From positions 1-64,000 of the forward strand of contig MWCL01000001.1 of assembly GCA_002070025.1 (NCBI GenBank): a stretch of DNA of 64,000 bases, written 5' to 3'. Every line of letters starts with the position of its first letter. Within the stretch, counting starts at the first letter, position 1. Shown here one piece after another: positions 1 through 64,000 of the stretch. Position numbers and translations under genes: made by a program. The stretch is from Spirochaetes bacterium ADurb.Bin215. Lineage in GTDB: Bacteria; Spirochaetota; Spirochaetia; Treponematales; Treponemataceae. The notes below the pieces were generated by a model. It did not search any database. It saw nothing but the letters and a program-made list of their open reading frames with translations, and was not told the origin of the DNA.

Positions 1-109
1 CGGTTCCCCCGCCGGTGCGGTATTTACCGTCATTTCGGTGAATCCACTGGCAACCATTATCGAGTACCTTGAAAAAAGAATACTGGCGCTACGGAGTGTA
101 CACGCATGA
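1..109 (+). CDS. rnfD: RnfD-like membrane subunit, C-terminal end only
   Basis: Only the last 35 or so codons lie in the window, read in the frame that ends at the TGA at 107-109. The peptide includes VISVNPLATIIEYLEKRI, which resembles the C-terminal end of RnfD/NqrB-type membrane subunits, where an INPL-like stretch precedes a basic end. The next gene starts inside its stop codon (ATGA), and the next three genes are RnfG-, RnfE- and RnfA-like in the usual D-G-E-A order, which is the strongest support. RnfD carries a covalent FMN in characterised complexes; that site would lie upstream and cannot be checked here. The short length limits confidence. Confidence 0.6.
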   Translation, partial: GSPAGAVFTVISVNPLATIIEYLEKRILALRSVHA

Positions 110-564
110 CCGTTGAACAACGAAAAAAACTCAAGATGGCCCTGTCCCTCGCTGCCTCCCTCGTGGTATTTCTCTTTTTTATCATTTTCATCAATACGCT
201 CACCCGGCGCTACTCCGATGAAACCGTTATGAGTGCGGCAAAAAGCGTTCTTGAGCAATGGTCCACAAGTGCGGTAGTTGTCTCGGACGAAAGCCGTACC
301 GCCGGGGCAGGTCTTTCATTCGGCCGTGTGTATGGCGCGACAATCGGAAACAGCCGTGCGTCAGTGTACATCGTTACGATTACCGGACGATCCGGTCCAT
401 ACAGTACCGTATTTTGCATTCGGGATTCGGGTCCAGTCGAATTTTGCGGCTTTCTCCTTCATCCGGACTACCGGGAAGATGCCGTACGATTCGGCATTAC
501 CCCAAGGATGATCGAGAGCTGGAAGCAAAAGATTGCGGCTGTTGCCGCCAGGAGCGTTCCATGA
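106..564 (+). CDS. rnfG: RnfG-like electron transport subunit lacking the flavinylation motif
   Basis: 152 residues with one N-terminal membrane segment (about residues 12-32) followed by a small extracytoplasmic domain. The order SGPYSTVFCIRD, a gap, then a short helix ending in WKQKI resembles the FMN-binding domain core of RnfG/NqrC. In characterised RnfG a C-terminal SGAT-type motif carries FMN on threonine; here the protein ends before that part, and the only GAT (VYGATIG) lies upstream of the core where it should not be modified. It overlaps rnfD and rnfE by 4 bases each, so it is translated as part of the operon. The assignment rests on order and weak similarity, and it may be a degenerate or specialised RnfG. 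Confidence 0.6.
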   Translation: MTVEQRKKLKMALSLAASLVVFLFFIIFINTLTRRYSDETVMSAAKSVLEQWSTSAVVVSDESRTAGAGLSFGRVYGATIGNSRASVYIVTITGRSGPYSTVFCIRDSGPVEFCGFLLHPDYREDAVRFGITPRMIESWKQKIAAVAARSVP

Positions 565-1139
565 AAAATAAACAGTCACTCTTTCTTTTTTCACTGTGCC
601 CCCTGATTCCGGCTACGTCCCGTTTTGCGTATGCTCTTGTTTTTTCTGCTGCCATCCTTTTTTATTATGGAGCCGGTTTGCTGGTACGGGAACTCGTAAA
701 ACGTCTGAATATCGGTCACTTTGCCCAGGTTCTCGAACTTGCGGGTCTGGCAGGAACCGCGGCACTTTTTTACGGAATTCTCGCCGGAGTCTATCCGCTT
801 CTGGCGTTATCACTCGAGATGTATATCTATCTTTCCGCTTTTTCATACCTGCTTCTCGTCAGTATCAACGCAGAAAACCGGCGCGTTGACAGTTTTTCAC
901 CGGTAATCCTTTTTATTCCCGTTCTGATTCTTTTTTCAGCAGTTCGTGAATTACTCGGTCTTGGTACGATTTCCCTGCCGGCCTTTTCCGGCTTGCTTGA
1001 AATAACGGTTATACCTTCAGGAAATTCCTGGATACTGCGTGTTCTGGGAACAGGCGGCGGAGCGCTCATTCTGACCGGAATCTTTTCTTTTTTGTTAAAA
1101 TTGATGTTCGCTGAAAAAGGAGCCCATAAACAATCATGA
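561..1139 (+). CDS. rnfE: RnfE-like integral membrane subunit
   Basis: 192 residues, about six membrane segments. The start ATG at 561 overlaps the rnfG-like stop. The N-terminal FSLCPLIPATSRF matches the LGLCPLLA-type motif of RnfE/NqrD, and Cys13 occupies the position of one ligand of the intramembrane [2Fe-2S] cluster known in Rnf/Nqr. The second ligand, normally in a VNC motif in the middle of the protein, appears to be replaced (LLLVSINAENR). RnfE pairs with RnfA to pass electrons across the membrane. The loss of one cysteine suggests that this complex does not bind the cluster in the usual way. Family membership is fairly clear; the activity is uncertain. Confidence 0.65.
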   Translation: MKNKQSLFLFSLCPLIPATSRFAYALVFSAAILFYYGAGLLVRELVKRLNIGHFAQVLELAGLAGTAALFYGILAGVYPLLALSLEMYIYLSAFSYLLLVSINAENRRVDSFSPVILFIPVLILFSAVRELLGLGTISLPAFSGLLEITVIPSGNSWILRVLGTGGGALILTGIFSFLLKLMFAEKGAHKQS

Positions 1140-1690
1140 GTATTCTGGAAACCATCATGTTTTACGCCGTATCCTGCTCAGCGGTTTTTATGTACGGCAT
1201 CGGAATGGAGCGATCCTTTCTCGATTCAGGCAAAGACATAGCATTCTTTCTCCGCATCCCCGCCATGCTTGTTCTTTCACTCGGATCCTTTATCGTTCTC
1301 TGGTATCCCGTGTCCGTCTTTCTGGTTCCATTCAATCTGTCCTATCTTGTTCCGGTACTTACCGTTACCATTGGTGTGCTGATGCAAATAGGTCTTTCAC
1401 TGACCGGTTATACCGAAAAACCGGTTCCCGGTGAAGAACGGGTTTTTTACTTCGGAATTGTGCTGCTGGCGCTGTTCGAGGGAACAAGTTTCCTTACCGG
1501 AATTCTCGTTGTACTTTCCGGGATACTTTCCTGGGTTTTGGTTACCATCCTCCTGTTTTCGGTCAGGGAACGCATCAGTCCTTCACGAATTCCGTATGCC
1601 TGGAAGGGTGCGCCCATATCACTCGTCAGTCTTGGACTCCTTTCCCTGGCATTTTATGCTCCCGATATTTCTTGGTGGGTTCTTCCCTAA
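1136..1690 (+). CDS. rnfA: RnfA-like integral membrane subunit
   Basis: 184 residues with six likely membrane helices, starting inside the stop of the rnfE-like gene (ATGA) and closing the cluster. Gene order and topology match RnfA. The conserved GxCPF cysteine (residue 25 in typical RnfA) is Glu25 in IGMERSF, and the central VNC motif is replaced by TVTIG, so neither [2Fe-2S] ligand is present. Together with the RnfE-like protein only one of four expected cysteines remains. No terminator is evident in the 110 bases before the GH57-like gene. A complete Rnf cluster may exist elsewhere in the genome. Confidence 0.6.
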   Translation: MSILETIMFYAVSCSAVFMYGIGMERSFLDSGKDIAFFLRIPAMLVLSLGSFIVLWYPVSVFLVPFNLSYLVPVLTVTIGVLMQIGLSLTGYTEKPVPGEERVFYFGIVLLALFEGTSFLTGILVVLSGILSWVLVTILLFSVRERISPSRIPYAWKGAPISLVSLGLLSLAFYAPDISWWVLP

Positions 1691-1801
1691 CAATACACAG
1701 GATTTTTCTCCGTCATACCCGCGTTTTATTTCTTTAAAAAATGCGACATATGGGGTATACTTTTGCCTATTATCAATCACTCCTATCAGGATAGTTAACC
1801 A

Positions 1802-3712
1802 GTGTCAGTCAAGTTATGTTTAGGAACAACATGTACAATAACTCCCGGATGTGATTCATCAGTATATGAAACACAGTACCAGGATTTGTATAAACCCCTG
1901 TTATCCAGCCTCTACACATCACAGGAATTGTCCTTTGCCCTGTTCATGTCCGGCCCCTTTCTTGACTGGATTGAACACGCGCATCCCGAATTCCTGATGA
2001 TCGTGGAGGAAATGATTTCCCGAAAACAGCTTGAGGTTCTGGGCGGCGGCTTTTACACACCCTATTTTCCCGTTCTCCCTCCCGCCGACCGGGTAGGGCA
2101 AACTGAAAAGCTCACCACCGCGCTCAGAAAACAGTTCGGAAAACGTCCTCGAGGGCTTTGGCTTCCCGGCAGCGCCTGGGATCCCTCACTCATTTCGTCC
2201 CTGTGTACCTGCGGAATCGAGTATCTCCTCATGGACAAGGTAATGCTGGAAACCAGCGGCTTCCCGGGGGTGAACGGTCTGTCTCCGGTTACGCTGGAAG
2301 ACAGCGGAAAAACACTCATCGCGCTTCCGCTCGACAACCGTTACCGGTTTCTTGAACGGATTTCGCCGAAGAATTTTCTTGATATTCTGCAGTATTCCGA
2401 TACCGACAAGGGTGAAGTTACCATTATCGTATTTTTTGACCAGACCTCCATACCGGCACTCTTTACCGCACCCGAAGGAAATTCATCATGGATGGAGCGT
2501 TTTCTCGCGTCCTTGTCAAGGTCAGGCGTCCAGATTGAGTTGACAACACCGGCGCGGCTCCTGAAAACCAGGACGCCGAATCTCCGGGCCTGCATCTCGT
2601 CCGGAATGTCGCCCTACGATTATGAAGACAATCCCGCACCGGACGACATCCGGATACTGGCAAGAACCTCCGTAAAACAATACCTGATCAACTCCGAGAA
2701 CATCATGCGTCTGTATGCAAAAATGATGTATGTAAACATTCTCGTAAACCAGCTCAGGGGAGACAAGGCGCGAAAAAAAACCGCGCGGGAAGAAATTTGG
2801 CAAGCCCAGTACGGTGAAACCTACCGCATCCAGGAAGGATTCGATACCCCGGAAAGCCGTTCACTCAGAACGCTTGCCTACAAGAATCTGCTTATGGCGG
2901 AAAAAACCACCAGAATCCGCGGCGTTTTTTCACCATCCATAGTCTGTACCGATTTCGACATGGATAGTGTGCGGGAATATCTCTGCCAGCTCGAATCAGC
3001 GAACATGTATGTACATCCCTACGGAGGAAAGATTTTTGAATTCGACATTTTTCCGGTTTACCGCAATTTTTGTGATACGAGCATTCCCTCGTCGGGACTT
3101 TTTATTGACCATTTCTTTTCTCCCGGGGCGTTGCGGAAACTCTCCCGGGGGGTACTGCCGTCGGAACCGGATCTTTTCCGGTATTCAATCTATCAGGAAC
3201 TCTCCGTTGACCGGACCCGGTGCGAGATTCTGCTCAAAACAAATGCAACCTTCGGTCCCCTCCAGCAGCCGCTTTCACTGAAGAAACAGTACAGTTTCCG
3301 CAACGAAGGAATCCAGGTTCAGTACATCCTCAAGAACGAAAGCCCGCTCAAACTGACCGGCATTTTCGTTACCGAACTGGATATTTCCCTCCTGAACGGC
3401 AAGAAAAACAAACAACCTCCGGTTACCGTTTTCTCTGAAGACGCCAGAAAGGAATCCGGCATTGAACCCGCGGGTTACGATGATGTTTCCTGGATACAAT
3501 TGGTTGACTCCTGTTCCAAATGCACCTTTACCCTTGAAGCCAACGAAAACCCCTCCGTTTCCCTTGTTCCGGTTGTTATCGAGACCAGACAGGCCGGTTC
3601 CAAGGAAAAAACGATCATAACGGACGGTGCGCGCGTCTTTTTGTACTGGAAAGTCGACCTGAGTTCAAACTACGAAACCGAGAAGACGGTCTTTCTCAAA
3701 TTCGTCTGCTGA
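1802..3712 (+). CDS. GH57-family protein, amylase/glucanotransferase-like, probably inactive
   Basis: 636 residues, GTG start. Layout matches GH57 4-alpha-glucanotransferases: N-terminal catalytic fold (about 1-290), a helical middle region and a C-terminal beta-rich domain (about 370-636). The motif LEVLGGGFYTP near residues 78-86 is a clear GH57 signature. The other signatures are damaged: the N-terminal HxHQP motif is absent; the WLTERVW nucleophile motif reads WLPGSAW, with Gly123 where Glu is expected; and the DDGEKFG acid/base motif reads FFDQTSI (Asp213, Gln214). Family knowledge says both acidic residues are needed, so this is likely a glycan-binding or regulatory relative. GH57 amylase-like proteins lacking catalytic residues are a known class. 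Start choice is moderate: an AGGA lies 11 bases upstream. Confidence 0.75.
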   Translation: MSVKLCLGTTCTITPGCDSSVYETQYQDLYKPLLSSLYTSQELSFALFMSGPFLDWIEHAHPEFLMIVEEMISRKQLEVLGGGFYTPYFPVLPPADRVGQTEKLTTALRKQFGKRPRGLWLPGSAWDPSLISSLCTCGIEYLLMDKVMLETSGFPGVNGLSPVTLEDSGKTLIALPLDNRYRFLERISPKNFLDILQYSDTDKGEVTIIVFFDQTSIPALFTAPEGNSSWMERFLASLSRSGVQIELTTPARLLKTRTPNLRACISSGMSPYDYEDNPAPDDIRILARTSVKQYLINSENIMRLYAKMMYVNILVNQLRGDKARKKTAREEIWQAQYGETYRIQEGFDTPESRSLRTLAYKNLLMAEKTTRIRGVFSPSIVCTDFDMDSVREYLCQLESANMYVHPYGGKIFEFDIFPVYRNFCDTSIPSSGLFIDHFFSPGALRKLSRGVLPSEPDLFRYSIYQELSVDRTRCEILLKTNATFGPLQQPLSLKKQYSFRNEGIQVQYILKNESPLKLTGIFVTELDISLLNGKKNKQPPVTVFSEDARKESGIEPAGYDDVSWIQLVDSCSKCTFTLEANENPSVSLVPVVIETRQAGSKEKTIITDGARVFLYWKVDLSSNYETEKTVFLKFVC

Positions 3713-3732
3713 CACTTTGTTCCGCACGGGCG

Positions 3733-3761
3733 TTGACTAGTTTCATCCGAAATTTTATCAT
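3733..3761 (+). promoter_or_regulatory. sigma-70 promoter of metG, predicted leaderless
   Basis: TTGACT at 3733-3738, a 17-base spacer, and TATCAT at 3756-3761. Only six bases (GACGGA) separate the -10 box from the metG start, so transcription should begin at or next to the ATG. The metG start is fixed by its conserved N-terminal sequence, which makes this one of the firmer leaderless predictions. Confidence 0.65.
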
Positions 3762-3767
3762 GACGGA

Positions 3768-6074
3768 ATGAAAAGAAAACTTGTTACGTCAGCCCTGCCA
3801 TACGTAAATAATGTCCCGCATCTTGGCAACCTCATCCAGGTATTGTCCGCCGATGTCTATTCCCGGTACTGCCGGCTTCGCGGTTACGATACCCTGTATA
3901 TCTGCGGCACCGACGAATATGGAACCGCCACGGAAACCCGTGCCCAGGAAGAGGGAAAGACTCCGCGCGAACTGTGCGATCACTATCATGCCATTCACAA
4001 GGACATTTATGAATGGTTTTCAATAGCTTTTGACCATTTCGGACGAACATCAACTCCCCAGCAGACCGAGATTACCCAGTCGCTTTTTCTCGATCTTGAA
4101 AAAAACGGATACATCCGGGAACATACCATCGAGCAGTTGTACTGCACCTCCTGCCAGCGTTTTCTCGCTGACCGGTTTGTCCGCGGCAACTGTCCCTCCT
4201 GCGGCTACGACGATGCCCGGGGAGACCAGTGCGAAAATTGCGGTAAACTCCTGGATCCCACGGAACTCGGCGAACCCCGGTGTCTCACCTGCGGCGCTAC
4301 ACCCGAAATCCGCTCCACAAAGCATCTGTACATCGACCTTCCCGCCATTCTGCCCAAATATGAGGCATGGATGAAAAAAGCCAGTGAAAACGGACAATGG
4401 GCGCGAAACGCCATGCAGGTTACGCTGGCATGGATCAGGGACGGACTCCAGGAACGCGCCATTACCCGCGATCTCAAGTGGGGTATTCCCGTGCCGAAAG
4501 CCGGCTTTGAAGACAAGGTATTTTATGTCTGGTTCGATGCGCCCATCGGGTATATTTCAATCACCAAATCTCTCGCGGACCAGTGCGGTATTGACTGGAA
4601 AGCCTGGTGGCAGGACCCGGACAACGTTGAACTCTTCCAGTTTATCGGCAAGGACAACATTCCCTTTCATACCGTCATTTTTCCCTCGACCCTGATCGGT
4701 TCCGGACGGGAATGGACAAAACTCCATCACATGTCCAGCACCGAGTACCTCAACTATGAAAACGGAAAATTCTCGAAATCGAAGGGTATCGGGGTATTCG
4801 GAAACGACGCGAAGGAATCCGGCATTCACTCGGATATCTGGCGCTTTTACATCTATTACAATCGTCCGGAAAAAGCGGATGCCCAGTTCACCTGGAAAGA
4901 CTTTCAGGAGAAAATGAACGGGGAACTCATCGGTAATCTGGGAAACCTGGTTAACCGGACCCTTACCTTCATCAGCCGGTACTATGACGGCACCATTCCG
5001 CCGGCATACTCGGGAACCAGGGCAGACATTGTAGAAGTACGCGACATGCTCATGAAAGCCCGTATTGACGCCAGGGACAAGGTGGGAAAAAATCTTGAGT
5101 GGGCAAACATCCGCGACGCATTCCGCGAGATTTTTGCGTTGTCTTCGATCGCCAACAAGGCGTTTCAGGACGGCGAACCCTGGAAAACCCGAACGGAAGA
5201 TCCCGAAAAAGCTGCCGCCCTCATGCATGATCTGTGTTATCTCATCCGGGACATCACCATCATGCTGCATCCCTACATGCCGTATTTCGCGGACCGGGTT
5301 GCGTCATTCTTCGGTCATACCATCTGGTCGGGATCAATACACTGTGCGGCAAACTCCGGATCGGTCAAAAACGAAACGGGAAGTCTCACCTGGGATACCC
5401 TGTGTACCGATACTGGACTCGATCGGGTTGATTCACCCGAAATCATTTTCAAACCAATGGACAACGAAACGATGAACGCATTCCGTGAACGGTTTGCGGG
5501 ATCGCAGTCCGAACGAAAGGAACGGGAAACCATGACACAAGAAACAGCAAAGGAAGAAACACCCCCCGTTGACCCGGTAGCGGTATTCAACGAAAAAATC
5601 GCGCTGAAAGCCGCGAAAATCATCTCGATCTCGCGACATCCCGACGCCGACAAACTCTACATAGAAAAACTCGACGACGGATCGGGCAATGAACGGACGA
5701 TCGTTTCCGGACTGGTTCCGTATTGTACCGAAGAGGAACTTCTCGGTAAAACCGTCATTGTGGCGGACAATCTCAAACCCCGGAAAATGCGTGGTGTTGA
5801 ATCGCAGGGAATGCTTCTCGCGGCCAGCTGTAAACAGGCCGACGAAACCGAAATCCTCGAAGTACTCGATGTTTCCTGGGCCGCTCCCGGCACCGTCATA
5901 ATCCCGGACGGCGCGGACCCCGCGGCGGAAAAACCGGCTGAAATAAGCGCAGACGTGTTCTTCTCCGTACCCCTGCGGGTAGAAAAAAACAACCTCATGG
6001 TGGGAAACACGGTTCTTAAAGCCGCCGGACTGCCGGTACGTACCGGGAACGTTGCCGACGGCGAGGTTTCCTGA
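3768..6074 (+). CDS. metG: Methionyl-tRNA synthetase with C-terminal tRNA-binding domain
   Basis: 768 residues. Charges tRNA-Met with methionine in the cytoplasm. The N-terminus RKLVTSALPYVNNVPHLGN contains the class I HIGH-type motif (HLGN), and KFSKSKG near residue 338 is the KMSKS loop. Between them a zinc region has paired cysteines (CTSC, CPSC, CENC, CLTC), giving two knuckles as in the E. coli-like form. An anticodon-binding helical domain follows, and residues from about 605 form an EMAP/Trbp111-type OB-fold (NEKIALKAAKI, then SRHPDADKLYIEKL). The length is somewhat above E. coli MetG because of the linker before the OB-fold. The next gene starts 4 bases after the stop, so the two are cotranscribed. 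Confidence 0.97.
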   Translation: MKRKLVTSALPYVNNVPHLGNLIQVLSADVYSRYCRLRGYDTLYICGTDEYGTATETRAQEEGKTPRELCDHYHAIHKDIYEWFSIAFDHFGRTSTPQQTEITQSLFLDLEKNGYIREHTIEQLYCTSCQRFLADRFVRGNCPSCGYDDARGDQCENCGKLLDPTELGEPRCLTCGATPEIRSTKHLYIDLPAILPKYEAWMKKASENGQWARNAMQVTLAWIRDGLQERAITRDLKWGIPVPKAGFEDKVFYVWFDAPIGYISITKSLADQCGIDWKAWWQDPDNVELFQFIGKDNIPFHTVIFPSTLIGSGREWTKLHHMSSTEYLNYENGKFSKSKGIGVFGNDAKESGIHSDIWRFYIYYNRPEKADAQFTWKDFQEKMNGELIGNLGNLVNRTLTFISRYYDGTIPPAYSGTRADIVEVRDMLMKARIDARDKVGKNLEWANIRDAFREIFALSSIANKAFQDGEPWKTRTEDPEKAAALMHDLCYLIRDITIMLHPYMPYFADRVASFFGHTIWSGSIHCAANSGSVKNETGSLTWDTLCTDTGLDRVDSPEIIFKPMDNETMNAFRERFAGSQSERKERETMTQETAKEETPPVDPVAVFNEKIALKAAKIISISRHPDADKLYIEKLDDGSGNERTIVSGLVPYCTEEELLGKTVIVADNLKPRKMRGVESQGMLLAASCKQADETEILEVLDVSWAAPGTVIIPDGADPAAEKPAEISADVFFSVPLRVEKNNLMVGNTVLKAAGLPVRTGNVADGEVS

Positions 6075-6078
6075 CCGC

Positions 6079-7122
6079 ATGATTGTTCAACGGGTTCTCC
6101 CGGAAACATTGGAAAACGGACAACTACCAGTCTCATTCCTTCAAACGCCGCTGTGGGCGGCGTTCAAGGAGAAGTACGGCTGGAAGGCGCATTTTTTCCG
6201 GGTGGATTCCATTTTTCTGTCGGTTCTTGTACGTACCATTCGCCGTCTGGGCTCAATAGCCTATGTTCCGATGGGTCCCGAGATCGTTCCCATTTCGTCT
6301 CGCGCACGTCGGGATCTTTTGACATCCCTTGCACGGGAACTCAAACCCCTGCTGCCCCGTGATACCGTTTTCATACGATTCGATCCTCCCTGGGAAAAAT
6401 CCCCCGGACGATCAAGAATCCGCAAAGCGGTCATGGACATTCAGCCTCCGGATACCGTCATTCTCGATCTCTCCGTTTCCGAAGAAACACTGTTGGGAAA
6501 CATGAAACCGAAATGGCGGTACAACATACGAATTCCGGAAAAAAAGGACGTACGTGTTGAATCGTATGAGGGCAGGGAGGCCATGGAGAAGGCGCTTCCC
6601 GTATTTTACACCCTGTATACGGAAACCGCTTCCCGCGACGGCATTACCATTCACAGCAGCCGGTATTACCGTGATCTTTTTGAAACAGTACTTGAAAAAA
6701 AAGATGCGCTCACATTGCGCATATACATCGCCCGGCATGACGAAGACGCGCTCGCGGCAATCATCGTGCTTTTTTACCGTGAAGAAGCAACCTATCTCTA
6801 CGGCGCTTCAACCGCGAAAAAACGCAACATGATGCCGGCCTACGCCCTGCAGTGGCAGGCGATCCGCGACGCGAAGGAAGCCGGTTGTCTCAGATATGAT
6901 TTTTACGGCATTCCGCCCACGGACGACCCCGCCCATCCCATGCACGGCCTGTTCCGGTTCAAAACCGGTTTCGGCGGCAGGGTAGTGCACCGGACCGGCA
7001 GTCTGGACATACCGCTCAAACCGGTACGTTACCGGATATATTCCGTTGCGGAATGGCTCCGTCTGGTGTGGTTCAAGAAGGTCCGGAAACTGCTCAGGCG
7101 AGGTATTCCCGGGAACTCATGA
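6079..7122 (+). CDS. FemAB-family aminoacyl/peptidyl transferase (GNAT fold)
   Basis: 347 residues from the ATG 4 bases after metG. Matches the lipid II:glycine glycyltransferase (FemA/FemB/FemX) family, which uses aminoacyl-tRNA to add amino acids to the peptidoglycan stem peptide. Visible landmarks are FLQTPLWAAFKEKYGW at the N-terminus, the MKPKWRYNIR stretch typical of FemAB proteins, the YLYGASTAKKRNMMPAYALQW block and the C-terminal YDFYGIPP with a FKTGFGG motif. The long tRNA-binding coiled coil of staphylococcal FemA is not obvious, which suggests a FemX-like single-residue transferase. Following a tRNA synthetase gene fits a tRNA-dependent role. Its 3' end overlaps the convergent hydrolase gene by 29 bases. 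The amino acid added cannot be told. Confidence 0.85.
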   Translation: MIVQRVLPETLENGQLPVSFLQTPLWAAFKEKYGWKAHFFRVDSIFLSVLVRTIRRLGSIAYVPMGPEIVPISSRARRDLLTSLARELKPLLPRDTVFIRFDPPWEKSPGRSRIRKAVMDIQPPDTVILDLSVSEETLLGNMKPKWRYNIRIPEKKDVRVESYEGREAMEKALPVFYTLYTETASRDGITIHSSRYYRDLFETVLEKKDALTLRIYIARHDEDALAAIIVLFYREEATYLYGASTAKKRNMMPAYALQWQAIRDAKEAGCLRYDFYGIPPTDDPAHPMHGLFRFKTGFGGRVVHRTGSLDIPLKPVRYRIYSVAEWLRLVWFKKVRKLLRRGIPGNS

Positions 7123-7882
7123 GGCGGATGCCCGTTGCGGCTGCTTCGTCAATGAATTCCTTTCCAAGATGTTCGAACCCTGTCACGCATGAACTCACAT
7201 CGGTGAGAACAATGAGCTTTTCAACCGGGATGGTGGTAACAAGATCCCGGACCGTGTTCGCGACACAGTGGGAAAGCGCTTCACCGGCAATCGCGATATT
7301 ATCCGCCGTTTTAAGCCGTTCAATCAGCGCGAAGTTTGTTCGCGATCCCGGATCCGCCGCGTCGGAGACTTCAGCACGAATCGCACTGTAATGTTCGGTG
7401 CGAACATTGCTTCCCTTGTAGGTATAGTCAACGATTCTGCCCGGAACACTCATTTCCCATTCATGAAGCGCGTCCGCCAGCGGTTTATATACATTGTGAC
7501 CCCAGGTGCCGATGAGACAATGGGGAGGCCAGATACACAGGTTATATTTTCCGGTCTGCTCAAGGGTCGTTACATATTCTTCAGCATAATGCCGGTACTG
7601 GTCAACGGCCGCCCGGTATGTTCCGGCGCGAATGTCTTCCAGGGTAATTATGGTAAACGGATCGGGCATTTTTCCGTTCTGGTCAAGCCAGAATATCGGA
7701 TGCGCGACATGATACAGGTGATGGGTATCCATGGTTATATGGATTGAATCCAGTTTGGCGATGTTTCGCCGTATAAGGGACGCAAGACGGGCACAGTCCT
7801 CGTCCGCACCCGGAACACTGAGCGCTCCGGCGGGGTCACAAAAATCATTCTGCGGGTCTATTATAAGCAAGGTGTTTATCAT
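7094..7882 (-). CDS. Cysteine hydrolase of the nicotinamidase/isochorismatase family
   Basis: 262 residues. The alpha/beta fold and catalytic triad are readable: Asp in LLIIDPQNDF, Lys in YTYKGSN and Cys in GEALSHCVANT. The metal site of nicotinamidases is suggested by MDTHHLYHVAHPIFW, and WPPHCLIGTWG matches the family WP.HC..GT.G block. A nicotinamidase would convert nicotinamide to nicotinate for NAD salvage, but the protein is longer than PncA (about 210 residues) because of an insertion around residues 70-110, so the substrate is uncertain. The ATG at 7880-7882 lies 7 bases after a -10 box shared in a divergent promoter with rnz. Confidence 0.8.
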   Translation of the reverse strand: MINTLLIIDPQNDFCDPAGALSVPGADEDCARLASLIRRNIAKLDSIHITMDTHHLYHVAHPIFWLDQNGKMPDPFTIITLEDIRAGTYRAAVDQYRHYAEEYVTTLEQTGKYNLCIWPPHCLIGTWGHNVYKPLADALHEWEMSVPGRIVDYTYKGSNVRTEHYSAIRAEVSDAADPGSRTNFALIERLKTADNIAIAGEALSHCVANTVRDLVTTIPVEKLIVLTDVSSCVTGFEHLGKEFIDEAAATGIRLMSSREYLA

Positions 7883-7889
7883 ACCCTTT

Positions 7890-7939
7890 ATTGTATCAGC
7901 AAGTGTTCCATTGTCAAGGAGGAACGGTTCCGGTATACT
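7890..7939. promoter_or_regulatory. Divergent promoter pair sharing one -35 box (cysteine hydrolase / rnz)
   Basis: Plus strand: TTGTCA at 7911-7916, 17-base spacer, TATACT at 7934-7939, then 8 bases to the rnz ATG. Minus strand: TTGACA at 7917-7912, 16-base spacer, TACAAT at 7895-7890, then 7 bases to the hydrolase ATG. The two -35 hexamers overlap by five bases because TTGTCAA reads as TTGACAA on the other strand. Both messages should be leaderless, and RNA polymerase could not occupy both promoters together. Confidence 0.65.
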
Positions 7940-7947
7940 TCCATACC

Positions 7948-8874
7948 ATGAATCTTGAAGCCTTTGTTCTCGGTTGCGGCGGCATGATGCCCCTTCCGTA
8001 CCGACATCTTACCTCCGTCCTGCTGCGCCGTGAGGGAGACTTGTTCCTGTTCGACGGCGGTGAAGGGACACAGGTTTCCCTTCGACGGCTCAATCTGCGC
8101 TGGAAAAAAATCAATGCGATATTTGTCAGCCATACCCATGCGGACCATGTTACCGGTTTGCCCGGTTTACTCATGCTTTCCTCACAGGTAGACCGTGACG
8201 ATCCGCTCTATATTTACGGACCGCCCAAAATTGCCGAGTATATTCAGTCTAGCCGTCAGGTTCTCGACATGTACATCAATTATCAGATCGTGGTGAAAGA
8301 AATCACCGAACCCGGAATCGTGTATCAGGGAGAGGACTTTCATGTACGCGCGTTTCCCCTCCAGCACACAAAAACCTGTGTGGGGTACACACTTGAAGAA
8401 TACGAACGGCCCGGACAATTCAATCCGGACAGGGCGAAAGAACTTGGTGTTCCCTGCGGGCCTTTATGGTCCCGTCTGCAAAACGGTGAAGCGGTAACCT
8501 CCCTTGAGGGTGAGACCGTGCTTCCGGAGCAGGTGCTGGGAGCACCCCGCAAAGGGCGCAAATTCAGTTATGTTACCGACACCAGATATTTACCCTCAAT
8601 AGCGGAGGAAGTAAAAAACTCCGATTTTCTCGTCTGTGAGGGCATGTTTGAAAAGGCCCTTGCCGAGACCGCGGCGGAAAAGAAACACATGACCGCCGAA
8701 CAGGCAGCGACGGTTGCCCGTGACGGCAAGGTTAAAAAAATGGCGCTCATACACTACAGTCCCCGCTATACCGACTCCGACCTTAAACTGCTTCTTTCCG
8801 AGGCGAAAGCGATCTTCCCCGAAACCATTCTGAGCAGGGATCGCCTGGTAGTGCCCATTGAGTATGAAGACTGA
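7948..8874 (+). CDS. rnz: Ribonuclease Z
   Basis: 308 residues. Endonuclease that trims the 3' trailer from tRNA precursors, which matters here because the three tRNA genes in this window do not encode CCA. The metallo-beta-lactamase signature SHTHADHVTGLPG (usual HTHGDH has Ala for Gly), LFDGGEGTQVSL near the N-terminus, the YTLEEYERPGQFN block and C-terminal ALIHYSPRYTD match ElaC-type RNase Z, and the length is typical. The ATG at 7948 is chosen over the upstream extension because the N-terminus MNLEAFVLGCGG fits the family and the promoter -10 box overlaps the upstream codons. A gldG-like gene follows 24 bases later. Confidence 0.93.
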   Translation: MNLEAFVLGCGGMMPLPYRHLTSVLLRREGDLFLFDGGEGTQVSLRRLNLRWKKINAIFVSHTHADHVTGLPGLLMLSSQVDRDDPLYIYGPPKIAEYIQSSRQVLDMYINYQIVVKEITEPGIVYQGEDFHVRAFPLQHTKTCVGYTLEEYERPGQFNPDRAKELGVPCGPLWSRLQNGEAVTSLEGETVLPEQVLGAPRKGRKFSYVTDTRYLPSIAEEVKNSDFLVCEGMFEKALAETAAEKKHMTAEQAATVARDGKVKKMALIHYSPRYTDSDLKLLLSEAKAIFPETILSRDRLVVPIEYED

Positions 8875-8898
8875 TTCAAAACCGGGAGGAACCACGGC

Positions 8899-10473
8899 GT
8901 GACCGGTTATCTTTCGCTCACGTTGTACATTCTCGCCATTCTGATAGTATTTGCCGCCTGCCGCCTCCATGTCCACAGAAACGGATCGCGTTTTCCTGCG
9001 TTCCGCACCGCGGGTGTCCTTGTCTTTTGTTCAATTCTTTTCCACCTGCTGCCGCCGCTGCGCCATCTTTCCGTTTTCCGCATCATATATGCGCTTTCCG
9101 GGGAGTATCTGGATCTTTTCTGGATCACATTCTACTTTTCAACCGCGATCCTTCTTGCGTCCGATTACCGCCACACGGTAGTGCATATTGCCGTGATCAC
9201 GGCATTGTCGCTCTTTGCCGCTGTCGGCATCTCCACCGTCCCCGTCCGTGATCTCTCGCGGGACGGCGCCTACACCCTGAAGCCCTGTACGGTGACCCTG
9301 CTTGACCGGCTCGACTCCGAATGCATCATTACCTGGTACCGCACGGATTCATACGCCGAGAGCTTGTCGGGTACGGCCCTTTCCATGCTTCTTGACCGGT
9401 ACGAGCGGCAGAATCGGGAACATCTGCGCTTCTATGCACGCGACCCGGTTCAAAACATTTCGCCCGCCTTTCCGGAAAAACTCGGACTGGTTCCCCTTGC
9501 TGACGGGAACTACTCGGGAATCCTCATCGAATACCGCGGTTCGAGCCGCCTTGTTCCGGTGATTGCCGGACATACCCTTGCGGAGTATGAGCTGACACGT
9601 TCGATTGAATCCCTTGTGGAAGGTTCCCGCGAATATCCGCTGCAGGTTCTTGTTCTGGGAAACCCCGGAAGCGGCCATGATCATCTGCAACTGCTTCTTG
9701 AACACGCGGAATTCACCCTCGTTCCCGTTGATAATCCCGAAAATGGTCTTGATGAACGAGTTCCTCTTGTGGTGATCGGTTCGCGCTTTGCTACCGGACC
9801 GGTCGCCCGTTCGATAGACGAATTCCTGAACCGGGGAGGGAATGCCCTGGTCATGGTTTCCGGTACGGAAATCGACAGTACCGGCGACTGGTCCGCCCGC
9901 ACGAAATCCGGTGATCCGGTCATCGAGTTGCTCCGCCGCCGGGGTATCGCCGTACAGGATCGTCTGCTCCGCGACAAAAACCATTACACCATCATCATGA
10001 ACGCTCTTGAGGACGAGGGAGTACAAACGGTGCCCTATCCCTACTGGATCAGAATTCCCGAATCGGGATTCCTGAACGGGCATTCCGTTTTTTCCGGGGT
10101 CCCGGCGCTCCAGCTGTACTGGCCGTCGCCGGTATCAATAGACGGTTCTGCGGGAATTCCGCTCATGCAAACCGGAAAAAACGCGCAGGCGGACCATGCC
10201 CCGTTTGACACCCGCCCGCTCGTTAACTCCGGGGAAACCGTTTGGAGCGGGGAAGGGAGCTTTATCGTCGGTGTAATCCGTGATGACGGTTCCCGACTGA
10301 TCGTTATACCGGATGAACATGCCGTATCTTCGCTCAACGATTTCACCGGCGCATGGGACAACTATACGTTTTTTGTGAACTGTGCGGAGTGGATTTCAGG
10401 ACGGGAACACATAAGTACCCTGAAACGACGGGACCCGTCCTCTTTTGCCCTTGTGCGGAGGCTCTTCCCGTGA
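8899..10473 (+). CDS. GldG-like ABC-transporter auxiliary membrane protein
   Basis: 524 residues, GTG start preceded by GGGAGGA. Several N-terminal membrane helices (to about residue 115) are followed by a long extracytoplasmic domain resembling the GldG / ABC-transporter-auxiliary family: it opens with TVTLLDRLDSECIITWYRTD, contains DRYERQNREHLRFYARDP and then a Rossmann-like core (VLVLGNPGSG, VVIGSRF, LNRGGNALVMVSG). In Bacteroidetes GldG pairs with GldA and GldF in gliding and export; here no ATPase or GldF permease lies beside it. It overlaps the DUF4340-like gene by 4 bases, a common partnership. The substrate is unknown. Confidence 0.72.
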   Translation: MTGYLSLTLYILAILIVFAACRLHVHRNGSRFPAFRTAGVLVFCSILFHLLPPLRHLSVFRIIYALSGEYLDLFWITFYFSTAILLASDYRHTVVHIAVITALSLFAAVGISTVPVRDLSRDGAYTLKPCTVTLLDRLDSECIITWYRTDSYAESLSGTALSMLLDRYERQNREHLRFYARDPVQNISPAFPEKLGLVPLADGNYSGILIEYRGSSRLVPVIAGHTLAEYELTRSIESLVEGSREYPLQVLVLGNPGSGHDHLQLLLEHAEFTLVPVDNPENGLDERVPLVVIGSRFATGPVARSIDEFLNRGGNALVMVSGTEIDSTGDWSARTKSGDPVIELLRRRGIAVQDRLLRDKNHYTIIMNALEDEGVQTVPYPYWIRIPESGFLNGHSVFSGVPALQLYWPSPVSIDGSAGIPLMQTGKNAQADHAPFDTRPLVNSGETVWSGEGSFIVGVIRDDGSRLIVIPDEHAVSSLNDFTGAWDNYTFFVNCAEWISGREHISTLKRRDPSSFALVRRLFP

Positions 10474-11309
10474 AAAAAAATCGTATGCTCCTGGTCCTGC
10501 TCGCAGCCGTTCTGTTCTCATTATCGGTGTACCTGATACCGGTGAATGGACCGGAATCCGCCGTATCGGAATCTTTTCTCGCAGACGGACCGCTGGAGTA
10601 CCTCATGCTTCAAAAGGCTGATTCCTTCCCCCTGTATTTTATCCGTACGGGCGATCAGTGGAATCTTACCCTGGATGGTTCGGCGCAGTACCCGCTGAAC
10701 ATGACACGATTCACGGCCTTCTACGACGAATTGTCCCGCCGGCATGTCCTGACTGACACCGGTATCCGTGATCACCGGATCCATGAAACCGGAGAGCGGG
10801 CGGACTACAGAATCGAAAGCGGCCGTTTCGGCGGTACGATAACGCAAGTCGCGTTCGGTACAACGGGAGCGGATGAATGGTTCCGGTATATTTCCCGGGG
10901 ACCGATCGTGTACCGTACCGATAACGGCATACAGTATTTTCTTGATACCCGTACCGCGTTCTGGGTGAATCTGCGGCCCTTCGAGTCGATATTTGAAAAA
11001 TCGGGTCTCCAGCGAGCTGTTCTAACCCCGGACGGGTACCATCAACGGGAAGTTCCGCCGGATGCACTGAAGGGCCTTCAGCGCGCGCTGGAAGGACTTT
11101 CCTGCGTGGATATAACCAATATACCGGTAGTACCCGAACAGGAACTGGTTCTGGAGTTGGGGAATCTTTCTACGATACGGATCGGGTTTTCACGGCTTTC
11201 CGCAGAGCACGCGATCATGAGCGAAGACATCCACAAGGTATCGTGGATAATCCCCGCGGAGACAGCGACGCGGATTGAATCGTTTTTTAACGTGCAAGAA
11301 GGGGACTAG
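10470..11309 (+). CDS. DUF4340-like exported protein
   Basis: 279 residues from the GTG at 10470, which overlaps the stop of the GldG-like gene. One N-terminal membrane helix (MLLVLLAAVLFSLSVYLIP) is followed by a soluble domain. Pairing with a GldG-like protein and the general order (DSFPLYFIRTGDQWNL, then a beta-rich region ending in WIIPAETATRIESFF) fit DUF4340, a family usually encoded after gldG-like genes. Its molecular function is unknown. Its TAG shares the CTAG at 11306-11309 with the TAG of the convergent gene. Confidence 0.65.
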   Translation: MKKNRMLLVLLAAVLFSLSVYLIPVNGPESAVSESFLADGPLEYLMLQKADSFPLYFIRTGDQWNLTLDGSAQYPLNMTRFTAFYDELSRRHVLTDTGIRDHRIHETGERADYRIESGRFGGTITQVAFGTTGADEWFRYISRGPIVYRTDNGIQYFLDTRTAFWVNLRPFESIFEKSGLQRAVLTPDGYHQREVPPDALKGLQRALEGLSCVDITNIPVVPEQELVLELGNLSTIRIGFSRLSAEHAIMSEDIHKVSWIIPAETATRIESFFNVQEGD

Positions 11310-12682
11310 AGATTGCCCGCGACAAAGTCCCGGTATTTATCCGGATTTGCCCTGAATGCAACGATGGGAAGATCCGGCTCCGCGACAGCTTTTGTCGCGG
11401 CGGCTACCGCTTCATCGAGCATCCGATCGGCCGAAATGAGCCGGGCGGTCCGCGTGGTAATGCCGATGGTTATCTGACTTTCGTATCCGCTTTCCATCAG
11501 CAGCGCATCGATATTCTCGTACAGTTCGTCGGCCAGTTTCATGGCCTGATCAAGGGTTACGTTCTGGAAAATTCCAGCAAATCCGTCAACACCGAATTCA
11601 AAAACCATATCGCGGAATTTGATGAGTTCCAGAAAAGCCTGCGCTATCTTGCGGGAAACGAGATCGGTGTGTTTTGTACCCGAAATGCGCACCACCATGA
11701 GTGACAGGTCCTGTTCCGACGAAGCCGCCCGTACCAGTTCGGCATCGAGACGCTCTTTCAGGTATTCTTCCCAGCCGACTCCGGTCGCCGGGGAATACAA
11801 CCCCTCCGGGCGCTGATCATCGATGGTGTCAGAAATGTCAGCAGGGGCACTATCCGGAATGTGATCCGGTTCAATATCCTGGAATACTTCACCATTGTGC
11901 TCATGGATATCGGTATCGTCATAACCCGTGTCGGGTTCATCGTAGCCATTTTCGGGCTCGTTGTAGCCATTATCAGGTTCGTCGTAGCCGGATCCCGGTT
12001 CGTCAAACGGAAACCCGAAATCGTCATCGGCGGCGGTATCGTCAAACGGCGGAACCGTTACCCGGGCAAGCTCATCGGCATCCGGACCGCGTGCGGTCTC
12101 GGGAAGCGTATCGGGCATCTCGTACGACGTGGCGACCGGTGTACTGCCGTTCTTGCCGGGTGAATAGGCAAGTATGACGATCAGGGTTATCATAATCAGC
12201 GCGAGGGTAATGAGAAACGACAGTCTGCTTGCCGTGAAAATTGCCGAAGGGTGAAGAATGTACATGACGGCGGTCGCGACTACCGGAGGGCCGGAATGAC
12301 CGGGAATGTCGAGTTCAGTACTGAACGTGCGCATGAAAAGCGAAGAACCGGTCAGGACCGCCTCGCCGTTGGCGGTATAGGAAATTTGCCCGGAACGGTC
12401 CGGCCAGGCATAGGCCACACCGGAGGGCGTGGTAATCATGAACGCTACGAGTGAACGGGATTTACGGCAGGTATCCGTGAGTTTTCCGACAAACTGATCG
12501 CTCATGAATCCGTCAGTTACCGCGGACAGAGACGTGCTACGGGTAATCCAGGAAAAACTGAGGTCGGCTTCCCCGGCTCCTTTTTGAAGTTCCGAGTACA
12601 CGGTAACCGAAAAAAGTGCGATGGAGAACAGCAGGACCAAAAACGCGAAGATACTGTAACCGGTAACAAACCTTTTGCTCAT
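11306..12682 (-). CDS. Membrane protein with degenerate GGDEF-like domain and acidic GYDEPDN repeats
   Basis: 458 residues, last gene of the five-gene minus-strand operon; its ATG overlaps the previous stop. Helix 1 (about 8-28), an extracytoplasmic domain (30-155), helix 2 (about 158-178) and a cytoplasmic part. The cytoplasmic part starts with an acidic linker holding four copies of a 7-residue unit like GYDEPDN (about 228-255). The C-terminal domain from about residue 305 has the GGDEF fold pattern (YLKERLDAELVRAASSEQDLSLM, RDMVFEFGVDGFAGIF), but the signature reads GVDGF instead of GGDEF and the metal-binding segment after LSLM is changed. It should not make cyclic di-GMP. It probably senses an external signal and passes it on through a pseudo-GGDEF module. 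Confidence 0.65.
   Translation of the reverse strand: MSKRFVTGYSIFAFLVLLFSIALFSVTVYSELQKGAGEADLSFSWITRSTSLSAVTDGFMSDQFVGKLTDTCRKSRSLVAFMITTPSGVAYAWPDRSGQISYTANGEAVLTGSSLFMRTFSTELDIPGHSGPPVVATAVMYILHPSAIFTASRLSFLITLALIMITLIVILAYSPGKNGSTPVATSYEMPDTLPETARGPDADELARVTVPPFDDTAADDDFGFPFDEPGSGYDEPDNGYNEPENGYDEPDTGYDDTDIHEHNGEVFQDIEPDHIPDSAPADISDTIDDQRPEGLYSPATGVGWEEYLKERLDAELVRAASSEQDLSLMVVRISGTKHTDLVSRKIAQAFLELIKFRDMVFEFGVDGFAGIFQNVTLDQAMKLADELYENIDALLMESGYESQITIGITTRTARLISADRMLDEAVAAATKAVAEPDLPIVAFRANPDKYRDFVAGNL
11910..12004 (-). repeat. 21-bp tandem repeats coding for GYDEPDN units
   Basis: About four imperfect 21-base units, best conserved at 11931-11951, 11952-11972 and 11973-11993, with partial units on either side. 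Each encodes seven residues of the form GY(D/N)EP(D/E)N. The units differ at several third positions, which suggests an old expansion, though copy number could still vary between strains. Confidence 0.7.
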
Positions 12683-14226
12683 GATGCAACAGTATATCCC
12701 GCAATCATGTCCAGCGCAAGTTGAATTGCTTTTTTCCGCCCATTTTCACCGGGATGGATGGCATGATGCCGCTGAAACCACGCAAAGAACGGGAGCATTG
12801 CGGTATACCAGTCGGTATGCCCGGTATCATTGGAAAGGATCTCCTTCAAACCCCTTGTGAGCCGTCCAAGAAACTCATCCACGGGAAAGGCGGAAAAGGT
12901 ATCATCCGTCCAGCGGATTGTCTGTATGGCAGCGTTCATGGCTTGCTTGTATGACCGCATAACTTCGGTATGATAGGTCCAGCCTCCGGCGTCGTGCGTA
13001 CGTTCAACCGCGCTTCTGAACATGAGCGCGGTAAAGGCGGATTCGGCAGAAGCTGTTCTCTGGGAAGACGAATCAAAAAGCTCGGACAGATAGGTGTTCC
13101 GCGCATAGGGCTTGCCGCGCGTATACGCGAAATCAGCGCCGATAACGCGGGGATTGTCATATCCGAGCGCAATTGCGGCATTGCGGGCCGCGCCGGTAAC
13201 CGTTCCGGATGCGGTGTCGAGTACGGGCAGGGGCGAGCAGTTGGCGGCCATACGTGAAAGCGGGTGCCCGCCCGCGAAAAGAATAACCCGCGCTCCGTAT
13301 GAAAGTGCCCGTTGTACTGCGGCCGGATTTGAAACGCAATCCGCCAGAAAAACGGTTTCAGGTTCGGGAGGCCGGAACAGATGCCATGACGAATAATGCT
13401 GCGGATCGATGGTCACATAATAATCCGGTACAATACCGTATCCGGCCAGCGTGCCGCAGGCGGTATCCGTGGAAAACACGCAGTACCGGTCCCGGTTCGC
13501 CACTATTTCCGGCAAATCCTTCTCGAGAGAGGGCCCTGCCGCGGCGATAATCGCCGATCTATCCCTGGAAATTCCGGGCAGTTCCGTAACAAACCGGCCC
13601 CGCATTTCGTGCATGTTTTTCAGGAAATTTGAAAACCATATCCGTCCGAAATGGGCCTGTACCGAATAGTCCCGGCCCACGGCAGCAAGTACGGAGGATA
13701 TCGCATCCTGTACGGAAGAAGAGAAAAACCGCGAAGTCCATGACCGGAAGGAACAGGTGGCGAACGAGCCGTGTACGGCCGGAAGATACCGGGCTGGAAG
13801 CTGTGCCATGAGGGTATCCGGAAGACAATCTTTCAGAAGATATACCCTGGAACTTGAAAGTATGTCATCAAGCGCGACAGATTCGAGAAGCGAACGGAGC
13901 GCGGGAAGGCTTTTTTCCGCTGCGGCACAGTACGCACCCGGATTTTTCCGCAAAAATGCGCGGATTTGAAATGCGCCGGCGATTCCCAAAAACAACACAA
14001 AGGAAGCATCGCCCAAATCAGCTATCGTACGGTCCGCTTCCGTTTCGGGATCATAGCGCGAATTTGCCGGTGTACCATCTCCGTAACAGGGAACAGGGTG
14101 TCCGCTCCGGGTCAGGATACTGCCGGAATACGTATCATCGGAAACAACACCAGCCAGCATATCCGCCAGCGCCGGATTCACCTTCCTCAGCGAAGCAAGA
14201 TTTGACGAAAAAATCTCACCGGACAC
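12679..14226 (-). CDS. DUF115 / MptE-like protein (Maf-type glycosyltransferase), second copy
   Basis: 515 residues from the GTG at 14224-14226; an upstream TTG at 14256 would add 10 residues, but the GTG has AAAGGA nine bases ahead and a normal 11-base overlap with the preceding gene. The DUF115 core is clear: IIAAAGPSLEKDL (about residue 225 on), VFSTDTACGTLAGYGIVPDYYVTIDPQHYSSWHLF, and GADFAYTRGKPYARNTY. In Campylobacter, Helicobacter and some spirochaetes related Maf proteins are needed to add nonulosonic acid sugars to flagellin. The sugar and target here are not known. The fold is related to hydroxymethylpterin pyrophosphokinase, but a folate role is unlikely in this setting. Confidence 0.78.
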   Translation of the reverse strand: MSGEIFSSNLASLRKVNPALADMLAGVVSDDTYSGSILTRSGHPVPCYGDGTPANSRYDPETEADRTIADLGDASFVLFLGIAGAFQIRAFLRKNPGAYCAAAEKSLPALRSLLESVALDDILSSSRVYLLKDCLPDTLMAQLPARYLPAVHGSFATCSFRSWTSRFFSSSVQDAISSVLAAVGRDYSVQAHFGRIWFSNFLKNMHEMRGRFVTELPGISRDRSAIIAAAGPSLEKDLPEIVANRDRYCVFSTDTACGTLAGYGIVPDYYVTIDPQHYSSWHLFRPPEPETVFLADCVSNPAAVQRALSYGARVILFAGGHPLSRMAANCSPLPVLDTASGTVTGAARNAAIALGYDNPRVIGADFAYTRGKPYARNTYLSELFDSSSQRTASAESAFTALMFRSAVERTHDAGGWTYHTEVMRSYKQAMNAAIQTIRWTDDTFSAFPVDEFLGRLTRGLKEILSNDTGHTDWYTAMLPFFAWFQRHHAIHPGENGRKKAIQLALDMIAGYTVAS

Positions 14227-15655
14227 GACGGGTAATCCTTTCTGCGAGGGTCGCAAGGTACCGGGATGTATCCGCGCATAGAACCCGATAATCGCCGGAC
14301 TTCATTGCGGTAGTATACGCGGCAAATGAAACCAGCTGAAGTAATTCAAGAATGTCCGGTTCAACATCCATTCCCGGCGTAAGGGCTGCCACGGTTCCAG
14401 CCCGGTCGGTAAGATAATGTGCCACTCGCTCCGCACGTACGCGTCGGTCCGGAACATCCTGTGTCATCATTTCAAGAGGAAACGCTTTCGTTCCGCTCTC
14501 CTGTGCAAGGTCGCGGACAGGTATTCCCGGAATTGACCGGAGGGATGCCGGTATCCGGAACAATCTCCCGTCAAAACTTTGGCTGTTCGTTTCAAACCAG
14601 CGCGCGTACGCATCGAGCGCAAAGGAGTTTTCAGCGCGTTCGTGGAGGACACTGCAGAGGGGTGAGGTGCGGCGGGTCCCTGAGTCAAGCAGCGGGCCGA
14701 AGGCATGGGGCCTCGCGTGAGAAAAAGAACGTGACACGGACAAATCAAGACCCGCCGCGATAACGGAACCTTGTCCATTGTCAAGAAGATACCGGACCGC
14801 CGTTCCGGATACCGTGCCGTTTCGCTCAGCGGGAACCGAATTGATCCCGGCAAGATCAAACAGCTTTTTTTCGAGTGCCGACGAATACGACAGAAACACG
14901 ACGGGTTGTTCTTCCAATATGGTGCGGGGAACGGCCGCTTCCGGCGGAAAGACCAGGACCGTCCCGGATGGCAGGTAGCGCAAATGGTCCCGTGCCCAAT
15001 ACCCTCCGTCGGTGGTTATGCAAATATTCGCAAAAACACGGTTTTCTGAAAGTGCGGCAAGGGACGATGAAACTGCCGCGACATGAAATGAACTCAGGTC
15101 TTGCGGAAACACGCTTTCAAGGGACGGTCCCGAGCAGGCAAGGAGTACCGGACCGGTCAGGGCAGAAATGCGTACCGGATTTTTCGCAAGCACCACGGAA
15201 TTCACCATGTTTGTCAGCCATCGTTTTCCGAAATGGGTCCGTGTCCTCAGTATCCCCGACTGGAGACGTACAAGCTCCGCTATACCGCTCCACACCGCTT
15301 TTGCGGCTTCCGGCCAGAGTGAATCGGCAGGTTTCCAGGGAACAAACACTGTTTGGGGGATAAATTCTTCCGGAATGAAGCGGTACAAAAAATCAGTTAC
15401 CGTTCCGGTTTCTCCGGGTCGCCAAACCGCTGTCCACAACGAATCCGATTCGGTGAATTTGTCCGCGGTGTAGCGAAGGGCGATCAGGGATGCATTCGGA
15501 AAACGGGTACGTAGTACGGAGGCAAGATGAGACTCCCCCGGTTCAGTAATAACAATACAACGAGGATTTTTTTCCTTGATTGCCGTGTCGACAAACCGTT
15601 CCGCCTCACGAGCCGGATTATACGCGGAGTGCAGACGAATGCAATCCGTGCACAT
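14216..15655 (-). CDS. DUF115 / MptE-like protein, first copy
   Basis: 479 residues from the ATG at 15653-15655; an in-frame TTG two codons earlier overlaps the stop of the preceding gene and is an alternative. The DUF115 core is visible as TGPVLLACSGPSLESVF, followed by VAAVSSSLAALSENRVFANICITTDGGYWARDHL and VIAAGLDLSVSRSFSHARPHAF. It is a diverged paralogue of the next gene: both carry a GPSLE motif and an HFG+W helix just before it (THFGKRWLTNMV here, AHFGRIWFSNFL there). Tandem DUF115 genes suggest two steps, or a heteromer, in one glycosylation path. Enzyme activity is inferred only from family links to flagellin Maf proteins. Confidence 0.75.
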   Translation of the reverse strand: MCTDCIRLHSAYNPAREAERFVDTAIKEKNPRCIVITEPGESHLASVLRTRFPNASLIALRYTADKFTESDSLWTAVWRPGETGTVTDFLYRFIPEEFIPQTVFVPWKPADSLWPEAAKAVWSGIAELVRLQSGILRTRTHFGKRWLTNMVNSVVLAKNPVRISALTGPVLLACSGPSLESVFPQDLSSFHVAAVSSSLAALSENRVFANICITTDGGYWARDHLRYLPSGTVLVFPPEAAVPRTILEEQPVVFLSYSSALEKKLFDLAGINSVPAERNGTVSGTAVRYLLDNGQGSVIAAGLDLSVSRSFSHARPHAFGPLLDSGTRRTSPLCSVLHERAENSFALDAYARWFETNSQSFDGRLFRIPASLRSIPGIPVRDLAQESGTKAFPLEMMTQDVPDRRVRAERVAHYLTDRAGTVAALTPGMDVEPDILELLQLVSFAAYTTAMKSGDYRVLCADTSRYLATLAERITRRVR

Positions 15656-15657
15656 CC

Positions 15658-16599
15658 TCAATGAACTCCGTTTAAAAAATCCCGGGTATATTCCGGGTTC
15701 TGGCTGGTTCCGAACGACGAAAAATCCAGACGGGCAACCCGTGTCGCACCGAAATGCCGTTCAAGGGCTTTTTTCATCTGATAGATGTATAAATCGGGAT
15801 CAGTACCCTGTGCCGCGAAAATAATGATTCTGAGCGTATACTCATGATCCCGCCGAACGATACTCGCGGGGCCGGCCTGACGGATTATCCTGTTCGCGAG
15901 CGCCCGGTACAAGACATTGCGGGTAAAGTCGGTTTCTATCTGGACAGGATCGGGAAAAAGACGTGAAAACGATACCGAAACGAGGAGGGCAGTACGCCGT
16001 TCCCCGAACGCCGCAGTCATTTTTTCCTGCCCGGTTGCGGTATGTTCTGCGGGAATATCCCGTACCGACAGCGCAGAAACAAGCGCAGTATTTTTTTTGA
16101 GAACCGTTTCCAGAGGTTCCAGATCAATTGCGGAAAGGGTAAGCGGAGTACGTCCCATGGACAAACGGGATTCAGTGAGTACAATACGGAATGTCTGATC
16201 ATGAACATGGAGGGGATGCAGCGCTATAGTGTCGAGGCTTGCCCGCTCCCTTGTAGACAACCATGGAGCGAAAAGCTTCAGATTGGAACCGGAAAATACT
16301 TTCCATGTGTCGGAATCCCGACACATGTCATCCATCATCATAATTTCCGGCATCATGCGGACACATGAGGTAAAATCAAATCCGGTTTGTATCAATACCT
16401 GATAGTACTCTTCTCCGGGATACAGCAATAATCCTTTTTCGCATTGTGCTTCAGCGAGAATATCCTGGAAGGTGCTTACCAGGCAGTCATACGGAGAATT
16501 GCCGACAATTCTGCCGAGCAAGCCATTTTTTTTTTTGCATTGCACGGCGGATTGCGACGGAGGTTCCATTTTTGAAACGGCTTGTTTAATGAGCCCCAT
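15658..16599 (-). CDS. Unrecognised cytoplasmic protein of the acidic/DUF115 operon
   Basis: 313 residues with no signal peptide or membrane helix. I do not recognise the family. The gene begins two bases after the stop of the giant acidic gene, and its stop lies just before the first DUF115 start, so it is translated as part of the operon. Visible segments are LVSTFQDILAEAQCEKGLLLYPG near the N-terminus and a C-terminal alpha/beta part with LYIYQMKKALERHFGATRVARLDF. A run of eleven A (T on the plus strand, 16526-16536) sits near codon 24 and encodes CKKKN, a spot where polymerase slippage would shift the frame. Confidence 0.7.
   Translation of the reverse strand: MGLIKQAVSKMEPPSQSAVQCKKKNGLLGRIVGNSPYDCLVSTFQDILAEAQCEKGLLLYPGEEYYQVLIQTGFDFTSCVRMMPEIMMMDDMCRDSDTWKVFSGSNLKLFAPWLSTRERASLDTIALHPLHVHDQTFRIVLTESRLSMGRTPLTLSAIDLEPLETVLKKNTALVSALSVRDIPAEHTATGQEKMTAAFGERRTALLVSVSFSRLFPDPVQIETDFTRNVLYRALANRIIRQAGPASIVRRDHEYTLRIIIFAAQGTDPDLYIYQMKKALERHFGATRVARLDFSSFGTSQNPEYTRDFLNGVH
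16526..16536 (-). repeat. A11 homopolymer inside a coding region
   Basis: Eleven T on the plus strand (A on the coding strand) near the 5' end of the unrecognised 313-residue gene. Runs this long are prone to replication or transcription slippage, and a one-base change would truncate the protein within a few codons. Confidence 0.8.
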
Positions 16600-16601
16600 A
16601 A

Positions 16602-19600
16602 TCAGGTAATACCAAGTTCCTCAAAAAGCCTTTTGTACACTTCAAAATGTTCAGAACGGGCAAATTCCTCGATTTTATCCTCGGGAAGGCTTTCCAGGAG
16701 CTGATCCATGTAGGACAGAACTGATTTTATTTCGTCCTTGAGTTCAACGGGAAGGGCGGCAACACCGGTATCAACCACGGCAGCTTCAGGCGCTTCAGGC
16801 GCTGTAGGCTCTTCCGCTTCAGGCGCTTCAGGCGTTTCAGTCACTTCAGGAACAGCGGTTTCGCCGATTTCAATGTCTTCAAGTACGGATTCTTCGTAAA
16901 CCGTTTCTGTTTCCGGCTCCACGATACTTTCTTCAAGGAAGGATTCGGTTTGTTCGGATTCATCAGTAACTGAACCGATAGAATCTTCCATGGCGGAAAA
17001 ATCGATATTGAATTCGGTCAGTTCCGGTTCCTCGAGATGCTCATCGTTAAAATCGAGTGTTTCAATGTCGGATTCTTCTATAGCGACATTTTCGAGATCA
17101 GGTTCAACCGATTCACTGCCTTCAAGGTAACTGACATCCTCTTCAACCTTGTTGACATACGATACTTCAACTTCATCAGTGATATCGTTGGTGCCGAACA
17201 TCTCGTCTTCAGTGAGAACATCCGGAATATCCAGTTCTTCAGGTTCATTCAAACCGCCATCATCATCAAAGGCAATTTCGTCAAACTGGGTAGATTCTTC
17301 CTCCGGAGAGAAGTCCGCAGTAACATCCTCGCTGGATGATGCGCCAATTTCATTCATTGACATATCGTCAAAATCGTCCAGCTCGGGTTCACCTGTTTTT
17401 TCTTCGGTAAAGTCGGCAGTAATGAGAATATTGTTCAATTCATCACCGGTAAGGGCAATCGTCTCATCGGTATCATCGTCCGAGAAGAAGCCGGTGTTAT
17501 CGGAACTTTCAGCTGTTACTGAATCAGTGGAAGAATTGTCACTTTGGGAAACCGGTTTCATCGTGGTAGAAAGCTCGGAATTCAATGTTGAAAGTTCTTT
17601 TTTGATGGAAGACAATTCCTCTGCGATGAGCATCAACAATTCTGTTGACTTGTCATTTGAAGTCACGTCGATTTCTCCTGTGTCAGTACCGGACTCGTGT
17701 AATGACTCCTCAAACGCGCCGACATCGTCAAAATCGATTGACATGCCCTCGTCGTCGGAATCCGAAATACCGGATTGGTATTCATTGTAATCCGATTCTC
17801 CAGTAATATCAAGAATATCTTTCTCCACAATCTCCATCGAATCATCGTCGCTGTCCAGAACAGTGAATCCTTCGTCAGTATCACCGGATAGTGCGAGGGA
17901 ATCAAACGATTCGGTCTCTGGCTCGGGGGATTCTTCATCAAGCAGGGAGACTTCTGGTATGCTATCCTCCGGCTCAAGTTCGACCATCCCGGCAATTGAT
18001 TCGTCTTCGGTTACGATCTCTTCCTGAACGAATTCCTCAAGTGAAGAAAGATCAACACTACCGATTTCAAGTTCGGCCGTATCATCGTCGGAAAGCATGG
18101 ACGCTTCATCTTCTACCGCGAGATCCTCAATGGTGGCAGATTCGTCTTCCACTACCGGCAGTTCCTCCCCTGAATACGATCCAGGGGATTCGCTAAAAAG
18201 CGGTACATTGAAATCGTCGCCTTCATTCATTTCCGGAGCCTCGTTGGCTACGGACTCGAGTCCGTCTTCTTCGGTTACATTCAGATTGAATTCCTGGACA
18301 ACTTTTTCTTCTTTTAATTCTGAAGCTCCCGGAGCAGCGGGACGGGCGGTTTCCAGGGACGCGAGAAGATCATCGAATTCCGAGGCTATTTCGAGCGTAT
18401 CGTCTTCGGTGGAGGGCGCAGGGCTGGCTGCTGCAGGAGTCTTTCCATCTTCTTCGGCAAACATTTCCGAATCAAAAGATTCAAAGCCGTCAAAATCCTC
18501 GCCCGAACCGGTTTCATCAACAAATTCGACACCGAACTCCGAGTTCTCAAATTCCGCTTCCGAAATAGAGGACCCGGCGGCGCGAATCTTTTCCGAGTTC
18601 TCGATAAACTCTTCATCAAACTCGAGATCAATATCAACCGGTTCCACATCGGAAAACAGTTTTTCTTTTTCCTTTTCTGTTGTTCCGCCGGAATCATTTA
18701 TTTCATTGATAAAATCGTCAAGATCAAGATCGTCAAAGCCGGAGGAACCGGAAGAATCCCGGGGAGCGGATCCTGAATTGATGTCATCGAGCAACGAACT
18801 GAAATCATCCTCATCGGGAGGATTCACCGACCCGGCAGATTGTTCTCCGGCATTGATCATGTCGGCAATGCCGGAGAAATCTTCCATTGAAAAATCGGCA
18901 AGTTCCGGATCAAGCTCCGCAAGAACATCATTTTCGACGACAGGTGCTGCGGCTTCTTCAACGACAGGCTCGGCGGCTTCTTCAACAAGTTCTTCAAAAG
19001 AATCAGGCAACGGTTCATCAGAAACTTCGCCGAACGATTCGGAAGCGGTGACCTCCTGAGGTTCACTGAACGATTCTGTATCGGTATCCACTGAGAATTC
19101 TTCAGTAGGGGAGAGGTCTTCGTCGTCCGGGTTAACCGCTATTTCAAGTTCGTCCACAAGGATTTCTTCACCGGACGTTTCATCCGTGACCTCGTAGTCA
19201 AATTCATCCGCAACAATGTCAAAATCGGCGATTTCTTCCATTTCATCGGAACTGTCAGCGGTATCGGGTACGATATCTGTTTCCATATCAACAAGGAAAT
19301 CTTCTTCCAGAAGGGTATCATCATCACCGGTTCCAATTTCTTCGAGAGGCTGTTCCTCAACGGCTTCATCTACGGAGTCCAGTTCGTCGAACGAAATGGC
19401 ACCGAAGTCAAAATCATCATTTTCCGCGACAATTTCCGGTACTTCTGCGTCAGCTTCTTCCAAATCGGCCGATTCTTCGGCGTCTTCGGCTTCGGGAGTG
19501 TCGAAATCGGGCAGTTCAAACGAAGTATCCGGAGAAAGCTCATCTGATACAACGTCCTGTTCGGTCATGTCGGGCTCGGTACTTTCGGCGTCAAAATCTT

Positions 19601-19820
19601 CTATATCGGGAAGTTCATCAAATTCAGAGATATCGGGAACATCGGAGAAAACGGGCAAGACGGTATCGACCGAACCGGATTCGTCCTCCTCAACGAGTGA
19701 GGACACATCCCGGGGACCGCTTTTAACCCAGACACCGTACATGTCCAATGTTTCAGTTTCATCATTGAATTCAACAGGAAAAGAAGAGTCTCGAATTTCG
19801 TCGTTTTCAAAGTCCGGCAT
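16602..19820 (-). CDS. Giant acidic, low-complexity protein with conserved C-terminal helix module
   Basis: 1072 residues, first gene of the operon. Most of the chain is Asp, Glu and Ser with regularly spaced Phe, Leu, Ile and Val, so it is likely disordered with short hydrophobic interaction spots. No signal peptide or membrane helix is seen. Ordered parts are a short N-terminal piece (LDMYGVWVKSGPRDVSSLVEE), a helix near the middle (LLMLIAEELSSIKKELSTLNSEL) and a C-terminal module of about 50 residues (VELKDEIKSVLSYMDQLL, then IEEFARSEHFEVYKRLF). An Ala-Pro-Glu linker precedes that module. I do not recognise a function; it looks like a cytoplasmic scaffold or hub. The reading frame is supported by its length and by coupling to the next gene; the long Ser-rich frame on the other strand is its shadow. 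Confidence 0.8.
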   Translation of the reverse strand: MPDFENDEIRDSSFPVEFNDETETLDMYGVWVKSGPRDVSSLVEEDESGSVDTVLPVFSDVPDISEFDELPDIEDFDAESTEPDMTEQDVVSDELSPDTSFELPDFDTPEAEDAEESADLEEADAEVPEIVAENDDFDFGAISFDELDSVDEAVEEQPLEEIGTGDDDTLLEEDFLVDMETDIVPDTADSSDEMEEIADFDIVADEFDYEVTDETSGEEILVDELEIAVNPDDEDLSPTEEFSVDTDTESFSEPQEVTASESFGEVSDEPLPDSFEELVEEAAEPVVEEAAAPVVENDVLAELDPELADFSMEDFSGIADMINAGEQSAGSVNPPDEDDFSSLLDDINSGSAPRDSSGSSGFDDLDLDDFINEINDSGGTTEKEKEKLFSDVEPVDIDLEFDEEFIENSEKIRAAGSSISEAEFENSEFGVEFVDETGSGEDFDGFESFDSEMFAEEDGKTPAAASPAPSTEDDTLEIASEFDDLLASLETARPAAPGASELKEEKVVQEFNLNVTEEDGLESVANEAPEMNEGDDFNVPLFSESPGSYSGEELPVVEDESATIEDLAVEDEASMLSDDDTAELEIGSVDLSSLEEFVQEEIVTEDESIAGMVELEPEDSIPEVSLLDEESPEPETESFDSLALSGDTDEGFTVLDSDDDSMEIVEKDILDITGESDYNEYQSGISDSDDEGMSIDFDDVGAFEESLHESGTDTGEIDVTSNDKSTELLMLIAEELSSIKKELSTLNSELSTTMKPVSQSDNSSTDSVTAESSDNTGFFSDDDTDETIALTGDELNNILITADFTEEKTGEPELDDFDDMSMNEIGASSSEDVTADFSPEEESTQFDEIAFDDDGGLNEPEELDIPDVLTEDEMFGTNDITDEVEVSYVNKVEEDVSYLEGSESVEPDLENVAIEESDIETLDFNDEHLEEPELTEFNIDFSAMEDSIGSVTDESEQTESFLEESIVEPETETVYEESVLEDIEIGETAVPEVTETPEAPEAEEPTAPEAPEAAVVDTGVAALPVELKDEIKSVLSYMDQLLESLPEDKIEEFARSEHFEVYKRLFEELGIT

Positions 19821-19888
19821 TATAAGCGCTCCCGAAAGTTATTGATTTACTCTTTTCCTTATCGGCAAGGGAGGGGCATTAATTTAAC

Positions 19889-19916
19889 TGTATATTACCC
19901 TGAAAGCCCCTGTCAA
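19889..19916 (-). promoter_or_regulatory. Promoter of the acidic/DUF115 operon
   Basis: On the minus strand TTGACA (19916-19911), a 16-base spacer and TATACA (19894-19889). This leaves a leader of about 60 bases to the ATG at 19820, with CGGGAG as ribosome binding site. Unlike several neighbours this gene is not leaderless. Confidence 0.6.
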
Positions 19917-20005
19917 TATTTGAGGATTTTTTATGTCCTTTTTTGATAACTATTTTTGCCGGCGGTTGTAAAGGTTCGCCGTGGAATACCGAAACTCATA
20001 CCAGT

Positions 20006-20491
20006 ATGAACTATGTAAGAATTGTACTGCCGTTATTCATCGGTACATTGATATACTCGATTCTCGGTTTTACCGCGGGACCAAAGGGGCAATGGCCCTA
20101 TTCACAGCTCGAACAGGAGCACGTCCGTCTGCAAAAGAATCTCGACACTCTCAGGGAAACCAATGCGTCTCTGGAAATGAGGTTGGCCAATCTTTCCTCC
20201 GATCCCGACACCATTGCCGTGTATGCCCACGAACTGGGGTATGTGCATGAGGGTGAACAGCTGATAAAGCTGGCAGGTTTCAACGGCGGTATTGACCGGA
20301 ATCTGGTGGCAGGCTCGCCGGTTATGTCACAAAAACCACATGTTGTGCCGGAATGGATTTGCAAACTGGTCGGCGTTTTGTCCGGGTTTCTTGCATTTTT
20401 CGGTTTCGATGCCCTGTTCAGGACGCACAGAACACTCGCGAACAAGAAAAACCGGAAACTCCGCCGGACGGAAACCTCGCTTCAGCCGTAA
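20006..20491 (+). CDS. DivIC/FtsB-like septum protein with an extra C-terminal membrane segment
   Basis: 161 residues. N-terminal helix (about 5-27), then a heptad coiled coil (SQLEQEHVRLQKNLDTLRETNASLEMRLANL) followed by DPDTIAVYAHELGYVHEGE, which closely matches the FtsB/DivIC signature. Septum initiators bridge divisome proteins across the membrane. The second hydrophobic stretch (VGVLSGFLAFFGFDALF) and a basic tail are not usual for FtsB, which is about 100 residues. The start is uncertain: ATG at 20006 gives a normal FtsB N-terminus but has no clear Shine-Dalgarno, and an in-frame TTG at 19943 would add 21 residues. It converges on the exported-protein gene, 12 bases away. Confidence 0.72.
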   Translation: MNYVRIVLPLFIGTLIYSILGFTAGPKGQWPYSQLEQEHVRLQKNLDTLRETNASLEMRLANLSSDPDTIAVYAHELGYVHEGEQLIKLAGFNGGIDRNLVAGSPVMSQKPHVVPEWICKLVGVLSGFLAFFGFDALFRTHRTLANKKNRKLRRTETSLQP

Positions 20492-20503
20492 CCCCGCCAA
20501 TAC

Positions 20504-21412
20504 CTATTTTCTGATCCAGGAAACCTCGTGCTCCGCATTTTCCATGGTCAGAATGTTTTTTCCATCATTCTTGATAACAACTGTTTTTTTCGTTCCCAGC
20601 AGGGTTTGTTGGTCCCGGGAAATGAGAAACCGCCATTCAAGGGGCGGCGCGATATTCGCTGCCTGTCGTGCTACCGGATCGGGCAAATCGTCAAACTGCC
20701 GCGGGTTCGCGTTTCCCTTCTGGCGCACAACCAGATCTCCGTTCGATACTATCACTTCAAGAGAAATTGATACTCCGCTTGAAAGAACCGCGACACCCCG
20801 TCCGCCGCGAAGAAGCATTATTTTCTCTATGCCCGGTTCGCCTTCCCAGGATCCGGCAAGGGAATCGACACTGGTTACCGAAACAAGATTCTGGTCGGTA
20901 CGGGGGAGGGTATCCCCGGTTTCAACTTCCGGTGTTGACTGGACATGTACGGGACCGTCAGGGTCGGGAAGACGAACGGACTGATCAAAAAGATCCCGCA
21001 CCAGCATCCGCGATTCGAGCAATATGCGGTTTGAATTTTCATAGACCCGGGAAATGAGACGGGTTACATTGAGCGGTCCGCCCTTGAGGACGAGTTCGAG
21101 CTTGATTCCGTCCGGCTGACTGGAAATTGTTCCGAAGAAAACATAATCGGTACCGTCGGGGACGCCAAGGTCGAGCGGGAGAGAATCGGTACGCATGTCG
21201 ACGATCCGGTAGGTTCTCAGCTCGCGGATAAACGAAAACACCAGGTCGTTTACCGATACGGTGATGTTCTCCCCGATTTCACGGGAATCGAGCGAAAAGA
21301 CTGCAACAGACGGGACATTTTGACCGTACAGAACACCGGACAACACGAGCAGTATGCACGCCAAAGGGAGAATTCGTTGTAGCTGTCCAGATCCCGGTCT
21401 GTTCCTATCCAT
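20504..21412 (-). CDS. Exported protein of unknown function
   Basis: 302 residues from the ATG at 21410-21412, which overlaps the smpB stop by 8 bases; the longer frame runs into smpB and is not needed. The N-terminus has a signal peptide (LPLACILLVLSGVLYGQ, cleavage after GVLYG or nearby). The mature part starts VPSVAVFSLDSREIGENITV and RTYRIVDMRT, a pattern similar to periplasmic proteins that compute a curli-assembly or TolB-like N-domain, then a beta-rich C-terminal part (SLAGSWEG, LVVRQKG). No catalytic motif is visible. Translational coupling to smpB is probably only a matter of compact packing. Confidence 0.68.
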   Translation of the reverse strand: MDRNRPGSGQLQRILPLACILLVLSGVLYGQNVPSVAVFSLDSREIGENITVSVNDLVFSFIRELRTYRIVDMRTDSLPLDLGVPDGTDYVFFGTISSQPDGIKLELVLKGGPLNVTRLISRVYENSNRILLESRMLVRDLFDQSVRLPDPDGPVHVQSTPEVETGDTLPRTDQNLVSVTSVDSLAGSWEGEPGIEKIMLLRGGRGVAVLSSGVSISLEVIVSNGDLVVRQKGNANPRQFDDLPDPVARQAANIAPPLEWRFLISRDQQTLLGTKKTVVIKNDGKNILTMENAEHEVSWIRK

Positions 21413-21875
21413 TGTTCCTTGAACGGATTTCCCGCTGGAGATCGCGTTTGACATCACGGTCACGGATATCCGTACGTTTGTCAAACACTTTTTTACCCCG
21501 GCAGATACCAAGTTCAACCTTTATTATACCGTTTTTCAGGTAAAATTCGAGCGGGATGAGCGTAAAACCCTTCTCATCCACCTTGCGGACAAGACGCTTT
21601 ATTTCCTCACGGTGCAACAACAGCTTCTTGGGCCGGTCCGGATCGTGATTGAATATCGAGGAGTAGACATACGGCGTTACATGGAGCCCCATGAGCCATA
21701 CTTCACCGTCACGAATTTCCGCGAACGCGTCCGGAAACGAGATGTTACCCGACCGGAAGGATTTCACTTCGGTACCTTCAAGTACTATTCCGCACTCGAG
21801 CGATTCTTCTATGGTGTAATTGAAACGGGCTTTCCTGTTTTTTGCCAGGAGTTTGACCGGTGCGTTGGTACTCAT
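21405..21875 (-). CDS. smpB: SsrA-binding protein SmpB
   Basis: 156 residues. Binds tmRNA and brings it to stalled ribosomes. Family landmarks are readable in order: LAKNRKARFNYTIEESLECGIVLEGTEVKSFR at the N-terminus, SFPDAFAEIRDGEVWLMGLHV, and HDPDRPKKLLLHREEIKRL, then KGFTLIPLEFYLKNGIIKVELGICRGKK and a basic C-terminal tail (KRTDIRDRDVKRDLQREI). The length is typical. The ATG is only 7 bases from a consensus TATAAT. No ssrA gene was found in this window. Confidence 0.96.
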   Translation of the reverse strand: MSTNAPVKLLAKNRKARFNYTIEESLECGIVLEGTEVKSFRSGNISFPDAFAEIRDGEVWLMGLHVTPYVYSSIFNHDPDRPKKLLLHREEIKRLVRKVDEKGFTLIPLEFYLKNGIIKVELGICRGKKVFDKRTDIRDRDVKRDLQREIRSRNNG

Positions 21876-21882
21876 TGCGCCG

Positions 21883-21934
21883 ATTATAGGTATTCCCGAG
21901 TATACTTGTCAACGATGCCGGACAATGGTAGAAT
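21883..21934. promoter_or_regulatory. Divergent promoter pair sharing one -35 box (smpB / signal-peptidase-like gene)
   Basis: Minus strand: TTGACA (21912-21907), 18-base spacer, TATAAT (21888-21883), then 7 bases to the smpB ATG, so leaderless. Plus strand: TTGTCA (21906-21911), 17-base spacer, TAGAAT (21929-21934), then a 37-base leader with AAAGAGG before the ATG at 21972. The two -35 boxes overlap by five bases in the same way as at 7911-7917. Confidence 0.65.
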
Positions 21935-21971
21935 TCATCAGTCGCGATAATAATACCAAAAGAGGTTTTTC

Positions 21972-22709
21972 ATGCCCGCAAAATGGCACAAGTATTCGTA
22001 CACCGCTCAGCGTGAAGAACGCAAAACATTCATCCTCATACTCACCTTTCTGCTTTTTCTTCTCGTACTTTTTACCCTCATACACAACCACGCGGTGACC
22101 ATGTACCGTATCCAGGCGGAAACCATGATCCCGACACTTTCGCCGGAAGAGCGGGTTATTTCGACCCCGCTGTATTCAACGCAACCGGTAGAAGAAAAAG
22201 GCTTTTTCCTGCTTGCTTCGGCGAAACGGGGAGACCTCGTCGTTATTTCACCCGCGAATACCGATCAACCCGGAAGACTCAAGCGGCTTGTCCGTCCGCT
22301 GGTATCATTTATTACCTTTCAGCGCATCATTCCTTTTTCCGCCCATGATACGCCGGGAAAAAAACCGGTTATCCGCCGTCTTCTCGGCTTTCCCGGCGAC
22401 ACCCTGTATCTTGAATCGGGCATTCTGCATATCAAACCCGCAGGGTCTTCCCACTACCTGACCGAATTCGAACTGGTTGACCGGAGCTATGAGTTGCGGA
22501 TCGATCCGCTTCCCGACAATTGGGACAGCACCCTGCCGTTTTCCCATTCGTTTCCGGAGATCACGCTGGCGGACGACGAGTTTTTTGTCCTTTGTGACAA
22601 TCGCCTCATGGCCGGAGACAGCAGAATCTGGGGGTCAACCCGCCGCGACCGCATCATTGGCAAAGTACTGTTCCGGTATTGGCCGATCGGACGGCTGGAA
22701 GAGTTTTGA
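21972..22709 (+). CDS. Signal peptidase I-like protein with Thr/Arg in place of the Ser/Lys dyad
   Basis: 245 residues with one N-terminal helix (about 20-37). It has the boxes of type I signal peptidase: box B as RIQAETMIPTLSPEERV, box D as VIRRLLGFPGDTLYL and box E as FFVLCDNRLMAGDSRIWG, ending in GKVLFRYWP. The catalytic Ser of SMxPT is Thr51 (ETMIPT), and the general-base Lys of IKR..GxPGD is Arg135. GDNR is CDNR. In E. coli LepB the Ser-Lys pair (Ser90, Lys145) does the cleavage, so this copy is either inactive or uses unusual chemistry. SPase I genes are often multiple in treponemes, so another copy may do the housekeeping work. hemW begins in its stop codon. Confidence 0.8.
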   Translation: MPAKWHKYSYTAQREERKTFILILTFLLFLLVLFTLIHNHAVTMYRIQAETMIPTLSPEERVISTPLYSTQPVEEKGFFLLASAKRGDLVVISPANTDQPGRLKRLVRPLVSFITFQRIIPFSAHDTPGKKPVIRRLLGFPGDTLYLESGILHIKPAGSSHYLTEFELVDRSYELRIDPLPDNWDSTLPFSHSFPEITLADDEFFVLCDNRLMAGDSRIWGSTRRDRIIGKVLFRYWPIGRLEEF

Positions 22710-23863
22710 ACCGGAGTACGGCTCCTTCACTGTACATTCATGTTCCGGTTTGCACGCGAAAATGCGACTATTGTGATTTCTTTTCCTGCGCTCCCGAAGC
22801 GTTCCCGCCCGATTCACTGCCGGTACCAGACCGGATTACCCGGACTCTGATACGGGAAATAACTCAACGAAGCACTGAATTTTCCGTTTCCCGCTGGAAT
22901 ACGGTGTACATTGGCGGCGGGACACCGAGTCTCCTTTCACCGGACAATCTCGCCGACCTGTGTTCGTCATTTTCCTGTAGCGGAGAGATCAGCATGGAGG
23001 CCAATCCCGAAAGCATAACCGGTCCCTGGCTTGCGGCGGCAGCCGATTGCGGTATTACCCGTCTTTCAATCGGGATCCAGAGTCTCCATGATCCATTATT
23101 ACGCGCGGTCGGCCGGCGGGGAAGCGTCAATGCAGCCCGGAAGGCGCTTGATACGGTTGCCGACTTCTGGCACGGACAGTTGTCGGTCGATCTCATTTGC
23201 GGAATCCCGGGCCAAACGGACACCATGCTTCTGGATGATATTCGCGAAGTGTCCCGGTATTCCGTGGATCATGTATCACTGTATTCCCTCATGGTAGAAC
23301 CGGGAACCCCGCTTTCCCGCCGACTCGAACACACTCCCGGTTTTCACCTCCCGGACAACGAACAGGATCTGTGGTTTTCCGCCCGGGATGCCCTCGAGGA
23401 AGCCGGATTTCTGCAGTATGAAGTATCGAATTTCGCGAAACCCGGCAAGGAGTGCCATCACAATCTTGTGTACTGGCACATGGATCCCTACCTCGGCGCC
23501 GGTCCGTCCGCGGTCGGAACCATGCCGAACGGGGACGAATCAGTTCGCTATACGAATACCCGGGACCTGACCGCCTGGTTTTCAGATCCGTCACAGCATC
23601 AGGACATTGAGCATATTTCCCGCAAGGATACCCTTTTTGAGGTTTTGCTCATGGGATTCCGGCTGAACGCCGGAATTTCACGAAAAAGATTTGAAAACCG
23701 CTTTTCCACTGATATACTGGTCAGTATTGCACAGGCGGTCGACTCATGGGAAAAGCGGGGACTCCTTGTTGTTGAAGGGGATTCTGTCGCGCTGACCCGG
23801 AACGGTCTGCCCCTGTTGAACCGTTTTCTCTCCGACTGTATGGAGGAGCTGTTTCATCAATGA
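22706..23863 (+). CDS. hemW: Radical SAM protein HemW-like (coproporphyrinogen III oxidase-like)
   Basis: 385 residues from the TTG at 22706, which overlaps the TGA of the previous gene and has GGAAGAG just upstream. The N-terminus PSLYIHVPVCTRKCDYCDFFSC contains the radical SAM CxxxCxxC cluster, and NTVYIGGGTPSLLSP with EANPES are typical of the HemN/HemW group. SIGIQSLHDPLLRAVGRRG and YDLICGIPGQT-like text (VDLICGIPGQT) follow. HemW acts in haem trafficking rather than synthesis; no haem genes lie nearby, and many such genes are mis-named HemN. It overlaps the K+ channel start by 4 bases. Confidence 0.88.
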   Translation: MNRSTAPSLYIHVPVCTRKCDYCDFFSCAPEAFPPDSLPVPDRITRTLIREITQRSTEFSVSRWNTVYIGGGTPSLLSPDNLADLCSSFSCSGEISMEANPESITGPWLAAAADCGITRLSIGIQSLHDPLLRAVGRRGSVNAARKALDTVADFWHGQLSVDLICGIPGQTDTMLLDDIREVSRYSVDHVSLYSLMVEPGTPLSRRLEHTPGFHLPDNEQDLWFSARDALEEAGFLQYEVSNFAKPGKECHHNLVYWHMDPYLGAGPSAVGTMPNGDESVRYTNTRDLTAWFSDPSQHQDIEHISRKDTLFEVLLMGFRLNAGISRKRFENRFSTDILVSIAQAVDSWEKRGLLVVEGDSVALTRNGLPLLNRFLSDCMEELFHQ

Positions 23864-24360
23864 GAAAATCAAACCGTCTCTTCCAGATACTCAATCATCC
23901 TTCAATGAAGAGCATTACGGCGCTTTTCGCGTTCTTCATCCTGCTCATGTTCGCCATACTGGTGGCGGAACGGGGGAACAACAGCAAGATAACGTCTTTC
24001 TTTGACGCATTCTGGTATACCATCGTAACCGTAACGACTATCGGATACGGCGACATTACGCCGGCAACAACGGCCGGCAGGATAATCGCGGTGGTCATCA
24101 TGCTTGGCGGGGTGGTGTCCTTCGGTGCCGTAAGTGGAAAGATAGCCTCGGTCCTTGTAGAACGACAGCAAAAAAGAAACAGGGGATTCGCACAATTGAA
24201 AAAGAAACGTGATCATCTGGTACTCTGCGGCTGGAAACCCGAAATGGAATCGATCATAGCCGGAATTCTCGCGTCCAACCCGGACATGACTCCTTCCGAC
24301 ATTGTGCTGGTAACCGGTGCCCCGAAAGCGGTATTGTTCCCGGTACTGTCAAACAGGTAG
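23860..24360 (+). CDS. K+ channel pore and first part of RCK domain, cut by an in-frame TAG
   Basis: 166 residues. Two membrane helices flank a re-entrant loop with the K+ selectivity filter TVTTIGYGDITP, so this is a two-helix (MthK-like) channel. After the second helix, DHLVLCGWKPEMESIIAGIL begins an RCK (TrkA-N-like) Rossmann domain and DIVLVTGAP is its second strand. A TAG at 24358-24360 ends the frame. The same frame resumes with FQSIMYVNGDFTEEETL, the third strand and helix of the RCK fold, so one codon breaks an otherwise continuous gene. It is either a pseudogene, a true split channel, or a sequencing error; TAG is used as a normal stop in several genes here. Confidence 0.75.
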   Translation: MRKSNRLFQILNHPSMKSITALFAFFILLMFAILVAERGNNSKITSFFDAFWYTIVTVTTIGYGDITPATTAGRIIAVVIMLGGVVSFGAVSGKIASVLVERQQKRNRGFAQLKKKRDHLVLCGWKPEMESIIAGILASNPDMTPSDIVLVTGAPKAVLFPVLSNR

Positions 24361-24372
24361 TTTCAGAGCATC

Positions 24373-24984
24373 ATGTACGTGAATGGTGATTTTACCGAGG
24401 AAGAGACGCTTATCCGCGCCAATATCGAACGTGCCGACAAGGTTCTGGTCCTGTCCGATTATTCCAGGGATTATTCTCTCATGGAAATGGATTCCCGTAC
24501 GGTATTGGCGGTTCTGGTCATCAAGAAACTCAACAGAACCTGCTACGTGGTCGCGGAATTGCTCGACGAGAAGTTCAAAAAGCATCTTGAAAGCGAACAC
24601 TGCGACGAGATAATCCTTTCACGCCATTACGAACAAAAATTGCTCGCGTCCGCGTCCAGCGGAACCGGCATGAGCCATGTGCTCAACAGCATGTTCGGTG
24701 ACCGCCACGGCCTTTCGGTTGTTCCGGTGCCGAAAGAATTCATCATGCGGCCTTTTGAAGAGTTGTGCGCCCATTTTGACCGGACGGGGGCGGGGATTGT
24801 CATCGGACTTCTGGAGAACACCGGGAATTATTTCCTGCGCAAACAGGAAGCCCTGAGTGAGGCCCAGAAAAACCCCGATGTAACCGAAGTGGTGAACAAT
24901 CTCAAACGGGTAAAAGAAATGAAAAGTAATCAGACGGTACTCGCGCCTGAAAAAAGTATACAGTCAAGAAATATTCGAGGGTAA
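24373..24984 (+). CDS. Rest of the RCK domain of the interrupted K+ channel
   Basis: 203 residues from the first ATG after the TAG, in the same frame as the pore part. MYVNGDFTEEETLIRANIERADKVLVLSD is the standard RCK strand-helix pattern for the third and fourth strands, and FKKHLESEHCDEIILSRHYEQKLLA fits the rest of RCK-N. The C-terminal part (LSVVPVPKEFIMRPFEELCAHF, then GAGIVIGLLE) looks like RCK-C. No Shine-Dalgarno is seen before this ATG, so independent translation is doubtful; read-through or re-initiation would be needed. Together the two parts would give a channel of about 374 residues. Confidence 0.65.
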   Translation: MYVNGDFTEEETLIRANIERADKVLVLSDYSRDYSLMEMDSRTVLAVLVIKKLNRTCYVVAELLDEKFKKHLESEHCDEIILSRHYEQKLLASASSGTGMSHVLNSMFGDRHGLSVVPVPKEFIMRPFEELCAHFDRTGAGIVIGLLENTGNYFLRKQEALSEAQKNPDVTEVVNNLKRVKEMKSNQTVLAPEKSIQSRNIRG

Positions 24985-25024
24985 TTATTGTCCGTCATTC
25001 GGCAAATGACGCAGGAGTGTCCGT

Positions 25025-25504
25025 ATGAGTACCGATATACTGGACCGACTCCGCAACATCCCCATATTTTCAAGCCTTGCGGACAACCGCGAGAGTCTCG
25101 CCGCAAAACTGAAAAAACAAAGCCATGAAGCCGGATCGGCGATTATTTCGGAAGGCGACGAGGGCGACACCCTCTACATACTGAACAGCGGCCGGGTACG
25201 TATCCTGAGAAACACCCTTTCCGGCGAACCGTTTGCCCTCGTCAATCTCGACGCGGACCAGAACATTTTTTTCGGTGAAGTGGCCCTTATCGATCATGAT
25301 GTCCGCTCGGCGACAGTACTCGCGGTAAGCGATTGCGAAACGCTCACCCTGTCCCGGAAAGATTATCTCTCGCTCTGTGAAGAAGACCCGGTCGCCGGCT
25401 TCAGGATAACCTTTCAGCTCGCGCTCCGGCTCAGCGCCACCATGCGCAAGTCCAGCCGGGACATGATCACCATGTATCAGGCGCTTATTGACGAAATCAG
25501 TTAA
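25025..25504 (+). CDS. Cyclic-nucleotide-binding domain protein
   Basis: 159 residues with CAGGAG before the ATG. A single cNMP-binding (CAP_ED) domain: IPIFSSLADNRESLAAKLKK, GSAIISEGDEGDTLYILNSGRVRI and FFGEVALIDHDVRSATVLA match the beta-roll and phosphate-binding cassette (FGEVALIDHDVRSAT carries the Glu and Arg that contact the cyclic phosphate). No HTH DNA-binding domain follows, so it is not a transcription factor of the CRP type. It lies 40 bases after the K+ channel gene, which suggests it may act as a regulatory partner. Its stop overlaps the convergent helicase by 8 bases. Confidence 0.85.
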   Translation: MSTDILDRLRNIPIFSSLADNRESLAAKLKKQSHEAGSAIISEGDEGDTLYILNSGRVRILRNTLSGEPFALVNLDADQNIFFGEVALIDHDVRSATVLAVSDCETLTLSRKDYLSLCEEDPVAGFRITFQLALRLSATMRKSSRDMITMYQALIDEIS

Positions 25505-28022
25505 AGAATGTGTTCAACCTCGCATACAGCCGGCCGATCGCTTCTTTTGACGCATGGTCCACCGTCGCTTCTGACTCGTCTATGAGCGTTTCGAGGCTGG
25601 CGATCGACTCGTTAAGCACGGTATGAAAGCCGCGCGAACACTTGAACCAGTACCGGCCCCCGCCGTCGGTATAGAGGCAGATAAACCCGAGTTCACGGCT
25701 TTTTTCTTTTGCGACGGCTACCCGGAATACCCAGGACAGATTCCCGACAAGTTCGGAAAAATCGTCCGGAAAGCGGAAATTCCGTTTCCGCGGCCAGTCT
25801 GCGGATCCTACGGGACGAAGATCGAAGGCGGACGCAACTTTCACGATAAGGTCCAGTTTTTCTCCCGCGAGCAGTTGATATTTTCCTGCGGTTATTGTTC
25901 CCCGCAGTCCGGCAAGCTGGCGCATGTGGGAATCTGACCACTCCATAGAAGACAGGGCCGACGAGAACTCCTCAAGAGGCAGGGTTGCCTGTTTTTTCCC
26001 CTTGATTTTGACAACCGGGAACGACCGACCGCCGATGACAACAGCTGATCCGTCTTTCTTTTTGTCGGCGATGGCGGCGAATTTTTCTTTCTCGCGGGGC
26101 GTTACCTCGCGCTTGACCCTTCCGCGGGGAAGAAGCCGTTCCGCGAGCCCCGGGCTGATGGCTTCCAGGAGCTCACGGGTCAGGGGCGATACCGACATGG
26201 CATACATGCGGCTGGTTTTGACAATTTCACCGGCCACGATGTATTGGGGACTCTCACGGTACATGCAGGAACCCGGATGAATCTGTATCCGTTCCGCGGT
26301 AAGGCTCCGGTAGGAATCACGTCCGTCGCGCACACAGACAAACTGGATCATGCCGGTCGCGACACAGGCAAGATACGTTTCAATCTTGCCGCCCGAAGAA
26401 ACCGGAACCCCCATGTCGGATACAATGAGTTCCAGTTGTTCCTTGATATTGGCGATTTCAGCCATGACCCGTTCGTCCAGATAACTGATTTCACAAAACT
26501 TCGCCCGGCTTTTCGCGCGGTGATACATGCGGAATATCCGTAAAAAGGACACATAGTCCCCGGCATCTTCCCGGAATCCGTGGTGCGCTTTGCGTGCGTC
26601 CATTTCTTCTCCGGGCGGCAGGACAAAGGGGCTCTTCGCCGAAAGGAAAGCCGATGCGATGAGCACTTCCTCCAGAACATCCGGATAGCGGAGAATCGCT
26701 TCCACGATGATGCGGCTCTGGCGGGGCGGGAGGGGAAACTGGCACATCATCTGGCCGACCCGGGAAAGCGTATTGTCCTTTTCGAGCGCGTCGAGCAGGA
26801 TAAGGGTCTCCCGGGCGCCGAGCATGCCTTCGCGGGACGGCGGCGAGATGAAATCGAATGTGTCAAAATCGGTAATACCGAGTTCGGACATGCGGAGAAC
26901 TACTTCAGAAAGGTCGGTACGGTATATTTCCTCGGTTGTGTACAGTGGCCGCGCCTCGAAATCCTTGCGTTCGAAAAGACGGTAGCAGGCGCCCTCCCGG
27001 GTACGACCGGCACGGCCGCGGCGCTGATTGCACGACGCCCGGGATACGGGTACCTCGATGAGGCTCGAGGTATACGTGTGGGGATTGTAAAAATTGAGCT
27101 TTGCCTGTCCGGAGTCTATCACCGAAGTAATTCCGTCGATGGTTACCGAGGTTTCCGCGATATTCGTCGAAATGACCACCTTGGTTTTTCCGGCAGGCGG
27201 AGTGTCAAACACACGCTCCTGTTCTTCTTTCGCAAGCCGGCCGTACAGGGGCAGAACATACAGGCGGCTGAACCAGCGCTCACGCGCGAGACGCCCGATA
27301 CAGTTCTTGATGGCCCGTTCACCGGGCAGGAAGACGAGTATGTCTCCCTCGCGGTTTTCATCGAGAACCCGTGTAATGATGGCGGTAATCTTTTCCAGGA
27401 GGGCTTCCTCTGCTTCGAGAAAACCTCCCTGCGCGGGAATGACCGGCGGATCATAGACAACGGTAACCGGGTAGGTTATGGCGTCAATCTTGACGACCGG
27501 ACAGTCGTCAAAATAGGTTGAAAACATCTCGGTATTGATGGTCGCGGATGAAACGATAACTTTGAAGTCGTGGCGTTCGGCGAGAACGCGTTTGAGCAGG
27601 CCCAGAATGAAATCGATATTGAGGCTCCGTTCATGTGCCTCGTCCACCATGATCATGGAATACTTGCTGAGCCAGGGATCCAGTTTCATTTCCTGGAGGA
27701 GGATGCCGTCGGTCATGACCTTGATGCGGGTAGACTGATCGGTCTTGTCCTCAAAGCGCATCTTGTACCCCACAAGACCGGGCAGGGGGGTCCCGAGCTG
27801 GCGGGAAATGAACTCGCTGACGGAAAGGGCTGCGATTCTCCGCGGCTGGGTTACACCGATGATACCGGTAGACGTGTACCCGGCTTCATGGAGAATGATG
27901 GGCAGCTGGGTTGTTTTCCCCGAGCCGGTGGGGCTTTCCACCACGAGCACCTGATTATGCGAGAGCATTTCCAGAATGCGGCTCTTTTGCTGATAGACGG
28001 GTAATTCATGCGGTTTCATCAT
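25497..28022 (-). CDS. DEAH-box ATP-dependent RNA helicase (HrpA/HrpB-like)
   Basis: 841 residues. ATP-driven RNA helicase of the DEAH/RHA class. Motif I is ESPTGSGKTTQLP, motif II DEAH (MIMVDEAHERSLN), motif III SATI, and motif VI QRRGRAGRTREG. After the two RecA-like domains there are the HA2-like region (GITDFDTFDFISPP, then ALEKDNTLSRVGQMMCQFPL) and an OB-fold part (CMYRESPQYIVAGEIVKTSRMY). The size is closer to HrpB (about 810 residues) than to HrpA (1300). Its ATG overlaps the stop of the CapA-like lipoprotein gene, which is an unrelated but coupled partner. Confidence 0.9.
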   Translation of the reverse strand: MMKPHELPVYQQKSRILEMLSHNQVLVVESPTGSGKTTQLPIILHEAGYTSTGIIGVTQPRRIAALSVSEFISRQLGTPLPGLVGYKMRFEDKTDQSTRIKVMTDGILLQEMKLDPWLSKYSMIMVDEAHERSLNIDFILGLLKRVLAERHDFKVIVSSATINTEMFSTYFDDCPVVKIDAITYPVTVVYDPPVIPAQGGFLEAEEALLEKITAIITRVLDENREGDILVFLPGERAIKNCIGRLARERWFSRLYVLPLYGRLAKEEQERVFDTPPAGKTKVVISTNIAETSVTIDGITSVIDSGQAKLNFYNPHTYTSSLIEVPVSRASCNQRRGRAGRTREGACYRLFERKDFEARPLYTTEEIYRTDLSEVVLRMSELGITDFDTFDFISPPSREGMLGARETLILLDALEKDNTLSRVGQMMCQFPLPPRQSRIIVEAILRYPDVLEEVLIASAFLSAKSPFVLPPGEEMDARKAHHGFREDAGDYVSFLRIFRMYHRAKSRAKFCEISYLDERVMAEIANIKEQLELIVSDMGVPVSSGGKIETYLACVATGMIQFVCVRDGRDSYRSLTAERIQIHPGSCMYRESPQYIVAGEIVKTSRMYAMSVSPLTRELLEAISPGLAERLLPRGRVKREVTPREKEKFAAIADKKKDGSAVVIGGRSFPVVKIKGKKQATLPLEEFSSALSSMEWSDSHMRQLAGLRGTITAGKYQLLAGEKLDLIVKVASAFDLRPVGSADWPRKRNFRFPDDFSELVGNLSWVFRVAVAKEKSRELGFICLYTDGGGRYWFKCSRGFHTVLNESIASLETLIDESEATVDHASKEAIGRLYARLNTFFN

Positions 28023-29200
28023 TCAAGTATAGACGCTTGCGGCATTGTGGGCAACACGGGAAGATAGCCACGCATCAGTTCGTACCGGTTGCGGTAATAG
28101 GCGGCCAGTCTTTCCGGGAGACTCCCGATAAACGATGAAGAAAATCGCCGAACGACCATCCCGTGGTCGGGATCAAGAAAATTGGTAACCGGAACCGGAA
28201 CAATCTCCGGAGCATACAGGGTTCCGGGTTCACCGCCCGACTGTGTACGCAGCTGGAGAAGTACCGCATCCCCGGTGTATTCCCGGTCAGCTCCGGGGTT
28301 TGCGAAATCAGGCCGCCAGCGCTGCCCGGAAATGAAGTTGCCCATGGAATACATGAACAGACAATCCCGGCCGTCTACCGAAACAAGTTCCCACGGCTGC
28401 ATGACATGGGGATGATTCGCCCATACAATATCGGCGCCAGATCTGGCCAATTCCGCAAACCACCGCTTCTTGGCGGCACTGACGGTCCGTACGTATTCAG
28501 GCTCGTTCGTGTGTATCGAAAGCACAAACAATGCTCCGGGATGCTGAGCGTCAATTTCGCTGATGCGCTCGAGCAGCGCGCTTCGTCCCGCTTCGGTCGG
28601 CGCGGAGTACTGCACCTGATGTGCCGACTTGTCATGGGAATTGAGAATCTCGGTAACGGCGAGAAAGATGATGGTCCAGTCCCGTATCCGGATAACTTCC
28701 GGCCTGAACGCTTCTCCCGGAGCCAGACGTATGCCGTTGGCGTACACGCCTTCGGGCATATGCCGGACGGCGTCCCGGGTACCGGCCATGCCGGCCAGCC
28801 CCTGATCGTTGGTATGATTATTTGCGAGTGAAAACACGTCGAAACCGGCATCCACCGCGGCTTCAAGATATGAGCGGTGCACATTGAATCGCGGATAGTT
28901 GCTCATGGGGAGCGCATCCGCGACCGGAGTTTCCAGATTCACGAAGGAAAGATCGTCGGAATGGAGCAGGGGAGAGAGATCATGGTATATCCGGTCATAG
29001 TCCCGCATGGAATAGTTCACGTCATGGGCCATGATGTCGCCGGCGAAGGTAAGCACGAGCGGTTCGGGAGGAGGCACTTTTTCGGTGTCGGGGATGCGTG
29101 GCGCCGTTGAACAGGCCCAGAACGACAGAGCGATCGCGGCAATGGGAGGCAAAAGGCTGAAGCGGCACGGTATGCGGGCTCTCACCGGATCAGTATACAT
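28019..29200 (-). CDS. CapA-family lipoprotein (poly-gamma-glutamate synthesis-type metallophosphatase)
   Basis: 393 residues from the ATG at 29198-29200; a GTG at 29218 would add six residues. The N-terminus has a signal peptide with a spirochaete-type lipobox (IALSFWACST), so it is probably anchored by Cys in the inner membrane or cell surface. The CapA fold is visible from LVLTFAGDIMAHDVNYS, through LSFVNLETPVAD, FDVFSLANNHTNDQGLAG, to LVVLSIHTNEPEY-like text (LFVLSIHTNEPEY) and DIVWANHPHVMQPW and FMYSMGNFISGQ, with the metal-binding Asp, Asn and His residues present. CapA makes poly-gamma-glutamate in Bacillus but many relatives have other roles, and no CapB/C gene is near, so no polymer can be assigned. 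Confidence 0.85.
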   Translation of the reverse strand: MYTDPVRARIPCRFSLLPPIAAIALSFWACSTAPRIPDTEKVPPPEPLVLTFAGDIMAHDVNYSMRDYDRIYHDLSPLLHSDDLSFVNLETPVADALPMSNYPRFNVHRSYLEAAVDAGFDVFSLANNHTNDQGLAGMAGTRDAVRHMPEGVYANGIRLAPGEAFRPEVIRIRDWTIIFLAVTEILNSHDKSAHQVQYSAPTEAGRSALLERISEIDAQHPGALFVLSIHTNEPEYVRTVSAAKKRWFAELARSGADIVWANHPHVMQPWELVSVDGRDCLFMYSMGNFISGQRWRPDFANPGADREYTGDAVLLQLRTQSGGEPGTLYAPEIVPVPVTNFLDPDHGMVVRRFSSSFIGSLPERLAAYYRNRYELMRGYLPVLPTMPQASILE

Positions 29201-29228
29201 TGACACCGGAAGGTACACAAGTTACAAT
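29200..29228 (+). promoter_or_regulatory. Promoter of the pyruvate phosphate dikinase operon
   Basis: TTGACA at 29200-29205, 17-base spacer, TACAAT at 29223-29228. A leader of about 45 bases follows, with AGGAGGA before the ATG at 29279. The -35 box overlaps the start codon of the divergent capA-like gene by one base. Confidence 0.7.
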
Positions 29229-29278
29229 TTGTAGATACACTATGGACGAAAATAATCCAGGAGGAAAAGAAAACATCT

Positions 29279-32128
29279 ATGGCTAAAACCAAAATGGTCT
29301 ACTTCTTCGGTAACCGTACCGCGGAAGGTGACGGAACCATGAAAGAACTGCTCGGCGGAAAGGGCGCGGGCCTCGCAGAAATGACAAAAATCGGACTTCC
29401 GGTTCCCGCGGGATTTACCATCACGACCGAAGTCTGCGGCGAGTACTACAAAAACAACCGGAAATACCCCGCCGGGCTCAAGGAAGAAGTTGCGGCGAAC
29501 ATCAAGAAACTTGAAAAAGTGACCGGAAAGAAACTCGGCGACCCCGTCGATCCGCTTCTTGTTTCAGTACGATCGGGAGCCTCGGTTTCCATGCCCGGCA
29601 TGATGGAAACCATCCTGAACCTCGGGCTCAATGATGTGTCGGTACAGGGAATCGCGAAGAAGACGGGCAACCTCCGTTTCGCGCTCGACGCATACCGCCG
29701 CTTCATCATGATGTACGGTTCAACCGCCATGGGCATTGACCGTGAAAAGTTCGACGAACTGTTCGGCAAGCTCAAGGACACGGTTACCCGCAAGCGGCTC
29801 AAGATCGAGAAAACAAAAACCGTTCTCGACACCGACGTTAACGAAGAAGAGCTCGAAGCGCTCATCAAGAGTTACAAGGAATTGTACAAGAAGGAAATCA
29901 AAAAGCCGTTCCCCCAGAGTCCCGAAGAACAGCTGTGGGGTTCGATCACCGCGGTATTCGGCTCCTGGATGGCAGAAAAAGCCATTACCTACCGCAAGGT
30001 TGAAAAACTGTACGGCGTCATGGGAACCGCGGTAAACGTGGTCCAGATGGTATACGGAAACAAGGGAAATACGTCCGGAACCGGTGTCTGCTTTACCCGC
30101 GACCCCAATACCGGAGAAAACGTGTTTTACGGCGACTACCTTGTCAACGCCCAGGGCGAAGACGTTGTTGCCGGTATCCGCACACCCATCAAACTTTCCG
30201 ACTTCGAAAAGAAGGATCCCAAAGCATACAAGCAGCTCTGCGACGTCCGGAAAATTCTTGAAAAGCACTACAAGGACATGCAGGACCTCGAGTTCACGGT
30301 AGAAGAGGGCACCCTCTACATGCTCCAGTGCCGTACCGGCAAGCGCTCACCGGCAGCGGCGTTCAAGATTGCCGTGGATCTCGTGAACGAAAAACTCATC
30401 GGCAAGGAAACCGCGGTTTCCCGCATCAAGACAAGCGATATTGAAGGCATTTTCTATCCGACCATCGACAAGAGTCAGGGACCGGCAATTAAAAGCGCCT
30501 TCCTCGTAAAGGGAATCGACGCGGTTCCCGGCGCTGCCACCGGCAAGGTCTGCTTTACCGCGGAACGCGCCGAACTCATGGCCGAGCGGGGAGAAGCGGT
30601 CATCCTGGTCCGCAAGGAAACGAGTCCCGAAGATGTCGGCGGTATGCACGCCGCCCATGGTATTCTTACCGCTACCGGCGGAAAAACCAGTCATGCGGCG
30701 GTTGTTGCCCGCGGCTGGGGAAAATGCTGCATCGTCGGCTGTGAAGCCCTCCAGATCGATTACACGAAGAAACAGTTCTCCGTTGGCACCAAGATCGTAA
30801 AAGAAGGCGACTTCATCACGCTCGACGGATCCCTCGGTGCAGTGTACCTGGGCGAACTCAAGCTCGTGGCTCCCAAACTGCCGCCCGCATACACAACCCT
30901 CATGAAATGGGCCGACGAACTCCGCACCATCAAGGTTCGGACCAACGCGGACACCCCGTATGACGCTTCATACGCGCGCAAACTCGGTGCCGAGGGTATC
31001 GGTCTTTGCCGGACAGAACACATGTTCTTTGATTCGGAGGACCGCATCCTCGCAATCCGTGAAATGATCATCGCGGACAATGCAGACGCCCGTAAAAAGG
31101 CGCTCGCCAAACTGCTTCCCATCCAGACGAAGGACTTCCAGGGCATCTTCAAGGCCATGGACGGACTCGGCGTAACCATCCGCCTCATCGATCCGCCCCT
31201 GCATGAGTTTGTTCCCCACGACGAAGCGGGACAGAAGGCGCTTGCCAAAACGGTCGGCATTCCCTTTGACACGGTGAAACAGCGCATTGAAAAGCTCCAT
31301 GAGTCGAACCCCATGCTCGGACACCGCGGTTGCCGCCTCGCGATTACCTACCCTGAAATCCTTGAAATGCAGGTTACCGCCATCATGACCGCGGCCTGCC
31401 GCATGGCCAAGAAGGGGGTAAAGGTCTTCCCGGAAATCATGATTCCGCTCGTAATCGACGCGACCGAGCTGTCACTCCTTGAAAAACTCACCAGAACCGT
31501 TGCGGACGCGGTAATCGCGAAGAACGGCGTAAAGGTGAAGTACCTTGTTGGTACCATGGTTGAAACACCGCGCGCCGCGCTGCTTGCGGACAAGATTGCC
31601 GCCGTCGCTGATTTCTTCTCCTTCGGCACCAACGACCTTACCCAGATGACCCTGGGCATGAGCCGTGACGACGCGGGAAAGTTCCTCCTCGATTACGTTG
31701 ACGAACACAAGACCGGCATTTTCCGCGCTGATCCGTTCCAGAGCTTGGACCAGGAAGGTGTTGGCCTGTTGGTCGCCACGGGCATCCAGAAGGGACGCTC
31801 CACGAAAAGCGAACTCAAGATCGGTATTTGCGGTGAACACGGCGGAGACTCCGAATCAGTCAAGTTCTGTTGCCGCGCGGGAATGGATTACGTATCCGCC
31901 TCGCCGTTCCGCGTACCGGTTGCCCGTCTCGCCGCCGCACAGGCCGCGATAGAGGCAAAGGCCGCCGCGGGCACGGCCGCTGCGAGCAAAAAACCCGGCG
32001 CGAAAAAGCCTGCCGCCGCAAAAAAAACAGCGGCGAAGAAACCTGCGGCGAAAAAGCCTGCTGATTCAAAAACCGCCGCGGCAAAGAAGCCCGCTTCCGC
32101 GAAGAAACCCGCAGCGACGAAGAAATAG
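29279..32128 (+). CDS. ppdK: Pyruvate phosphate dikinase with a lysine/alanine-rich tail
   Basis: 949 residues. Converts pyruvate, ATP and phosphate to phosphoenolpyruvate, AMP and pyrophosphate, or runs in the glycolytic direction in PPi-using organisms. N-terminal ATP-grasp: GGKGAGLAEMTKIGLPVPAGF. Swivelling phosphohistidine domain: ILTATGGKTSHAAVVARGWG (His is the carrier). C-terminal PEP/pyruvate TIM barrel: VGTMVETPRAALLADKIA, FFSFGTNDLTQMTLG, and GICGEHGGDSESVKF. Most PPDKs end about residue 885 after the PFRVPVARLAAAQA segment. Here about 60 extra residues follow as Lys-Pro-Ala repeats (KKPAAKK-type), like histone H1 tails. The stop is two bases before the SBP start, so the ABC importer is in the same operon. 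Confidence 0.96.
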   Translation: MAKTKMVYFFGNRTAEGDGTMKELLGGKGAGLAEMTKIGLPVPAGFTITTEVCGEYYKNNRKYPAGLKEEVAANIKKLEKVTGKKLGDPVDPLLVSVRSGASVSMPGMMETILNLGLNDVSVQGIAKKTGNLRFALDAYRRFIMMYGSTAMGIDREKFDELFGKLKDTVTRKRLKIEKTKTVLDTDVNEEELEALIKSYKELYKKEIKKPFPQSPEEQLWGSITAVFGSWMAEKAITYRKVEKLYGVMGTAVNVVQMVYGNKGNTSGTGVCFTRDPNTGENVFYGDYLVNAQGEDVVAGIRTPIKLSDFEKKDPKAYKQLCDVRKILEKHYKDMQDLEFTVEEGTLYMLQCRTGKRSPAAAFKIAVDLVNEKLIGKETAVSRIKTSDIEGIFYPTIDKSQGPAIKSAFLVKGIDAVPGAATGKVCFTAERAELMAERGEAVILVRKETSPEDVGGMHAAHGILTATGGKTSHAAVVARGWGKCCIVGCEALQIDYTKKQFSVGTKIVKEGDFITLDGSLGAVYLGELKLVAPKLPPAYTTLMKWADELRTIKVRTNADTPYDASYARKLGAEGIGLCRTEHMFFDSEDRILAIREMIIADNADARKKALAKLLPIQTKDFQGIFKAMDGLGVTIRLIDPPLHEFVPHDEAGQKALAKTVGIPFDTVKQRIEKLHESNPMLGHRGCRLAITYPEILEMQVTAIMTAACRMAKKGVKVFPEIMIPLVIDATELSLLEKLTRTVADAVIAKNGVKVKYLVGTMVETPRAALLADKIAAVADFFSFGTNDLTQMTLGMSRDDAGKFLLDYVDEHKTGIFRADPFQSLDQEGVGLLVATGIQKGRSTKSELKIGICGEHGGDSESVKFCCRAGMDYVSASPFRVPVARLAAAQAAIEAKAAAGTAAASKKPGAKKPAAAKKTAAKKPAAKKPADSKTAAAKKPASAKKPAATKK

Positions 32129-32130
32129 TC

Positions 32131-33102
32131 ATGCTTCGACTTTTTTTTCCGGTACTGCTTTCCGCCTTCCTGCTTGCGCCGCTTTCTGCGGCCGGAGGGC
32201 GAGAGCATGCCGGAGAAACGATGCTCAGGGTAGCCACCCTTTCCGGACCATCCGCGCTTTCAATGGCGCGGATGGTCTGTGATCCCTCCGCAACTGTTTC
32301 TTTCCCCGCACACTTTGAAACCGCCGGGTCGGTGGACGTTCTCCTTCCAAAACTGATTACCGGTGACATAGACATCGGCATATTGCCGGTAAATGTCGCC
32401 GCGAAACTGCATGCGGCCGATCCCGGTCTTCTCGTTATGGGAGCTGTTACCGGTCTCGGCATGCTTTCCGTTGTTTCCCGGGACAGCAACCTGACACGGT
32501 TGGCTGATCTCGACGGTAAAAGACTGTATGTAGCGGGGCAGGGGGCAACCCCGGAGTATGTTCTCCGGACACTTCTCAAAAAGGCCGGTATAACGAACGT
32601 TTCTCTCGACTTTTCCCTTTCAACCGCGGACATGGCGGCCGCTCTCGCTTCGGGGCGTATTTCGTATGCGCTTTTACCCGAACCCTTTACCACACTTGCC
32701 CTTGAACGCGACTCTGGTGATCCGCCCCTGTTCCGGGCATTTTTACTCGCCGATTTGTGGAGCGAGTATGGTTTCGGCGAGAACTTCCCCATGACCGTGT
32801 GCGTTATCCGCCGTAGTGTTGCCGAGAAAAATCCCGGGCAGATCGCGTCATTTCTCGAATCCTACCGCGAAAGCCTGTTGTGGACTCGTGAAAACCCCGA
32901 AGCGGCCGCGAAGTGCGCCCAAAAAGCTGATCTGGGCATTCTTGCAGAAGTAGCCGAAAAAGCCATTCCTCATTCCGGGTACACCTTCATTCACGCCTCG
33001 GAAGCACGCCCACTTGTAGAATCGCTTCTTTCCGTGTATCTGGAGTACGCTCCGGCCGCCATCGGGGGAAAATTGCCGGACGGGAGCTTTTATCTCAAAT
33101 GA
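32131..33102 (+). CDS. ABC importer substrate-binding protein, NMT1/NitT-TauT type
   Basis: 323 residues. Signal peptide (LFFPVLLSAFLLAPLSAAGG), then MLRVATLSGPSALSMARMV, ITGDIDIGILPVNVAAKL, and LADLDGKRLYVAGQGATPEYVLRTLL, the pattern of ThiY/SsuA/TauA-like binding proteins. It would capture a small organic ligand for the permease and ATPase that follow. The ligand cannot be read from sequence; thiamine precursors, sulfonates or nitrate are possible. The start is two bases after the PPDK stop with no strong Shine-Dalgarno, so translation may be coupled. It overlaps the permease start by 4 bases. Confidence 0.8.
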   Translation: MLRLFFPVLLSAFLLAPLSAAGGREHAGETMLRVATLSGPSALSMARMVCDPSATVSFPAHFETAGSVDVLLPKLITGDIDIGILPVNVAAKLHAADPGLLVMGAVTGLGMLSVVSRDSNLTRLADLDGKRLYVAGQGATPEYVLRTLLKKAGITNVSLDFSLSTADMAAALASGRISYALLPEPFTTLALERDSGDPPLFRAFLLADLWSEYGFGENFPMTVCVIRRSVAEKNPGQIASFLESYRESLLWTRENPEAAAKCAQKADLGILAEVAEKAIPHSGYTFIHASEARPLVESLLSVYLEYAPAAIGGKLPDGSFYLK

Positions 33103-33860
33103 ACCGTATCCACGTTGTCCCCGTACTGCTGTCCTGTATCCTGCTCGTTGTGGTATGGCAGCTCGGCGCATTTCTGGTTGGTTCCCCCCTTATCATTCCA
33201 TATCCTCTCGATGTGTTATCCGACGCCCTTGCTTTGGCCGGCGGTTCCGATTTTCCCGTCATGCTGGGAACCACGATCATCCGGGGACTTGCGGCCTTTT
33301 TTATTTCCGTGGCGTTATCCTTTCTCGTCGGCATACCGGCAGGGATGTCAGTCGGGTTTGAAACGGCAATCCGACCATGGATGGCGGTAATCAGGGCAAC
33401 ACCGGTTGTCTCGCTCATACTCATCGCGCTGTTCTGGTTCGGCTCGTCATTTGTTCCCGTGTTTGTTTCCGTTCTCATGACCATGCCCGTCATGACCGAA
33501 TCAATCATGCGAGGAATACGTTCTACCGATTCCGACCTTCTGGCCATGTCCCGCATATACCGTTTCGGAACGGTGAAACGTCTCCGGTATATCCGCGTGC
33601 CGTCCATGCTGCCGTATTTTTTCAGCGGCGCGGGATCCTCGCTCGGTCTTACCTGGAAAGTTGTCATAGCCGGCGAGATAATCGCTTTTCCGCATCACGG
33701 TATCGGAACGGCCATGCAAACCGCGAAAGTTCATCTTGAGACGGGGAGGGTGTTTTCACTCACCCTTGTCGCGATACTTCTTTGCCTGCTGACCGAAAAA
33801 TTGTTCGCACTTGTTACGAAAAATACGTCTATCAGAATTTCTGGCGGAACACCTTCATGA
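33099..33860 (+). CDS. ABC importer permease, NitT/TauT-like
   Basis: 253 residues with six membrane segments. The cytoplasmic EAA-type loop is present: AMSRIYRFGTVKRLRYIRVPSMLPYFFSGAGSSLGLTWKVVIAGEI, matching SsuC/TauC/ThiX permeases. It overlaps the SBP stop and the ATPase start by 4 bases each, so the three subunits are made together. One permease gene suggests a homodimer. Confidence 0.88.
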   Translation: MNRIHVVPVLLSCILLVVVWQLGAFLVGSPLIIPYPLDVLSDALALAGGSDFPVMLGTTIIRGLAAFFISVALSFLVGIPAGMSVGFETAIRPWMAVIRATPVVSLILIALFWFGSSFVPVFVSVLMTMPVMTESIMRGIRSTDSDLLAMSRIYRFGTVKRLRYIRVPSMLPYFFSGAGSSLGLTWKVVIAGEIIAFPHHGIGTAMQTAKVHLETGRVFSLTLVAILLCLLTEKLFALVTKNTSIRISGGTPS

Positions 33861-34522
33861 CCATTCAACCGGTAACCGTCCAGTACGGAAACAGATCAGT
33901 TTTCAGAAATTTCAGTCACAGTTTTGCCGATGGTTCAATAACCGCCATTCTCGGACCAAGCGGCTGCGGAAAAACAACACTGTTGTTTTCAATTGCACAT
34001 GCGCTGGTCAAAACCGGCGAACCTGTATCGTTCGTTTTTCAGGAACCGAGGCTCATACCCTGGTGCACGCTTGCGAAGAATCTTGAACTGGTCATGAACG
34101 GCAGTGAGAAGGAAAACCGTGAACGGGCGCATGAATACCTCGACAAGGTACATCTCCTGCCGGACGCATCAAAATTGCCGCGGCATATTTCGGGCGGAGA
34201 ACGACAGCGCGTAGCCATAGCCCGTGCGTTTTCTTTTCCTTCATCGGTACTGCTCATGGATGAACCGTTTCAGTCACAGGATGCCGGATTAAAGCAACGT
34301 CTCCTGACCACATTCCTTGATCTCCAGCAATCCGAACCCCGCACGGTTCTGGCGGTAACGCATGATATTCACGAAGCCCTGTCTATCGCGGATCATCTTC
34401 TGGTTCTCGGCGGGAAACCGGCCCGTGTCGTCTATCAGGGTTCTTCTTCGTCAACAACACCGGACGAACTATCGCGGATTCTATCTGAAGAATCCCGGGT
34501 CTTTTCTTCCTTGCGGGGGTAG
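33857..34522 (+). CDS. ABC importer ATPase, NitT/TauT-like
   Basis: 221 residues from the ATG at 33857, which overlaps the permease stop; the longer frame upstream is coding for the permease. Walker A is LGPSGCGKTTLL, Q-loop FVFQEPRLIPW, signature HISGGERQRVAIAR, Walker B VLLMDEPFQSQD, and H-loop VTHDIHEAL. It lacks the C-terminal regulatory extension of larger ATPases. The 160 bases after it, up to the convergent radical SAM gene, hold no gene. Confidence 0.92.
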   Translation: MTIQPVTVQYGNRSVFRNFSHSFADGSITAILGPSGCGKTTLLFSIAHALVKTGEPVSFVFQEPRLIPWCTLAKNLELVMNGSEKENRERAHEYLDKVHLLPDASKLPRHISGGERQRVAIARAFSFPSSVLLMDEPFQSQDAGLKQRLLTTFLDLQQSEPRTVLAVTHDIHEALSIADHLLVLGGKPARVVYQGSSSSTTPDELSRILSEESRVFSSLRG

Positions 34523-34684
34523 GACTCCTCTATCGCCAGATTATTGTCTATATTTTACTGCGCATAATGTATGTTCTGTCTACCCGTATGAATTATCACC
34601 ATAAAATGTACCAGTATCATACAGCTTCAGACCAATTATAGCTCATCCTCGGCAGTATGATATGCATACCTGGTAAGAAGGTTT

Positions 34685-37216
34685 CTATGACAACGTTTCT
34701 TCTGCGCGATTCTTCCCGTCCAGATACTCGAATACATCAAAGAACGAAACGAGTTCACCGGATACCGGATGCGTAGCGAGCGTTTCCATTTTTGTAATGG
34801 TGACGGATTCAAACACCGGTTTACCGGTTATCTCCGTTATCAATTCACGAAACTTTCTGTCCGCATGAAATGGCATGGTGAGAATCGCTGAAGTGTTCCC
34901 GTCCGCATCATCAAAAATCATCTGAGTATTTTCCGAAAGATACACCTGAACCATCTCATGACCCTTTATGGCCACGAGAGTTTCCCTGTCTGAAAACTCA
35001 TACCGATACCGGTTTCCCCAGAGGAATACCGAGAGGGATTGACGCTTCACCTTGGTGGACAGTTCATACCAGTACACCCGGTTAACCCGGAGAATTTCCG
35101 GCAGAGACGCATTCAGTATGTCCCGGAGCATATCCGGAGATTCCGGTTTGTCCTTCAGGATAAACGTGGCGGTTTCATCTTCCGAGGCAATACCGAGCGA
35201 CAGACTCTGGGAAAGCTCAAACCGGGGAAGCGGATTGAAACCCTCGGTATAGACAACCGGCAGCCCTGAACGGGCAAAAGCCTTGTTCCAGATTTCGAGA
35301 AGCCCGAGATGCGGGATAAAGATTCCGGCATCACGTTTTGAAAAAGACACAAGGACCCGGTACCGGGAAGCTGATGCTTCTGCTAAAGAATTTGTTGAAA
35401 CGGTCGAAGCCTGTACCTGATCAGGGGATTTTTTCACGCGTACATCCCGGTTGCACACACCACATGGTGTAGCACAGGATTCCTCGCAAGGCGCAGTTGG
35501 AGTACCCGAACGAGACTTGTCCCGTTCGTTTTTCAGGAATGTTTTGGTGGGGCCAAGGCTCACACTGTCCCAGGGCAGGGTTTCATCTTCGGCGCGTTCA
35601 CGAATTGTTTCAGACTCAACATTCCAGTCGGCACCGGAAAAAACATCCTGCCAGATATCAGGGCGCGCCCAGTCCTCCCAGGCATCAAGCCGACAGCCGC
35701 GGCGGTAGGCTTCAAGAATGAGCTCCCCTACCCGTTCGTCCCCGCGCGATATAACCGCTTCGAGAAATGAGCTGAACGGCTTATGGGTACTAACCTTGAA
35801 TTTGCCCCGAGGAAGATTCCGGTATATGTGATCAAGCTTTTTTTGTGATTCTTCCATGGAAAGCTGACGTTCCCACTGATAGGGCGTGTGCGGTTTCGGG
35901 ATGAATGTACCGACATTCACATTGCACTGGATTCGGGTGGTCGCCTGAATATCCAGAAGGAAATCGATTATGGCGTCCTCTTCGGTAATGGAGGATTCGT
36001 CAACAGGAAGACCGACCATAAAATAAAATTTGGCCTTGCTCCATCCGCGTTTTTTCGCTTCATGGATTATTTCAATAATCCTGCTACGGTATACATCCTT
36101 GTTGATTGAACGCTGCCAGGTATCCACCGGGGTTTCAACGGCAAAAGTCAGTCCGCTTTTTCGAACCTGTGCGAGCTTTTCCAGAATGGGCAGGGTAAAA
36201 GTATTCACCTTCAATGAAGGCAGCTGGAATGAGATGTTTTGCCCCGCATAGCGTTCAATCAATGTATTGAGCAGAAAATCGATTCCCTCATAATCGCCGG
36301 AAGAAAGTGACATGAGACTGATCTCTCGATAGCCACCGCGTGTTACGAGGTAATCAATATCATGGAGTATCCGTTCGGGATCCTTCATCCGCTGGGGCCG
36401 GTAATAGAGGCCTGCATGGCAAAAACGACACCCGTTCGGGCAGCCGCGCATTATTTCCACCGAACCGTGGTCCTGTACAATTCTGAGATTGGGGACCGGG
36501 AAACATACCTGCCGGTCAGGACCGTCAGTCCGGGATGAGCCAAATCCGGCATATACCGCACGGCGCGCGCATATTCCGCCCGAAGCGCGGCTTTTCCGCG
36601 CAGACCAGACCGCCGGATGCGATTCCATAAGGGAAAGGAGATCCTCGCGACTGCCGCCCGCCTTTTTCCGTTCGGCGAGGAGCGCAATAAGGTCGAACAA
36701 ACCGGCTTCAGCTTCACCGATAAAAACGGCGTCAAAGAAACGCGCAAAGGGAGCCGGATTTGTTACCCCGCATCCACCAGCGAGAATAATGGGGTCTCCT
36801 TCGGTACGGTCCGCCGCATCCAGCGGGACTCCCCCGCTTTCAAGAATTGCGAGCACACCGGTTATTCCCGGTTCATAGCCGACAGAAAAACCGATGATAT
36901 CGGTTTTGTTCAGGGGTATACCGCTTTCAAGGGTATACAGGGGAACCGACGCGGACGAGAGAAGCGCTTCAAAGTCGGGAGCCGGGGCAAAAACGCGTTC
37001 ACAACGGATATTCGTCATGCGGTTAAGTCCGTCATAAAGAATCTTTATCGCCAGATTGCTCATGGCTATCTCGTAGAGATCGGGAAACGCCAGAGCAAAA
37101 ACCAGATCGCCCGAGTCTTTTTTTATTTGCCCGTATTCCCCGCCAAGATAGCGAGCGGGATTCTGGATGGAGGCGAGCCGTCCGCCGAATGCATTGAGGG
37201 GATTGATAACAGTCAT
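34685..37216 (-). CDS. B12-binding radical SAM protein fused to a DUF2344 domain
   Basis: 843 residues. The N-terminal half matches the TIGR03960-type radical SAM family: B12-binding-like N-domain, then MRGCPNGCRFCHAGLYYRPQR carries the CxxxCxxC cluster, and later LKVNTFTLPILEKLAQVRKSGLTFAVETP is the barrel. A cysteine-rich linker (CEESCATPCGVCNR) joins it to a C-terminal DUF2344 domain (YRVLVSFSKRDAGIFIPHLGLLEIWNKAFARSG). In Firmicutes and other groups these two parts are two adjacent genes or one fusion next to rne/rpmA-type genes. The function is not established, but the family often lies beside rodA as here. Start supported by CCGGAG upstream. Confidence 0.88.
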   Translation of the reverse strand: MTVINPLNAFGGRLASIQNPARYLGGEYGQIKKDSGDLVFALAFPDLYEIAMSNLAIKILYDGLNRMTNIRCERVFAPAPDFEALLSSASVPLYTLESGIPLNKTDIIGFSVGYEPGITGVLAILESGGVPLDAADRTEGDPIILAGGCGVTNPAPFARFFDAVFIGEAEAGLFDLIALLAERKKAGGSREDLLSLMESHPAVWSARKSRASGGICARRAVYAGFGSSRTDGPDRQVCFPVPNLRIVQDHGSVEIMRGCPNGCRFCHAGLYYRPQRMKDPERILHDIDYLVTRGGYREISLMSLSSGDYEGIDFLLNTLIERYAGQNISFQLPSLKVNTFTLPILEKLAQVRKSGLTFAVETPVDTWQRSINKDVYRSRIIEIIHEAKKRGWSKAKFYFMVGLPVDESSITEEDAIIDFLLDIQATTRIQCNVNVGTFIPKPHTPYQWERQLSMEESQKKLDHIYRNLPRGKFKVSTHKPFSSFLEAVISRGDERVGELILEAYRRGCRLDAWEDWARPDIWQDVFSGADWNVESETIRERAEDETLPWDSVSLGPTKTFLKNERDKSRSGTPTAPCEESCATPCGVCNRDVRVKKSPDQVQASTVSTNSLAEASASRYRVLVSFSKRDAGIFIPHLGLLEIWNKAFARSGLPVVYTEGFNPLPRFELSQSLSLGIASEDETATFILKDKPESPDMLRDILNASLPEILRVNRVYWYELSTKVKRQSLSVFLWGNRYRYEFSDRETLVAIKGHEMVQVYLSENTQMIFDDADGNTSAILTMPFHADRKFRELITEITGKPVFESVTITKMETLATHPVSGELVSFFDVFEYLDGKNRAEETLS

Positions 37217-37232
37217 GAGTTACTCCGGAAAA

Positions 37233-38543
37233 TTAATGGTCAAGCCGCCGCATGTTGATACTCATCAACAAGCCGGTAGCCGAAAGAGCGGTCCACAACG
37301 AGGATCCGCCGTATGATAGAAAAAGAAGCGGGATGCCGGTTATGGGCATGATACCCATGACCATTCCCACATTAACGGTAAAGTGAAACAAAAACATTGA
37401 AACGATACCGGTGGCTATCAATGTACCAAAACGATTTTCAGTTTTTCGTATAATGATTATACCGCGAATCATGATGACGAGATAGAGACTGAACACGGTC
37501 AAGCCGCCCACAAAACCCCATTCTTCGGAAAGAATACTGAATATGAAGTCGGTACTCTGCTGGGGTAAAAAGCGGTAGTGGCTTTGGGTTCCCTGGAGAA
37601 ATCCCAATCCGGAGAAGCCTCCTGAACCGATCGCGGTAATTGATTGAATGATGTTCCATCCGGAACCGAGCGGATCAACGGACGGATCCAGAAATACAAT
37701 CAGACGCATTATCTGATAATCCTTGATTACCCTCGAGGCACCTATCGATCCGATGAGGGCAAAGAGGACAATACCCGTGCAATAGGTTATCCAGTAGTAG
37801 TATTTGTTTTTATACCATAACCGTCCCAGGAGGGAAAGCGCAGCGATAATCGAAAGCGTCACCATGGTAATCAGGGTGAGACGCATGTCGGTCAAAATCC
37901 TGATTGCCGGTACGGGATGGCGGAAGATATTCTCTTCCCAGAGGGGAAGCACGGTAAACAGGGCGAGCAGACCGCCGCCGACAAGTACAATGTTGATATA
38001 CCGCAGCGGGATGCCGGCGATCAGCGCCATGCCGAGAAAAATCGGGATGTATACCAGGGACGTTCCGAGGTCCGGCTGTGAAAGGATGAGCAGCATCGGA
38101 ACAACCATTATCGTGAGCGCTTTCGCGAAGCGGCTGAAGGAGGATTCGGATTTATCGGAACGGTCAAGAAAATACGCCAAAAACAGGATGTACACCAGCT
38201 TTATAAACTCGGACGGCTGTATACCCAGCTCTCCGATACCTATCCAGCTTTTCGCGCCGTTTACATAGCGGCCGAAAATGCGGGTGTACACGAGAACGGC
38301 AAGACCGATGAGGTAAAAAAGAAAAGTCCTGTCCGCAAAACGCCGGTAGTCGGTGAATACAATGACCCCCATGAGCAGAACGCCGGTTACGGCCCAGAGA
38401 ATCTGTTTTCCGTATTCATTTGATACGAGCATACCTTCAGAGTTTATTCCCGAAGAATATATGAAAAGGATTCCGATTACGGTGAGTATCATGACCGAAA
38501 GAAACAGCAGATAATCAAAATAGGTGAAGTTTCGTATTGTCAT
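37233..38543 (-). CDS. rodA: RodA, SEDS peptidoglycan glycosyltransferase for elongation
   Basis: 436 residues with about ten membrane helices. SEDS signature: GIGELGIQPSEFIKLVYIL, LSQPDLGTSLVYIPIFLG, and LGFLQGTQSHYRFLPQQSTDFIFSILSEEWGF, ending in LPFLSYGGSSL-like text (PLLFLSYGGSSLWTA). RodA polymerises lipid II in the elongasome together with PBP2, whose gene is directly upstream and overlaps by 4 bases. An extra loop lies between helices 7 and 8 compared with E. coli (370 residues). Confidence 0.95.
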   Translation of the reverse strand: MTIRNFTYFDYLLFLSVMILTVIGILFIYSSGINSEGMLVSNEYGKQILWAVTGVLLMGVIVFTDYRRFADRTFLFYLIGLAVLVYTRIFGRYVNGAKSWIGIGELGIQPSEFIKLVYILFLAYFLDRSDKSESSFSRFAKALTIMVVPMLLILSQPDLGTSLVYIPIFLGMALIAGIPLRYINIVLVGGGLLALFTVLPLWEENIFRHPVPAIRILTDMRLTLITMVTLSIIAALSLLGRLWYKNKYYYWITYCTGIVLFALIGSIGASRVIKDYQIMRLIVFLDPSVDPLGSGWNIIQSITAIGSGGFSGLGFLQGTQSHYRFLPQQSTDFIFSILSEEWGFVGGLTVFSLYLVIMIRGIIIIRKTENRFGTLIATGIVSMFLFHFTVNVGMVMGIMPITGIPLLFLSYGGSSLWTALSATGLLMSINMRRLDH

Positions 38544-40390
38544 TCACGCCTTCCCCGTGGTTGGGCGATTGAACGGAATCCGAGAGAATCAATGGCTTCT
38601 TCAAACGTTTCATCCGCAAAAATGCCCTGAAATATGATGTTTGTCGCGTACGGTGCCCACCATTCCCAGGGATTGGTCGCCTCCACCATTACAACAACCA
38701 CAACCGCATCCTCGGCAGGAGCGTCGTAGGGTCCATAGGCAACCATCCATGAATGCCACCGGTCATTGAGCCCTACTTCGGCGGTACCGGTCTTTCCCGC
38801 GGTTTGCACCACACGGTTGCGCATGGGGAACTGGGCGGTACCATCGGTTATGACATTGCGCATGTCGCTCCGTACGTGGGCAAATACTTCCGGGCGTATG
38901 GAACTTTTGGTCAGCTGTTCAGGCCTCGACACGGAAAGAACGGCTCCGGTTACCGGATCATGAACTTCCTTGAGAAGGTGCGGCTTGTAGATTACCCCGC
39001 TGTTGACAATCATCGAGACAACATTTGCCATTTGCATGGGAGACGTTAATGTGAATCCCTGTCCGATGGACATGTTCATGGTATCTCCACCGAGCCAGCG
39101 TTCATGAAAACGGCGTTCTTTCCACTGCGGTGTGGGTATGAACCCGGTCGCCTGGCTCGGCAAGTCGATTTCAACCGACTTGCCCAGACCGAATTCATTA
39201 CAATAGGAAGCGATACGTTCAACGCCGAGGTTGTCACGTCCGACAACCCAATAGTACACATCGCAGGACTGCGCGAGCGCTTCCCGCAGGTTTACCGGTC
39301 CGTGACCGGGTTTGCGGATATGACAGCGGAAAACACGGTCGCCGTATTCAATCTCGCCCTCACAGTCTATTTCTTTTTCCGGAGGGATGAGTTCCTCCTC
39401 TAGAAGTGCGGTAGTCAGAATTATCTTGAACGTTGAGGCCGGCGGATAACTCGCGTTGACGACCCGGTTCAACAGCGGATTGCGGGGATCATCCCGTAAA
39501 CGGGCGTACTCCTCGCCTGCTTTTGTACTGCTGAATATGTTTGAGTCAAAATAGGGATACGAAACCATGGCAAGTACTTCGCCGGTCGCGGGCTTGAGAA
39601 CGACCGCCGACCCGATGCGCTCTCCCAGCGCTTTTTCCGCAAGATACTGAATCCTGCGGTCTATCGTCAGAACAACGTTCTTTCCAATCTCGGGAGGACG
39701 AATCCAGGTGCTGTTCTCTATGTACCGGCCCTTCACGTCGACCGTACGGTATTCATAGCCGTCCTTTCCCCGAAGTATCTCGTCGTATTGTTTCTCGATT
39801 CCGGCTTTACCGATAACACTGTTCGGGTTATAGCCCTTGTTGTACAGAATTTTCAATTCCTCCCGGGTTATATCTCCCACATACCCGAGGACATGAGACA
39901 TTGAACCGGTTTCCACATAATTCCTGATCGGTTTTGAATGCCAGGAAACACCGGGAAGCTCATCGATACGTTCCGCAATCGCGGAAATTTTTTCATAACT
40001 GATATTCGCGAGTACTTCAACAGTCTGGAACGATCGTCTGATCGACGGCGGTACTTTTTGACGAATACTGCCGGTTGTCACACCCAGAATTCCGGCAAGG
40101 CGGGCGGTTACCGTATCAAAATTATCCGGTGGAATTTCTCCCGGAACCATGTCAACCGCGAAAGAATCAATATTCAGAACCATGGGAACCGTGGCATTGC
40201 GGTCAAAGATCTCGCCCCGCTGTGCCGGTATCCGCTTGGTCCGCTGTGATATGTTACGGCTCTGGGTGCGGTACGCCTCACCCTGGATAATCTGAAGATG
40301 AAACAGTTTTGCCGCATAGATTCCGAAAACAAGAACTACGAGGAAGGAAAAAACCGCTATTCTTCTGGACGTAGAATCCGCTGAACCCAT
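38540..40390 (-). CDS. mrdA: Penicillin-binding protein 2 (elongasome transpeptidase)
   Basis: 616 residues. N-terminal membrane anchor (IAVFSFLVVLVFGIYAAKLFHLQ), dimerisation domain with QRGEIFDRN, then transpeptidase domain. Active-site motifs: SxxK as ASTFK (NASYPPASTFKI), SxN-type as AQSCDVYYWV, and KTG as TAGKTGTAEVG. It crosslinks new peptidoglycan made by RodA. The gene is 1 base after mreD and overlaps rodA, so it is in the mreBCD-mrdA-rodA cluster in canonical order. Confidence 0.95.
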   Translation of the reverse strand: MGSADSTSRRIAVFSFLVVLVFGIYAAKLFHLQIIQGEAYRTQSRNISQRTKRIPAQRGEIFDRNATVPMVLNIDSFAVDMVPGEIPPDNFDTVTARLAGILGVTTGSIRQKVPPSIRRSFQTVEVLANISYEKISAIAERIDELPGVSWHSKPIRNYVETGSMSHVLGYVGDITREELKILYNKGYNPNSVIGKAGIEKQYDEILRGKDGYEYRTVDVKGRYIENSTWIRPPEIGKNVVLTIDRRIQYLAEKALGERIGSAVVLKPATGEVLAMVSYPYFDSNIFSSTKAGEEYARLRDDPRNPLLNRVVNASYPPASTFKIILTTALLEEELIPPEKEIDCEGEIEYGDRVFRCHIRKPGHGPVNLREALAQSCDVYYWVVGRDNLGVERIASYCNEFGLGKSVEIDLPSQATGFIPTPQWKERRFHERWLGGDTMNMSIGQGFTLTSPMQMANVVSMIVNSGVIYKPHLLKEVHDPVTGAVLSVSRPEQLTKSSIRPEVFAHVRSDMRNVITDGTAQFPMRNRVVQTAGKTGTAEVGLNDRWHSWMVAYGPYDAPAEDAVVVVVMVEATNPWEWWAPYATNIIFQGIFADETFEEAIDSLGFRSIAQPRGRRE

Positions 40391-40391
40391 A

Positions 40392-40895
40392 TCACCGGTT
40401 ACCCTTGATCAAAAACAGGGAGGGGAACAGGCCGAGCAATGAAAAAACCAGCGGCGCACACAGGCCATTGAACACTACTTCAAGCCAGAAAACACTGGAT
40501 GCCGGGGTAAAAACCACAACCGTTTCGTCGAAAAGAAAGGAAAGGAATCCCGTTGTCAGCATCTTGAGAACCGTTGCACCAACCGCCATGAGGAACGGGA
40601 TAAAAAACCGGTCGAGATTGTACATACCGGACATTTTACCAGTTATATACCCAACCACGGTCTTGGTAAACGCGTTCAGACCCACCGGGGCGGCCGAAAG
40701 GAAATCGAAGAGGATACCGGAAATGAATCCGGTCGTGCTGCCAAGGGCTGCGTTGTTCATGAACGACACATACAAAACAACGAGCAGTACAAGATCCGGA
40801 ACGACCGGAAGCAGCGTAATATTCGCCAGTATGGTAGCGGAGAACATGGAAAGGAATACCGAAGCAAAACAGGACCAGAACACTACTCTGCCCAT
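40392..40895 (-). CDS. mreD: MreD rod-shape membrane protein
   Basis: 167 residues, five predicted helices. Weakly conserved family, called by position between mreC and mrdA and by topology; VVPDLVLLVVLYVSFMNNAALGSTTGFISGILFDFLSAAPVG is a recognisable MreD block (P-D-L, then G..GF..GIL.D). Its ATG overlaps the mreC stop by one base. Confidence 0.9.
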   Translation of the reverse strand: MGRVVFWSCFASVFLSMFSATILANITLLPVVPDLVLLVVLYVSFMNNAALGSTTGFISGILFDFLSAAPVGLNAFTKTVVGYITGKMSGMYNLDRFFIPFLMAVGATVLKMLTTGFLSFLFDETVVVFTPASSVFWLEVVFNGLCAPLVFSLLGLFPSLFLIKGNR

Positions 40896-41758
40896 TATTC
40901 CTCCTCCCCTGATGCTGATCCAAGATCAAGGACAAATACATTTTCCAGCCGGGAAAAATCAATAATCGGTTCAAGATCCAGTTCAAGGGATGTTTCATAA
41001 TCAAGCGCGCGTATGCCGGACACAAAACCGACGGGAACATCGCGCGGATAATTATAGTTTTCTCCGGAGGCAACGACCTTGTCTCCGATTTTAATCTCGT
41101 CCCGCGCCCGTTTTTTCAGATACCGCATGATCAGCGGAGAATCAGGGTTTCCCCTGCCGTTTACCAGTCCCATATACCGTGATTCTTCAAGCCGGGAGGA
41201 AACAAAACATTGATAATCATAGATGGGCATGATCATGCTGGTGCTTCTTCCAACCTGAACAATTTTACCAACGAGCCCGGTGTTGCTTCCCTGGAACGAA
41301 ATGACCGGCATGTTCTTTTTTACTCCATGGCGTACACCACGGTTAATCGTTATTCCCGAATACAGGTTGTTGGGATCACGCGCGATAATACGTGCGGGAA
41401 TGTTCTGTACGGTCAGTGATTCGGTAAAGCCCAGCAGTTCCTTGAGCCGTTCATTCTCGAGACGAATATCCGCGTTCGATCGCTGGAGCAGTTCATAATC
41501 CTTGAGACGATCTTCAAGCGCGACATAGCGCTCCTTGAGTTCAGACAGCTCACGGATCGCCGTAACAGTACCGCTAAAAAAACTCGTTACCGAATACAAG
41601 CCCCGCTGGGTACCGGACATGAGATTGAATCCGAACGACCGGAAATTCACCACCAGGCCGCCGGCTGAAAAAGCCAGAAACACGGCGGAAATAATGAGAT
41701 ACACTGTCAATAAAAACGCGTCCAGGTGAAACCTGAACGCACGTTTTGTTTTCCGCAT
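40895..41758 (-). CDS. mreC: MreC rod-shape protein
   Basis: 287 residues. One N-terminal helix, a coiled coil (LKERYVALEDRLKDYELLQRSNADIRLENERLKELLGF) and a C-terminal beta domain with ARIIARDPNNLYSGITINRGVRHGVKKNMPVIS and YDYQCFVSSRLEESRY. MreC links MreB in the cytoplasm to PBP2/RodA. The ATG overlaps the mreB stop by one base. Confidence 0.94.
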   Translation of the reverse strand: MRKTKRAFRFHLDAFLLTVYLIISAVFLAFSAGGLVVNFRSFGFNLMSGTQRGLYSVTSFFSGTVTAIRELSELKERYVALEDRLKDYELLQRSNADIRLENERLKELLGFTESLTVQNIPARIIARDPNNLYSGITINRGVRHGVKKNMPVISFQGSNTGLVGKIVQVGRSTSMIMPIYDYQCFVSSRLEESRYMGLVNGRGNPDSPLIMRYLKKRARDEIKIGDKVVASGENYNYPRDVPVGFVSGIRALDYETSLELDLEPIIDFSRLENVFVLDLGSASGEEE

Positions 41759-42792
41759 CAGTTATTCAGATTGTCGTAGACACTCCGGTCTATGGACATA
41801 TCCTTGAAAATTTCATAATACTGACCAGCACCGATCGCGACACAGTTCATGGGATTTTCAGCCAGGATTACCGGTACACCGGTTTCTTTTGATATGAGTT
41901 TCGGAAGACCCTTGAGGAGCGCACCGCCTCCGGTCATGACAATACCGCGTTCAACAATATCCGCGGCGAGCTCGGGCGGTGTCTGTGCGAGGGTTCGCTT
42001 TATTTCTTCGACTATCTGGGTAATGGGATCTTTCAGGGCTTCCCGTACTTCAACGGAATCAATCTCGAGCCGGCGGGGAAGACCGGTAATGGCGTCAGTG
42101 CCCTTTATTTCAACCTTTTCGATATTCTTCTCGGGGGACGCGTTTCCGATTTCCACCTTGAGCCGTTCGGCGGTCTGTTCACCGATGATGAGGTTGTGCA
42201 CCGACCGGACATGCTTGATGATCGCCTGATCAAATTCGTCGCCCCCAAGGCGGATGGCATTGGTTACAACCATGCCGCCGAGTGAAATAACGGATACTTC
42301 GGTCGTACCGCCGCCGATATCGCAGATCATGTGACCCGCGGGTTCGTGAATGGGAATCTGGGCGCCGATTGCCGCTGCAAGCGACTCTTCGATAACCTGT
42401 ACTTCGCGCGCTCCGGCCTTGAAGGCGCTTTCTTTTACCGCGCGGTTTTCAACGTCGGTAATACAGCTGGGAATACCGATGACCATTCTCGGTTTGATCA
42501 ATCCGTGCCGGGGCATTATTTTGGACACAAAGTAACGGATCATCTTTTCCGTGGTGTCCATGTCGGCAATAACGCCGTCCTTGAGAGGACGAATGGCGAT
42601 TATGTTTCCCGGGGTTTTCCACAGCATCCGTTTGGCTTCGGCGCCAACGGCGACAACCCGTTTTGTTCCCCGTTCCACGGCAACAACGGAAGGTTCATTT
42701 ACAACAATGCCTTTTCCGTGAATATAAATAAGTGTATTGCAGGTACCAAGATCAATGCCGATATCCGCCGAAAGACTTTTGAAAAAACCCAT
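41758..42792 (-). CDS. mreB: MreB actin-like rod-shape protein
   Basis: 344 residues, MreB/Hsp70/actin fold. Phosphate 1 loop is [28 protein letters not shown]; phosphate 2 [17 protein letters not shown]; adenosine loop [14 protein letters not shown]. Polymerises under the inner membrane and directs elongation. Ribosome binding site AGAGGAG lies 8 bases upstream. The preceding TPR gene ends 35 bases earlier and may share the transcript. Confidence 0.97.
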
Positions 42793-42827
42793 ACTAGATG
42801 CTCCTCTGCCGTGTATTTACCCTGTCG

Positions 42828-43766
42828 CTATAATGTAAGTTTCTCACGGGCCTTCCCGTGTACGGGATTCAGTCTCAACGCCCGGCGCCATGATGCGCGG
42901 GCCAGGATCATGTCTTCCCGGGATTCATATACTACACCAAGTCCGTAGTGTGCGTCAGCATAATTCGGATCTTTTTCGAGTATTGCGTTGAATTCTTTCT
43001 CCGCTTCTTCCACATTTCCCTCGGAATGGAGAATCATGCCGAGCTCATACCGGGATTTCAATTCAAGCAATTCGTCGCTGGTGGTCCGTATGGTTTCAAG
43101 AAGGTATTGTTTTGCCTTTACCGTGTCCTCGACCGCGGAATAATTTCTCGCGAGCGTAAACAGAAGAAGATCTGACGGGTCGTGCACGAGGGCCTCGGAA
43201 AAAGAAGCGATGGCCAGACGATAATCGCCGAGGAGTTCAGCGGCAAGGCCCCTGAATTCATGAATATCGCGGTATTCGGCCCCGTTATTCATGGCGTAAT
43301 CGAGATACTTCAGGGCCAGGTCCGCGTAAAAGACCCCGCGCTGATAGTATGCTTTCCCGAGTATGTAGGCCATGGAAACCCGTTCCCGCGACGAGACACG
43401 CAGCCATGCTTTTCGAAGTGTTGTAATGGATTCAACAAGATAATCCCGTGTCAGGGCGGTATCGGTTTCAGCAAGACTAAGATAGTACGAAGCGAAACCA
43501 TGGAGCGCGAGAACTTCCCCGTTCAGCGGATGAACCTGCAATATGCGGGATGTTTTCTCATGAAGGGAGGCATAGTTTTCATTGTTCCAGTCGGTATACA
43601 GTTCCGAAACCGGCGGAAGTGTATTCATGCGGCTGCGAATTGCCAGAGCCGAGAACACAATGATTGAAGCGAACAGAATGATCAGTACAAGACGGATGAG
43701 ACTGCCGGTAAAAATACTGTGGCGGCTTGTAAGCAAAAACTTTTTACTGGACGATCGCAGTCTCAT
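42828..43766 (-). CDS. TPR-repeat protein with N-terminal membrane anchor
   Basis: 312 residues. One N-terminal helix (LIRLVLIILFASIIVFSALAI) then at least five TPR-like units: YASLHEKTSRILQVHPLNGEVLALHGFASYYLSLAE, ALKYLDYAMNNGAEYRDIHEFRGLAAELLGDYRLA, and the last VEEAEKEFNAILEKDPNYADAHYGLGVVYESRED. Likely an adaptor facing the periplasm, perhaps for the cell-shape machinery because it precedes mreB. The start is supported by AAGGA upstream. The T-rich end of rnpB lies just ahead. Confidence 0.82.
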   Translation of the reverse strand: MRLRSSSKKFLLTSRHSIFTGSLIRLVLIILFASIIVFSALAIRSRMNTLPPVSELYTDWNNENYASLHEKTSRILQVHPLNGEVLALHGFASYYLSLAETDTALTRDYLVESITTLRKAWLRVSSRERVSMAYILGKAYYQRGVFYADLALKYLDYAMNNGAEYRDIHEFRGLAAELLGDYRLAIASFSEALVHDPSDLLLFTLARNYSAVEDTVKAKQYLLETIRTTSDELLELKSRYELGMILHSEGNVEEAEKEFNAILEKDPNYADAHYGLGVVYESREDMILARASWRRALRLNPVHGKAREKLTL

Positions 43767-43800
43767 ATTGAACGGTTCCTTGCCAATAAAATAAAAAAAA

Positions 43801-44194
43801 GCAGAGGGCGAGTAAGCCGGGTTCTGTTTCCGTATCCCGTTTCCGGGATACGGCAGGGATCATCTATCTGGGAAGACACGTTACCGTGTTTCTCTTGCAG
43901 CCTACCCGTAAAAAAGGGTCGGAATACCCTTTACTGCTCGGCCTTGCTCCTGATGAGGCTTGCCATGCCGTTCCGTTACCGGAAACGCGGTGGGCTCTTA
44001 CCCCGCCTTTTCACCCTCACCAAGCGGTTCCCAAAGGAACCGCCAGGCAGTTTATTTTCTGTGGCGCTGTCTGTGAGCACCGCCTTTCGGCGATACCCCC
44101 CGGCCATTAACCGGCATCATTTCCGAAGGAGCCCGGACTTTCCTCTCAGCAGTTCCGTGAGGAACTACCAAGCGATCTCACAACTGCCCTCTGC
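43801..44194 (-). ncRNA. rnpB: RNase P RNA
   Basis: Catalytic RNA that makes the mature 5' ends of tRNAs. On the minus strand the 5' part holds GAGAGGAAAGTCCGGGCTCC, the universally conserved P4/CR-I region, and the 3' part ends with CAGAACCCGGCTTAC, the conserved CR-V/P4 partner. The ends pair as P1: GCAGAGGGC at the 5' end with GCCCTCTGC at the 3' end (43801-43809). About 394 bases, in the range of type A RNAs. A T-rich run at 43788-43800 (AAAA on the plus strand) follows as terminator. The 5' end lies one or two bases from the stop of the zinc-ribbon gene, so the RNA is probably cut from the long operon message or has a promoter within that gene. Confidence 0.95.
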
Positions 44195-44195
44195 C

Positions 44196-45041
44196 TTATT
44201 CTTCGTAATCCATCTTGTCTGACCGGGTATCGTCCCGATCATCTTCATCTTCATCCTCTTCGGAGAAATCGTCAAGGTCCGCGAGACTTCCGGCGTCGTC
44301 ATTGTCAAAGAAATCGCCTTCTTCCTCGTCGCTTTCCTGGTAAAAGAGGATGCGGCTGCAATAGGGACAATACATGATTTCATTTCCGATCCGCACTTCG
44401 TTCGCGAACTGGGCGGGAAGGATCATGTGACAACCATTACAGACATTTCCATGAATGGCAACAATACCGACACCCTGCTTGCTCTTGATGATGCGTTCAA
44501 GCTTGAAACGGGTCTCGGGATGAATACCGGGGACTATTTTTTCTTCCTCGTCGAGGAGCTTCTTGAGCTTCTTCTCGAGTTCCTTGATATCTTTGGTAAT
44601 TTTTTCCTTGCGATCGTTCAGTTCTTCTTCCTGCTGCTTGATCAGGGACTCTTCGCTTTTCAGCTGTTCGTCAAGCTCGGCATACAGGCGCTCTTCTTTC
44701 TGAATATCCTTGCGAACCATTTGTTCACGATCGCTCGCTTCCCGGATTTCCTTGTCGAGCGCTTCATATTCACGCTGGGTTGAAACGGAATCCATGGCCT
44801 TTTCCGAATTCTCGCGCATGGTTTCCGCTTCATGCAGTTCCGCTTTCAGGTGAGTAATCTGCTTTTTCACGAGATCATATTGCTCGCTCTTGTCGATATA
44901 TCCCTTTTTCAAGCGTGCAAGAAGTTCTTCCTGGGTTGAAAGAATTTTGGGAGCGGCTTCAATATCCGCTTCAACAATGTTCTTCTGCGCAAGAATATCC
45001 TGTAGTGCCTTGAGCTTGTCCAGTTGTTCCGTCATTACCAT
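44196..45041 (-). CDS. Coiled-coil protein with C-terminal C4 zinc ribbon
   Basis: 281 residues. A long helical hairpin (about 5-180) rich in Glu and Lys is followed by a C4 ribbon: NVCNGCHMILPAQFANEVRIGNEIMYCPYCSRILF, with two CxxC pairs. A very acidic tail (DEEEGDFFDNDD, then DEDEDDRDD) ends the protein. This is the CT398/CdsZ-like family of chlamydiae, known to bind RNA polymerase sigma-54 or secretion parts; in spirochaetes it sits next to rpoD, which fits a link to transcription. The start has AGAGGGG six bases upstream. Confidence 0.85.
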   Translation of the reverse strand: MVMTEQLDKLKALQDILAQKNIVEADIEAAPKILSTQEELLARLKKGYIDKSEQYDLVKKQITHLKAELHEAETMRENSEKAMDSVSTQREYEALDKEIREASDREQMVRKDIQKEERLYAELDEQLKSEESLIKQQEEELNDRKEKITKDIKELEKKLKKLLDEEEKIVPGIHPETRFKLERIIKSKQGVGIVAIHGNVCNGCHMILPAQFANEVRIGNEIMYCPYCSRILFYQESDEEEGDFFDNDDAGSLADLDDFSEEDEDEDDRDDTRSDKMDYEE

Positions 45042-45064
45042 CTTGATCCCCTCTTTAGTTCACC

Positions 45065-46819
45065 TTAATTATCGAGATAATCCTTGAGCTTGCGGCTTCT
45101 CCGCGGATGTCTGAGCCGCCTGAGTGCCTTCGCTTCAATCTGTCGTATACGTTCACGGGTTACATTGAAATACAACCCTACTTCTTCAAGAGTCAGTGAA
45201 TAGCCGTCATCAAGCCCGAAACGCATTTTGAGCACTTCCTGCTCACGCGGCGGCAGGGTTGAAAGAACCGACCGCAGCTGTTCCTGCAACAGTGTAAACG
45301 CTGTCTGGTTCGCAGGATTTTCCACGTCCTTGTCTTCAATAAAGTCTCCCAGCAGCGAATCTTCTTCCTCACCGATGGGCGTTTCAAGGGAAATGGGTTC
45401 CCGGGCGACGTTCTTAACCTGTTTGACCCTGGTAACATTCCACCCGAGCTGTTCGGCAATTTCCTCGTCGGTAGGTTCTCGCCCCAGACGCTGCATGAGC
45501 TGGCGTGATTCCCGTAACACCTTGTTGATCTGTTCGATCATGTGTACTGGAACACGTATTGTTCTGGCCTGATCGGAGATTGAACGGGTAATGGCCTGAC
45601 GAATCCACCAGGTAGCATACGTGGAGAATTTGTATCCCTTCCGGTATTCGAATTTCTCAACCGCCTTGATCAGTCCGATATTGCCTTCCTGCACAAGGTC
45701 GAAAAAATGCAGGCCGCGGTTGGTATATTTTTTCGCGATGGAAACAACGAGACGCAGGTTGGCATTAATGAGCCGGTCTTTCGCGCTCTTCATCATAATC
45801 CTGCCCCGGTGAATTTCCCGGGCCATGGAGACTATCTGTTCCACCGAATTTTCAAAATCGTATTCAAGACGGCGAATCTTTTTATTGATAACCTGTATCT
45901 GGGTGTAAATCTCTTTTATGTCATTGGCATTGATGCCGAGTTCCTGCTCGAGTCGGGCGCGTTCGCGGGCAATGGCCAGACGCTTGCCAAGCATCCGGAG
46001 CTCACCGTAATCGGCGATACGCAGTTCCTTTTCCTTTTTTTCCTGACGGCGACGGTATTCGCGAATTTTCCGGGTTGCCTCGATGAATTTTTCCGAAAAG
46101 CGCTCAATTTCCTCGGACTGAATTTCAGTCTTCTGAAGCTGAACGAGAATCTTGTCCCGGACGACAACCAGTTCCTCGTCATCGAAAATGGTCGCGATCT
46201 GGTCACGGTCGAAAAGCCGCTTTTTCATGAACATGTACTGTTTCATGTCCGGAAGAACCGCTTTGAGCACTTCACCGTAGAGGAGCTTGAGGCGGCGTTT
46301 TTCGGCCATTTCCTCATTGAGTTCCTTACGCGGTTTTGAGGTCTCCTGGGGATCAATCCGGGAAAATGCCTTATGGGCAATAGCGTAAAACTCGGGAATT
46401 ATCATGCCGGAATGCTTAATAACATCCTTTATGATATTTTCACCGTCTTCCATTTTTTTCGAAAGTTCGACTTCCTGTTCCGCGGTAAGCAAATTCTCTT
46501 TGCCGATCTCCCGCAAATACAGGCGGATCGGATCATCTACGGAAGAGTCCTTCTCGGAATAGACCAGACGTTTTCGCTCGGATTCTTCTTTCTTCTTGTC
46601 CACAGAAGACGGTTCATCGTCATCATCATCGCCGATGGCGTCCTCTTCGAGAAGCTGAACATTGTTCTGTTCCAGAAGGACCAGAACCTGATCCATTTTT
46701 TCCGAGCTGACTATGCTGTCAGGTAATATGTCGTTAACTTCGTCCCAGCTGATAGTCTTTTTTTCTCTGCCGTACTCAAGCAGTTTTACCACAGCCGGAT
46801 CAAGCGCAAGCTCCGTCAT
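45065..46819 (-). CDS. rpoD: RNA polymerase primary sigma factor (sigma-70)
   Basis: 584 residues. Region 1.1 at the N-terminus, then [32 protein letters not shown] (1.2), a non-conserved insertion (about 130-320), [60 protein letters not shown] (2.1-2.4), [16 protein letters not shown] (3.0), and the C-terminal HTH ([32 protein letters not shown], region 4.2). It recognises the -35/-10 promoters listed here. The ATG overlaps the dnaG stop, the classic dnaG-rpoD order. Confidence 0.98.
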
Positions 46820-48600
46820 TCGTTCGTGTCCTTCAGTTTTGCAAGTTCTTCATCAATACTTTTTTTCTCCGCCATCATTTCCGAGATAGCGAGCATGTCG
46901 TCAACGCTTCCTGTAGAAATGGCGCTCATTCCGGCGAGAACCCGGATTCGTTTCTTCTCGAGCGCGTTCCGTTTGATACGTACTATTGCGTCCTCCAGCA
47001 CCTTTCGGGCGTTTTCTGCGAATTCCCCACCGACAATCGTCTCGGTGATGATGCCGCGCATCTGTTCATCGCGGCAATTTGCCAAAATGCTTTCATGACT
47101 CATGGCACCGTTACGGTAGCAGTCTTCCAGGACAATATACAAATCTTTCGCGTCAGCGTCTTCTATATCATCGGACGTTATACGCGACCGCATCACCTGA
47201 AAAAACTCGGGATTTGCCGCGACCGCAAGAACGGCCCGAAGCTCGGCAGTACGTTTTATGGTGCGTACCGGCGCGGGTCTTTCGGCCGCGGGCCGGGCCT
47301 CCTGCGGTTGTTTCCTGTTGTGAAAATCGGTCAGCAGAGCTTTTTCTGTTATACCGAATGCGGTAGAAAGCCGCTGTACTGTCGACTCCCTCTGGATATC
47401 GGACTCCAGGGCTTCCAGATATGGAAACATGAATGCCACTGCTCGGGCTTTTCCCTCCGGGTTAGCGGTATCAAAGCGGGTACCGGCCATCATAACAAGA
47501 TAGTCAAGATCCAGTATAGAATAATCAAGGAGTTTTTTCAATGCTTCGGGACCTTCATTTTGCAAAATATCCGCGGGATCCTTCCCGTTGCGGATTGAAA
47601 GCACCTGTACATTGAACTGCAGTTTCCGGCACAACAGTATGCCCTTGTACGTTGCGGTTTGACCGGCCAGATCGGAATCGAAGGAAAAATACACCGTTTC
47701 CGCGAAGGAGCGGACCATTTTCGCCTGTTGTTCCGTAAAAGCCGTACCGAGCGGCGCAACCGCATTCAACACTCCCGCCTGATGCCAGGCAAGAACGTCC
47801 ATATAGCCCTCACAAAAAATAACTTTCTTTGATTTCCGTATTTCCGGCAGGGCCCGGTCAAAGGCAAAGAGGGTTTCCCCCTTGCGGTACTGCGGCAGAT
47901 CGCCGGAATTCAGGTATTTTGGTCCATCACCTTCAAGAATCCTTCCGCCGAACGCCACGATCTCGCCCTTGCGGTTCGCTATGGGAAATATCAGCCGGTT
48001 GGAAAAAAAGGCAACTTCCGGATATTTCTTTGAAAACAAGCCGGATTGCGCAAGAAATTCCCGCGAGTACCCCTTCTTGGTCAAAAACCCATGGAGCCAG
48101 TAGCGGTCTTGCGGCGCGTAGCCAAGGTTAAACGATTCAATTATCTCGCCGGAAACCGAGCGTGCGGCAAGATATTTTTGTACCGCTTCTCCCTGCGGCG
48201 TATTCATGAGCAGGTAGTGAAAGGTTCCCGCGACACGGCCGTACAGCTCAACCAGTTTGCCCCGGGTGTCGTCTTTCCGGGGAAGATTGTCGGTCGACCC
48301 GCCTTCATACCGTACTTCCACCCCGGCTTTTTTTGCGAGGGTTTCAACCGCCTCAACAAAAGAAAGCTTCTCCATCTCCATGACGAATTTGATGACGCCG
48401 CCGCCCTCTCCGCACCCGAAGCAATGATACATGTTCCGTTCGGGGACAACATGGAATGAGGGTGTTTTCTCGTTATGAAACGGACAGCATCCCCACCAGT
48501 CGCTTCCGCGCTGTTCAAGGCGAGTATACTCGCCTACAAGGGTGACAATGCTCGTTCTGGCGTTAACCTCTTCGATGGTTTCATTCGCAATCTTGGCCAT
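46816..48600 (-). CDS. dnaG: DNA primase
   Basis: 594 residues. N-terminal CHC2-type zinc finger: [35 protein letters not shown]. The TOPRIM core has [17 protein letters not shown] (Glu) and [18 protein letters not shown] (DxD). The C-terminal part that binds DnaB is weakly conserved, as usual. The start overlaps mltG by one base (TGATG). Confidence 0.97.
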
Positions 48601-49628
48601 CAGTTCCCCGCGGCCTTTTTGAGATAAATTTCCCGGCCGGCATCAACATGTTCGTCGAGCGAACTGGTAAAAACATGGGTTCCCTGAACCGGATCAGTCA
48701 GACGGAAATAGAGATATTTCGAACGCGGAGGATTAAACGCGGCGGAAAGCGCCGTCTTGCCGGGATTGGAAATGGGCCCGGGGGGCAGTCCTGCCCAGAG
48801 ATAGGTGTTGTAATCGCTGGGAATTTCCAGATCCACGGTCAAGAGCCTCGTTGGATGCGGTTTCCCCTGAATTTCGGTAATAATGTATTCAATAGTCGAA
48901 CAGGACTGCAGTCCCATCCCGATTTTCAGCCGATTCGCGAAGACACTTGCGATAAGCGGAGCTTCCCGCGCTACACGGTATTCCCGTTCGACAATGCTCG
49001 CCAGAATCACCTTTTCAAACAACTTCTCGCGAGTATCCGGCAAATTTTCCATGTCCATCGTCTTCCGGAAGAAATTGTCAATCATGGTTGAAACCACTTC
49101 GTCTCCCTGAACCCCGTAATGGAACTGATAGGTATCGGGAAAGAGAAACCCTTCGGCGCTTGCTGCCGGTATGCCGAACTGCTCAAGAATCCGGCGGTTT
49201 CGGCATGCTTCAAGGAATTCTGCGGAAGACACAATCCCCGCCTCGTCAAAATGACGCGCAGTCTTGGTAATGGTGAGTCCTTCGGGAATGGTAATCCGGA
49301 CCGATTCCTGGCGCCCCTCATGGAGCTGACGCAAAATTGCATCGGTATTCATTGCCGGTGATACCCGATAGGTACCCGCCTTGAGGGAATACGGCCGTAT
49401 TCTCGCGAGAACGGTCGCGGCAAATGCAGAACGCACCAGACCGGCATTCTGCAGGGAACTGCTGATGTACAGAATTGACGATCCCTTCTTCACGGTAAAA
49501 AGAACCGGCTCTCCTGAAGGATCGACCGGACTGTCCATACGCAGGAACGCGACAAACATACCGGATCCCACGGCGGCGACAATCAGAATCAACCAGAAGA
49601 AAAGTTTCACATAGTTAACGCTTTTCAT
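48600..49628 (-). CDS. mltG: Endolytic transglycosylase MltG (YceG-like)
   Basis: 342 residues from the ATG at 49626-49628, which overlaps the 61-residue gene by 14 bases; the longer upstream frame is that small gene's coding sequence. N-terminal helix (FFWLILIVAAVGSGMFVAFL), a LysM-like region, and the YceG core: LFEKVILASIVEREYRVAREAPLIASVFANRLKIGMGLQSCSTI contains the catalytic Glu. It cuts nascent glycan strands during peptidoglycan synthesis. Confidence 0.93.
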   Translation of the reverse strand: MKSVNYVKLFFWLILIVAAVGSGMFVAFLRMDSPVDPSGEPVLFTVKKGSSILYISSSLQNAGLVRSAFAATVLARIRPYSLKAGTYRVSPAMNTDAILRQLHEGRQESVRITIPEGLTITKTARHFDEAGIVSSAEFLEACRNRRILEQFGIPAASAEGFLFPDTYQFHYGVQGDEVVSTMIDNFFRKTMDMENLPDTREKLFEKVILASIVEREYRVAREAPLIASVFANRLKIGMGLQSCSTIEYIITEIQGKPHPTRLLTVDLEIPSDYNTYLWAGLPPGPISNPGKTALSAAFNPPRSKYLYFRLTDPVQGTHVFTSSLDEHVDAGREIYLKKAAGN

Positions 49629-49800
49629 TATAAAAATCTTCCGCCTCGGCAATAGTCAAATTCTGATAAACGGTATTCTCAAGAAACCCGTGAAACTCGT
49701 CCAGTACTGTATCCAAAACAGCTTCATTTCTCCTGAGTAACAGGGCGAGGCTTTTTATTTCTTCTTCGGAAAAAGAGTAGGTAATCGTGCCGTCCGTCAT
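49615..49800 (-). CDS. 61-residue conserved-looking small protein
   Basis: 61 residues, mainly two helices (SEEEIKSLALLLRRNEAVLD, then FHGFLENTVYQNLTIAEAEDFYNE). No signal peptide or known motif. I do not recognise it. Its ATG overlaps the MBL stop (ATGA), and it overlaps mltG by 14 bases, so it lies tightly in the operon; that packing is the main reason to believe it is real. Confidence 0.62.
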   Translation of the reverse strand: MTDGTITYSFSEEEIKSLALLLRRNEAVLDTVLDEFHGFLENTVYQNLTIAEAEDFYNEKR

Positions 49801-50759
49801 AACACAAGCTCCATTCCCTCACGGGCAATTTCGATTTGAAGGGTTCCTTTCGCATTGTACCCGGAATACCAGGAAGCCGACTGGAGTACGGAAAAAAGCT
49901 TCTTGTCCGAATAGGTTGGTTCATGGTGAAACAGAACAAGCTTTTTGCATTCCCAGTTCAGCGCGAAATCAACCGTCATGGAAAAAGAGGAGTGTCCCCA
50001 CCCTTCCTTTTTCAGTGCCTCATCCATGGTGTACTGCGAGTCCATGACTACCGCGTCGGCCTGTTTGAAAAATTTTGTATTGGCGTCGTTTTTCACAAAG
50101 TTCTCGCGATGAAGCTCGGTATCCGTCGCGTAAATGAAAACTTTACCGGCATCTTCGAACCGGTATGCCACGCAACCGCCCGGATGATCCATCGGATACC
50201 AGTCTATCCGGGTATCGCCGATGCTGATTCCTTTATCAGAATCCTTGAGTTGTACAAACTCCATCTGCGCCCGGAATCCGCCCGGACCTTCAAACGGAAC
50301 CGGAAAAAAAGGACTTTCCATCTGACGGGAGAGAATGTTTCGTACATCGGGATTCACGCTGTAAAACACAATCCGGTTCGCGGGATTGAATGCCTGGGTA
50401 AAAAAAGGCAAGCCCTGCAGATGATCCCAATGAAAATGGGAAAGAAACAGGTGAAACGTTTTTCCTTTTGGTGAAGAAGGACGTTCATTGAGGTTGAGTG
50501 ACAGTTCCCGGAGGCCGCTGCCCGCATCCAGAATGATGGTTTCGCCTTGAGAGGTTTCAAGTTCTACGCAGGATGTATTGCCTCCAACCGTTCCGAACAA
50601 CCATTTCGGCAGAGACGCGAGGAATCGTTCACGGGAATCGGCGTCCCGGATATCAGTTGCGGTTATGCGCTGTACAACGGCCGCGACCCTGTTCTGTATT
50701 TGCAACGGCGTAAGCGGTGTCGGTATTGAACCCCTTACACCCCAGAAATGAACTTTCAT
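49797..50759 (-). CDS. MBL-fold metallo-hydrolase
   Basis: 320 residues. MKVHFWGVRGSIPTP at the N-terminus, GNTSCVELETSQGETIILDAGSGLRELS, and LFLSHFHWDHLQGLPFF give the HxHxDH signature with Trp for the fifth position; WYPMDHPGGCVAYRFE holds the next His. VFIYATDTE and VMDSQYTMDEALKKEGWGHSSFSMTVDFA give the Asp and His of the second metal site. Close to the phosphodiesterase/RNase Z-like group seen with GGDEF-less signalling; the substrate is not clear. Overlaps YkgJ-like gene by 4 bases. Confidence 0.87.
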   Translation of the reverse strand: MKVHFWGVRGSIPTPLTPLQIQNRVAAVVQRITATDIRDADSRERFLASLPKWLFGTVGGNTSCVELETSQGETIILDAGSGLRELSLNLNERPSSPKGKTFHLFLSHFHWDHLQGLPFFTQAFNPANRIVFYSVNPDVRNILSRQMESPFFPVPFEGPGGFRAQMEFVQLKDSDKGISIGDTRIDWYPMDHPGGCVAYRFEDAGKVFIYATDTELHRENFVKNDANTKFFKQADAVVMDSQYTMDEALKKEGWGHSSFSMTVDFALNWECKKLVLFHHEPTYSDKKLFSVLQSASWYSGYNAKGTLQIEIAREGMELVL

Positions 50760-51229
50760 ACTACACCCTCCGGCCGCGTTCCCGTTACCGAGGAGCGGCG
50801 GATGTAGGGTTCCGCTGCGCGCTGGTCGAGAAATGCGGTTATTTCCTCATATGTATACAATCGGCCGTTGTTCATGCCAGGACAAGTTTCAGCGGAAGCA
50901 TTCCACCAATCCTCGTCCATGAGCGTGGATGGCCAGAACGGATACGCAGAGCACTGCAGCGGCCGCGATTCATAGGCGATACATCCGTTATCCCATAGTA
51001 TACAATCAAAATTCGATTTTTCCCGTAAACAAAGGTATTCAAAACCGTCACCGCGGGGAACCCAGCGGCAATACACCCGGATAAATACCTCACGGGGCAG
51101 TCGTGCCCATTCAAGCAGACGTTCAAGATCGTTTTCGGAGAGATACACAAAACCGGGATCATGCCGACAGCAGGCCGAACAGCCGGTACAGGAAAAGTGT
51201 AAACCATTTTTATAAAAAGAGTCATGCAT
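50756..51229 (-). CDS. YkgJ-like cysteine-cluster protein
   Basis: 157 residues from the ATG at 51227-51229, which has GGAG nine bases upstream; the longer frame runs into the tRNA terminator and should be rejected. The UPF0153/YkgJ pattern is clear: FSCTGCSACCRHDPGFVYLSENDLERLL, CLREKSNFDCILWDNGCIAYESRPLQCSAYPFWP. Conserved cysteines (CxxCxxCC, then CxxY..RP..C..YPF) bind zinc or an Fe-S cluster. Role unknown. It heads the compact operon running to rnpB. Confidence 0.85.
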   Translation of the reverse strand: MHDSFYKNGLHFSCTGCSACCRHDPGFVYLSENDLERLLEWARLPREVFIRVYCRWVPRGDGFEYLCLREKSNFDCILWDNGCIAYESRPLQCSAYPFWPSTLMDEDWWNASAETCPGMNNGRLYTYEEITAFLDQRAAEPYIRRSSVTGTRPEGVV

Positions 51230-51250
51230 ACAGGGTTTCTCCAGTACTGG

Positions 51251-51285
51251 AAAAAAAAAGCCTTCCTTGTGGCAAGGAAGGCTTT
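51251..51285 (-). terminator. Terminator after the tRNA-Thr/tRNA-Tyr unit
   Basis: Minus-strand hairpin with 13-bp arms (AAAGCCTTCCTTG and CAAGGAAGGCTTT, loop of 3) followed by a run of T at 51259-51251. It directly follows the tRNA-Tyr discriminator base. Confidence 0.92.
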
Positions 51286-51366
51286 GGGGAGACAAGGATT
51301 CGAACCTTGGAAGGCGTAGCCAACAGATTTACAGTCTGCCCCCTTTGACCGCTCGGGAATCTCCCC
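51285..51366 (-). tRNA. tRNA-Tyr (anticodon GTA)
   Basis: 82 bases on the minus strand. Acceptor GGGGAGA pairs with TCTCCCC. The anticodon loop reads ACTGTAAAT, giving GTA. The large variable arm (GGCTACGCC) and TTCGAAT T-loop fit a type II tRNA-Tyr. CCA is not encoded. It is cotranscribed after tRNA-Thr. Confidence 0.95.
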
Positions 51367-51389
51367 ATATTCTGCAATGTCTCAAGCAC

Positions 51390-51463
51390 AGCCAACTCAG
51401 GGATTCGAACCCTGGACCCCGAGATTACAAATCACGTGCTCTGGCCAGCTGAGCTAAGTTGGC
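51390..51463 (-). tRNA. tRNA-Thr (anticodon TGT)
   Basis: 74 bases on the minus strand. Acceptor GCCAACT pairs with AGTTGGC; D-loop AGCTCAGCTGG; anticodon loop TTTGTAA gives TGT; T-loop GGTTCGAATCC. CCA is not encoded. It has a promoter directly upstream and precedes tRNA-Tyr by 23 bases. Confidence 0.95.
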
Positions 51464-51479
51464 ATCGCGAACGAGGAGC

Positions 51480-51508
51480 AATGTATCTGATTCCGGATAA
51501 AAAGTCAA
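51480..51508 (-). promoter_or_regulatory. Promoter of the tRNA-Thr/tRNA-Tyr unit
   Basis: TTGACT (51508-51503), 17-base spacer and TACATT (51485-51480), then 16 bases to the tRNA-Thr 5' end. The -35 box includes the glgA stop codon. A GC-rich stretch (CTCCTCGTTCGCG) follows the -10 box where a stringent discriminator would lie. Confidence 0.75.
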
Positions 51509-53091
51509 CACATGGTAGAAATAATATCGTGATAAAACGGAAGATAGTGATCCCGGATAATGGCGTCCCAGTTGTTGTCGGCCTGTACGTGTGAAGCAGC
51601 ATAAATAATCATGCGGTAATACTCCGGAACACACGCCGCACCGATTCCTCCGGAAGCGATAACCGGTTCCGCAAGATCAACAAGGCGGTCGGCAAGTATC
51701 GTTGCAGGATTTCCCGAAAATCCGGTGTAATAGAGAAATCCGTTTTCCCCGTTCCGGATTTTCTGCAAACCACCCACGGCGTTTGCTACGGGAAGGGTTG
51801 CGAAAATCTGACCGATATAATCCTCAAGGCCGCAGGGCTCGAAACGGCTTGGCAGAACAAGAAAATCCGCCACGGCAACCGACAGGCGGGCTAGTGACCG
51901 TTCATAGCCGTGCAAAAAGAGAAACGATCCCGGGTAATTCACCGCGGTCTGCTTCAGGGCCTCTTCCAGAGCGGGATCACCCTGCCCAAGCACGATAAAC
52001 CGGGCCCGGGGCATTCTCTCGATAACCTCACGGGCTGCCGCGACGAATATGTCCAGGCCCTTTTGCCACACAATTCTTCCCTGATAGGTAAAATACACAT
52101 TGTTTTCCGTTGCATTGAGTGAACCATGACACGCCAGGCCGGACTGTTCCGCGAGCTGTTCGAGCTGTTCGGTAAAGAGGGTTCGAGCCCGGTATTTTCC
52201 TTCAAGGTCTCCGACCAGCGGATTGAAGGCAAAGGGAAGACAGGAATTTTCGGTATTCGAGGGATCGTACCGATGATAATCAATTCCGTTTACGATACCG
52301 GTTATGTGTACGCCGCGTTTTTCGAATTCACCGGAAAGTCCCTCGGTCATGGCACTGTACTGGTGACTCGTCAATTCCCCGGCGTACCATGGTGAAACGG
52401 TCGTAAGATGTGCATGGTCCGCCGCAAGAAGAAAAGGCTCAAGATTTCCGTTGCACATGCCGGGCACAAGAACGTCCGGATTCAACCCGGTCAAACTTGC
52501 CGCCCGGTCAAGACCCGGAATGATCTGTCGATATCCCGGTCCGGCGTTATGGATGGTTACCGCGAACGCGGACCGCGCAAACAAAGGCCGGTATGCCGGA
52601 TCAGTTCTCGCCAGTGCGGGCAAAAGGGCGGTATGGGCGTCCTGACAGTGTACAATATCCGGCGCTGCCGAAATGATCCGCGCGTATTCCAGTACACTCC
52701 GCTGATGGACAAGGTTCATGCAGTCCATGTCGCTATGACCCTGTCCCCGAACGGCGCCGTGTATCATGCGCGTTTCGCGATCGGTATAGACATACACTTC
52801 GTCTTTTTCGAAAAAAATCGGCGAGTTAATGAATACGAGGGAAATTCCGTGCAGTGTTGCAGAAAGGAATGCTACACGGTGCTCGACACCGAGTACGGTT
52901 ACCGTAGTTGTGAATTCATGGTTTCCGGACTGACGTACACACCCATACCGGGGAATGAACACCGTTACGGATACACCGGTTCGGGCCAGACCCTCGGCGA
53001 GTGAACAGGCAACGTTTTTTACCCCGCCTGCCTCAGCTATCCCCGCATACTCACGGGTAACGAGCCACACGGACATGGGTGTGTTAGTCAT
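51505..53091 (-). CDS. glgA: Glycogen synthase (GlgA-like, GT5)
   Basis: 528 residues. Adds glucose from a nucleotide sugar (usually ADP-glucose) to alpha-1,4-glucan. N-terminal GT5 motif VTREYAGIAEAGGVKNVACSLAEGLA has Gly in place of the usual KxGGLGDV block (the EVAP.AKTGGL Lys is not clear), then VNGIDYHRYDPS, YQGRIVWQKGLDIFVAA and C-terminal VLPSRFEPCGLEDYIGQIFATLPVANAVGGL with the acidic EPCGL motif. It overlaps aroH by 8 bases. No glgB, glgC or glgP gene lies in the window. Confidence 0.9.
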   Translation of the reverse strand: MTNTPMSVWLVTREYAGIAEAGGVKNVACSLAEGLARTGVSVTVFIPRYGCVRQSGNHEFTTTVTVLGVEHRVAFLSATLHGISLVFINSPIFFEKDEVYVYTDRETRMIHGAVRGQGHSDMDCMNLVHQRSVLEYARIISAAPDIVHCQDAHTALLPALARTDPAYRPLFARSAFAVTIHNAGPGYRQIIPGLDRAASLTGLNPDVLVPGMCNGNLEPFLLAADHAHLTTVSPWYAGELTSHQYSAMTEGLSGEFEKRGVHITGIVNGIDYHRYDPSNTENSCLPFAFNPLVGDLEGKYRARTLFTEQLEQLAEQSGLACHGSLNATENNVYFTYQGRIVWQKGLDIFVAAAREVIERMPRARFIVLGQGDPALEEALKQTAVNYPGSFLFLHGYERSLARLSVAVADFLVLPSRFEPCGLEDYIGQIFATLPVANAVGGLQKIRNGENGFLYYTGFSGNPATILADRLVDLAEPVIASGGIGAACVPEYYRMIIYAASHVQADNNWDAIIRDHYLPFYHDIISTMC

Positions 53092-53494
53092 GGTCCCGGT
53101 TTGAACCGTTTCCGGTTACGTTGTTGTCATCATTGTGCAGATCGGGGCGCAATACCTCCGCGCCGTTCAAGTACACCGGTACCGGCCGGGTTGAACCGTA
53201 CCAGGTTACAAGCACCCGGATAACATTTTCCAGGTAGCCGTCTATCCAGGGTTCCGCCGCGCAAAAAAGCGGGACATCCCGGGCAAGACCGGCATGGCGG
53301 AGCGCAGTTGCCGGGTTCAGTGCCGTAAGTTCGCGGTTTACGGAAAACTGTATGGAGACAATTGAATCTTCAGAAATGTGGTTAACTGATAGAAGGTTCC
53401 GGTACAATTCCGGAACAAGAACGCCAATTGATTCTTTTGTGTTGGTACAGCACACGGCTCCACGTACCGCATATAGTCGTTCGGTATCTGTCAT
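53084..53494 (-). CDS. aroH: AroH-type chorismate mutase
   Basis: 136 residues from the ATG at 53492-53494, supported by a promoter whose -10 box overlaps the earlier in-frame ATG. Chorismate to prephenate. The AroH trimer fold is recognisable: LYAVRGAVCCTNTKESIGVLVPELYRNLL, ISEDSIVSIQFSVNRELTALNPATALRHAG, VPLFCAAEPWIDGYLENVIRVLVTWYG, VPVYLNGAEVLRPDL. Arg of RGA and Glu of the VPLFCAAEP block correspond to catalytic residues of Bacillus AroH. No other aromatic pathway gene is near. The C-terminus is extended by a His/Asn/Asp tail. Confidence 0.9.
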   Translation of the reverse strand: MTDTERLYAVRGAVCCTNTKESIGVLVPELYRNLLSVNHISEDSIVSIQFSVNRELTALNPATALRHAGLARDVPLFCAAEPWIDGYLENVIRVLVTWYGSTRPVPVYLNGAEVLRPDLHNDDNNVTGNGSNRDHD

Positions 53495-53501
53495 CGTCGC
53501 C

Positions 53502-53531
53502 ATAGTAGGCCGGCGGGCAAATGTTTGTCAA
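53502..53531 (-). promoter_or_regulatory. Promoter of aroH-glgA, predicted leaderless
   Basis: TTGACA (53531-53526), 18-base spacer, TACTAT (53507-53502), then 7 bases to the aroH ATG at 53494. Confidence 0.65.
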
Positions 53532-53547
53532 CGCATTACCTGCACGC

Positions 53548-53904
53548 TCAGGAAAGTCCGGCTGAAAGAAGGAGAATTGTTCGCGACAGTACCGCGAGAA
53601 TGGACGTGATCAGAATGCAGAGAAGGCTGACTACAAGAATTTGAAAAAATTTCTGACGGCGATTCGTTATCGCGAGTACAAGTTCGGGAACAATGAGCGG
53701 GATGGCGGCAAGAACCGTTGTCAGGGAGGAAAACGACATAACGGTAACAATCAGGACCTGGGTTGAATCCAGAAATTGCTGAATGCTTCCAAAAAAGAAA
53801 AAGACCGCAAGGCCTATCGAAAAAAAAGTGAGTGAGAGAACTGTACGGTACAGAAAACGAACCGTGAGAGTTTTACGGTATTTCCCGCTTTTCCTCGTCT
53901 TCAA
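53548..53904 (-). CDS. Small integral membrane protein of unknown function
   Basis: 118 residues with a TTG start; AAGGAG lies 14 bases upstream. Basic N-terminus (KTRKSGKYRKTLTVRF) then three hydrophobic segments (LSLTFFSIGLAVFFFFG, LIVTVMSFSSLTTVLAAIPLIVPELVLAI, LVVSLLCILITSILAVL). No motif recognised. Divergent from the SPFH-like gene 65 bases away. Confidence 0.6.
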   Translation of the reverse strand: MKTRKSGKYRKTLTVRFLYRTVLSLTFFSIGLAVFFFFGSIQQFLDSTQVLIVTVMSFSSLTTVLAAIPLIVPELVLAITNRRQKFFQILVVSLLCILITSILAVLSRTILLLSAGLS

Positions 53905-53969
53905 AGTGCAGTATACTCCTTACCAAGTACTATACCGGTATCCATCCGCTTATAACAGGGGTAAACACC

Positions 53970-54800
53970 ATGAAAAAAGCGTTCTTTATTCTGTTTGTTC
54001 TCATTCTCGCCTGCGGGACGGGGTTCTATTTCGGCTGGGTACAGTTCATCGTGCCTGCCGGACACTACGGCGTCATGATATCAAAAACGGGCGGCGTGAA
54101 TACTGCCCCGATTGAACCGGGCGTTTTCCGTTGGCAATGGGAGCTTCTCCTGCCAACCAACGCGGAGATACATACCTTCAAGCTGGCTCCAGTAACCCAT
54201 TCCGTCTCCGTATCGGGAACGCTGCCTTCCGGCGCCCTGTATGCCCGCATGATCGAGGGAACTCCCGATTTTTCCTGGCAATTTTCCTGCGATACCGTTG
54301 CCCGGGTCAGTCCGTCTCATCTTGTTGCCCTTGTTGAAACCCGGGGAATTCTTGAACAACAAGCCCTTGACGACTGGACAACCAAAACCCTTGCTGACCG
54401 GGCTAAAACCGCGGCGGAAACCGTACTTGACCGATCGCTTTCTTCAATAACTGCAGACAAATCAGGCCGGATTCACCCGGAAGTTCTTGCCGGAGAAATT
54501 GCTGATGAACTGCGCAACGCAGATTCAGGTCTGGAAATCGTATCGGTTTCCGTACAGAGCACCCGTTTCCCCGACCTTGACCTCTACAGATCGGCCGCGG
54601 AAACCTACGAAACCTATCAAACACAGCGACGTGTCCTCTGGAACCAGGTTGCGTCCGAAAGCGCCGGAGATTCCGTTTCAGACTATCTCGCGTTTGAACG
54701 ATACGCCCGCTGGGGCGAGCTGCTTACCCGGTATCCCGTGCTTATTGAATTCTTCACCAGCGCCGGCCCGGAGAACCACCCGCTTTCACCGGCGCGTTAA
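53970..54800 (+). CDS. SPFH/band 7-like membrane-anchored protein
   Basis: 276 residues. One N-terminal helix, then VPAGHYGVMISKTGGVNTAPIEPGVFRWQWELLLPTNAEIHTF, which is the start of an SPFH (prohibitin/stomatin-like) domain: V.aGh.Gv......G.v.....pG.....p......i..f. The C-terminal part has a coiled coil (LYRSAAETYETYQTQRRVLWNQ) as in other SPFH proteins, which form rings at the membrane. Its TAA shares a TTAA palindrome with thiN. Confidence 0.72.
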   Translation: MKKAFFILFVLILACGTGFYFGWVQFIVPAGHYGVMISKTGGVNTAPIEPGVFRWQWELLLPTNAEIHTFKLAPVTHSVSVSGTLPSGALYARMIEGTPDFSWQFSCDTVARVSPSHLVALVETRGILEQQALDDWTTKTLADRAKTAAETVLDRSLSSITADKSGRIHPEVLAGEIADELRNADSGLEIVSVSVQSTRFPDLDLYRSAAETYETYQTQRRVLWNQVASESAGDSVSDYLAFERYARWGELLTRYPVLIEFFTSAGPENHPLSPAR

Positions 54801-55450
54801 TCGGGCGCCCATGCACCATCGAGCGGCAGAATAACCAGAAAACGGCCGGCTTCGGCTTCCAGCGTGAAATTTCCATGCACGGCGCGGTTGCTCAGGCTGT
54901 AGGCGCCCGTATCCCAGTCAAGGGAATCAACCGGCCACTTCAGCCCCTGCGCCGTACACCGGTGCGGGCCGTTACCCGCGGGAAATACCGACACACTTTC
55001 GCATTTCAGACCGCGTACGGTAATCCGCTCACGGGGTCCCCGTGCATCAAGAACAACAGCTATTGTTTCACTTCCAATCCACAATTGTGGCGGGTTATCG
55101 AGAGAAAACAGTTTTTCAAGCGCGAAAAAATGATCCATTCTTCCCCCGCCCCCGCCAACCAGAACAATGTCTTCCATGCCGTGTTGCCGCATGAGGGAAA
55201 GGGCGAGTTCCGTATCGGTGAGATCCTTGTCCCGGTCGGCACGCAACACCCGTTCAGGATCAAATGATCCCAGAATTGCCGGGTCTTCAATACTGTCCAT
55301 GTCGCCCACTACGTAATCCGGCGTAAAACCCGCTTCAAGCGCTCCGGCAATTCCGGAATCCGCCGCGTACACCGCGTCCGGTTCGCCGAAAAAGCGTCTG
55401 GCTTGCCGCATGTCCGGTCTGCTTCCGCCGGTAAAGAGCAATCCTCTCAT
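54797..55450 (-). CDS. thiN: Thiamine pyrophosphokinase
   Basis: 217 residues. ATP + thiamine to TPP + AMP. Landmarks: VYAADSGIAGALEAGFTPDYVVGDMDSIED, DRDKDLTDTELALSLMRQHG, and IVLVGGGGGRMDHFFALEKLF, matching bacterial ThiN (about 215 residues). Ends with a TPK-B beta domain (PVDSLDWDTGAYSLSNRAVHGNFTLEA). Start has GTGAGGA just upstream. No TPP riboswitch is visible upstream. Confidence 0.93.
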   Translation of the reverse strand: MRGLLFTGGSRPDMRQARRFFGEPDAVYAADSGIAGALEAGFTPDYVVGDMDSIEDPAILGSFDPERVLRADRDKDLTDTELALSLMRQHGMEDIVLVGGGGGRMDHFFALEKLFSLDNPPQLWIGSETIAVVLDARGPRERITVRGLKCESVSVFPAGNGPHRCTAQGLKWPVDSLDWDTGAYSLSNRAVHGNFTLEAEAGRFLVILPLDGAWAPD

Positions 55451-55460
55451 GATCCCTCAC

Positions 55461-55490
55461 TTGTTCAGTGCAGTGTTTATTCATTATACT
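55461..55490 (+). promoter_or_regulatory. Promoter of cca, nearly leaderless
   Basis: TTGTTC at 55461-55466, 18-base spacer, TATACT at 55485-55490, then nine bases to the cca ATG at 55500. The longer in-frame start upstream would be inside or before the promoter. Confidence 0.55.
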
Positions 55491-55499
55491 GATCCCGGC

Positions 55500-56858
55500 A
55501 TGAAAACGGTACCCGTTCACAAGGATTTGCAGGATCTTTCACTATTTTTCACCCGCGCCGGTTTTTCGGTGTATCTGGTGGGCGGCGCAGTCCGCGACAG
55601 TTTTCTCGGAACAACGGCAACGGACTGGGATATCGCCACCAACGCGAGTCCGCAGGCGGTTACGTCGCTTTTTCACCGGGTAATTCCCACCGGAATCGAA
55701 CACGGAACGGTTACCATACCCTTTCGCGGACACATGATCGAGTGTACCACATTCCGCACCGAACAGGGATATTCCGACGGCAGACACCCCGACTCCGTGG
55801 CTTATGCGGCTACCATCGAAGAAGATCTGTCTCGCCGCGACTTCACCATGAACGCCATCGCGGTGACACTGCCCGGCGGAGCCGTCGTTGATCCCTTTGA
55901 TGGACGGAAAGACATAACCCGTAAAATAATCCGCACGGTAGGAAATCCCGCAGAACGGTTTGCCGAGGATGGATTGAGAACGCTCAGGGCCGTCAGGTTT
56001 TCCACTCTTCCGGGATTTACCATCGAACAGGCCACCTTCGACGCTATCCGCCCTGCACTACCGGTTACCGCCCGCGTTGCCGTTGAACGGGTCCGGGAAG
56101 AACTGGTCAAACTCGTTTCAGGCGCCGAGCCCCTGACCGGTCTGGGATATCTTGAATCTTCCGGTCTTCTCGAACTCTTCCTGCCGGAACTTGCCGAATG
56201 CCGCGGGATCGAACAAAAAGGACGCCACCGCTTCGATGTTCTGGATCACAGTTTTCTGGCCTGTGCCGCGGCTCCGCGGGAAGACCTGATTGTCCGGCTT
56301 TCCGCACTCTTCCATGATGTGGGCAAACCCCATACCCGGGCCGTGGATGATCACGGAAATTACACCTTTCATCGCCATGAAGCGGTTTCGGCGGACATCA
56401 CCAAAAGCGTGCTGGAGCGGCTCAGATTTCCCAACCGTACCGTAACAGAGGTATGTCATCTCGTCAGAATGCACATGTTTCACTACGAACCCGTCTGGAC
56501 CGACGCCGCGGTTCGCCGTTTCATGGTTGCCGCCGGAGTCGAAAATCTCGACCGCCTTTTTTCGCTCCGCCGTGCCGATACCGCGGCAATCTCGGGACAC
56601 ACCGGACCACTGCCGGACCTTGTTGAACTGCAGAGCAGAATAGACGGCATAGTCGCGAAGAAGCAGGGACTTACCCTGCGGGACCTCGCGGTAAACGGGA
56701 ATGATCTGAAAAACGAAGGAATACGGAACGGGCCGGCAATAGGACTCATTCTCCATGAACTGCACGAAGCAGTTCTGGACGATCCGGCGCTCAATACGAA
56801 GGACCGCCTGATGGAAATAGCCCGGGCATTTTGCCGGGAAAAGAATATTGCGACCTAG
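55500..56858 (+). CDS. cca: CCA tRNA nucleotidyltransferase with HD domain
   Basis: 452 residues from the ATG at 55500. Adds CCA to tRNA 3' ends, required here because the three tRNA genes lack it. N-terminal VYLVGGAVRDSFLGTTATDWDIATNASPQ carries the nucleotidyltransferase G and DxD motifs (DWDIAT), then RRDFTMNAIAV and EDGLRTLRAVRFSTLPGF. C-terminal HD domain: RLSALFHDVGKPHTR with HLVRMHMFHYEP. Its TAG shares a CTAG with the rnc stop. Confidence 0.95.
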   Translation: MKTVPVHKDLQDLSLFFTRAGFSVYLVGGAVRDSFLGTTATDWDIATNASPQAVTSLFHRVIPTGIEHGTVTIPFRGHMIECTTFRTEQGYSDGRHPDSVAYAATIEEDLSRRDFTMNAIAVTLPGGAVVDPFDGRKDITRKIIRTVGNPAERFAEDGLRTLRAVRFSTLPGFTIEQATFDAIRPALPVTARVAVERVREELVKLVSGAEPLTGLGYLESSGLLELFLPELAECRGIEQKGRHRFDVLDHSFLACAAAPREDLIVRLSALFHDVGKPHTRAVDDHGNYTFHRHEAVSADITKSVLERLRFPNRTVTEVCHLVRMHMFHYEPVWTDAAVRRFMVAAGVENLDRLFSLRRADTAAISGHTGPLPDLVELQSRIDGIVAKKQGLTLRDLAVNGNDLKNEGIRNGPAIGLILHELHEAVLDDPALNTKDRLMEIARAFCREKNIAT

Positions 56859-57580
56859 ATAAGACCCAGAGCGCGGCAGGCAGTGCCTGCTACATTCTGC
56901 TCGGCTTCTTTTTTATTCTTTCCTTTTTCCGGGCCGTATACCGTACCGGCAACCTCGACGGTTACCCAGAAGGTACGATCATGATCCGGTCCGGTTCTGC
57001 GTGTGAGGGAATAATGCGGAACTGTTTTGCTGGTTTTTTGGACATGTTCCTGGAGCAGCGTCTTGAAATCGCGTGCATGACGGTTCTCGAGAACCAGGGA
57101 AATCTGTGGATCCATGATCGCAAGAACGAATGTTTCTGCAGCGCGGTAGCCTGAATCAAGATAAAGCGCGCCAATAACCGCTTCGAGGGCGTCTGCAAGA
57201 ATCGCTTTTTTGAATTTACCGCCGGACATCAATTCGCCCTTTCCGAGAATCAGGTAGTCCGGCATGCCGATATCCAGTGCTATCTGCGAAAGGGTTCCTT
57301 CCGACACCACAACCGACTTTGTTTTCGCCAGATCGCCTTCGGGACGATCGGACATGCACTCATACAAGCGCGCGGCTACAACCATACCGAGTACGGCGTC
57401 TCCGAGGAATTCGAGCCGTTCGTTATTGATTCTTTCTCTGGTGTTTTCGTTTGAAAAGGATCGGTGGTGGAAGGCGAGATCAAGAAGGCCGAGATCCCTG
57501 AAATGGAAACCGGCCTTCTTCTGGAAGGCAAGAAGCTCCTGCTTCCGTTCGCCCGTCACCGATTGACGAAATGCAAACAT
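56855..57580 (-). CDS. rnc: Ribonuclease III
   Basis: 241 residues. Cuts double-stranded RNA in rRNA and mRNA processing. Signature HHRSFSNENTRERINNERLEFLGDAVLGMVVAARLYE contains the catalytic Glu and Asp; KKAILADALEAVIGALYLDSGY the second pair. C-terminal dsRBD: DFKTLLQEHVQKTSKTVPHYSLTRRTGPDHDRTFWVTVEV and GKNKKEAEQNVAGTACRAL. Follows acpP by 25 bases, a common order. Confidence 0.96.
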   Translation of the reverse strand: MFAFRQSVTGERKQELLAFQKKAGFHFRDLGLLDLAFHHRSFSNENTRERINNERLEFLGDAVLGMVVAARLYECMSDRPEGDLAKTKSVVVSEGTLSQIALDIGMPDYLILGKGELMSGGKFKKAILADALEAVIGALYLDSGYRAAETFVLAIMDPQISLVLENRHARDFKTLLQEHVQKTSKTVPHYSLTRRTGPDHDRTFWVTVEVAGTVYGPEKGKNKKEAEQNVAGTACRALGLI

Positions 57581-57605
57581 GGCGTCACTCCTTGCCGGAG
57601 ACGTG

Positions 57606-57842
57606 TTATTTGGACTGGGACTTTATGAAGTCGTACGCGTCGCGCACGGTTTCAAATTCATTGGCCTTTTCGTCCGGAATGCTGATTCCCATTTCCTCTT
57701 CGATGGCATAGACCAGCTCGTAGGTATCGAGGCTGTCTGCTCCAAGGTCCTGACGGAATGAGGCATCAAGGGTGATCTTGGATTCCTCGATCTCGAGTTT
57801 GTCCGCGATCAGTTTCTGCATTTTTTCAAACAATTCGTCCAT
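57606..57842 (-). CDS. acpP: Acyl carrier protein
   Basis: 78 residues, acidic. Phosphopantetheine attaches to Ser in LGADSLDTYELVYAIEEEMGISIPDEKA, the canonical DSL motif. Lies between rpmF and rnc in a typical order. Confidence 0.97.
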   Translation of the reverse strand: MDELFEKMQKLIADKLEIEESKITLDASFRQDLGADSLDTYELVYAIEEEMGISIPDEKANEFETVRDAYDFIKSQSK

Positions 57843-57860
57843 TACTATGCTCCTCTCGGT

Positions 57861-58049
57861 TTAGCCGTTATTTTCAGGTGTTAAAACCTGGCGTCCGCGA
57901 TAAAACCCGCATTTGGGGCATACACGGTGAGTCATAACAAGATTCCCACAATTTCCGCACTCAACCAGTGACGGAGCGCTCAGCCGCATATTAATTCCCT
58001 GACGGCGGCGGGTTCTGGCTTTCGACGTTTTCGCTCTTGGTACTGCCAT
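57861..58049 (-). CDS. rpmF: Ribosomal protein L32
   Basis: 62 residues from ATG 58047-58049, with GCGAGG upstream. MAVPRAKTSKARTRRR at the N-terminus is diagnostic; CGNCGNLVMTHRVCPKCGFYRG keeps the four zinc cysteines. The longer upstream frame is not needed. Confidence 0.96.
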   Translation of the reverse strand: MAVPRAKTSKARTRRRQGINMRLSAPSLVECGNCGNLVMTHRVCPKCGFYRGRQVLTPENNG

Positions 58050-58110
58050 ATCATCAACCTCGCAAAAAAATGATTTCCATATCGTGATTGTCACATCAAA
58101 TATTAAAACG

Positions 58111-58139
58111 ATACTATCGACTTACGCAACACATGTCAA
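58111..58139 (-). promoter_or_regulatory. Promoter of rpmF-acpP-rnc
   Basis: TTGACA (58139-58134), 17-base spacer, TAGTAT (58116-58111), with a leader of about 55 bases to the rpmF ATG. It sits between the coaD stop and rpmF. Confidence 0.7.
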
Positions 58140-58147
58140 GCGTCATA

Positions 58148-58657
58148 TTACACTTTTTCGTTTTTTGTCGAAATAGGCGCATGGTACAGTTTCTGTGACA
58201 GCAGGTCCGCCACCGCTTTGGGTACCATCGAGGAAACATCACCGCCAAAGGCAGCCAGTTCCTTGATGGCACTCGAACGGAGCACAAAGTACTGGGGATC
58301 AGGTGAAAGAAATACGGTATCAATTTCCGGATTCAGGCTGCGGTTCATCATGGCGAGATCGAATTCATAGGAGAAATCCGTAATATTGCGAACGCCCCGT
58401 ATTAGAACATGCGCGTGTATTTTCCGCGCATATTCAACGATGAGGGTGTCCCAGGCATGCACTTTCACGTTGTCCCACTGGCGCACCATGCCCCGAATCA
58501 GGTCAACCCGTTCCTCGGCTGAAAAGGTGTACTTTTTTTCGCGGTTTACCGCGACGACAACATGGACTTCGCCAAAGATGAGACGGGCACGTTCGATTAT
58601 GTTCAAATGTCCGAAAGTCGGGGGATCAAAGGATCCCGGAAATACCGCGTTAACCAT
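58148..58657 (-). CDS. coaD: Phosphopantetheine adenylyltransferase
   Basis: 169 residues. Penultimate step of coenzyme A synthesis. [29 protein letters not shown] holds the TxGH nucleotide-binding motif (TFGH). [24 protein letters not shown] and [31 protein letters not shown] are further signatures. The length is typical. Confidence 0.97.
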
Positions 58658-58664
58658 GGGGATT

Positions 58665-58693
58665 ACTGTACTACCGTGTTAACGGACAGTCAA
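58665..58693 (-). promoter_or_regulatory. Promoter of coaD, predicted leaderless
   Basis: TTGACT (58693-58688), 17-base spacer, TACAGT (58670-58665), then 7 bases to the coaD ATG. The start is fixed by the conserved N-terminus. Confidence 0.62.
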
Positions 58694-58738
58694 CACGGAT
58701 ATCAGTATAATTCCTTAACCGATTTGATAAAAAGATAT

Positions 58739-58767
58739 TTGACGTGATGCCCGTGTCGGAGTACTAT
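58739..58767 (+). promoter_or_regulatory. Promoter of the lipoprotein gene at 58774, predicted leaderless
   Basis: TTGACG at 58739-58744, 17-base spacer, TACTAT at 58762-58767, then six bases to the ATG at 58774. Confidence 0.6.
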
Positions 58768-58773
58768 ATTCAC

Positions 58774-59364
58774 ATGACGAAGTATTTGTTTCCGGTATTG
58801 TTTTTGCTTCTCGTGTGTGTTTTCTCCTGTGCAACCACCAACGAATCCGTGGTGCAGGATACCGCTACGGTACCACAACCTCCCGAAGAGGTGATTGAAG
58901 ACGTTCCCCCGGCCCGTTCAAACGGTATTTCACTGGAAAACATGAAGGACGACGATGTCGTCGTACGGTTCGATACCATTGCCATTACCAAGCAGGCGTT
59001 CATCACAACTAAAAGCGAAATTGAAATAGTGGTTGACGACCTGAACAAGATAACCCTGGACCGGGACTATACCCGCTGGCTCGGGTATACATCCGAAGAA
59101 TACCGTGATGTTTTCTCGGGTCGTGACGTTCTCGATCAGGTATCGGCGAGTCTCCCTACCAAGGGCGTCCGGCTTCGCACCCTGCAGGATTACTTCAATT
59201 ATGTGTTTGTGCCTTCACGCCAGAACATGCGCGTAGACGATATCCAGTTCGTATCCCCTACCCGGGTGTACGTAATAATGGAAATTGCACCATCTTCTCC
59301 GGCTGCCATTTACATCCTGGAGAAAACGCCGAGCGGCTGGAAACTCGTTCCCAAGAACAGGTGA
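58774..59364 (+). CDS. Spirochaete lipoprotein of unknown function
   Basis: 196 residues from ATG 58774, chosen because the signal peptide then starts MTKYLFPVLFLLLVCVFSC and the -10 box lies within the earlier frame. The lipobox VFSC fits a spirochaete lipoprotein, acylated at Cys19. After a Pro/Glu-rich linker, the domain has DDVVVRFDTIAITKQAF and RVYVIMEIAPSSPAAIYILEK. No family recognised. Confidence 0.75.
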   Translation: MTKYLFPVLFLLLVCVFSCATTNESVVQDTATVPQPPEEVIEDVPPARSNGISLENMKDDDVVVRFDTIAITKQAFITTKSEIEIVVDDLNKITLDRDYTRWLGYTSEEYRDVFSGRDVLDQVSASLPTKGVRLRTLQDYFNYVFVPSRQNMRVDDIQFVSPTRVYVIMEIAPSSPAAIYILEKTPSGWKLVPKNR

Positions 59365-59376
59365 AGGACGTAATAC

Positions 59377-59405
59377 TTGACTTTGTGGATAAAATACCGA
59401 ATTAT
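59377..59405 (+). promoter_or_regulatory. Possible promoter of the HEAT-repeat gene
   Basis: TTGACT at 59377-59382, 17-base spacer, AATTAT at 59400-59405 (weak -10). About 50 bases of leader then follow with GGGGAGG before the ATG. Confidence 0.4.
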
Positions 59406-59458
59406 TAGGTAGATATTTGACGATTTTATGAAATGGTTGACCAGGGGAGGTCGTTTCT

Positions 59459-60181
59459 ATGCGCTTTAAACCTTTTATTTTTGTTCTCATGCTTTGTACT
59501 CTTGCCGCTTCCGGACTCGTTGCCCAGGAGACAGCAGAAACACAGCAGACTGATTCCATCATGACCGTTGAGGAAGCATATCTCAGCTCGGTTGAGGGTG
59601 TAATTATGAAGGAACTTGCCCAGGCAGACGGCCGCGACGCAAAGCAGGTTGCCCTTCAGTACATCGAGAACGCGATTGATTCCGGCCGTACTACGGAAGA
59701 CATGCAGGTTGCGCTCGACTCCCTCGCCAAGGAAGGAATCGGTTCGGTTATCCGTGAAAGCGGCCGGACCATGAACAACTATCCGGACATCCGTCTCAAG
59801 GCATGCGAACTTCTTGGAAAGATGGGAACCGTTGAAGCGAAAGATACCCTCGTAGCCGTCATGTTCGCCGATAACGAACCGAGCGTCATTTCCGCGGCAG
59901 TAAAATCCCTCGGAGAACTGGGGTATAACGATGAAGACGAAGTGGTCGAAATGATCAACTGGGTTACCAGAAAGTTCGACATCATCCTTCCCACCAGCTC
60001 GCTCGCGCTGGAAGTACTGAATGCCTACGAAAAACTGGCTCCCAAGGTTGACGACAAATCCGGCATGATTGAATCGATAATCCGCATAGCAGGGAACTAT
60101 AACTATGTTACCCCGGTTCGAAACCGCGCATATGAAGTTCTGAAATCCGTGAGCGGAAACGGGGAAAAATCCGGCAAGTAA
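59459..60181 (+). CDS. Exported HEAT-repeat protein
   Basis: 240 residues with a signal peptide (FKPFIFVLMLCTLAASGLVAQ, likely cut after VAQ or VA). The mature part has helical repeats: IRLKACELLGKMGTVEAKDTLVAVMFADNEPSVISAAVKSLGELGYN matches HEAT/PBS-lyase type units (two or three copies, some degenerate). A periplasmic protein-interaction module. Ends at a strong bidirectional terminator. Confidence 0.8.
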   Translation: MRFKPFIFVLMLCTLAASGLVAQETAETQQTDSIMTVEEAYLSSVEGVIMKELAQADGRDAKQVALQYIENAIDSGRTTEDMQVALDSLAKEGIGSVIRESGRTMNNYPDIRLKACELLGKMGTVEAKDTLVAVMFADNEPSVISAAVKSLGELGYNDEDEVVEMINWVTRKFDIILPTSSLALEVLNAYEKLAPKVDDKSGMIESIIRIAGNYNYVTPVRNRAYEVLKSVSGNGEKSGK

Positions 60182-60191
60182 ATACGGAAAG

Positions 60192-60223
60192 AAAAAACCC
60201 GGTCGACTGACCGGGTTTTTTTT
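60192..60223. terminator. Bidirectional terminator between the HEAT gene and tRNA-Arg
   Basis: CCCGGTC, loop GACT, GACCGGG (60198-60215) with A6 before it and T8 after it, so it can stop transcripts from either side. Confidence 0.9.
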
Positions 60224-60224
60224 C

Positions 60225-60298
60225 TGGAAGATGCGGGATTCGAACCCACCGCCTTTGCCTCCGGAGGGCAACGCTCTATCCAAATGAGCTAATCTTCC
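60225..60298 (-). tRNA. tRNA-Arg (anticodon CCG)
   Basis: 74 bases on the minus strand. Acceptor GGAAGAT pairs with ATCTTCC, anticodon stem TTGCC/GGCAA with loop CTCCGGA gives CCG, T-loop GGTTCGAATCC. CCA is not encoded. Confidence 0.94.
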
Positions 60299-60308
60299 GT
60301 ACGGGCTC

Positions 60309-60337
60309 ATTACACCCTAAAAAAGCATTCTTGTCAA
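60309..60337 (-). promoter_or_regulatory. Promoter of tRNA-Arg
   Basis: TTGACA (60337-60332), 17-base spacer, TGTAAT (60314-60309), 10 bases before the tRNA 5' end. Confidence 0.75.
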
Positions 60338-60352
60338 CAAACGGAGATAATC

Positions 60353-60940
60353 TTGGAACCAATTATTCTTGCATCAACATCACAACGCCGTCAGGAGATT
60401 TTACGCTCCCTGGGAATCCCCTTCACCGTCATGGTTCCGACTTATGAAGAACCTGCCGTAGAAACCGGTGATCCGGTCGAAGTAACTGAACTCAATTCCA
60501 TGAAAAAGGTTGAATCAATAATCAGGATGGAACTCGACCTGAGTGTTCCCTGGGTACTCGGCGCCGATACCCTTATCAGCCAGAACGGCCGCCTTTTTGG
60601 GAAGCCATCATCCCGTACCGATGCGGAAGAAATGATCCGTTCCTTTTCGGGAACGACTCATTCCGTAGTAACCTCCATAAGCCTGTTCGATTCCAAAACA
60701 AATTTTATCACGTCAAAAACAAGCGAAAGTACGGTATCGTTCATCCCGTTGTCTGACACGGAAATCGAAGAATATCTTGATACCGCCGAATGGCAGGGTG
60801 TTGCCGGTTCCTACCGGCTCCAGGGCCGGGCGGCCATGTTCATTGACCGTATCGAGGGGTCCTGGAGCGGTATCGTAGGCTTGCCAATACATTCGTTATA
60901 TGGCATACTTCGCGAGCACGGCTACCGTTTTTCGGTATAA
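60353..60940 (+). CDS. maf: Maf-like nucleotide pyrophosphatase
   Basis: 195 residues with a TTG start and GGAG six bases upstream. Hydrolyses non-canonical nucleoside triphosphates (house-cleaning). Landmarks: IILASTSQRRQEILRSLGIPF, VLGADTLISQNGRLFGKPSSRTDAEEMIRSFSGTTHSVVTSI, and YLDTAEWQGVAGSYRLQGRAAMFIDRIEGSWSGIVGLP. The ASTSQRR and GAD motifs hold the family active-site residues. This Maf is unrelated to the DUF115 flagellin 'Maf'. Confidence 0.93.
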   Translation: MEPIILASTSQRRQEILRSLGIPFTVMVPTYEEPAVETGDPVEVTELNSMKKVESIIRMELDLSVPWVLGADTLISQNGRLFGKPSSRTDAEEMIRSFSGTTHSVVTSISLFDSKTNFITSKTSESTVSFIPLSDTEIEEYLDTAEWQGVAGSYRLQGRAAMFIDRIEGSWSGIVGLPIHSLYGILREHGYRFSV

Positions 60941-61016
60941 CCGGCAACCATTTTCCGGTACCCTTCGCGGTACCGAGACACAGAGAAGGAGCAGGATTAC
61001 CCATCAGGTAACCTGC
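60881..61016 (+). promoter_or_regulatory. Putative rpsB promoter and structured leader
   Basis: A possible promoter lies in the 3' end of maf: TTGCCA (60881-60886), 17-base spacer, CATACT (60904-60909). Before rpsB there are two hairpins: CGGTACC/GGTACCG (60956-60975) and GCAGG(a)TTACC/GGTAACCTGC (60991-61016) with a single bulged A. The second ends two bases before the Shine-Dalgarno (AAAGGAG). Neither has a T-run, so they are unlikely to be terminators and may be an S2 autoregulatory target. Confidence 0.45.
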
Positions 61017-61029
61017 AAAGGAGAAACTC

Positions 61030-61914
61030 ATGGCAGTAGTAACCATGAAAAGTCTGCTTGAATCAGGTGTACATTTCGGACACCAGGTCAAGCGTTGGGA
61101 TCCCCGCATGAAGAAATTCATCTTCGCAGAACGCAACGGGATTCACATTATCGATCTTCAGAAAACCATTCTGTCCATCAAGGAAGCCTATGAAGCAGTA
61201 CGCAAAACAGCGGCTGCGGGAAAGGGTGTACTCTTTGTCGGAACCAAGAAGCAGGCACAGCAGACCGTTGCCAAGGAAGCTGAACGCTGCGGCATGTTCT
61301 TCGTAAACAACCGCTGGCTCGGCGGTATGCTCACAAACTTTTCCACCATCAAGAAAAGCCTCCTCCGCCTCAAGAAAATCGAAAAGATGGAAATTGACGG
61401 CACCTTCGAAAGCCTGACCAAAAAGGAAATTGCCGGTCTTCAGAAAGAAAAAGCGAAACTCGAAAAGAACCTCGGCGGCATCAAGGAAATGAAGGAACTC
61501 CCCGGAATTCTGTTCATCATTGATACCCGCAAGGAAGCTATCGCCGTTGCTGAAGCACGCCGCATGGGTATCCCCATCGTCGCCGTTGTAGACACCAACT
61601 GTAACCCCGAAGGCATCGATTATCCCATCCCCGGAAACGACGACGCGATCCGCGCCATTTCCCTCTTTACCCAGATCATCGCGAACGCGGTTATTGAAGC
61701 GGACAATGAAAACGGACTCAAGATCATCGAAAACCTCCAGGACGACGAAGACGAATCCGGCGAATCAGTAGCCGCAGATTCTTCCAACGAGGAAATCATT
61801 GAGGATTACACGAACTATACCCCCGAAGAGAATAAAGAAGACGACGTTGAAGCCGCCGCCGACGAACCCGGGGAAGAACTCGTGGACGAAGAAAAACTGT
61901 ACGAAGACAAATAA
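61030..61914 (+). CDS. rpsB: Ribosomal protein S2 with long acidic tail
   Basis: 294 residues, AAAGGAG upstream. Family features: [86 protein letters not shown]. coli S2 has 241 residues; here about 50 extra residues rich in Asp and Glu follow at the C-terminus ([31 protein letters not shown]). Followed 10 bases later by tsf, the usual order. Confidence 0.97.
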
Positions 61915-61924
61915 GGAGATACTC

Positions 61925-62764
61925 ATGGATATAAAGGCATCTGATGTAAAATCCCTGCGCGAAAAGACCGGCGCTGGAATGATGGAATGCAAGAATGCCC
62001 TTGTTTCTACCAATGGCGATTTTGCCGCCGCTGAAAAAATCCTCAAGGAAAAGGGTCTTGCGGCCGTTGAAAAACGCGTTGGACGCGCGACCAGCGAAGG
62101 ACTCATTCTCGTCAAGGCAGACAAGAACCGCGCCGTCATGGCCGAACTCACCTGCGAAACCGACTTTGTTTCCAAGAATGAGGATTTCATCAACCTTGGT
62201 GAACGGGTAATCAATACCGCGTTCGACAAGAACTATACCGAAGCAACTTCCGATCTGAACGACATGGTACTTGAACTCGCAACCAAGGTTCGCGAGAACA
62301 TGGCGCTTACCCGTGTTGCCGCGGTTACCGCCGGAAATGATGAATACATTTCGTATTACATTCACTCGGACAAGAAAACCGGTACCCTCGTGGTGCTCAA
62401 ATCCGACAAGCCGGCCATTTTCGAAGACAAGGCTGTTCAGCAGTTCGCCTACGACTGCTGTCTCCACCTTGCGGCGTTCACCCCGATGTACAAGGATATC
62501 GCTTCGGTTGATAAGGCGTACATTGACGAACAGACTGAAATCTTCACGAAGCAGACTGCGGAACTGGACAAGCCGGACAACGTAAAAGCCGGTATCGTTC
62601 AGGGAAAGATCAAAAAGCATCTCGCAGATATCTGCTTTCTTGAACAGCCCTTCGTAAAGGACGACAAGATGTCGGTTGCCCGAAAGATGGAAGAAGTGGG
62701 AAAAGCCGCGGGCGGATCCCTTTCACTTTCTGAAATGATTTTGTTCCAGCTCGGCGCAGAATAA
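61925..62764 (+). CDS. tsf: Elongation factor Ts
   Basis: 279 residues from ATG 61925, with AAGGAG upstream; the longer upstream frame lies in rpsB. Nucleotide exchange factor for EF-Tu. IKASDVKSLREKTGAGMMECKNALV (UBA-like N-domain with Met-Met), then VMAELTCETDFVSKNEDF and later SLSEMILFQLGAE, are diagnostic. Confidence 0.97.
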   Translation: MDIKASDVKSLREKTGAGMMECKNALVSTNGDFAAAEKILKEKGLAAVEKRVGRATSEGLILVKADKNRAVMAELTCETDFVSKNEDFINLGERVINTAFDKNYTEATSDLNDMVLELATKVRENMALTRVAAVTAGNDEYISYYIHSDKKTGTLVVLKSDKPAIFEDKAVQQFAYDCCLHLAAFTPMYKDIASVDKAYIDEQTEIFTKQTAELDKPDNVKAGIVQGKIKKHLADICFLEQPFVKDDKMSVARKMEEVGKAAGGSLSLSEMILFQLGAE

Positions 62765-62766
62765 TC

Positions 62767-62827
62767 TGGTATAATTACATTACAGTGTTTCCGGAAACCG
62801 GTCGTCAAACCGGTTTCCGGCTTTTCT
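62767..62827 (+). promoter_or_regulatory. Extended -10 promoter followed by a strong hairpin before frr
   Basis: TGGTATAAT (62767-62775) is an extended -10 box without a good -35. A perfect 12-bp hairpin (CCGGAAACCGGT / ACCGGTTTCCGG, loop of six, 62791-62820) and CTTTTCT follow. The hairpin could terminate tsf transcripts or attenuate frr. Confidence 0.55.
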
Positions 62828-62842
62828 GTGAAGGAGTGACAG

Positions 62843-63397
62843 ATGTCTGACATGATTGATACGCACGTTGAACGAATGAAGAAATCCATACAGGCGCTCA
62901 AAGACGAGTTCAACACCATACGCACCGGACGGGCTTCGGCTTCCCTTTTTGACAAGATCCGGGTTGATTACTACGGAGAAAAATCACCGCTCAGTCAGGT
63001 GGCAACCGTTTCCATTCCTGAAGCACGCCTTGTGGTTATCCAGCCCTGGGACAAAAACCTTATTGGTGAAATTGAAAAAGCAATACAGAAATCGGAGCTT
63101 TCCCTCAACCCGTCCAACGACGGAAAGGTTATCCGTATCGCGATTCCGCCCCTCACCGAAGAGCGCCGCAAGGAACTTGCGAAACACGCAAAAGCAGTCG
63201 CGGAACAAAGCCGCGTAGCGGTACGCAACATCCGCCGCGATGGAAATGACGAACTGAAAAAAGCACAAAAAGACGGTACCATTACCGAAGATGAACTCAA
63301 AGCTTCCGAAGATTCGATCCAGAAGGAAACTGACAAGTTCATCCAGGAAATAAACAAGATTCTCGAAGACAAAGAAAAAGAGATCATGGAAGGCTGA
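62843..63397 (+). CDS. frr: Ribosome recycling factor
   Basis: 184 residues, GAAGGAG upstream. FNTIRTGRASASLFDKIRVDYYGEKSPLSQVATVSIPEARLVVIQPWDKN is the signature region; RNIRRDGNDELKK follows. Splits post-termination ribosomes with EF-G. Its TGA overlaps the uppS ATG (TGATG). Confidence 0.97.
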   Translation: MSDMIDTHVERMKKSIQALKDEFNTIRTGRASASLFDKIRVDYYGEKSPLSQVATVSIPEARLVVIQPWDKNLIGEIEKAIQKSELSLNPSNDGKVIRIAIPPLTEERRKELAKHAKAVAEQSRVAVRNIRRDGNDELKKAQKDGTITEDELKASEDSIQKETDKFIQEINKILEDKEKEIMEG

Positions 63398-64000
63398 TGA
63401 CACAGATGCCTGAACATATCGGAATAATTATGGACGGTAACGGCCGCTGGGCGAAACAGCGGGGATTGCCGCGCACCCAGGGACATCGTGAGGGCCTCGA
63501 ATCCGCAAAAAAAGTGGTTCGGCGCGCCTCGGAACTGGGAATCCGGTATGTAACGCTCTACACCTTTTCCACGGAGAACTGGAAGCGAACGGCCGAAGAA
63601 GTCGGTTTTCTCATGTCTCTGATTAAAAAACACTTACGGAATGAACTGGCTTTTTACGCAGAAAATGGCATACGGGTACGCCATGTCGGAGATCTCTCCG
63701 CCCTGCCGCCGGATATCGCAAAAGAAATTACCGATATCGCTTCCGATACCACGCATTTTACCCGAACAACGGTGATTCTCGCCATCAATTACGGCGGCAG
63801 GGATGAAATAATCCGCGCCATACGGAAAATTCCGGCCGCAGAACTTGCAGGATTGACCGAGGACCGCTTTTCCGCCCATCTCGACATACCCGAACTTCCG
63901 CCTCTGGATTTGCTGATTCGTACCGGCGGTGAGCAAAGAATCAGCAATTTTTTATTATGGCAATCGGCCTATGCCGAGTTATACTTCAGTAATACGCTTT
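63397..64000 (+). CDS. uppS: Undecaprenyl diphosphate synthase, 3' end beyond the window
   Basis: 201 residues visible from the ATG at 63397 (GGAAGG upstream), cut by the window end. Makes the C55 lipid carrier for peptidoglycan. HIGIIMDGNGRWAKQRGLPRTQGHREGLESAKKVV is the cis-prenyltransferase signature (Asp of MDGNGRWA is catalytic), then YTFSTENWKRTAEEV, NYGGRDEI, and LIRTGGEQRISNFLLWQSAYAELYF. Not listed with a stop because the gene runs off the edge. Order frr-uppS is common. Confidence 0.97.
   Translation, partial: MTQMPEHIGIIMDGNGRWAKQRGLPRTQGHREGLESAKKVVRRASELGIRYVTLYTFSTENWKRTAEEVGFLMSLIKKHLRNELAFYAENGIRVRHVGDLSALPPDIAKEITDIASDTTHFTRTTVILAINYGGRDEIIRAIRKIPAAELAGLTEDRFSAHLDIPELPPLDLLIRTGGEQRISNFLLWQSAYAELYFSNTL

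Follow-up and report, generated by a model that had tools for sequence, protein, structure and literature searches.

A conserved spirochaete operon that joins two candidate Maf-type flagellin glycosyltransferases with a giant acidic protein and two predicted degenerate GGDEF proteins

Five tightly packed genes in a spirochaete genome, two of them DUF115-like, raise the question of whether their products act together in the modification of flagellins and, if so, which of them are tied to the flagellar filament. The genes lie on the minus strand at 11306-19820 of the window, that is, of the whole 64,000-nucleotide stretch of DNA that was analysed. An ORF check verified all five of them, here called A to E, and confirmed that they are joined by gaps or overlaps of a few bases, as the sequence-only reading of this DNA had described. 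A and B are separated by 2 nt, and B–C and D–E each overlap by 4 nt. The overlap between C and D is 11 nt with the GTG start of D and 41 nt with its TTG start. The features are as follows:

19887-19916, minus strand: probable sigma-70-type promoter, TTGACA-18-TACAGT, upstream of A
16602-19820, minus strand: gene A, 1072 aa, acidic, predicted disordered
19713-19748, minus strand: N-terminal conserved element of A, LDMYGVWVKSGP, residues 25-36, from the alignment of homologues
17571-17645, minus strand: short coiled-coil-like island of A, residues 726-750, mean identity 0.72
17403-17495, minus strand: island of A with IALTGDELNNIL, residues 776-806, the motif occurring one to four times in most A homologues
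16605-16745, minus strand: conserved C-terminal module of A, about 47 aa, residues 1026-1072, from homologue comparison
15658-16599, minus strand: gene B, 313 aa, GAF plus degenerate GGDEF by predicted fold
14216-15661, minus strand: gene C, 481 aa, divergent DUF115/Maf-like
12679-14226 (GTG start) or 12679-14256 (TTG start, longest frame), minus strand: gene D, DUF115/Maf-like
11306-12682, minus strand: gene E, membrane protein with degenerate GGDEF

For gene D the GTG at 14226 is the likelier start than the TTG at 14256, since an AAGGA lies about 8 nt upstream of it and it aligns with the start methionine of relatives. The single promoter that had been proposed upstream of A was present as well. 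By count, promoter-like sites were not above chance (10 found versus 9.6 expected). Of 41 A loci, the window included, 24 nevertheless have an exact TTGACA followed by a spacer of 16-18 nt ahead of A, mostly about equally far from the conserved YGVWV codons, and because of this conservation we regard the promoter as probably real despite the chance-level count. Upstream of the operon there is a divergent DivIC gene, followed by TP0183-family and SmpB genes. On the downstream side a convergent gene (10353-11309, plus strand) meets E. Its 318-aa product belongs to no known family; the gene is preceded by a GldG-like gene and the protein was recognised in several relatives.

The order of the genes was not specific to this strain. 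A-B-C-D(-E) was nearly always kept in 40 loci of the family and order, and it was also found in other Spirochaetia families (genomes G082, G084, G063, G128, G105 and G092). E was not found beside A-B-C-D at the G092 locus, and most loci of families f3 and f4 had no E in the operon region. The divergent DivIC, TP0183-family and SmpB genes were conserved neighbours across the order as well as in additional Spirochaetia families. The operon was also carried by genome G030 (L040) and is apparently present in the syphilis organism. In T. pallidum, TPASS_0181 is a septum formation initiator (PMC4403809). As this gene is the divergent neighbour of A, the operon should sit just below that number.

The sequence-only reading had assigned both C and D to DUF115. 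For D the assignment was clear: it matched PF01973 (Maf_flag10/DUF115) with 95.4 bits against a cut-off of 34.6, and its family profile matched the crystal structure 5mu5, a Maf of Magnetospirillum, with an E-value of 2.3e-16. D also aligned weakly with the N-terminal domain of that structure (13.4 bits). With 41.5 bits against a cut-off of 670 for the NCBIfam model NF050051 (flagellin modification protein PseD), it is a relative of that family and not a member. C as a single sequence was a weak DUF115 protein (24.6 bits, below the cut-off of 34.6), and its assignment was firm only at the level of the family profile, which matched 5mu5 with an E-value of 2.2e-8. The Pfam family name and weaker matches to the MptE structures 8sd5 and 8sbu would also allow C and D to be read as 6-hydroxymethylpterin diphosphokinases of a pterin pathway unrelated to flagella. 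However, Maf was the better match for both profiles (for D, 2.3e-16 versus 2.3e-10 with MptE), the weak alignment of D extended to the N-terminal domain of Maf, and C and D co-occurred strictly with flagellin. We rejected the pterin-enzyme reading, which is very improbable, on the grounds of the stronger Maf match and this co-occurrence.

In a tree built by a quick method, C, D and two groups of dispersed DUF115 paralogues each formed a single group, which points to an old C/D pair passed on by vertical descent. The source genome itself carries two further DUF115 paralogues away from the operon. Of the two dispersed groups (seen at L105, on C19 of the own genome, at L106, on C65, and at L107), one follows a signal-peptidase-like gene and a gene for a penicillin-binding protein with PASTA, and the other is placed after a PpiC/SurA-like gene. 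Judged by gene size, each of these contexts is seen again in relatives.

The distribution of the genes strongly supported the link between DUF115 proteins and flagellin that had been drawn from other flagellated bacteria. Counted without regard to kinship, with the within-family contrasts of families f3, f14 and f16 nearest to independent events, a D-type match was found among relatives in 53 of 54 flagellin-positive genomes, the single exception being a genome 59% complete, and in none of the 5 flagellin-negative ones. Of 35 chosen genomes of the class, 18 contained DUF115 and all of these were flagellin-positive, while DUF115 was absent from 13 of 13 flagellin-negative genomes. The operon is thus not equally present in non-flagellated relatives. 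Four Borreliaceae-like genomes among the 35 contained flagellin and no DUF115, and genomes of this kind have flagellin without any operon gene. In a class sample of 297 genomes, A and flagellin occurred together in 177, flagellin without A in 56, A without flagellin in 4 and neither in 60; 36 of the 56 genomes with flagellin and no A belonged to one Borreliaceae-like family with genomes of 0.9-1.9 Mb.

Genomes that have lost flagellin and kept the export component FlhA allow genes linked to the filament to be told from those linked to export, and they render the question testable. FlhA was missing from flagellin-negative genomes of family f3 and from those tested of f7, f8, f13 and f22. It was kept, with both flagellin domains missing, in two genomes of f14 (G067 and G127) and in four of genus g50 of f16 (G094, G160, G069 and G113). 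A diverged FliM was found in 5 of these 6 genomes, which possibly contain repurposed or decaying flagellar export machines. DUF115 was absent from all 6; it is therefore the filament protein that it tracks, not the export machine. NeuB, the nonulosonate synthase by which alone the donor pathway was judged, tracked flagellin in much the same pattern as DUF115. Full-length NeuB was found in 16 of 17 genomes with flagellin and DUF115 (the own genome included) and in 2 of 13 flagellin-negative genomes, and it was not found in one Borreliaceae-like genome tested. The exceptions were G046 and G049, which keep NeuB without flagellin, and the flagellated relative G010, which is without full-length NeuB. 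A NeuB-SAF gene stands next to the operon in G014, 74 nt upstream of smpB.

The co-loss of DUF115 and flagellin cannot be told from a simultaneous loss of other filament proteins. Such proteins may have gone together with flagellin, so that there may be filament-level acceptors other than flagellin. C and D could then modify the sheath protein FlaA, a cap protein or a hook-associated protein, or could be non-catalytic chaperones of the filament, and the score of C below the Pfam cut-off for DUF115 would agree with this. We consider this unlikely, since the profiles of both C and D match Maf, NeuB shows much the same pattern, and flagellins of treponemes are known to bear a glycan that is essential (PMC9481697).

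Gene B had been listed as an unknown protein, which left the operon with a single pseudo-GGDEF protein, and this had to be revised. A Pfam/NCBIfam search gave no family match for B, and the single match in a sequence search of solved structures (E 0.18) was disregarded. The AlphaFold model (pLDDT 88.5) consists of a soluble GAF domain (about residues 35-145) and a degenerate GGDEF fold (187-309). The best PDB matches in fold comparison were Dcsbis (4zmu, E 2e-7) and PelD (4eu0, E 2.8e-4), with low whole-chain TM-scores (0.37) and an unsure mutual placement of the domains. In the equivalents of B outside Spirochaetia, Pfam recognises GAF and a weak GGDEF. By its predicted fold B is a GAF protein with a degenerate GGDEF domain, and the operon would thus hold two degenerate GGDEF proteins and not one.

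The description of E as a membrane protein with a dead GGDEF domain was upheld. E is composed of a transmembrane helix, an extracytoplasmic domain, a second transmembrane helix, an acidic disordered linker (178-289) and a degenerate GGDEF domain (about 292-443). Instead of the GG[DE]EF signature of active diguanylate cyclases it has GVDGF, and in 25 of 25 homologues the fourth residue was G, S, C or A and never E. The RxxD I-site expected of a receptor was likewise not present as such in E homologues, D being found in 21 of 25, R in 1 of 25 and K in 13 of 25. E may bind c-di-GMP by a mode other than the RxxD I-site.

Gene A encodes a protein with 33% D+E, 2.4% K+R, a pI of 4.05 and no cysteine, for which the Pfam/NCBIfam search returned nothing usable and no Pfam match. 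Its homologues occupied the same position in nearly all fetched loci. When A was compared with seven relatives, most of the chain was only 10-40% identical, with four islands of higher conservation and weaker ones between them. The motif [ILV]xL[ST]xx[EQ][LMI]xx[ILV][ILVM] occurred 52 times in 55 A proteins versus 0.05 expected from shuffles. The C-terminal module had a mean column identity of 72% in 20 diverse homologues and was present in 117 of the 149 genomes that made up a phylum sample. Judged from these alignments, A occurs spirochaete-wide and carries four conserved islands within a variable acidic chain. It represents an uncharacterised phylum-wide family that in other lineages stands beside flagellar genes. 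Loci L079 and L085, from two families outside Spirochaetia, showed the succession fliS, A, a GAF-GGDEF protein and fapA, each a few bases from the next, and DUF115 was absent from the fetched stretch. At four other loci (L075, L078, L081 and L083) the genes that precede A and its partner are sized like those of an ATP synthase operon, of which one member each was confirmed in L075 and L081.

In the f14 genomes G067 and G127 (L095 and L096) A adjoins E, and B, C, D and flagellin are gone. These two loci rule out that A is strictly bound to flagellin, and the persistence of A and E without it indicates that both are less strictly tied to flagellin than C and D are. In genus g50 of f16, A was absent from two genomes, and in G160 no more than 92 aa of it are left. 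This remnant (L098:7054-7332, plus strand) retains the N-terminal YGVWI element, whereas its C-terminal module is broken off and reads into downstream sequence. It looks like a decaying gene in a flagellin-less lineage.

The arrangement of A and a GAF-GGDEF partner between fliS and fapA at loci with DUF115 absent from the fetched stretch, and the pairing of A with E in two FlhA-positive flagellin-negative genomes, would also fit a reading in which A, B and E make up a hub of their own, for flagellar export or at the basal body, with C and D as passengers of a shared transcription unit in Spirochaetia. The overlapping A-B-C-D order, kept across very divergent families, suggests a joint function instead, and A is absent or reduced in g50, the other FlhA-positive flagellin-negative genus. 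We judge this hub-and-passenger reading unlikely.

The best-supported reading, and in our judgement a probable one, is that C and D are Maf-type (DUF115) flagellin glycosyltransferases. From their Maf homology and their occurrence with flagellin and NeuB, we infer that they would be a vertically inherited pair that O-glycosylates flagellins (FlaB proteins) in the cytoplasm before export, and that the sugar moved would probably be a nonulosonic acid. A, B and E would be accessory proteins. The four conserved islands of A may dock the enzymes, B or flagellin, B and E with their dead GGDEF domains may be non-catalytic regulators or tethers, and E, being membrane-anchored, would recruit the complex to the membrane. 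It is plausible that A serves as a scaffold and that B and E have a controlling role. On the other side, flagellin glycosylation could rest on the two DUF115 paralogues elsewhere in the genome, and the predicted promoter of the operon is sigma-70-like. In T. denticola, FlaB1-3 carry a glycan of 450.2 Da that is essential for filament assembly (PMC9481697), and in the literature searched we found no paper naming a DUF115/Maf glycosyltransferase in treponemes. For this glycan the operon would provide two candidate enzymes and three accessory candidates.

More tentatively, A and its GAF-GGDEF partner might be a spirochaete-specific scaffold for the handling of flagellin that predates the link to DUF115. 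Such a disordered acidic hub would use its short motifs and its C-terminal module to gather the chaperone, the glycosyltransferases and membrane-bound dead-GGDEF proteins, and would serve a signal-controlled modification of flagellin and its delivery to the export gate. A hub of this type for flagellin glycosylation was not described in the literature searched. Thus, of the scaffolded, signal-controlled glycosylation module proposed at the outset, the DUF115-flagellin part was supported, while the scaffolded and signal-controlled part has indirect support from the fliS-A-GAF-GGDEF-fapA context and is weakened by the presence of A and E without flagellin at L095 and L096.

Polar hubs of the FimV/HubP type are proteins in which, as in A, a long acidic chain in the cytoplasm ends in a conserved module; the resemblance is in style only, A being without a Pfam match. 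B shares with PelD and Dcsbis the succession of a GAF domain and a GGDEF fold, and the GGDEF domain of PelD is likewise degenerate. It differs from them in being only about 10-13% identical and in its flagellar and not polysaccharide context. E has the membrane anchor, the extracytoplasmic domain and the GGDEF domain without catalytic signature of degenerate GGDEF membrane regulators, but the position of the I-site arginine is mostly lysine in its homologues. To our knowledge, a regulator of this kind belongs to no described Maf system. Besides 5mu5, Maf flagellin glycosyltransferases include Maf1 of Aeromonas, Maf4 of Campylobacter and CbMaf of C. botulinum. In Maf enzymes an N-terminal Rossmann-like and a C-terminal helical domain flank the centre (PMC11339370). 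D resembles these enzymes in the central DUF115 domain, C does so at the level of its family profile, and both resemble them in their occurrence with flagellin and NeuB; the N-terminal Rossmann-like stretch could be weakly aligned in D, and C is very divergent. In contrast to known Maf systems, there are two adjacent divergent paralogues together with two dispersed ones, the flagellin gene is not beside them, and a giant acidic protein and two predicted degenerate GGDEF proteins are encoded in the same operon as the pair.
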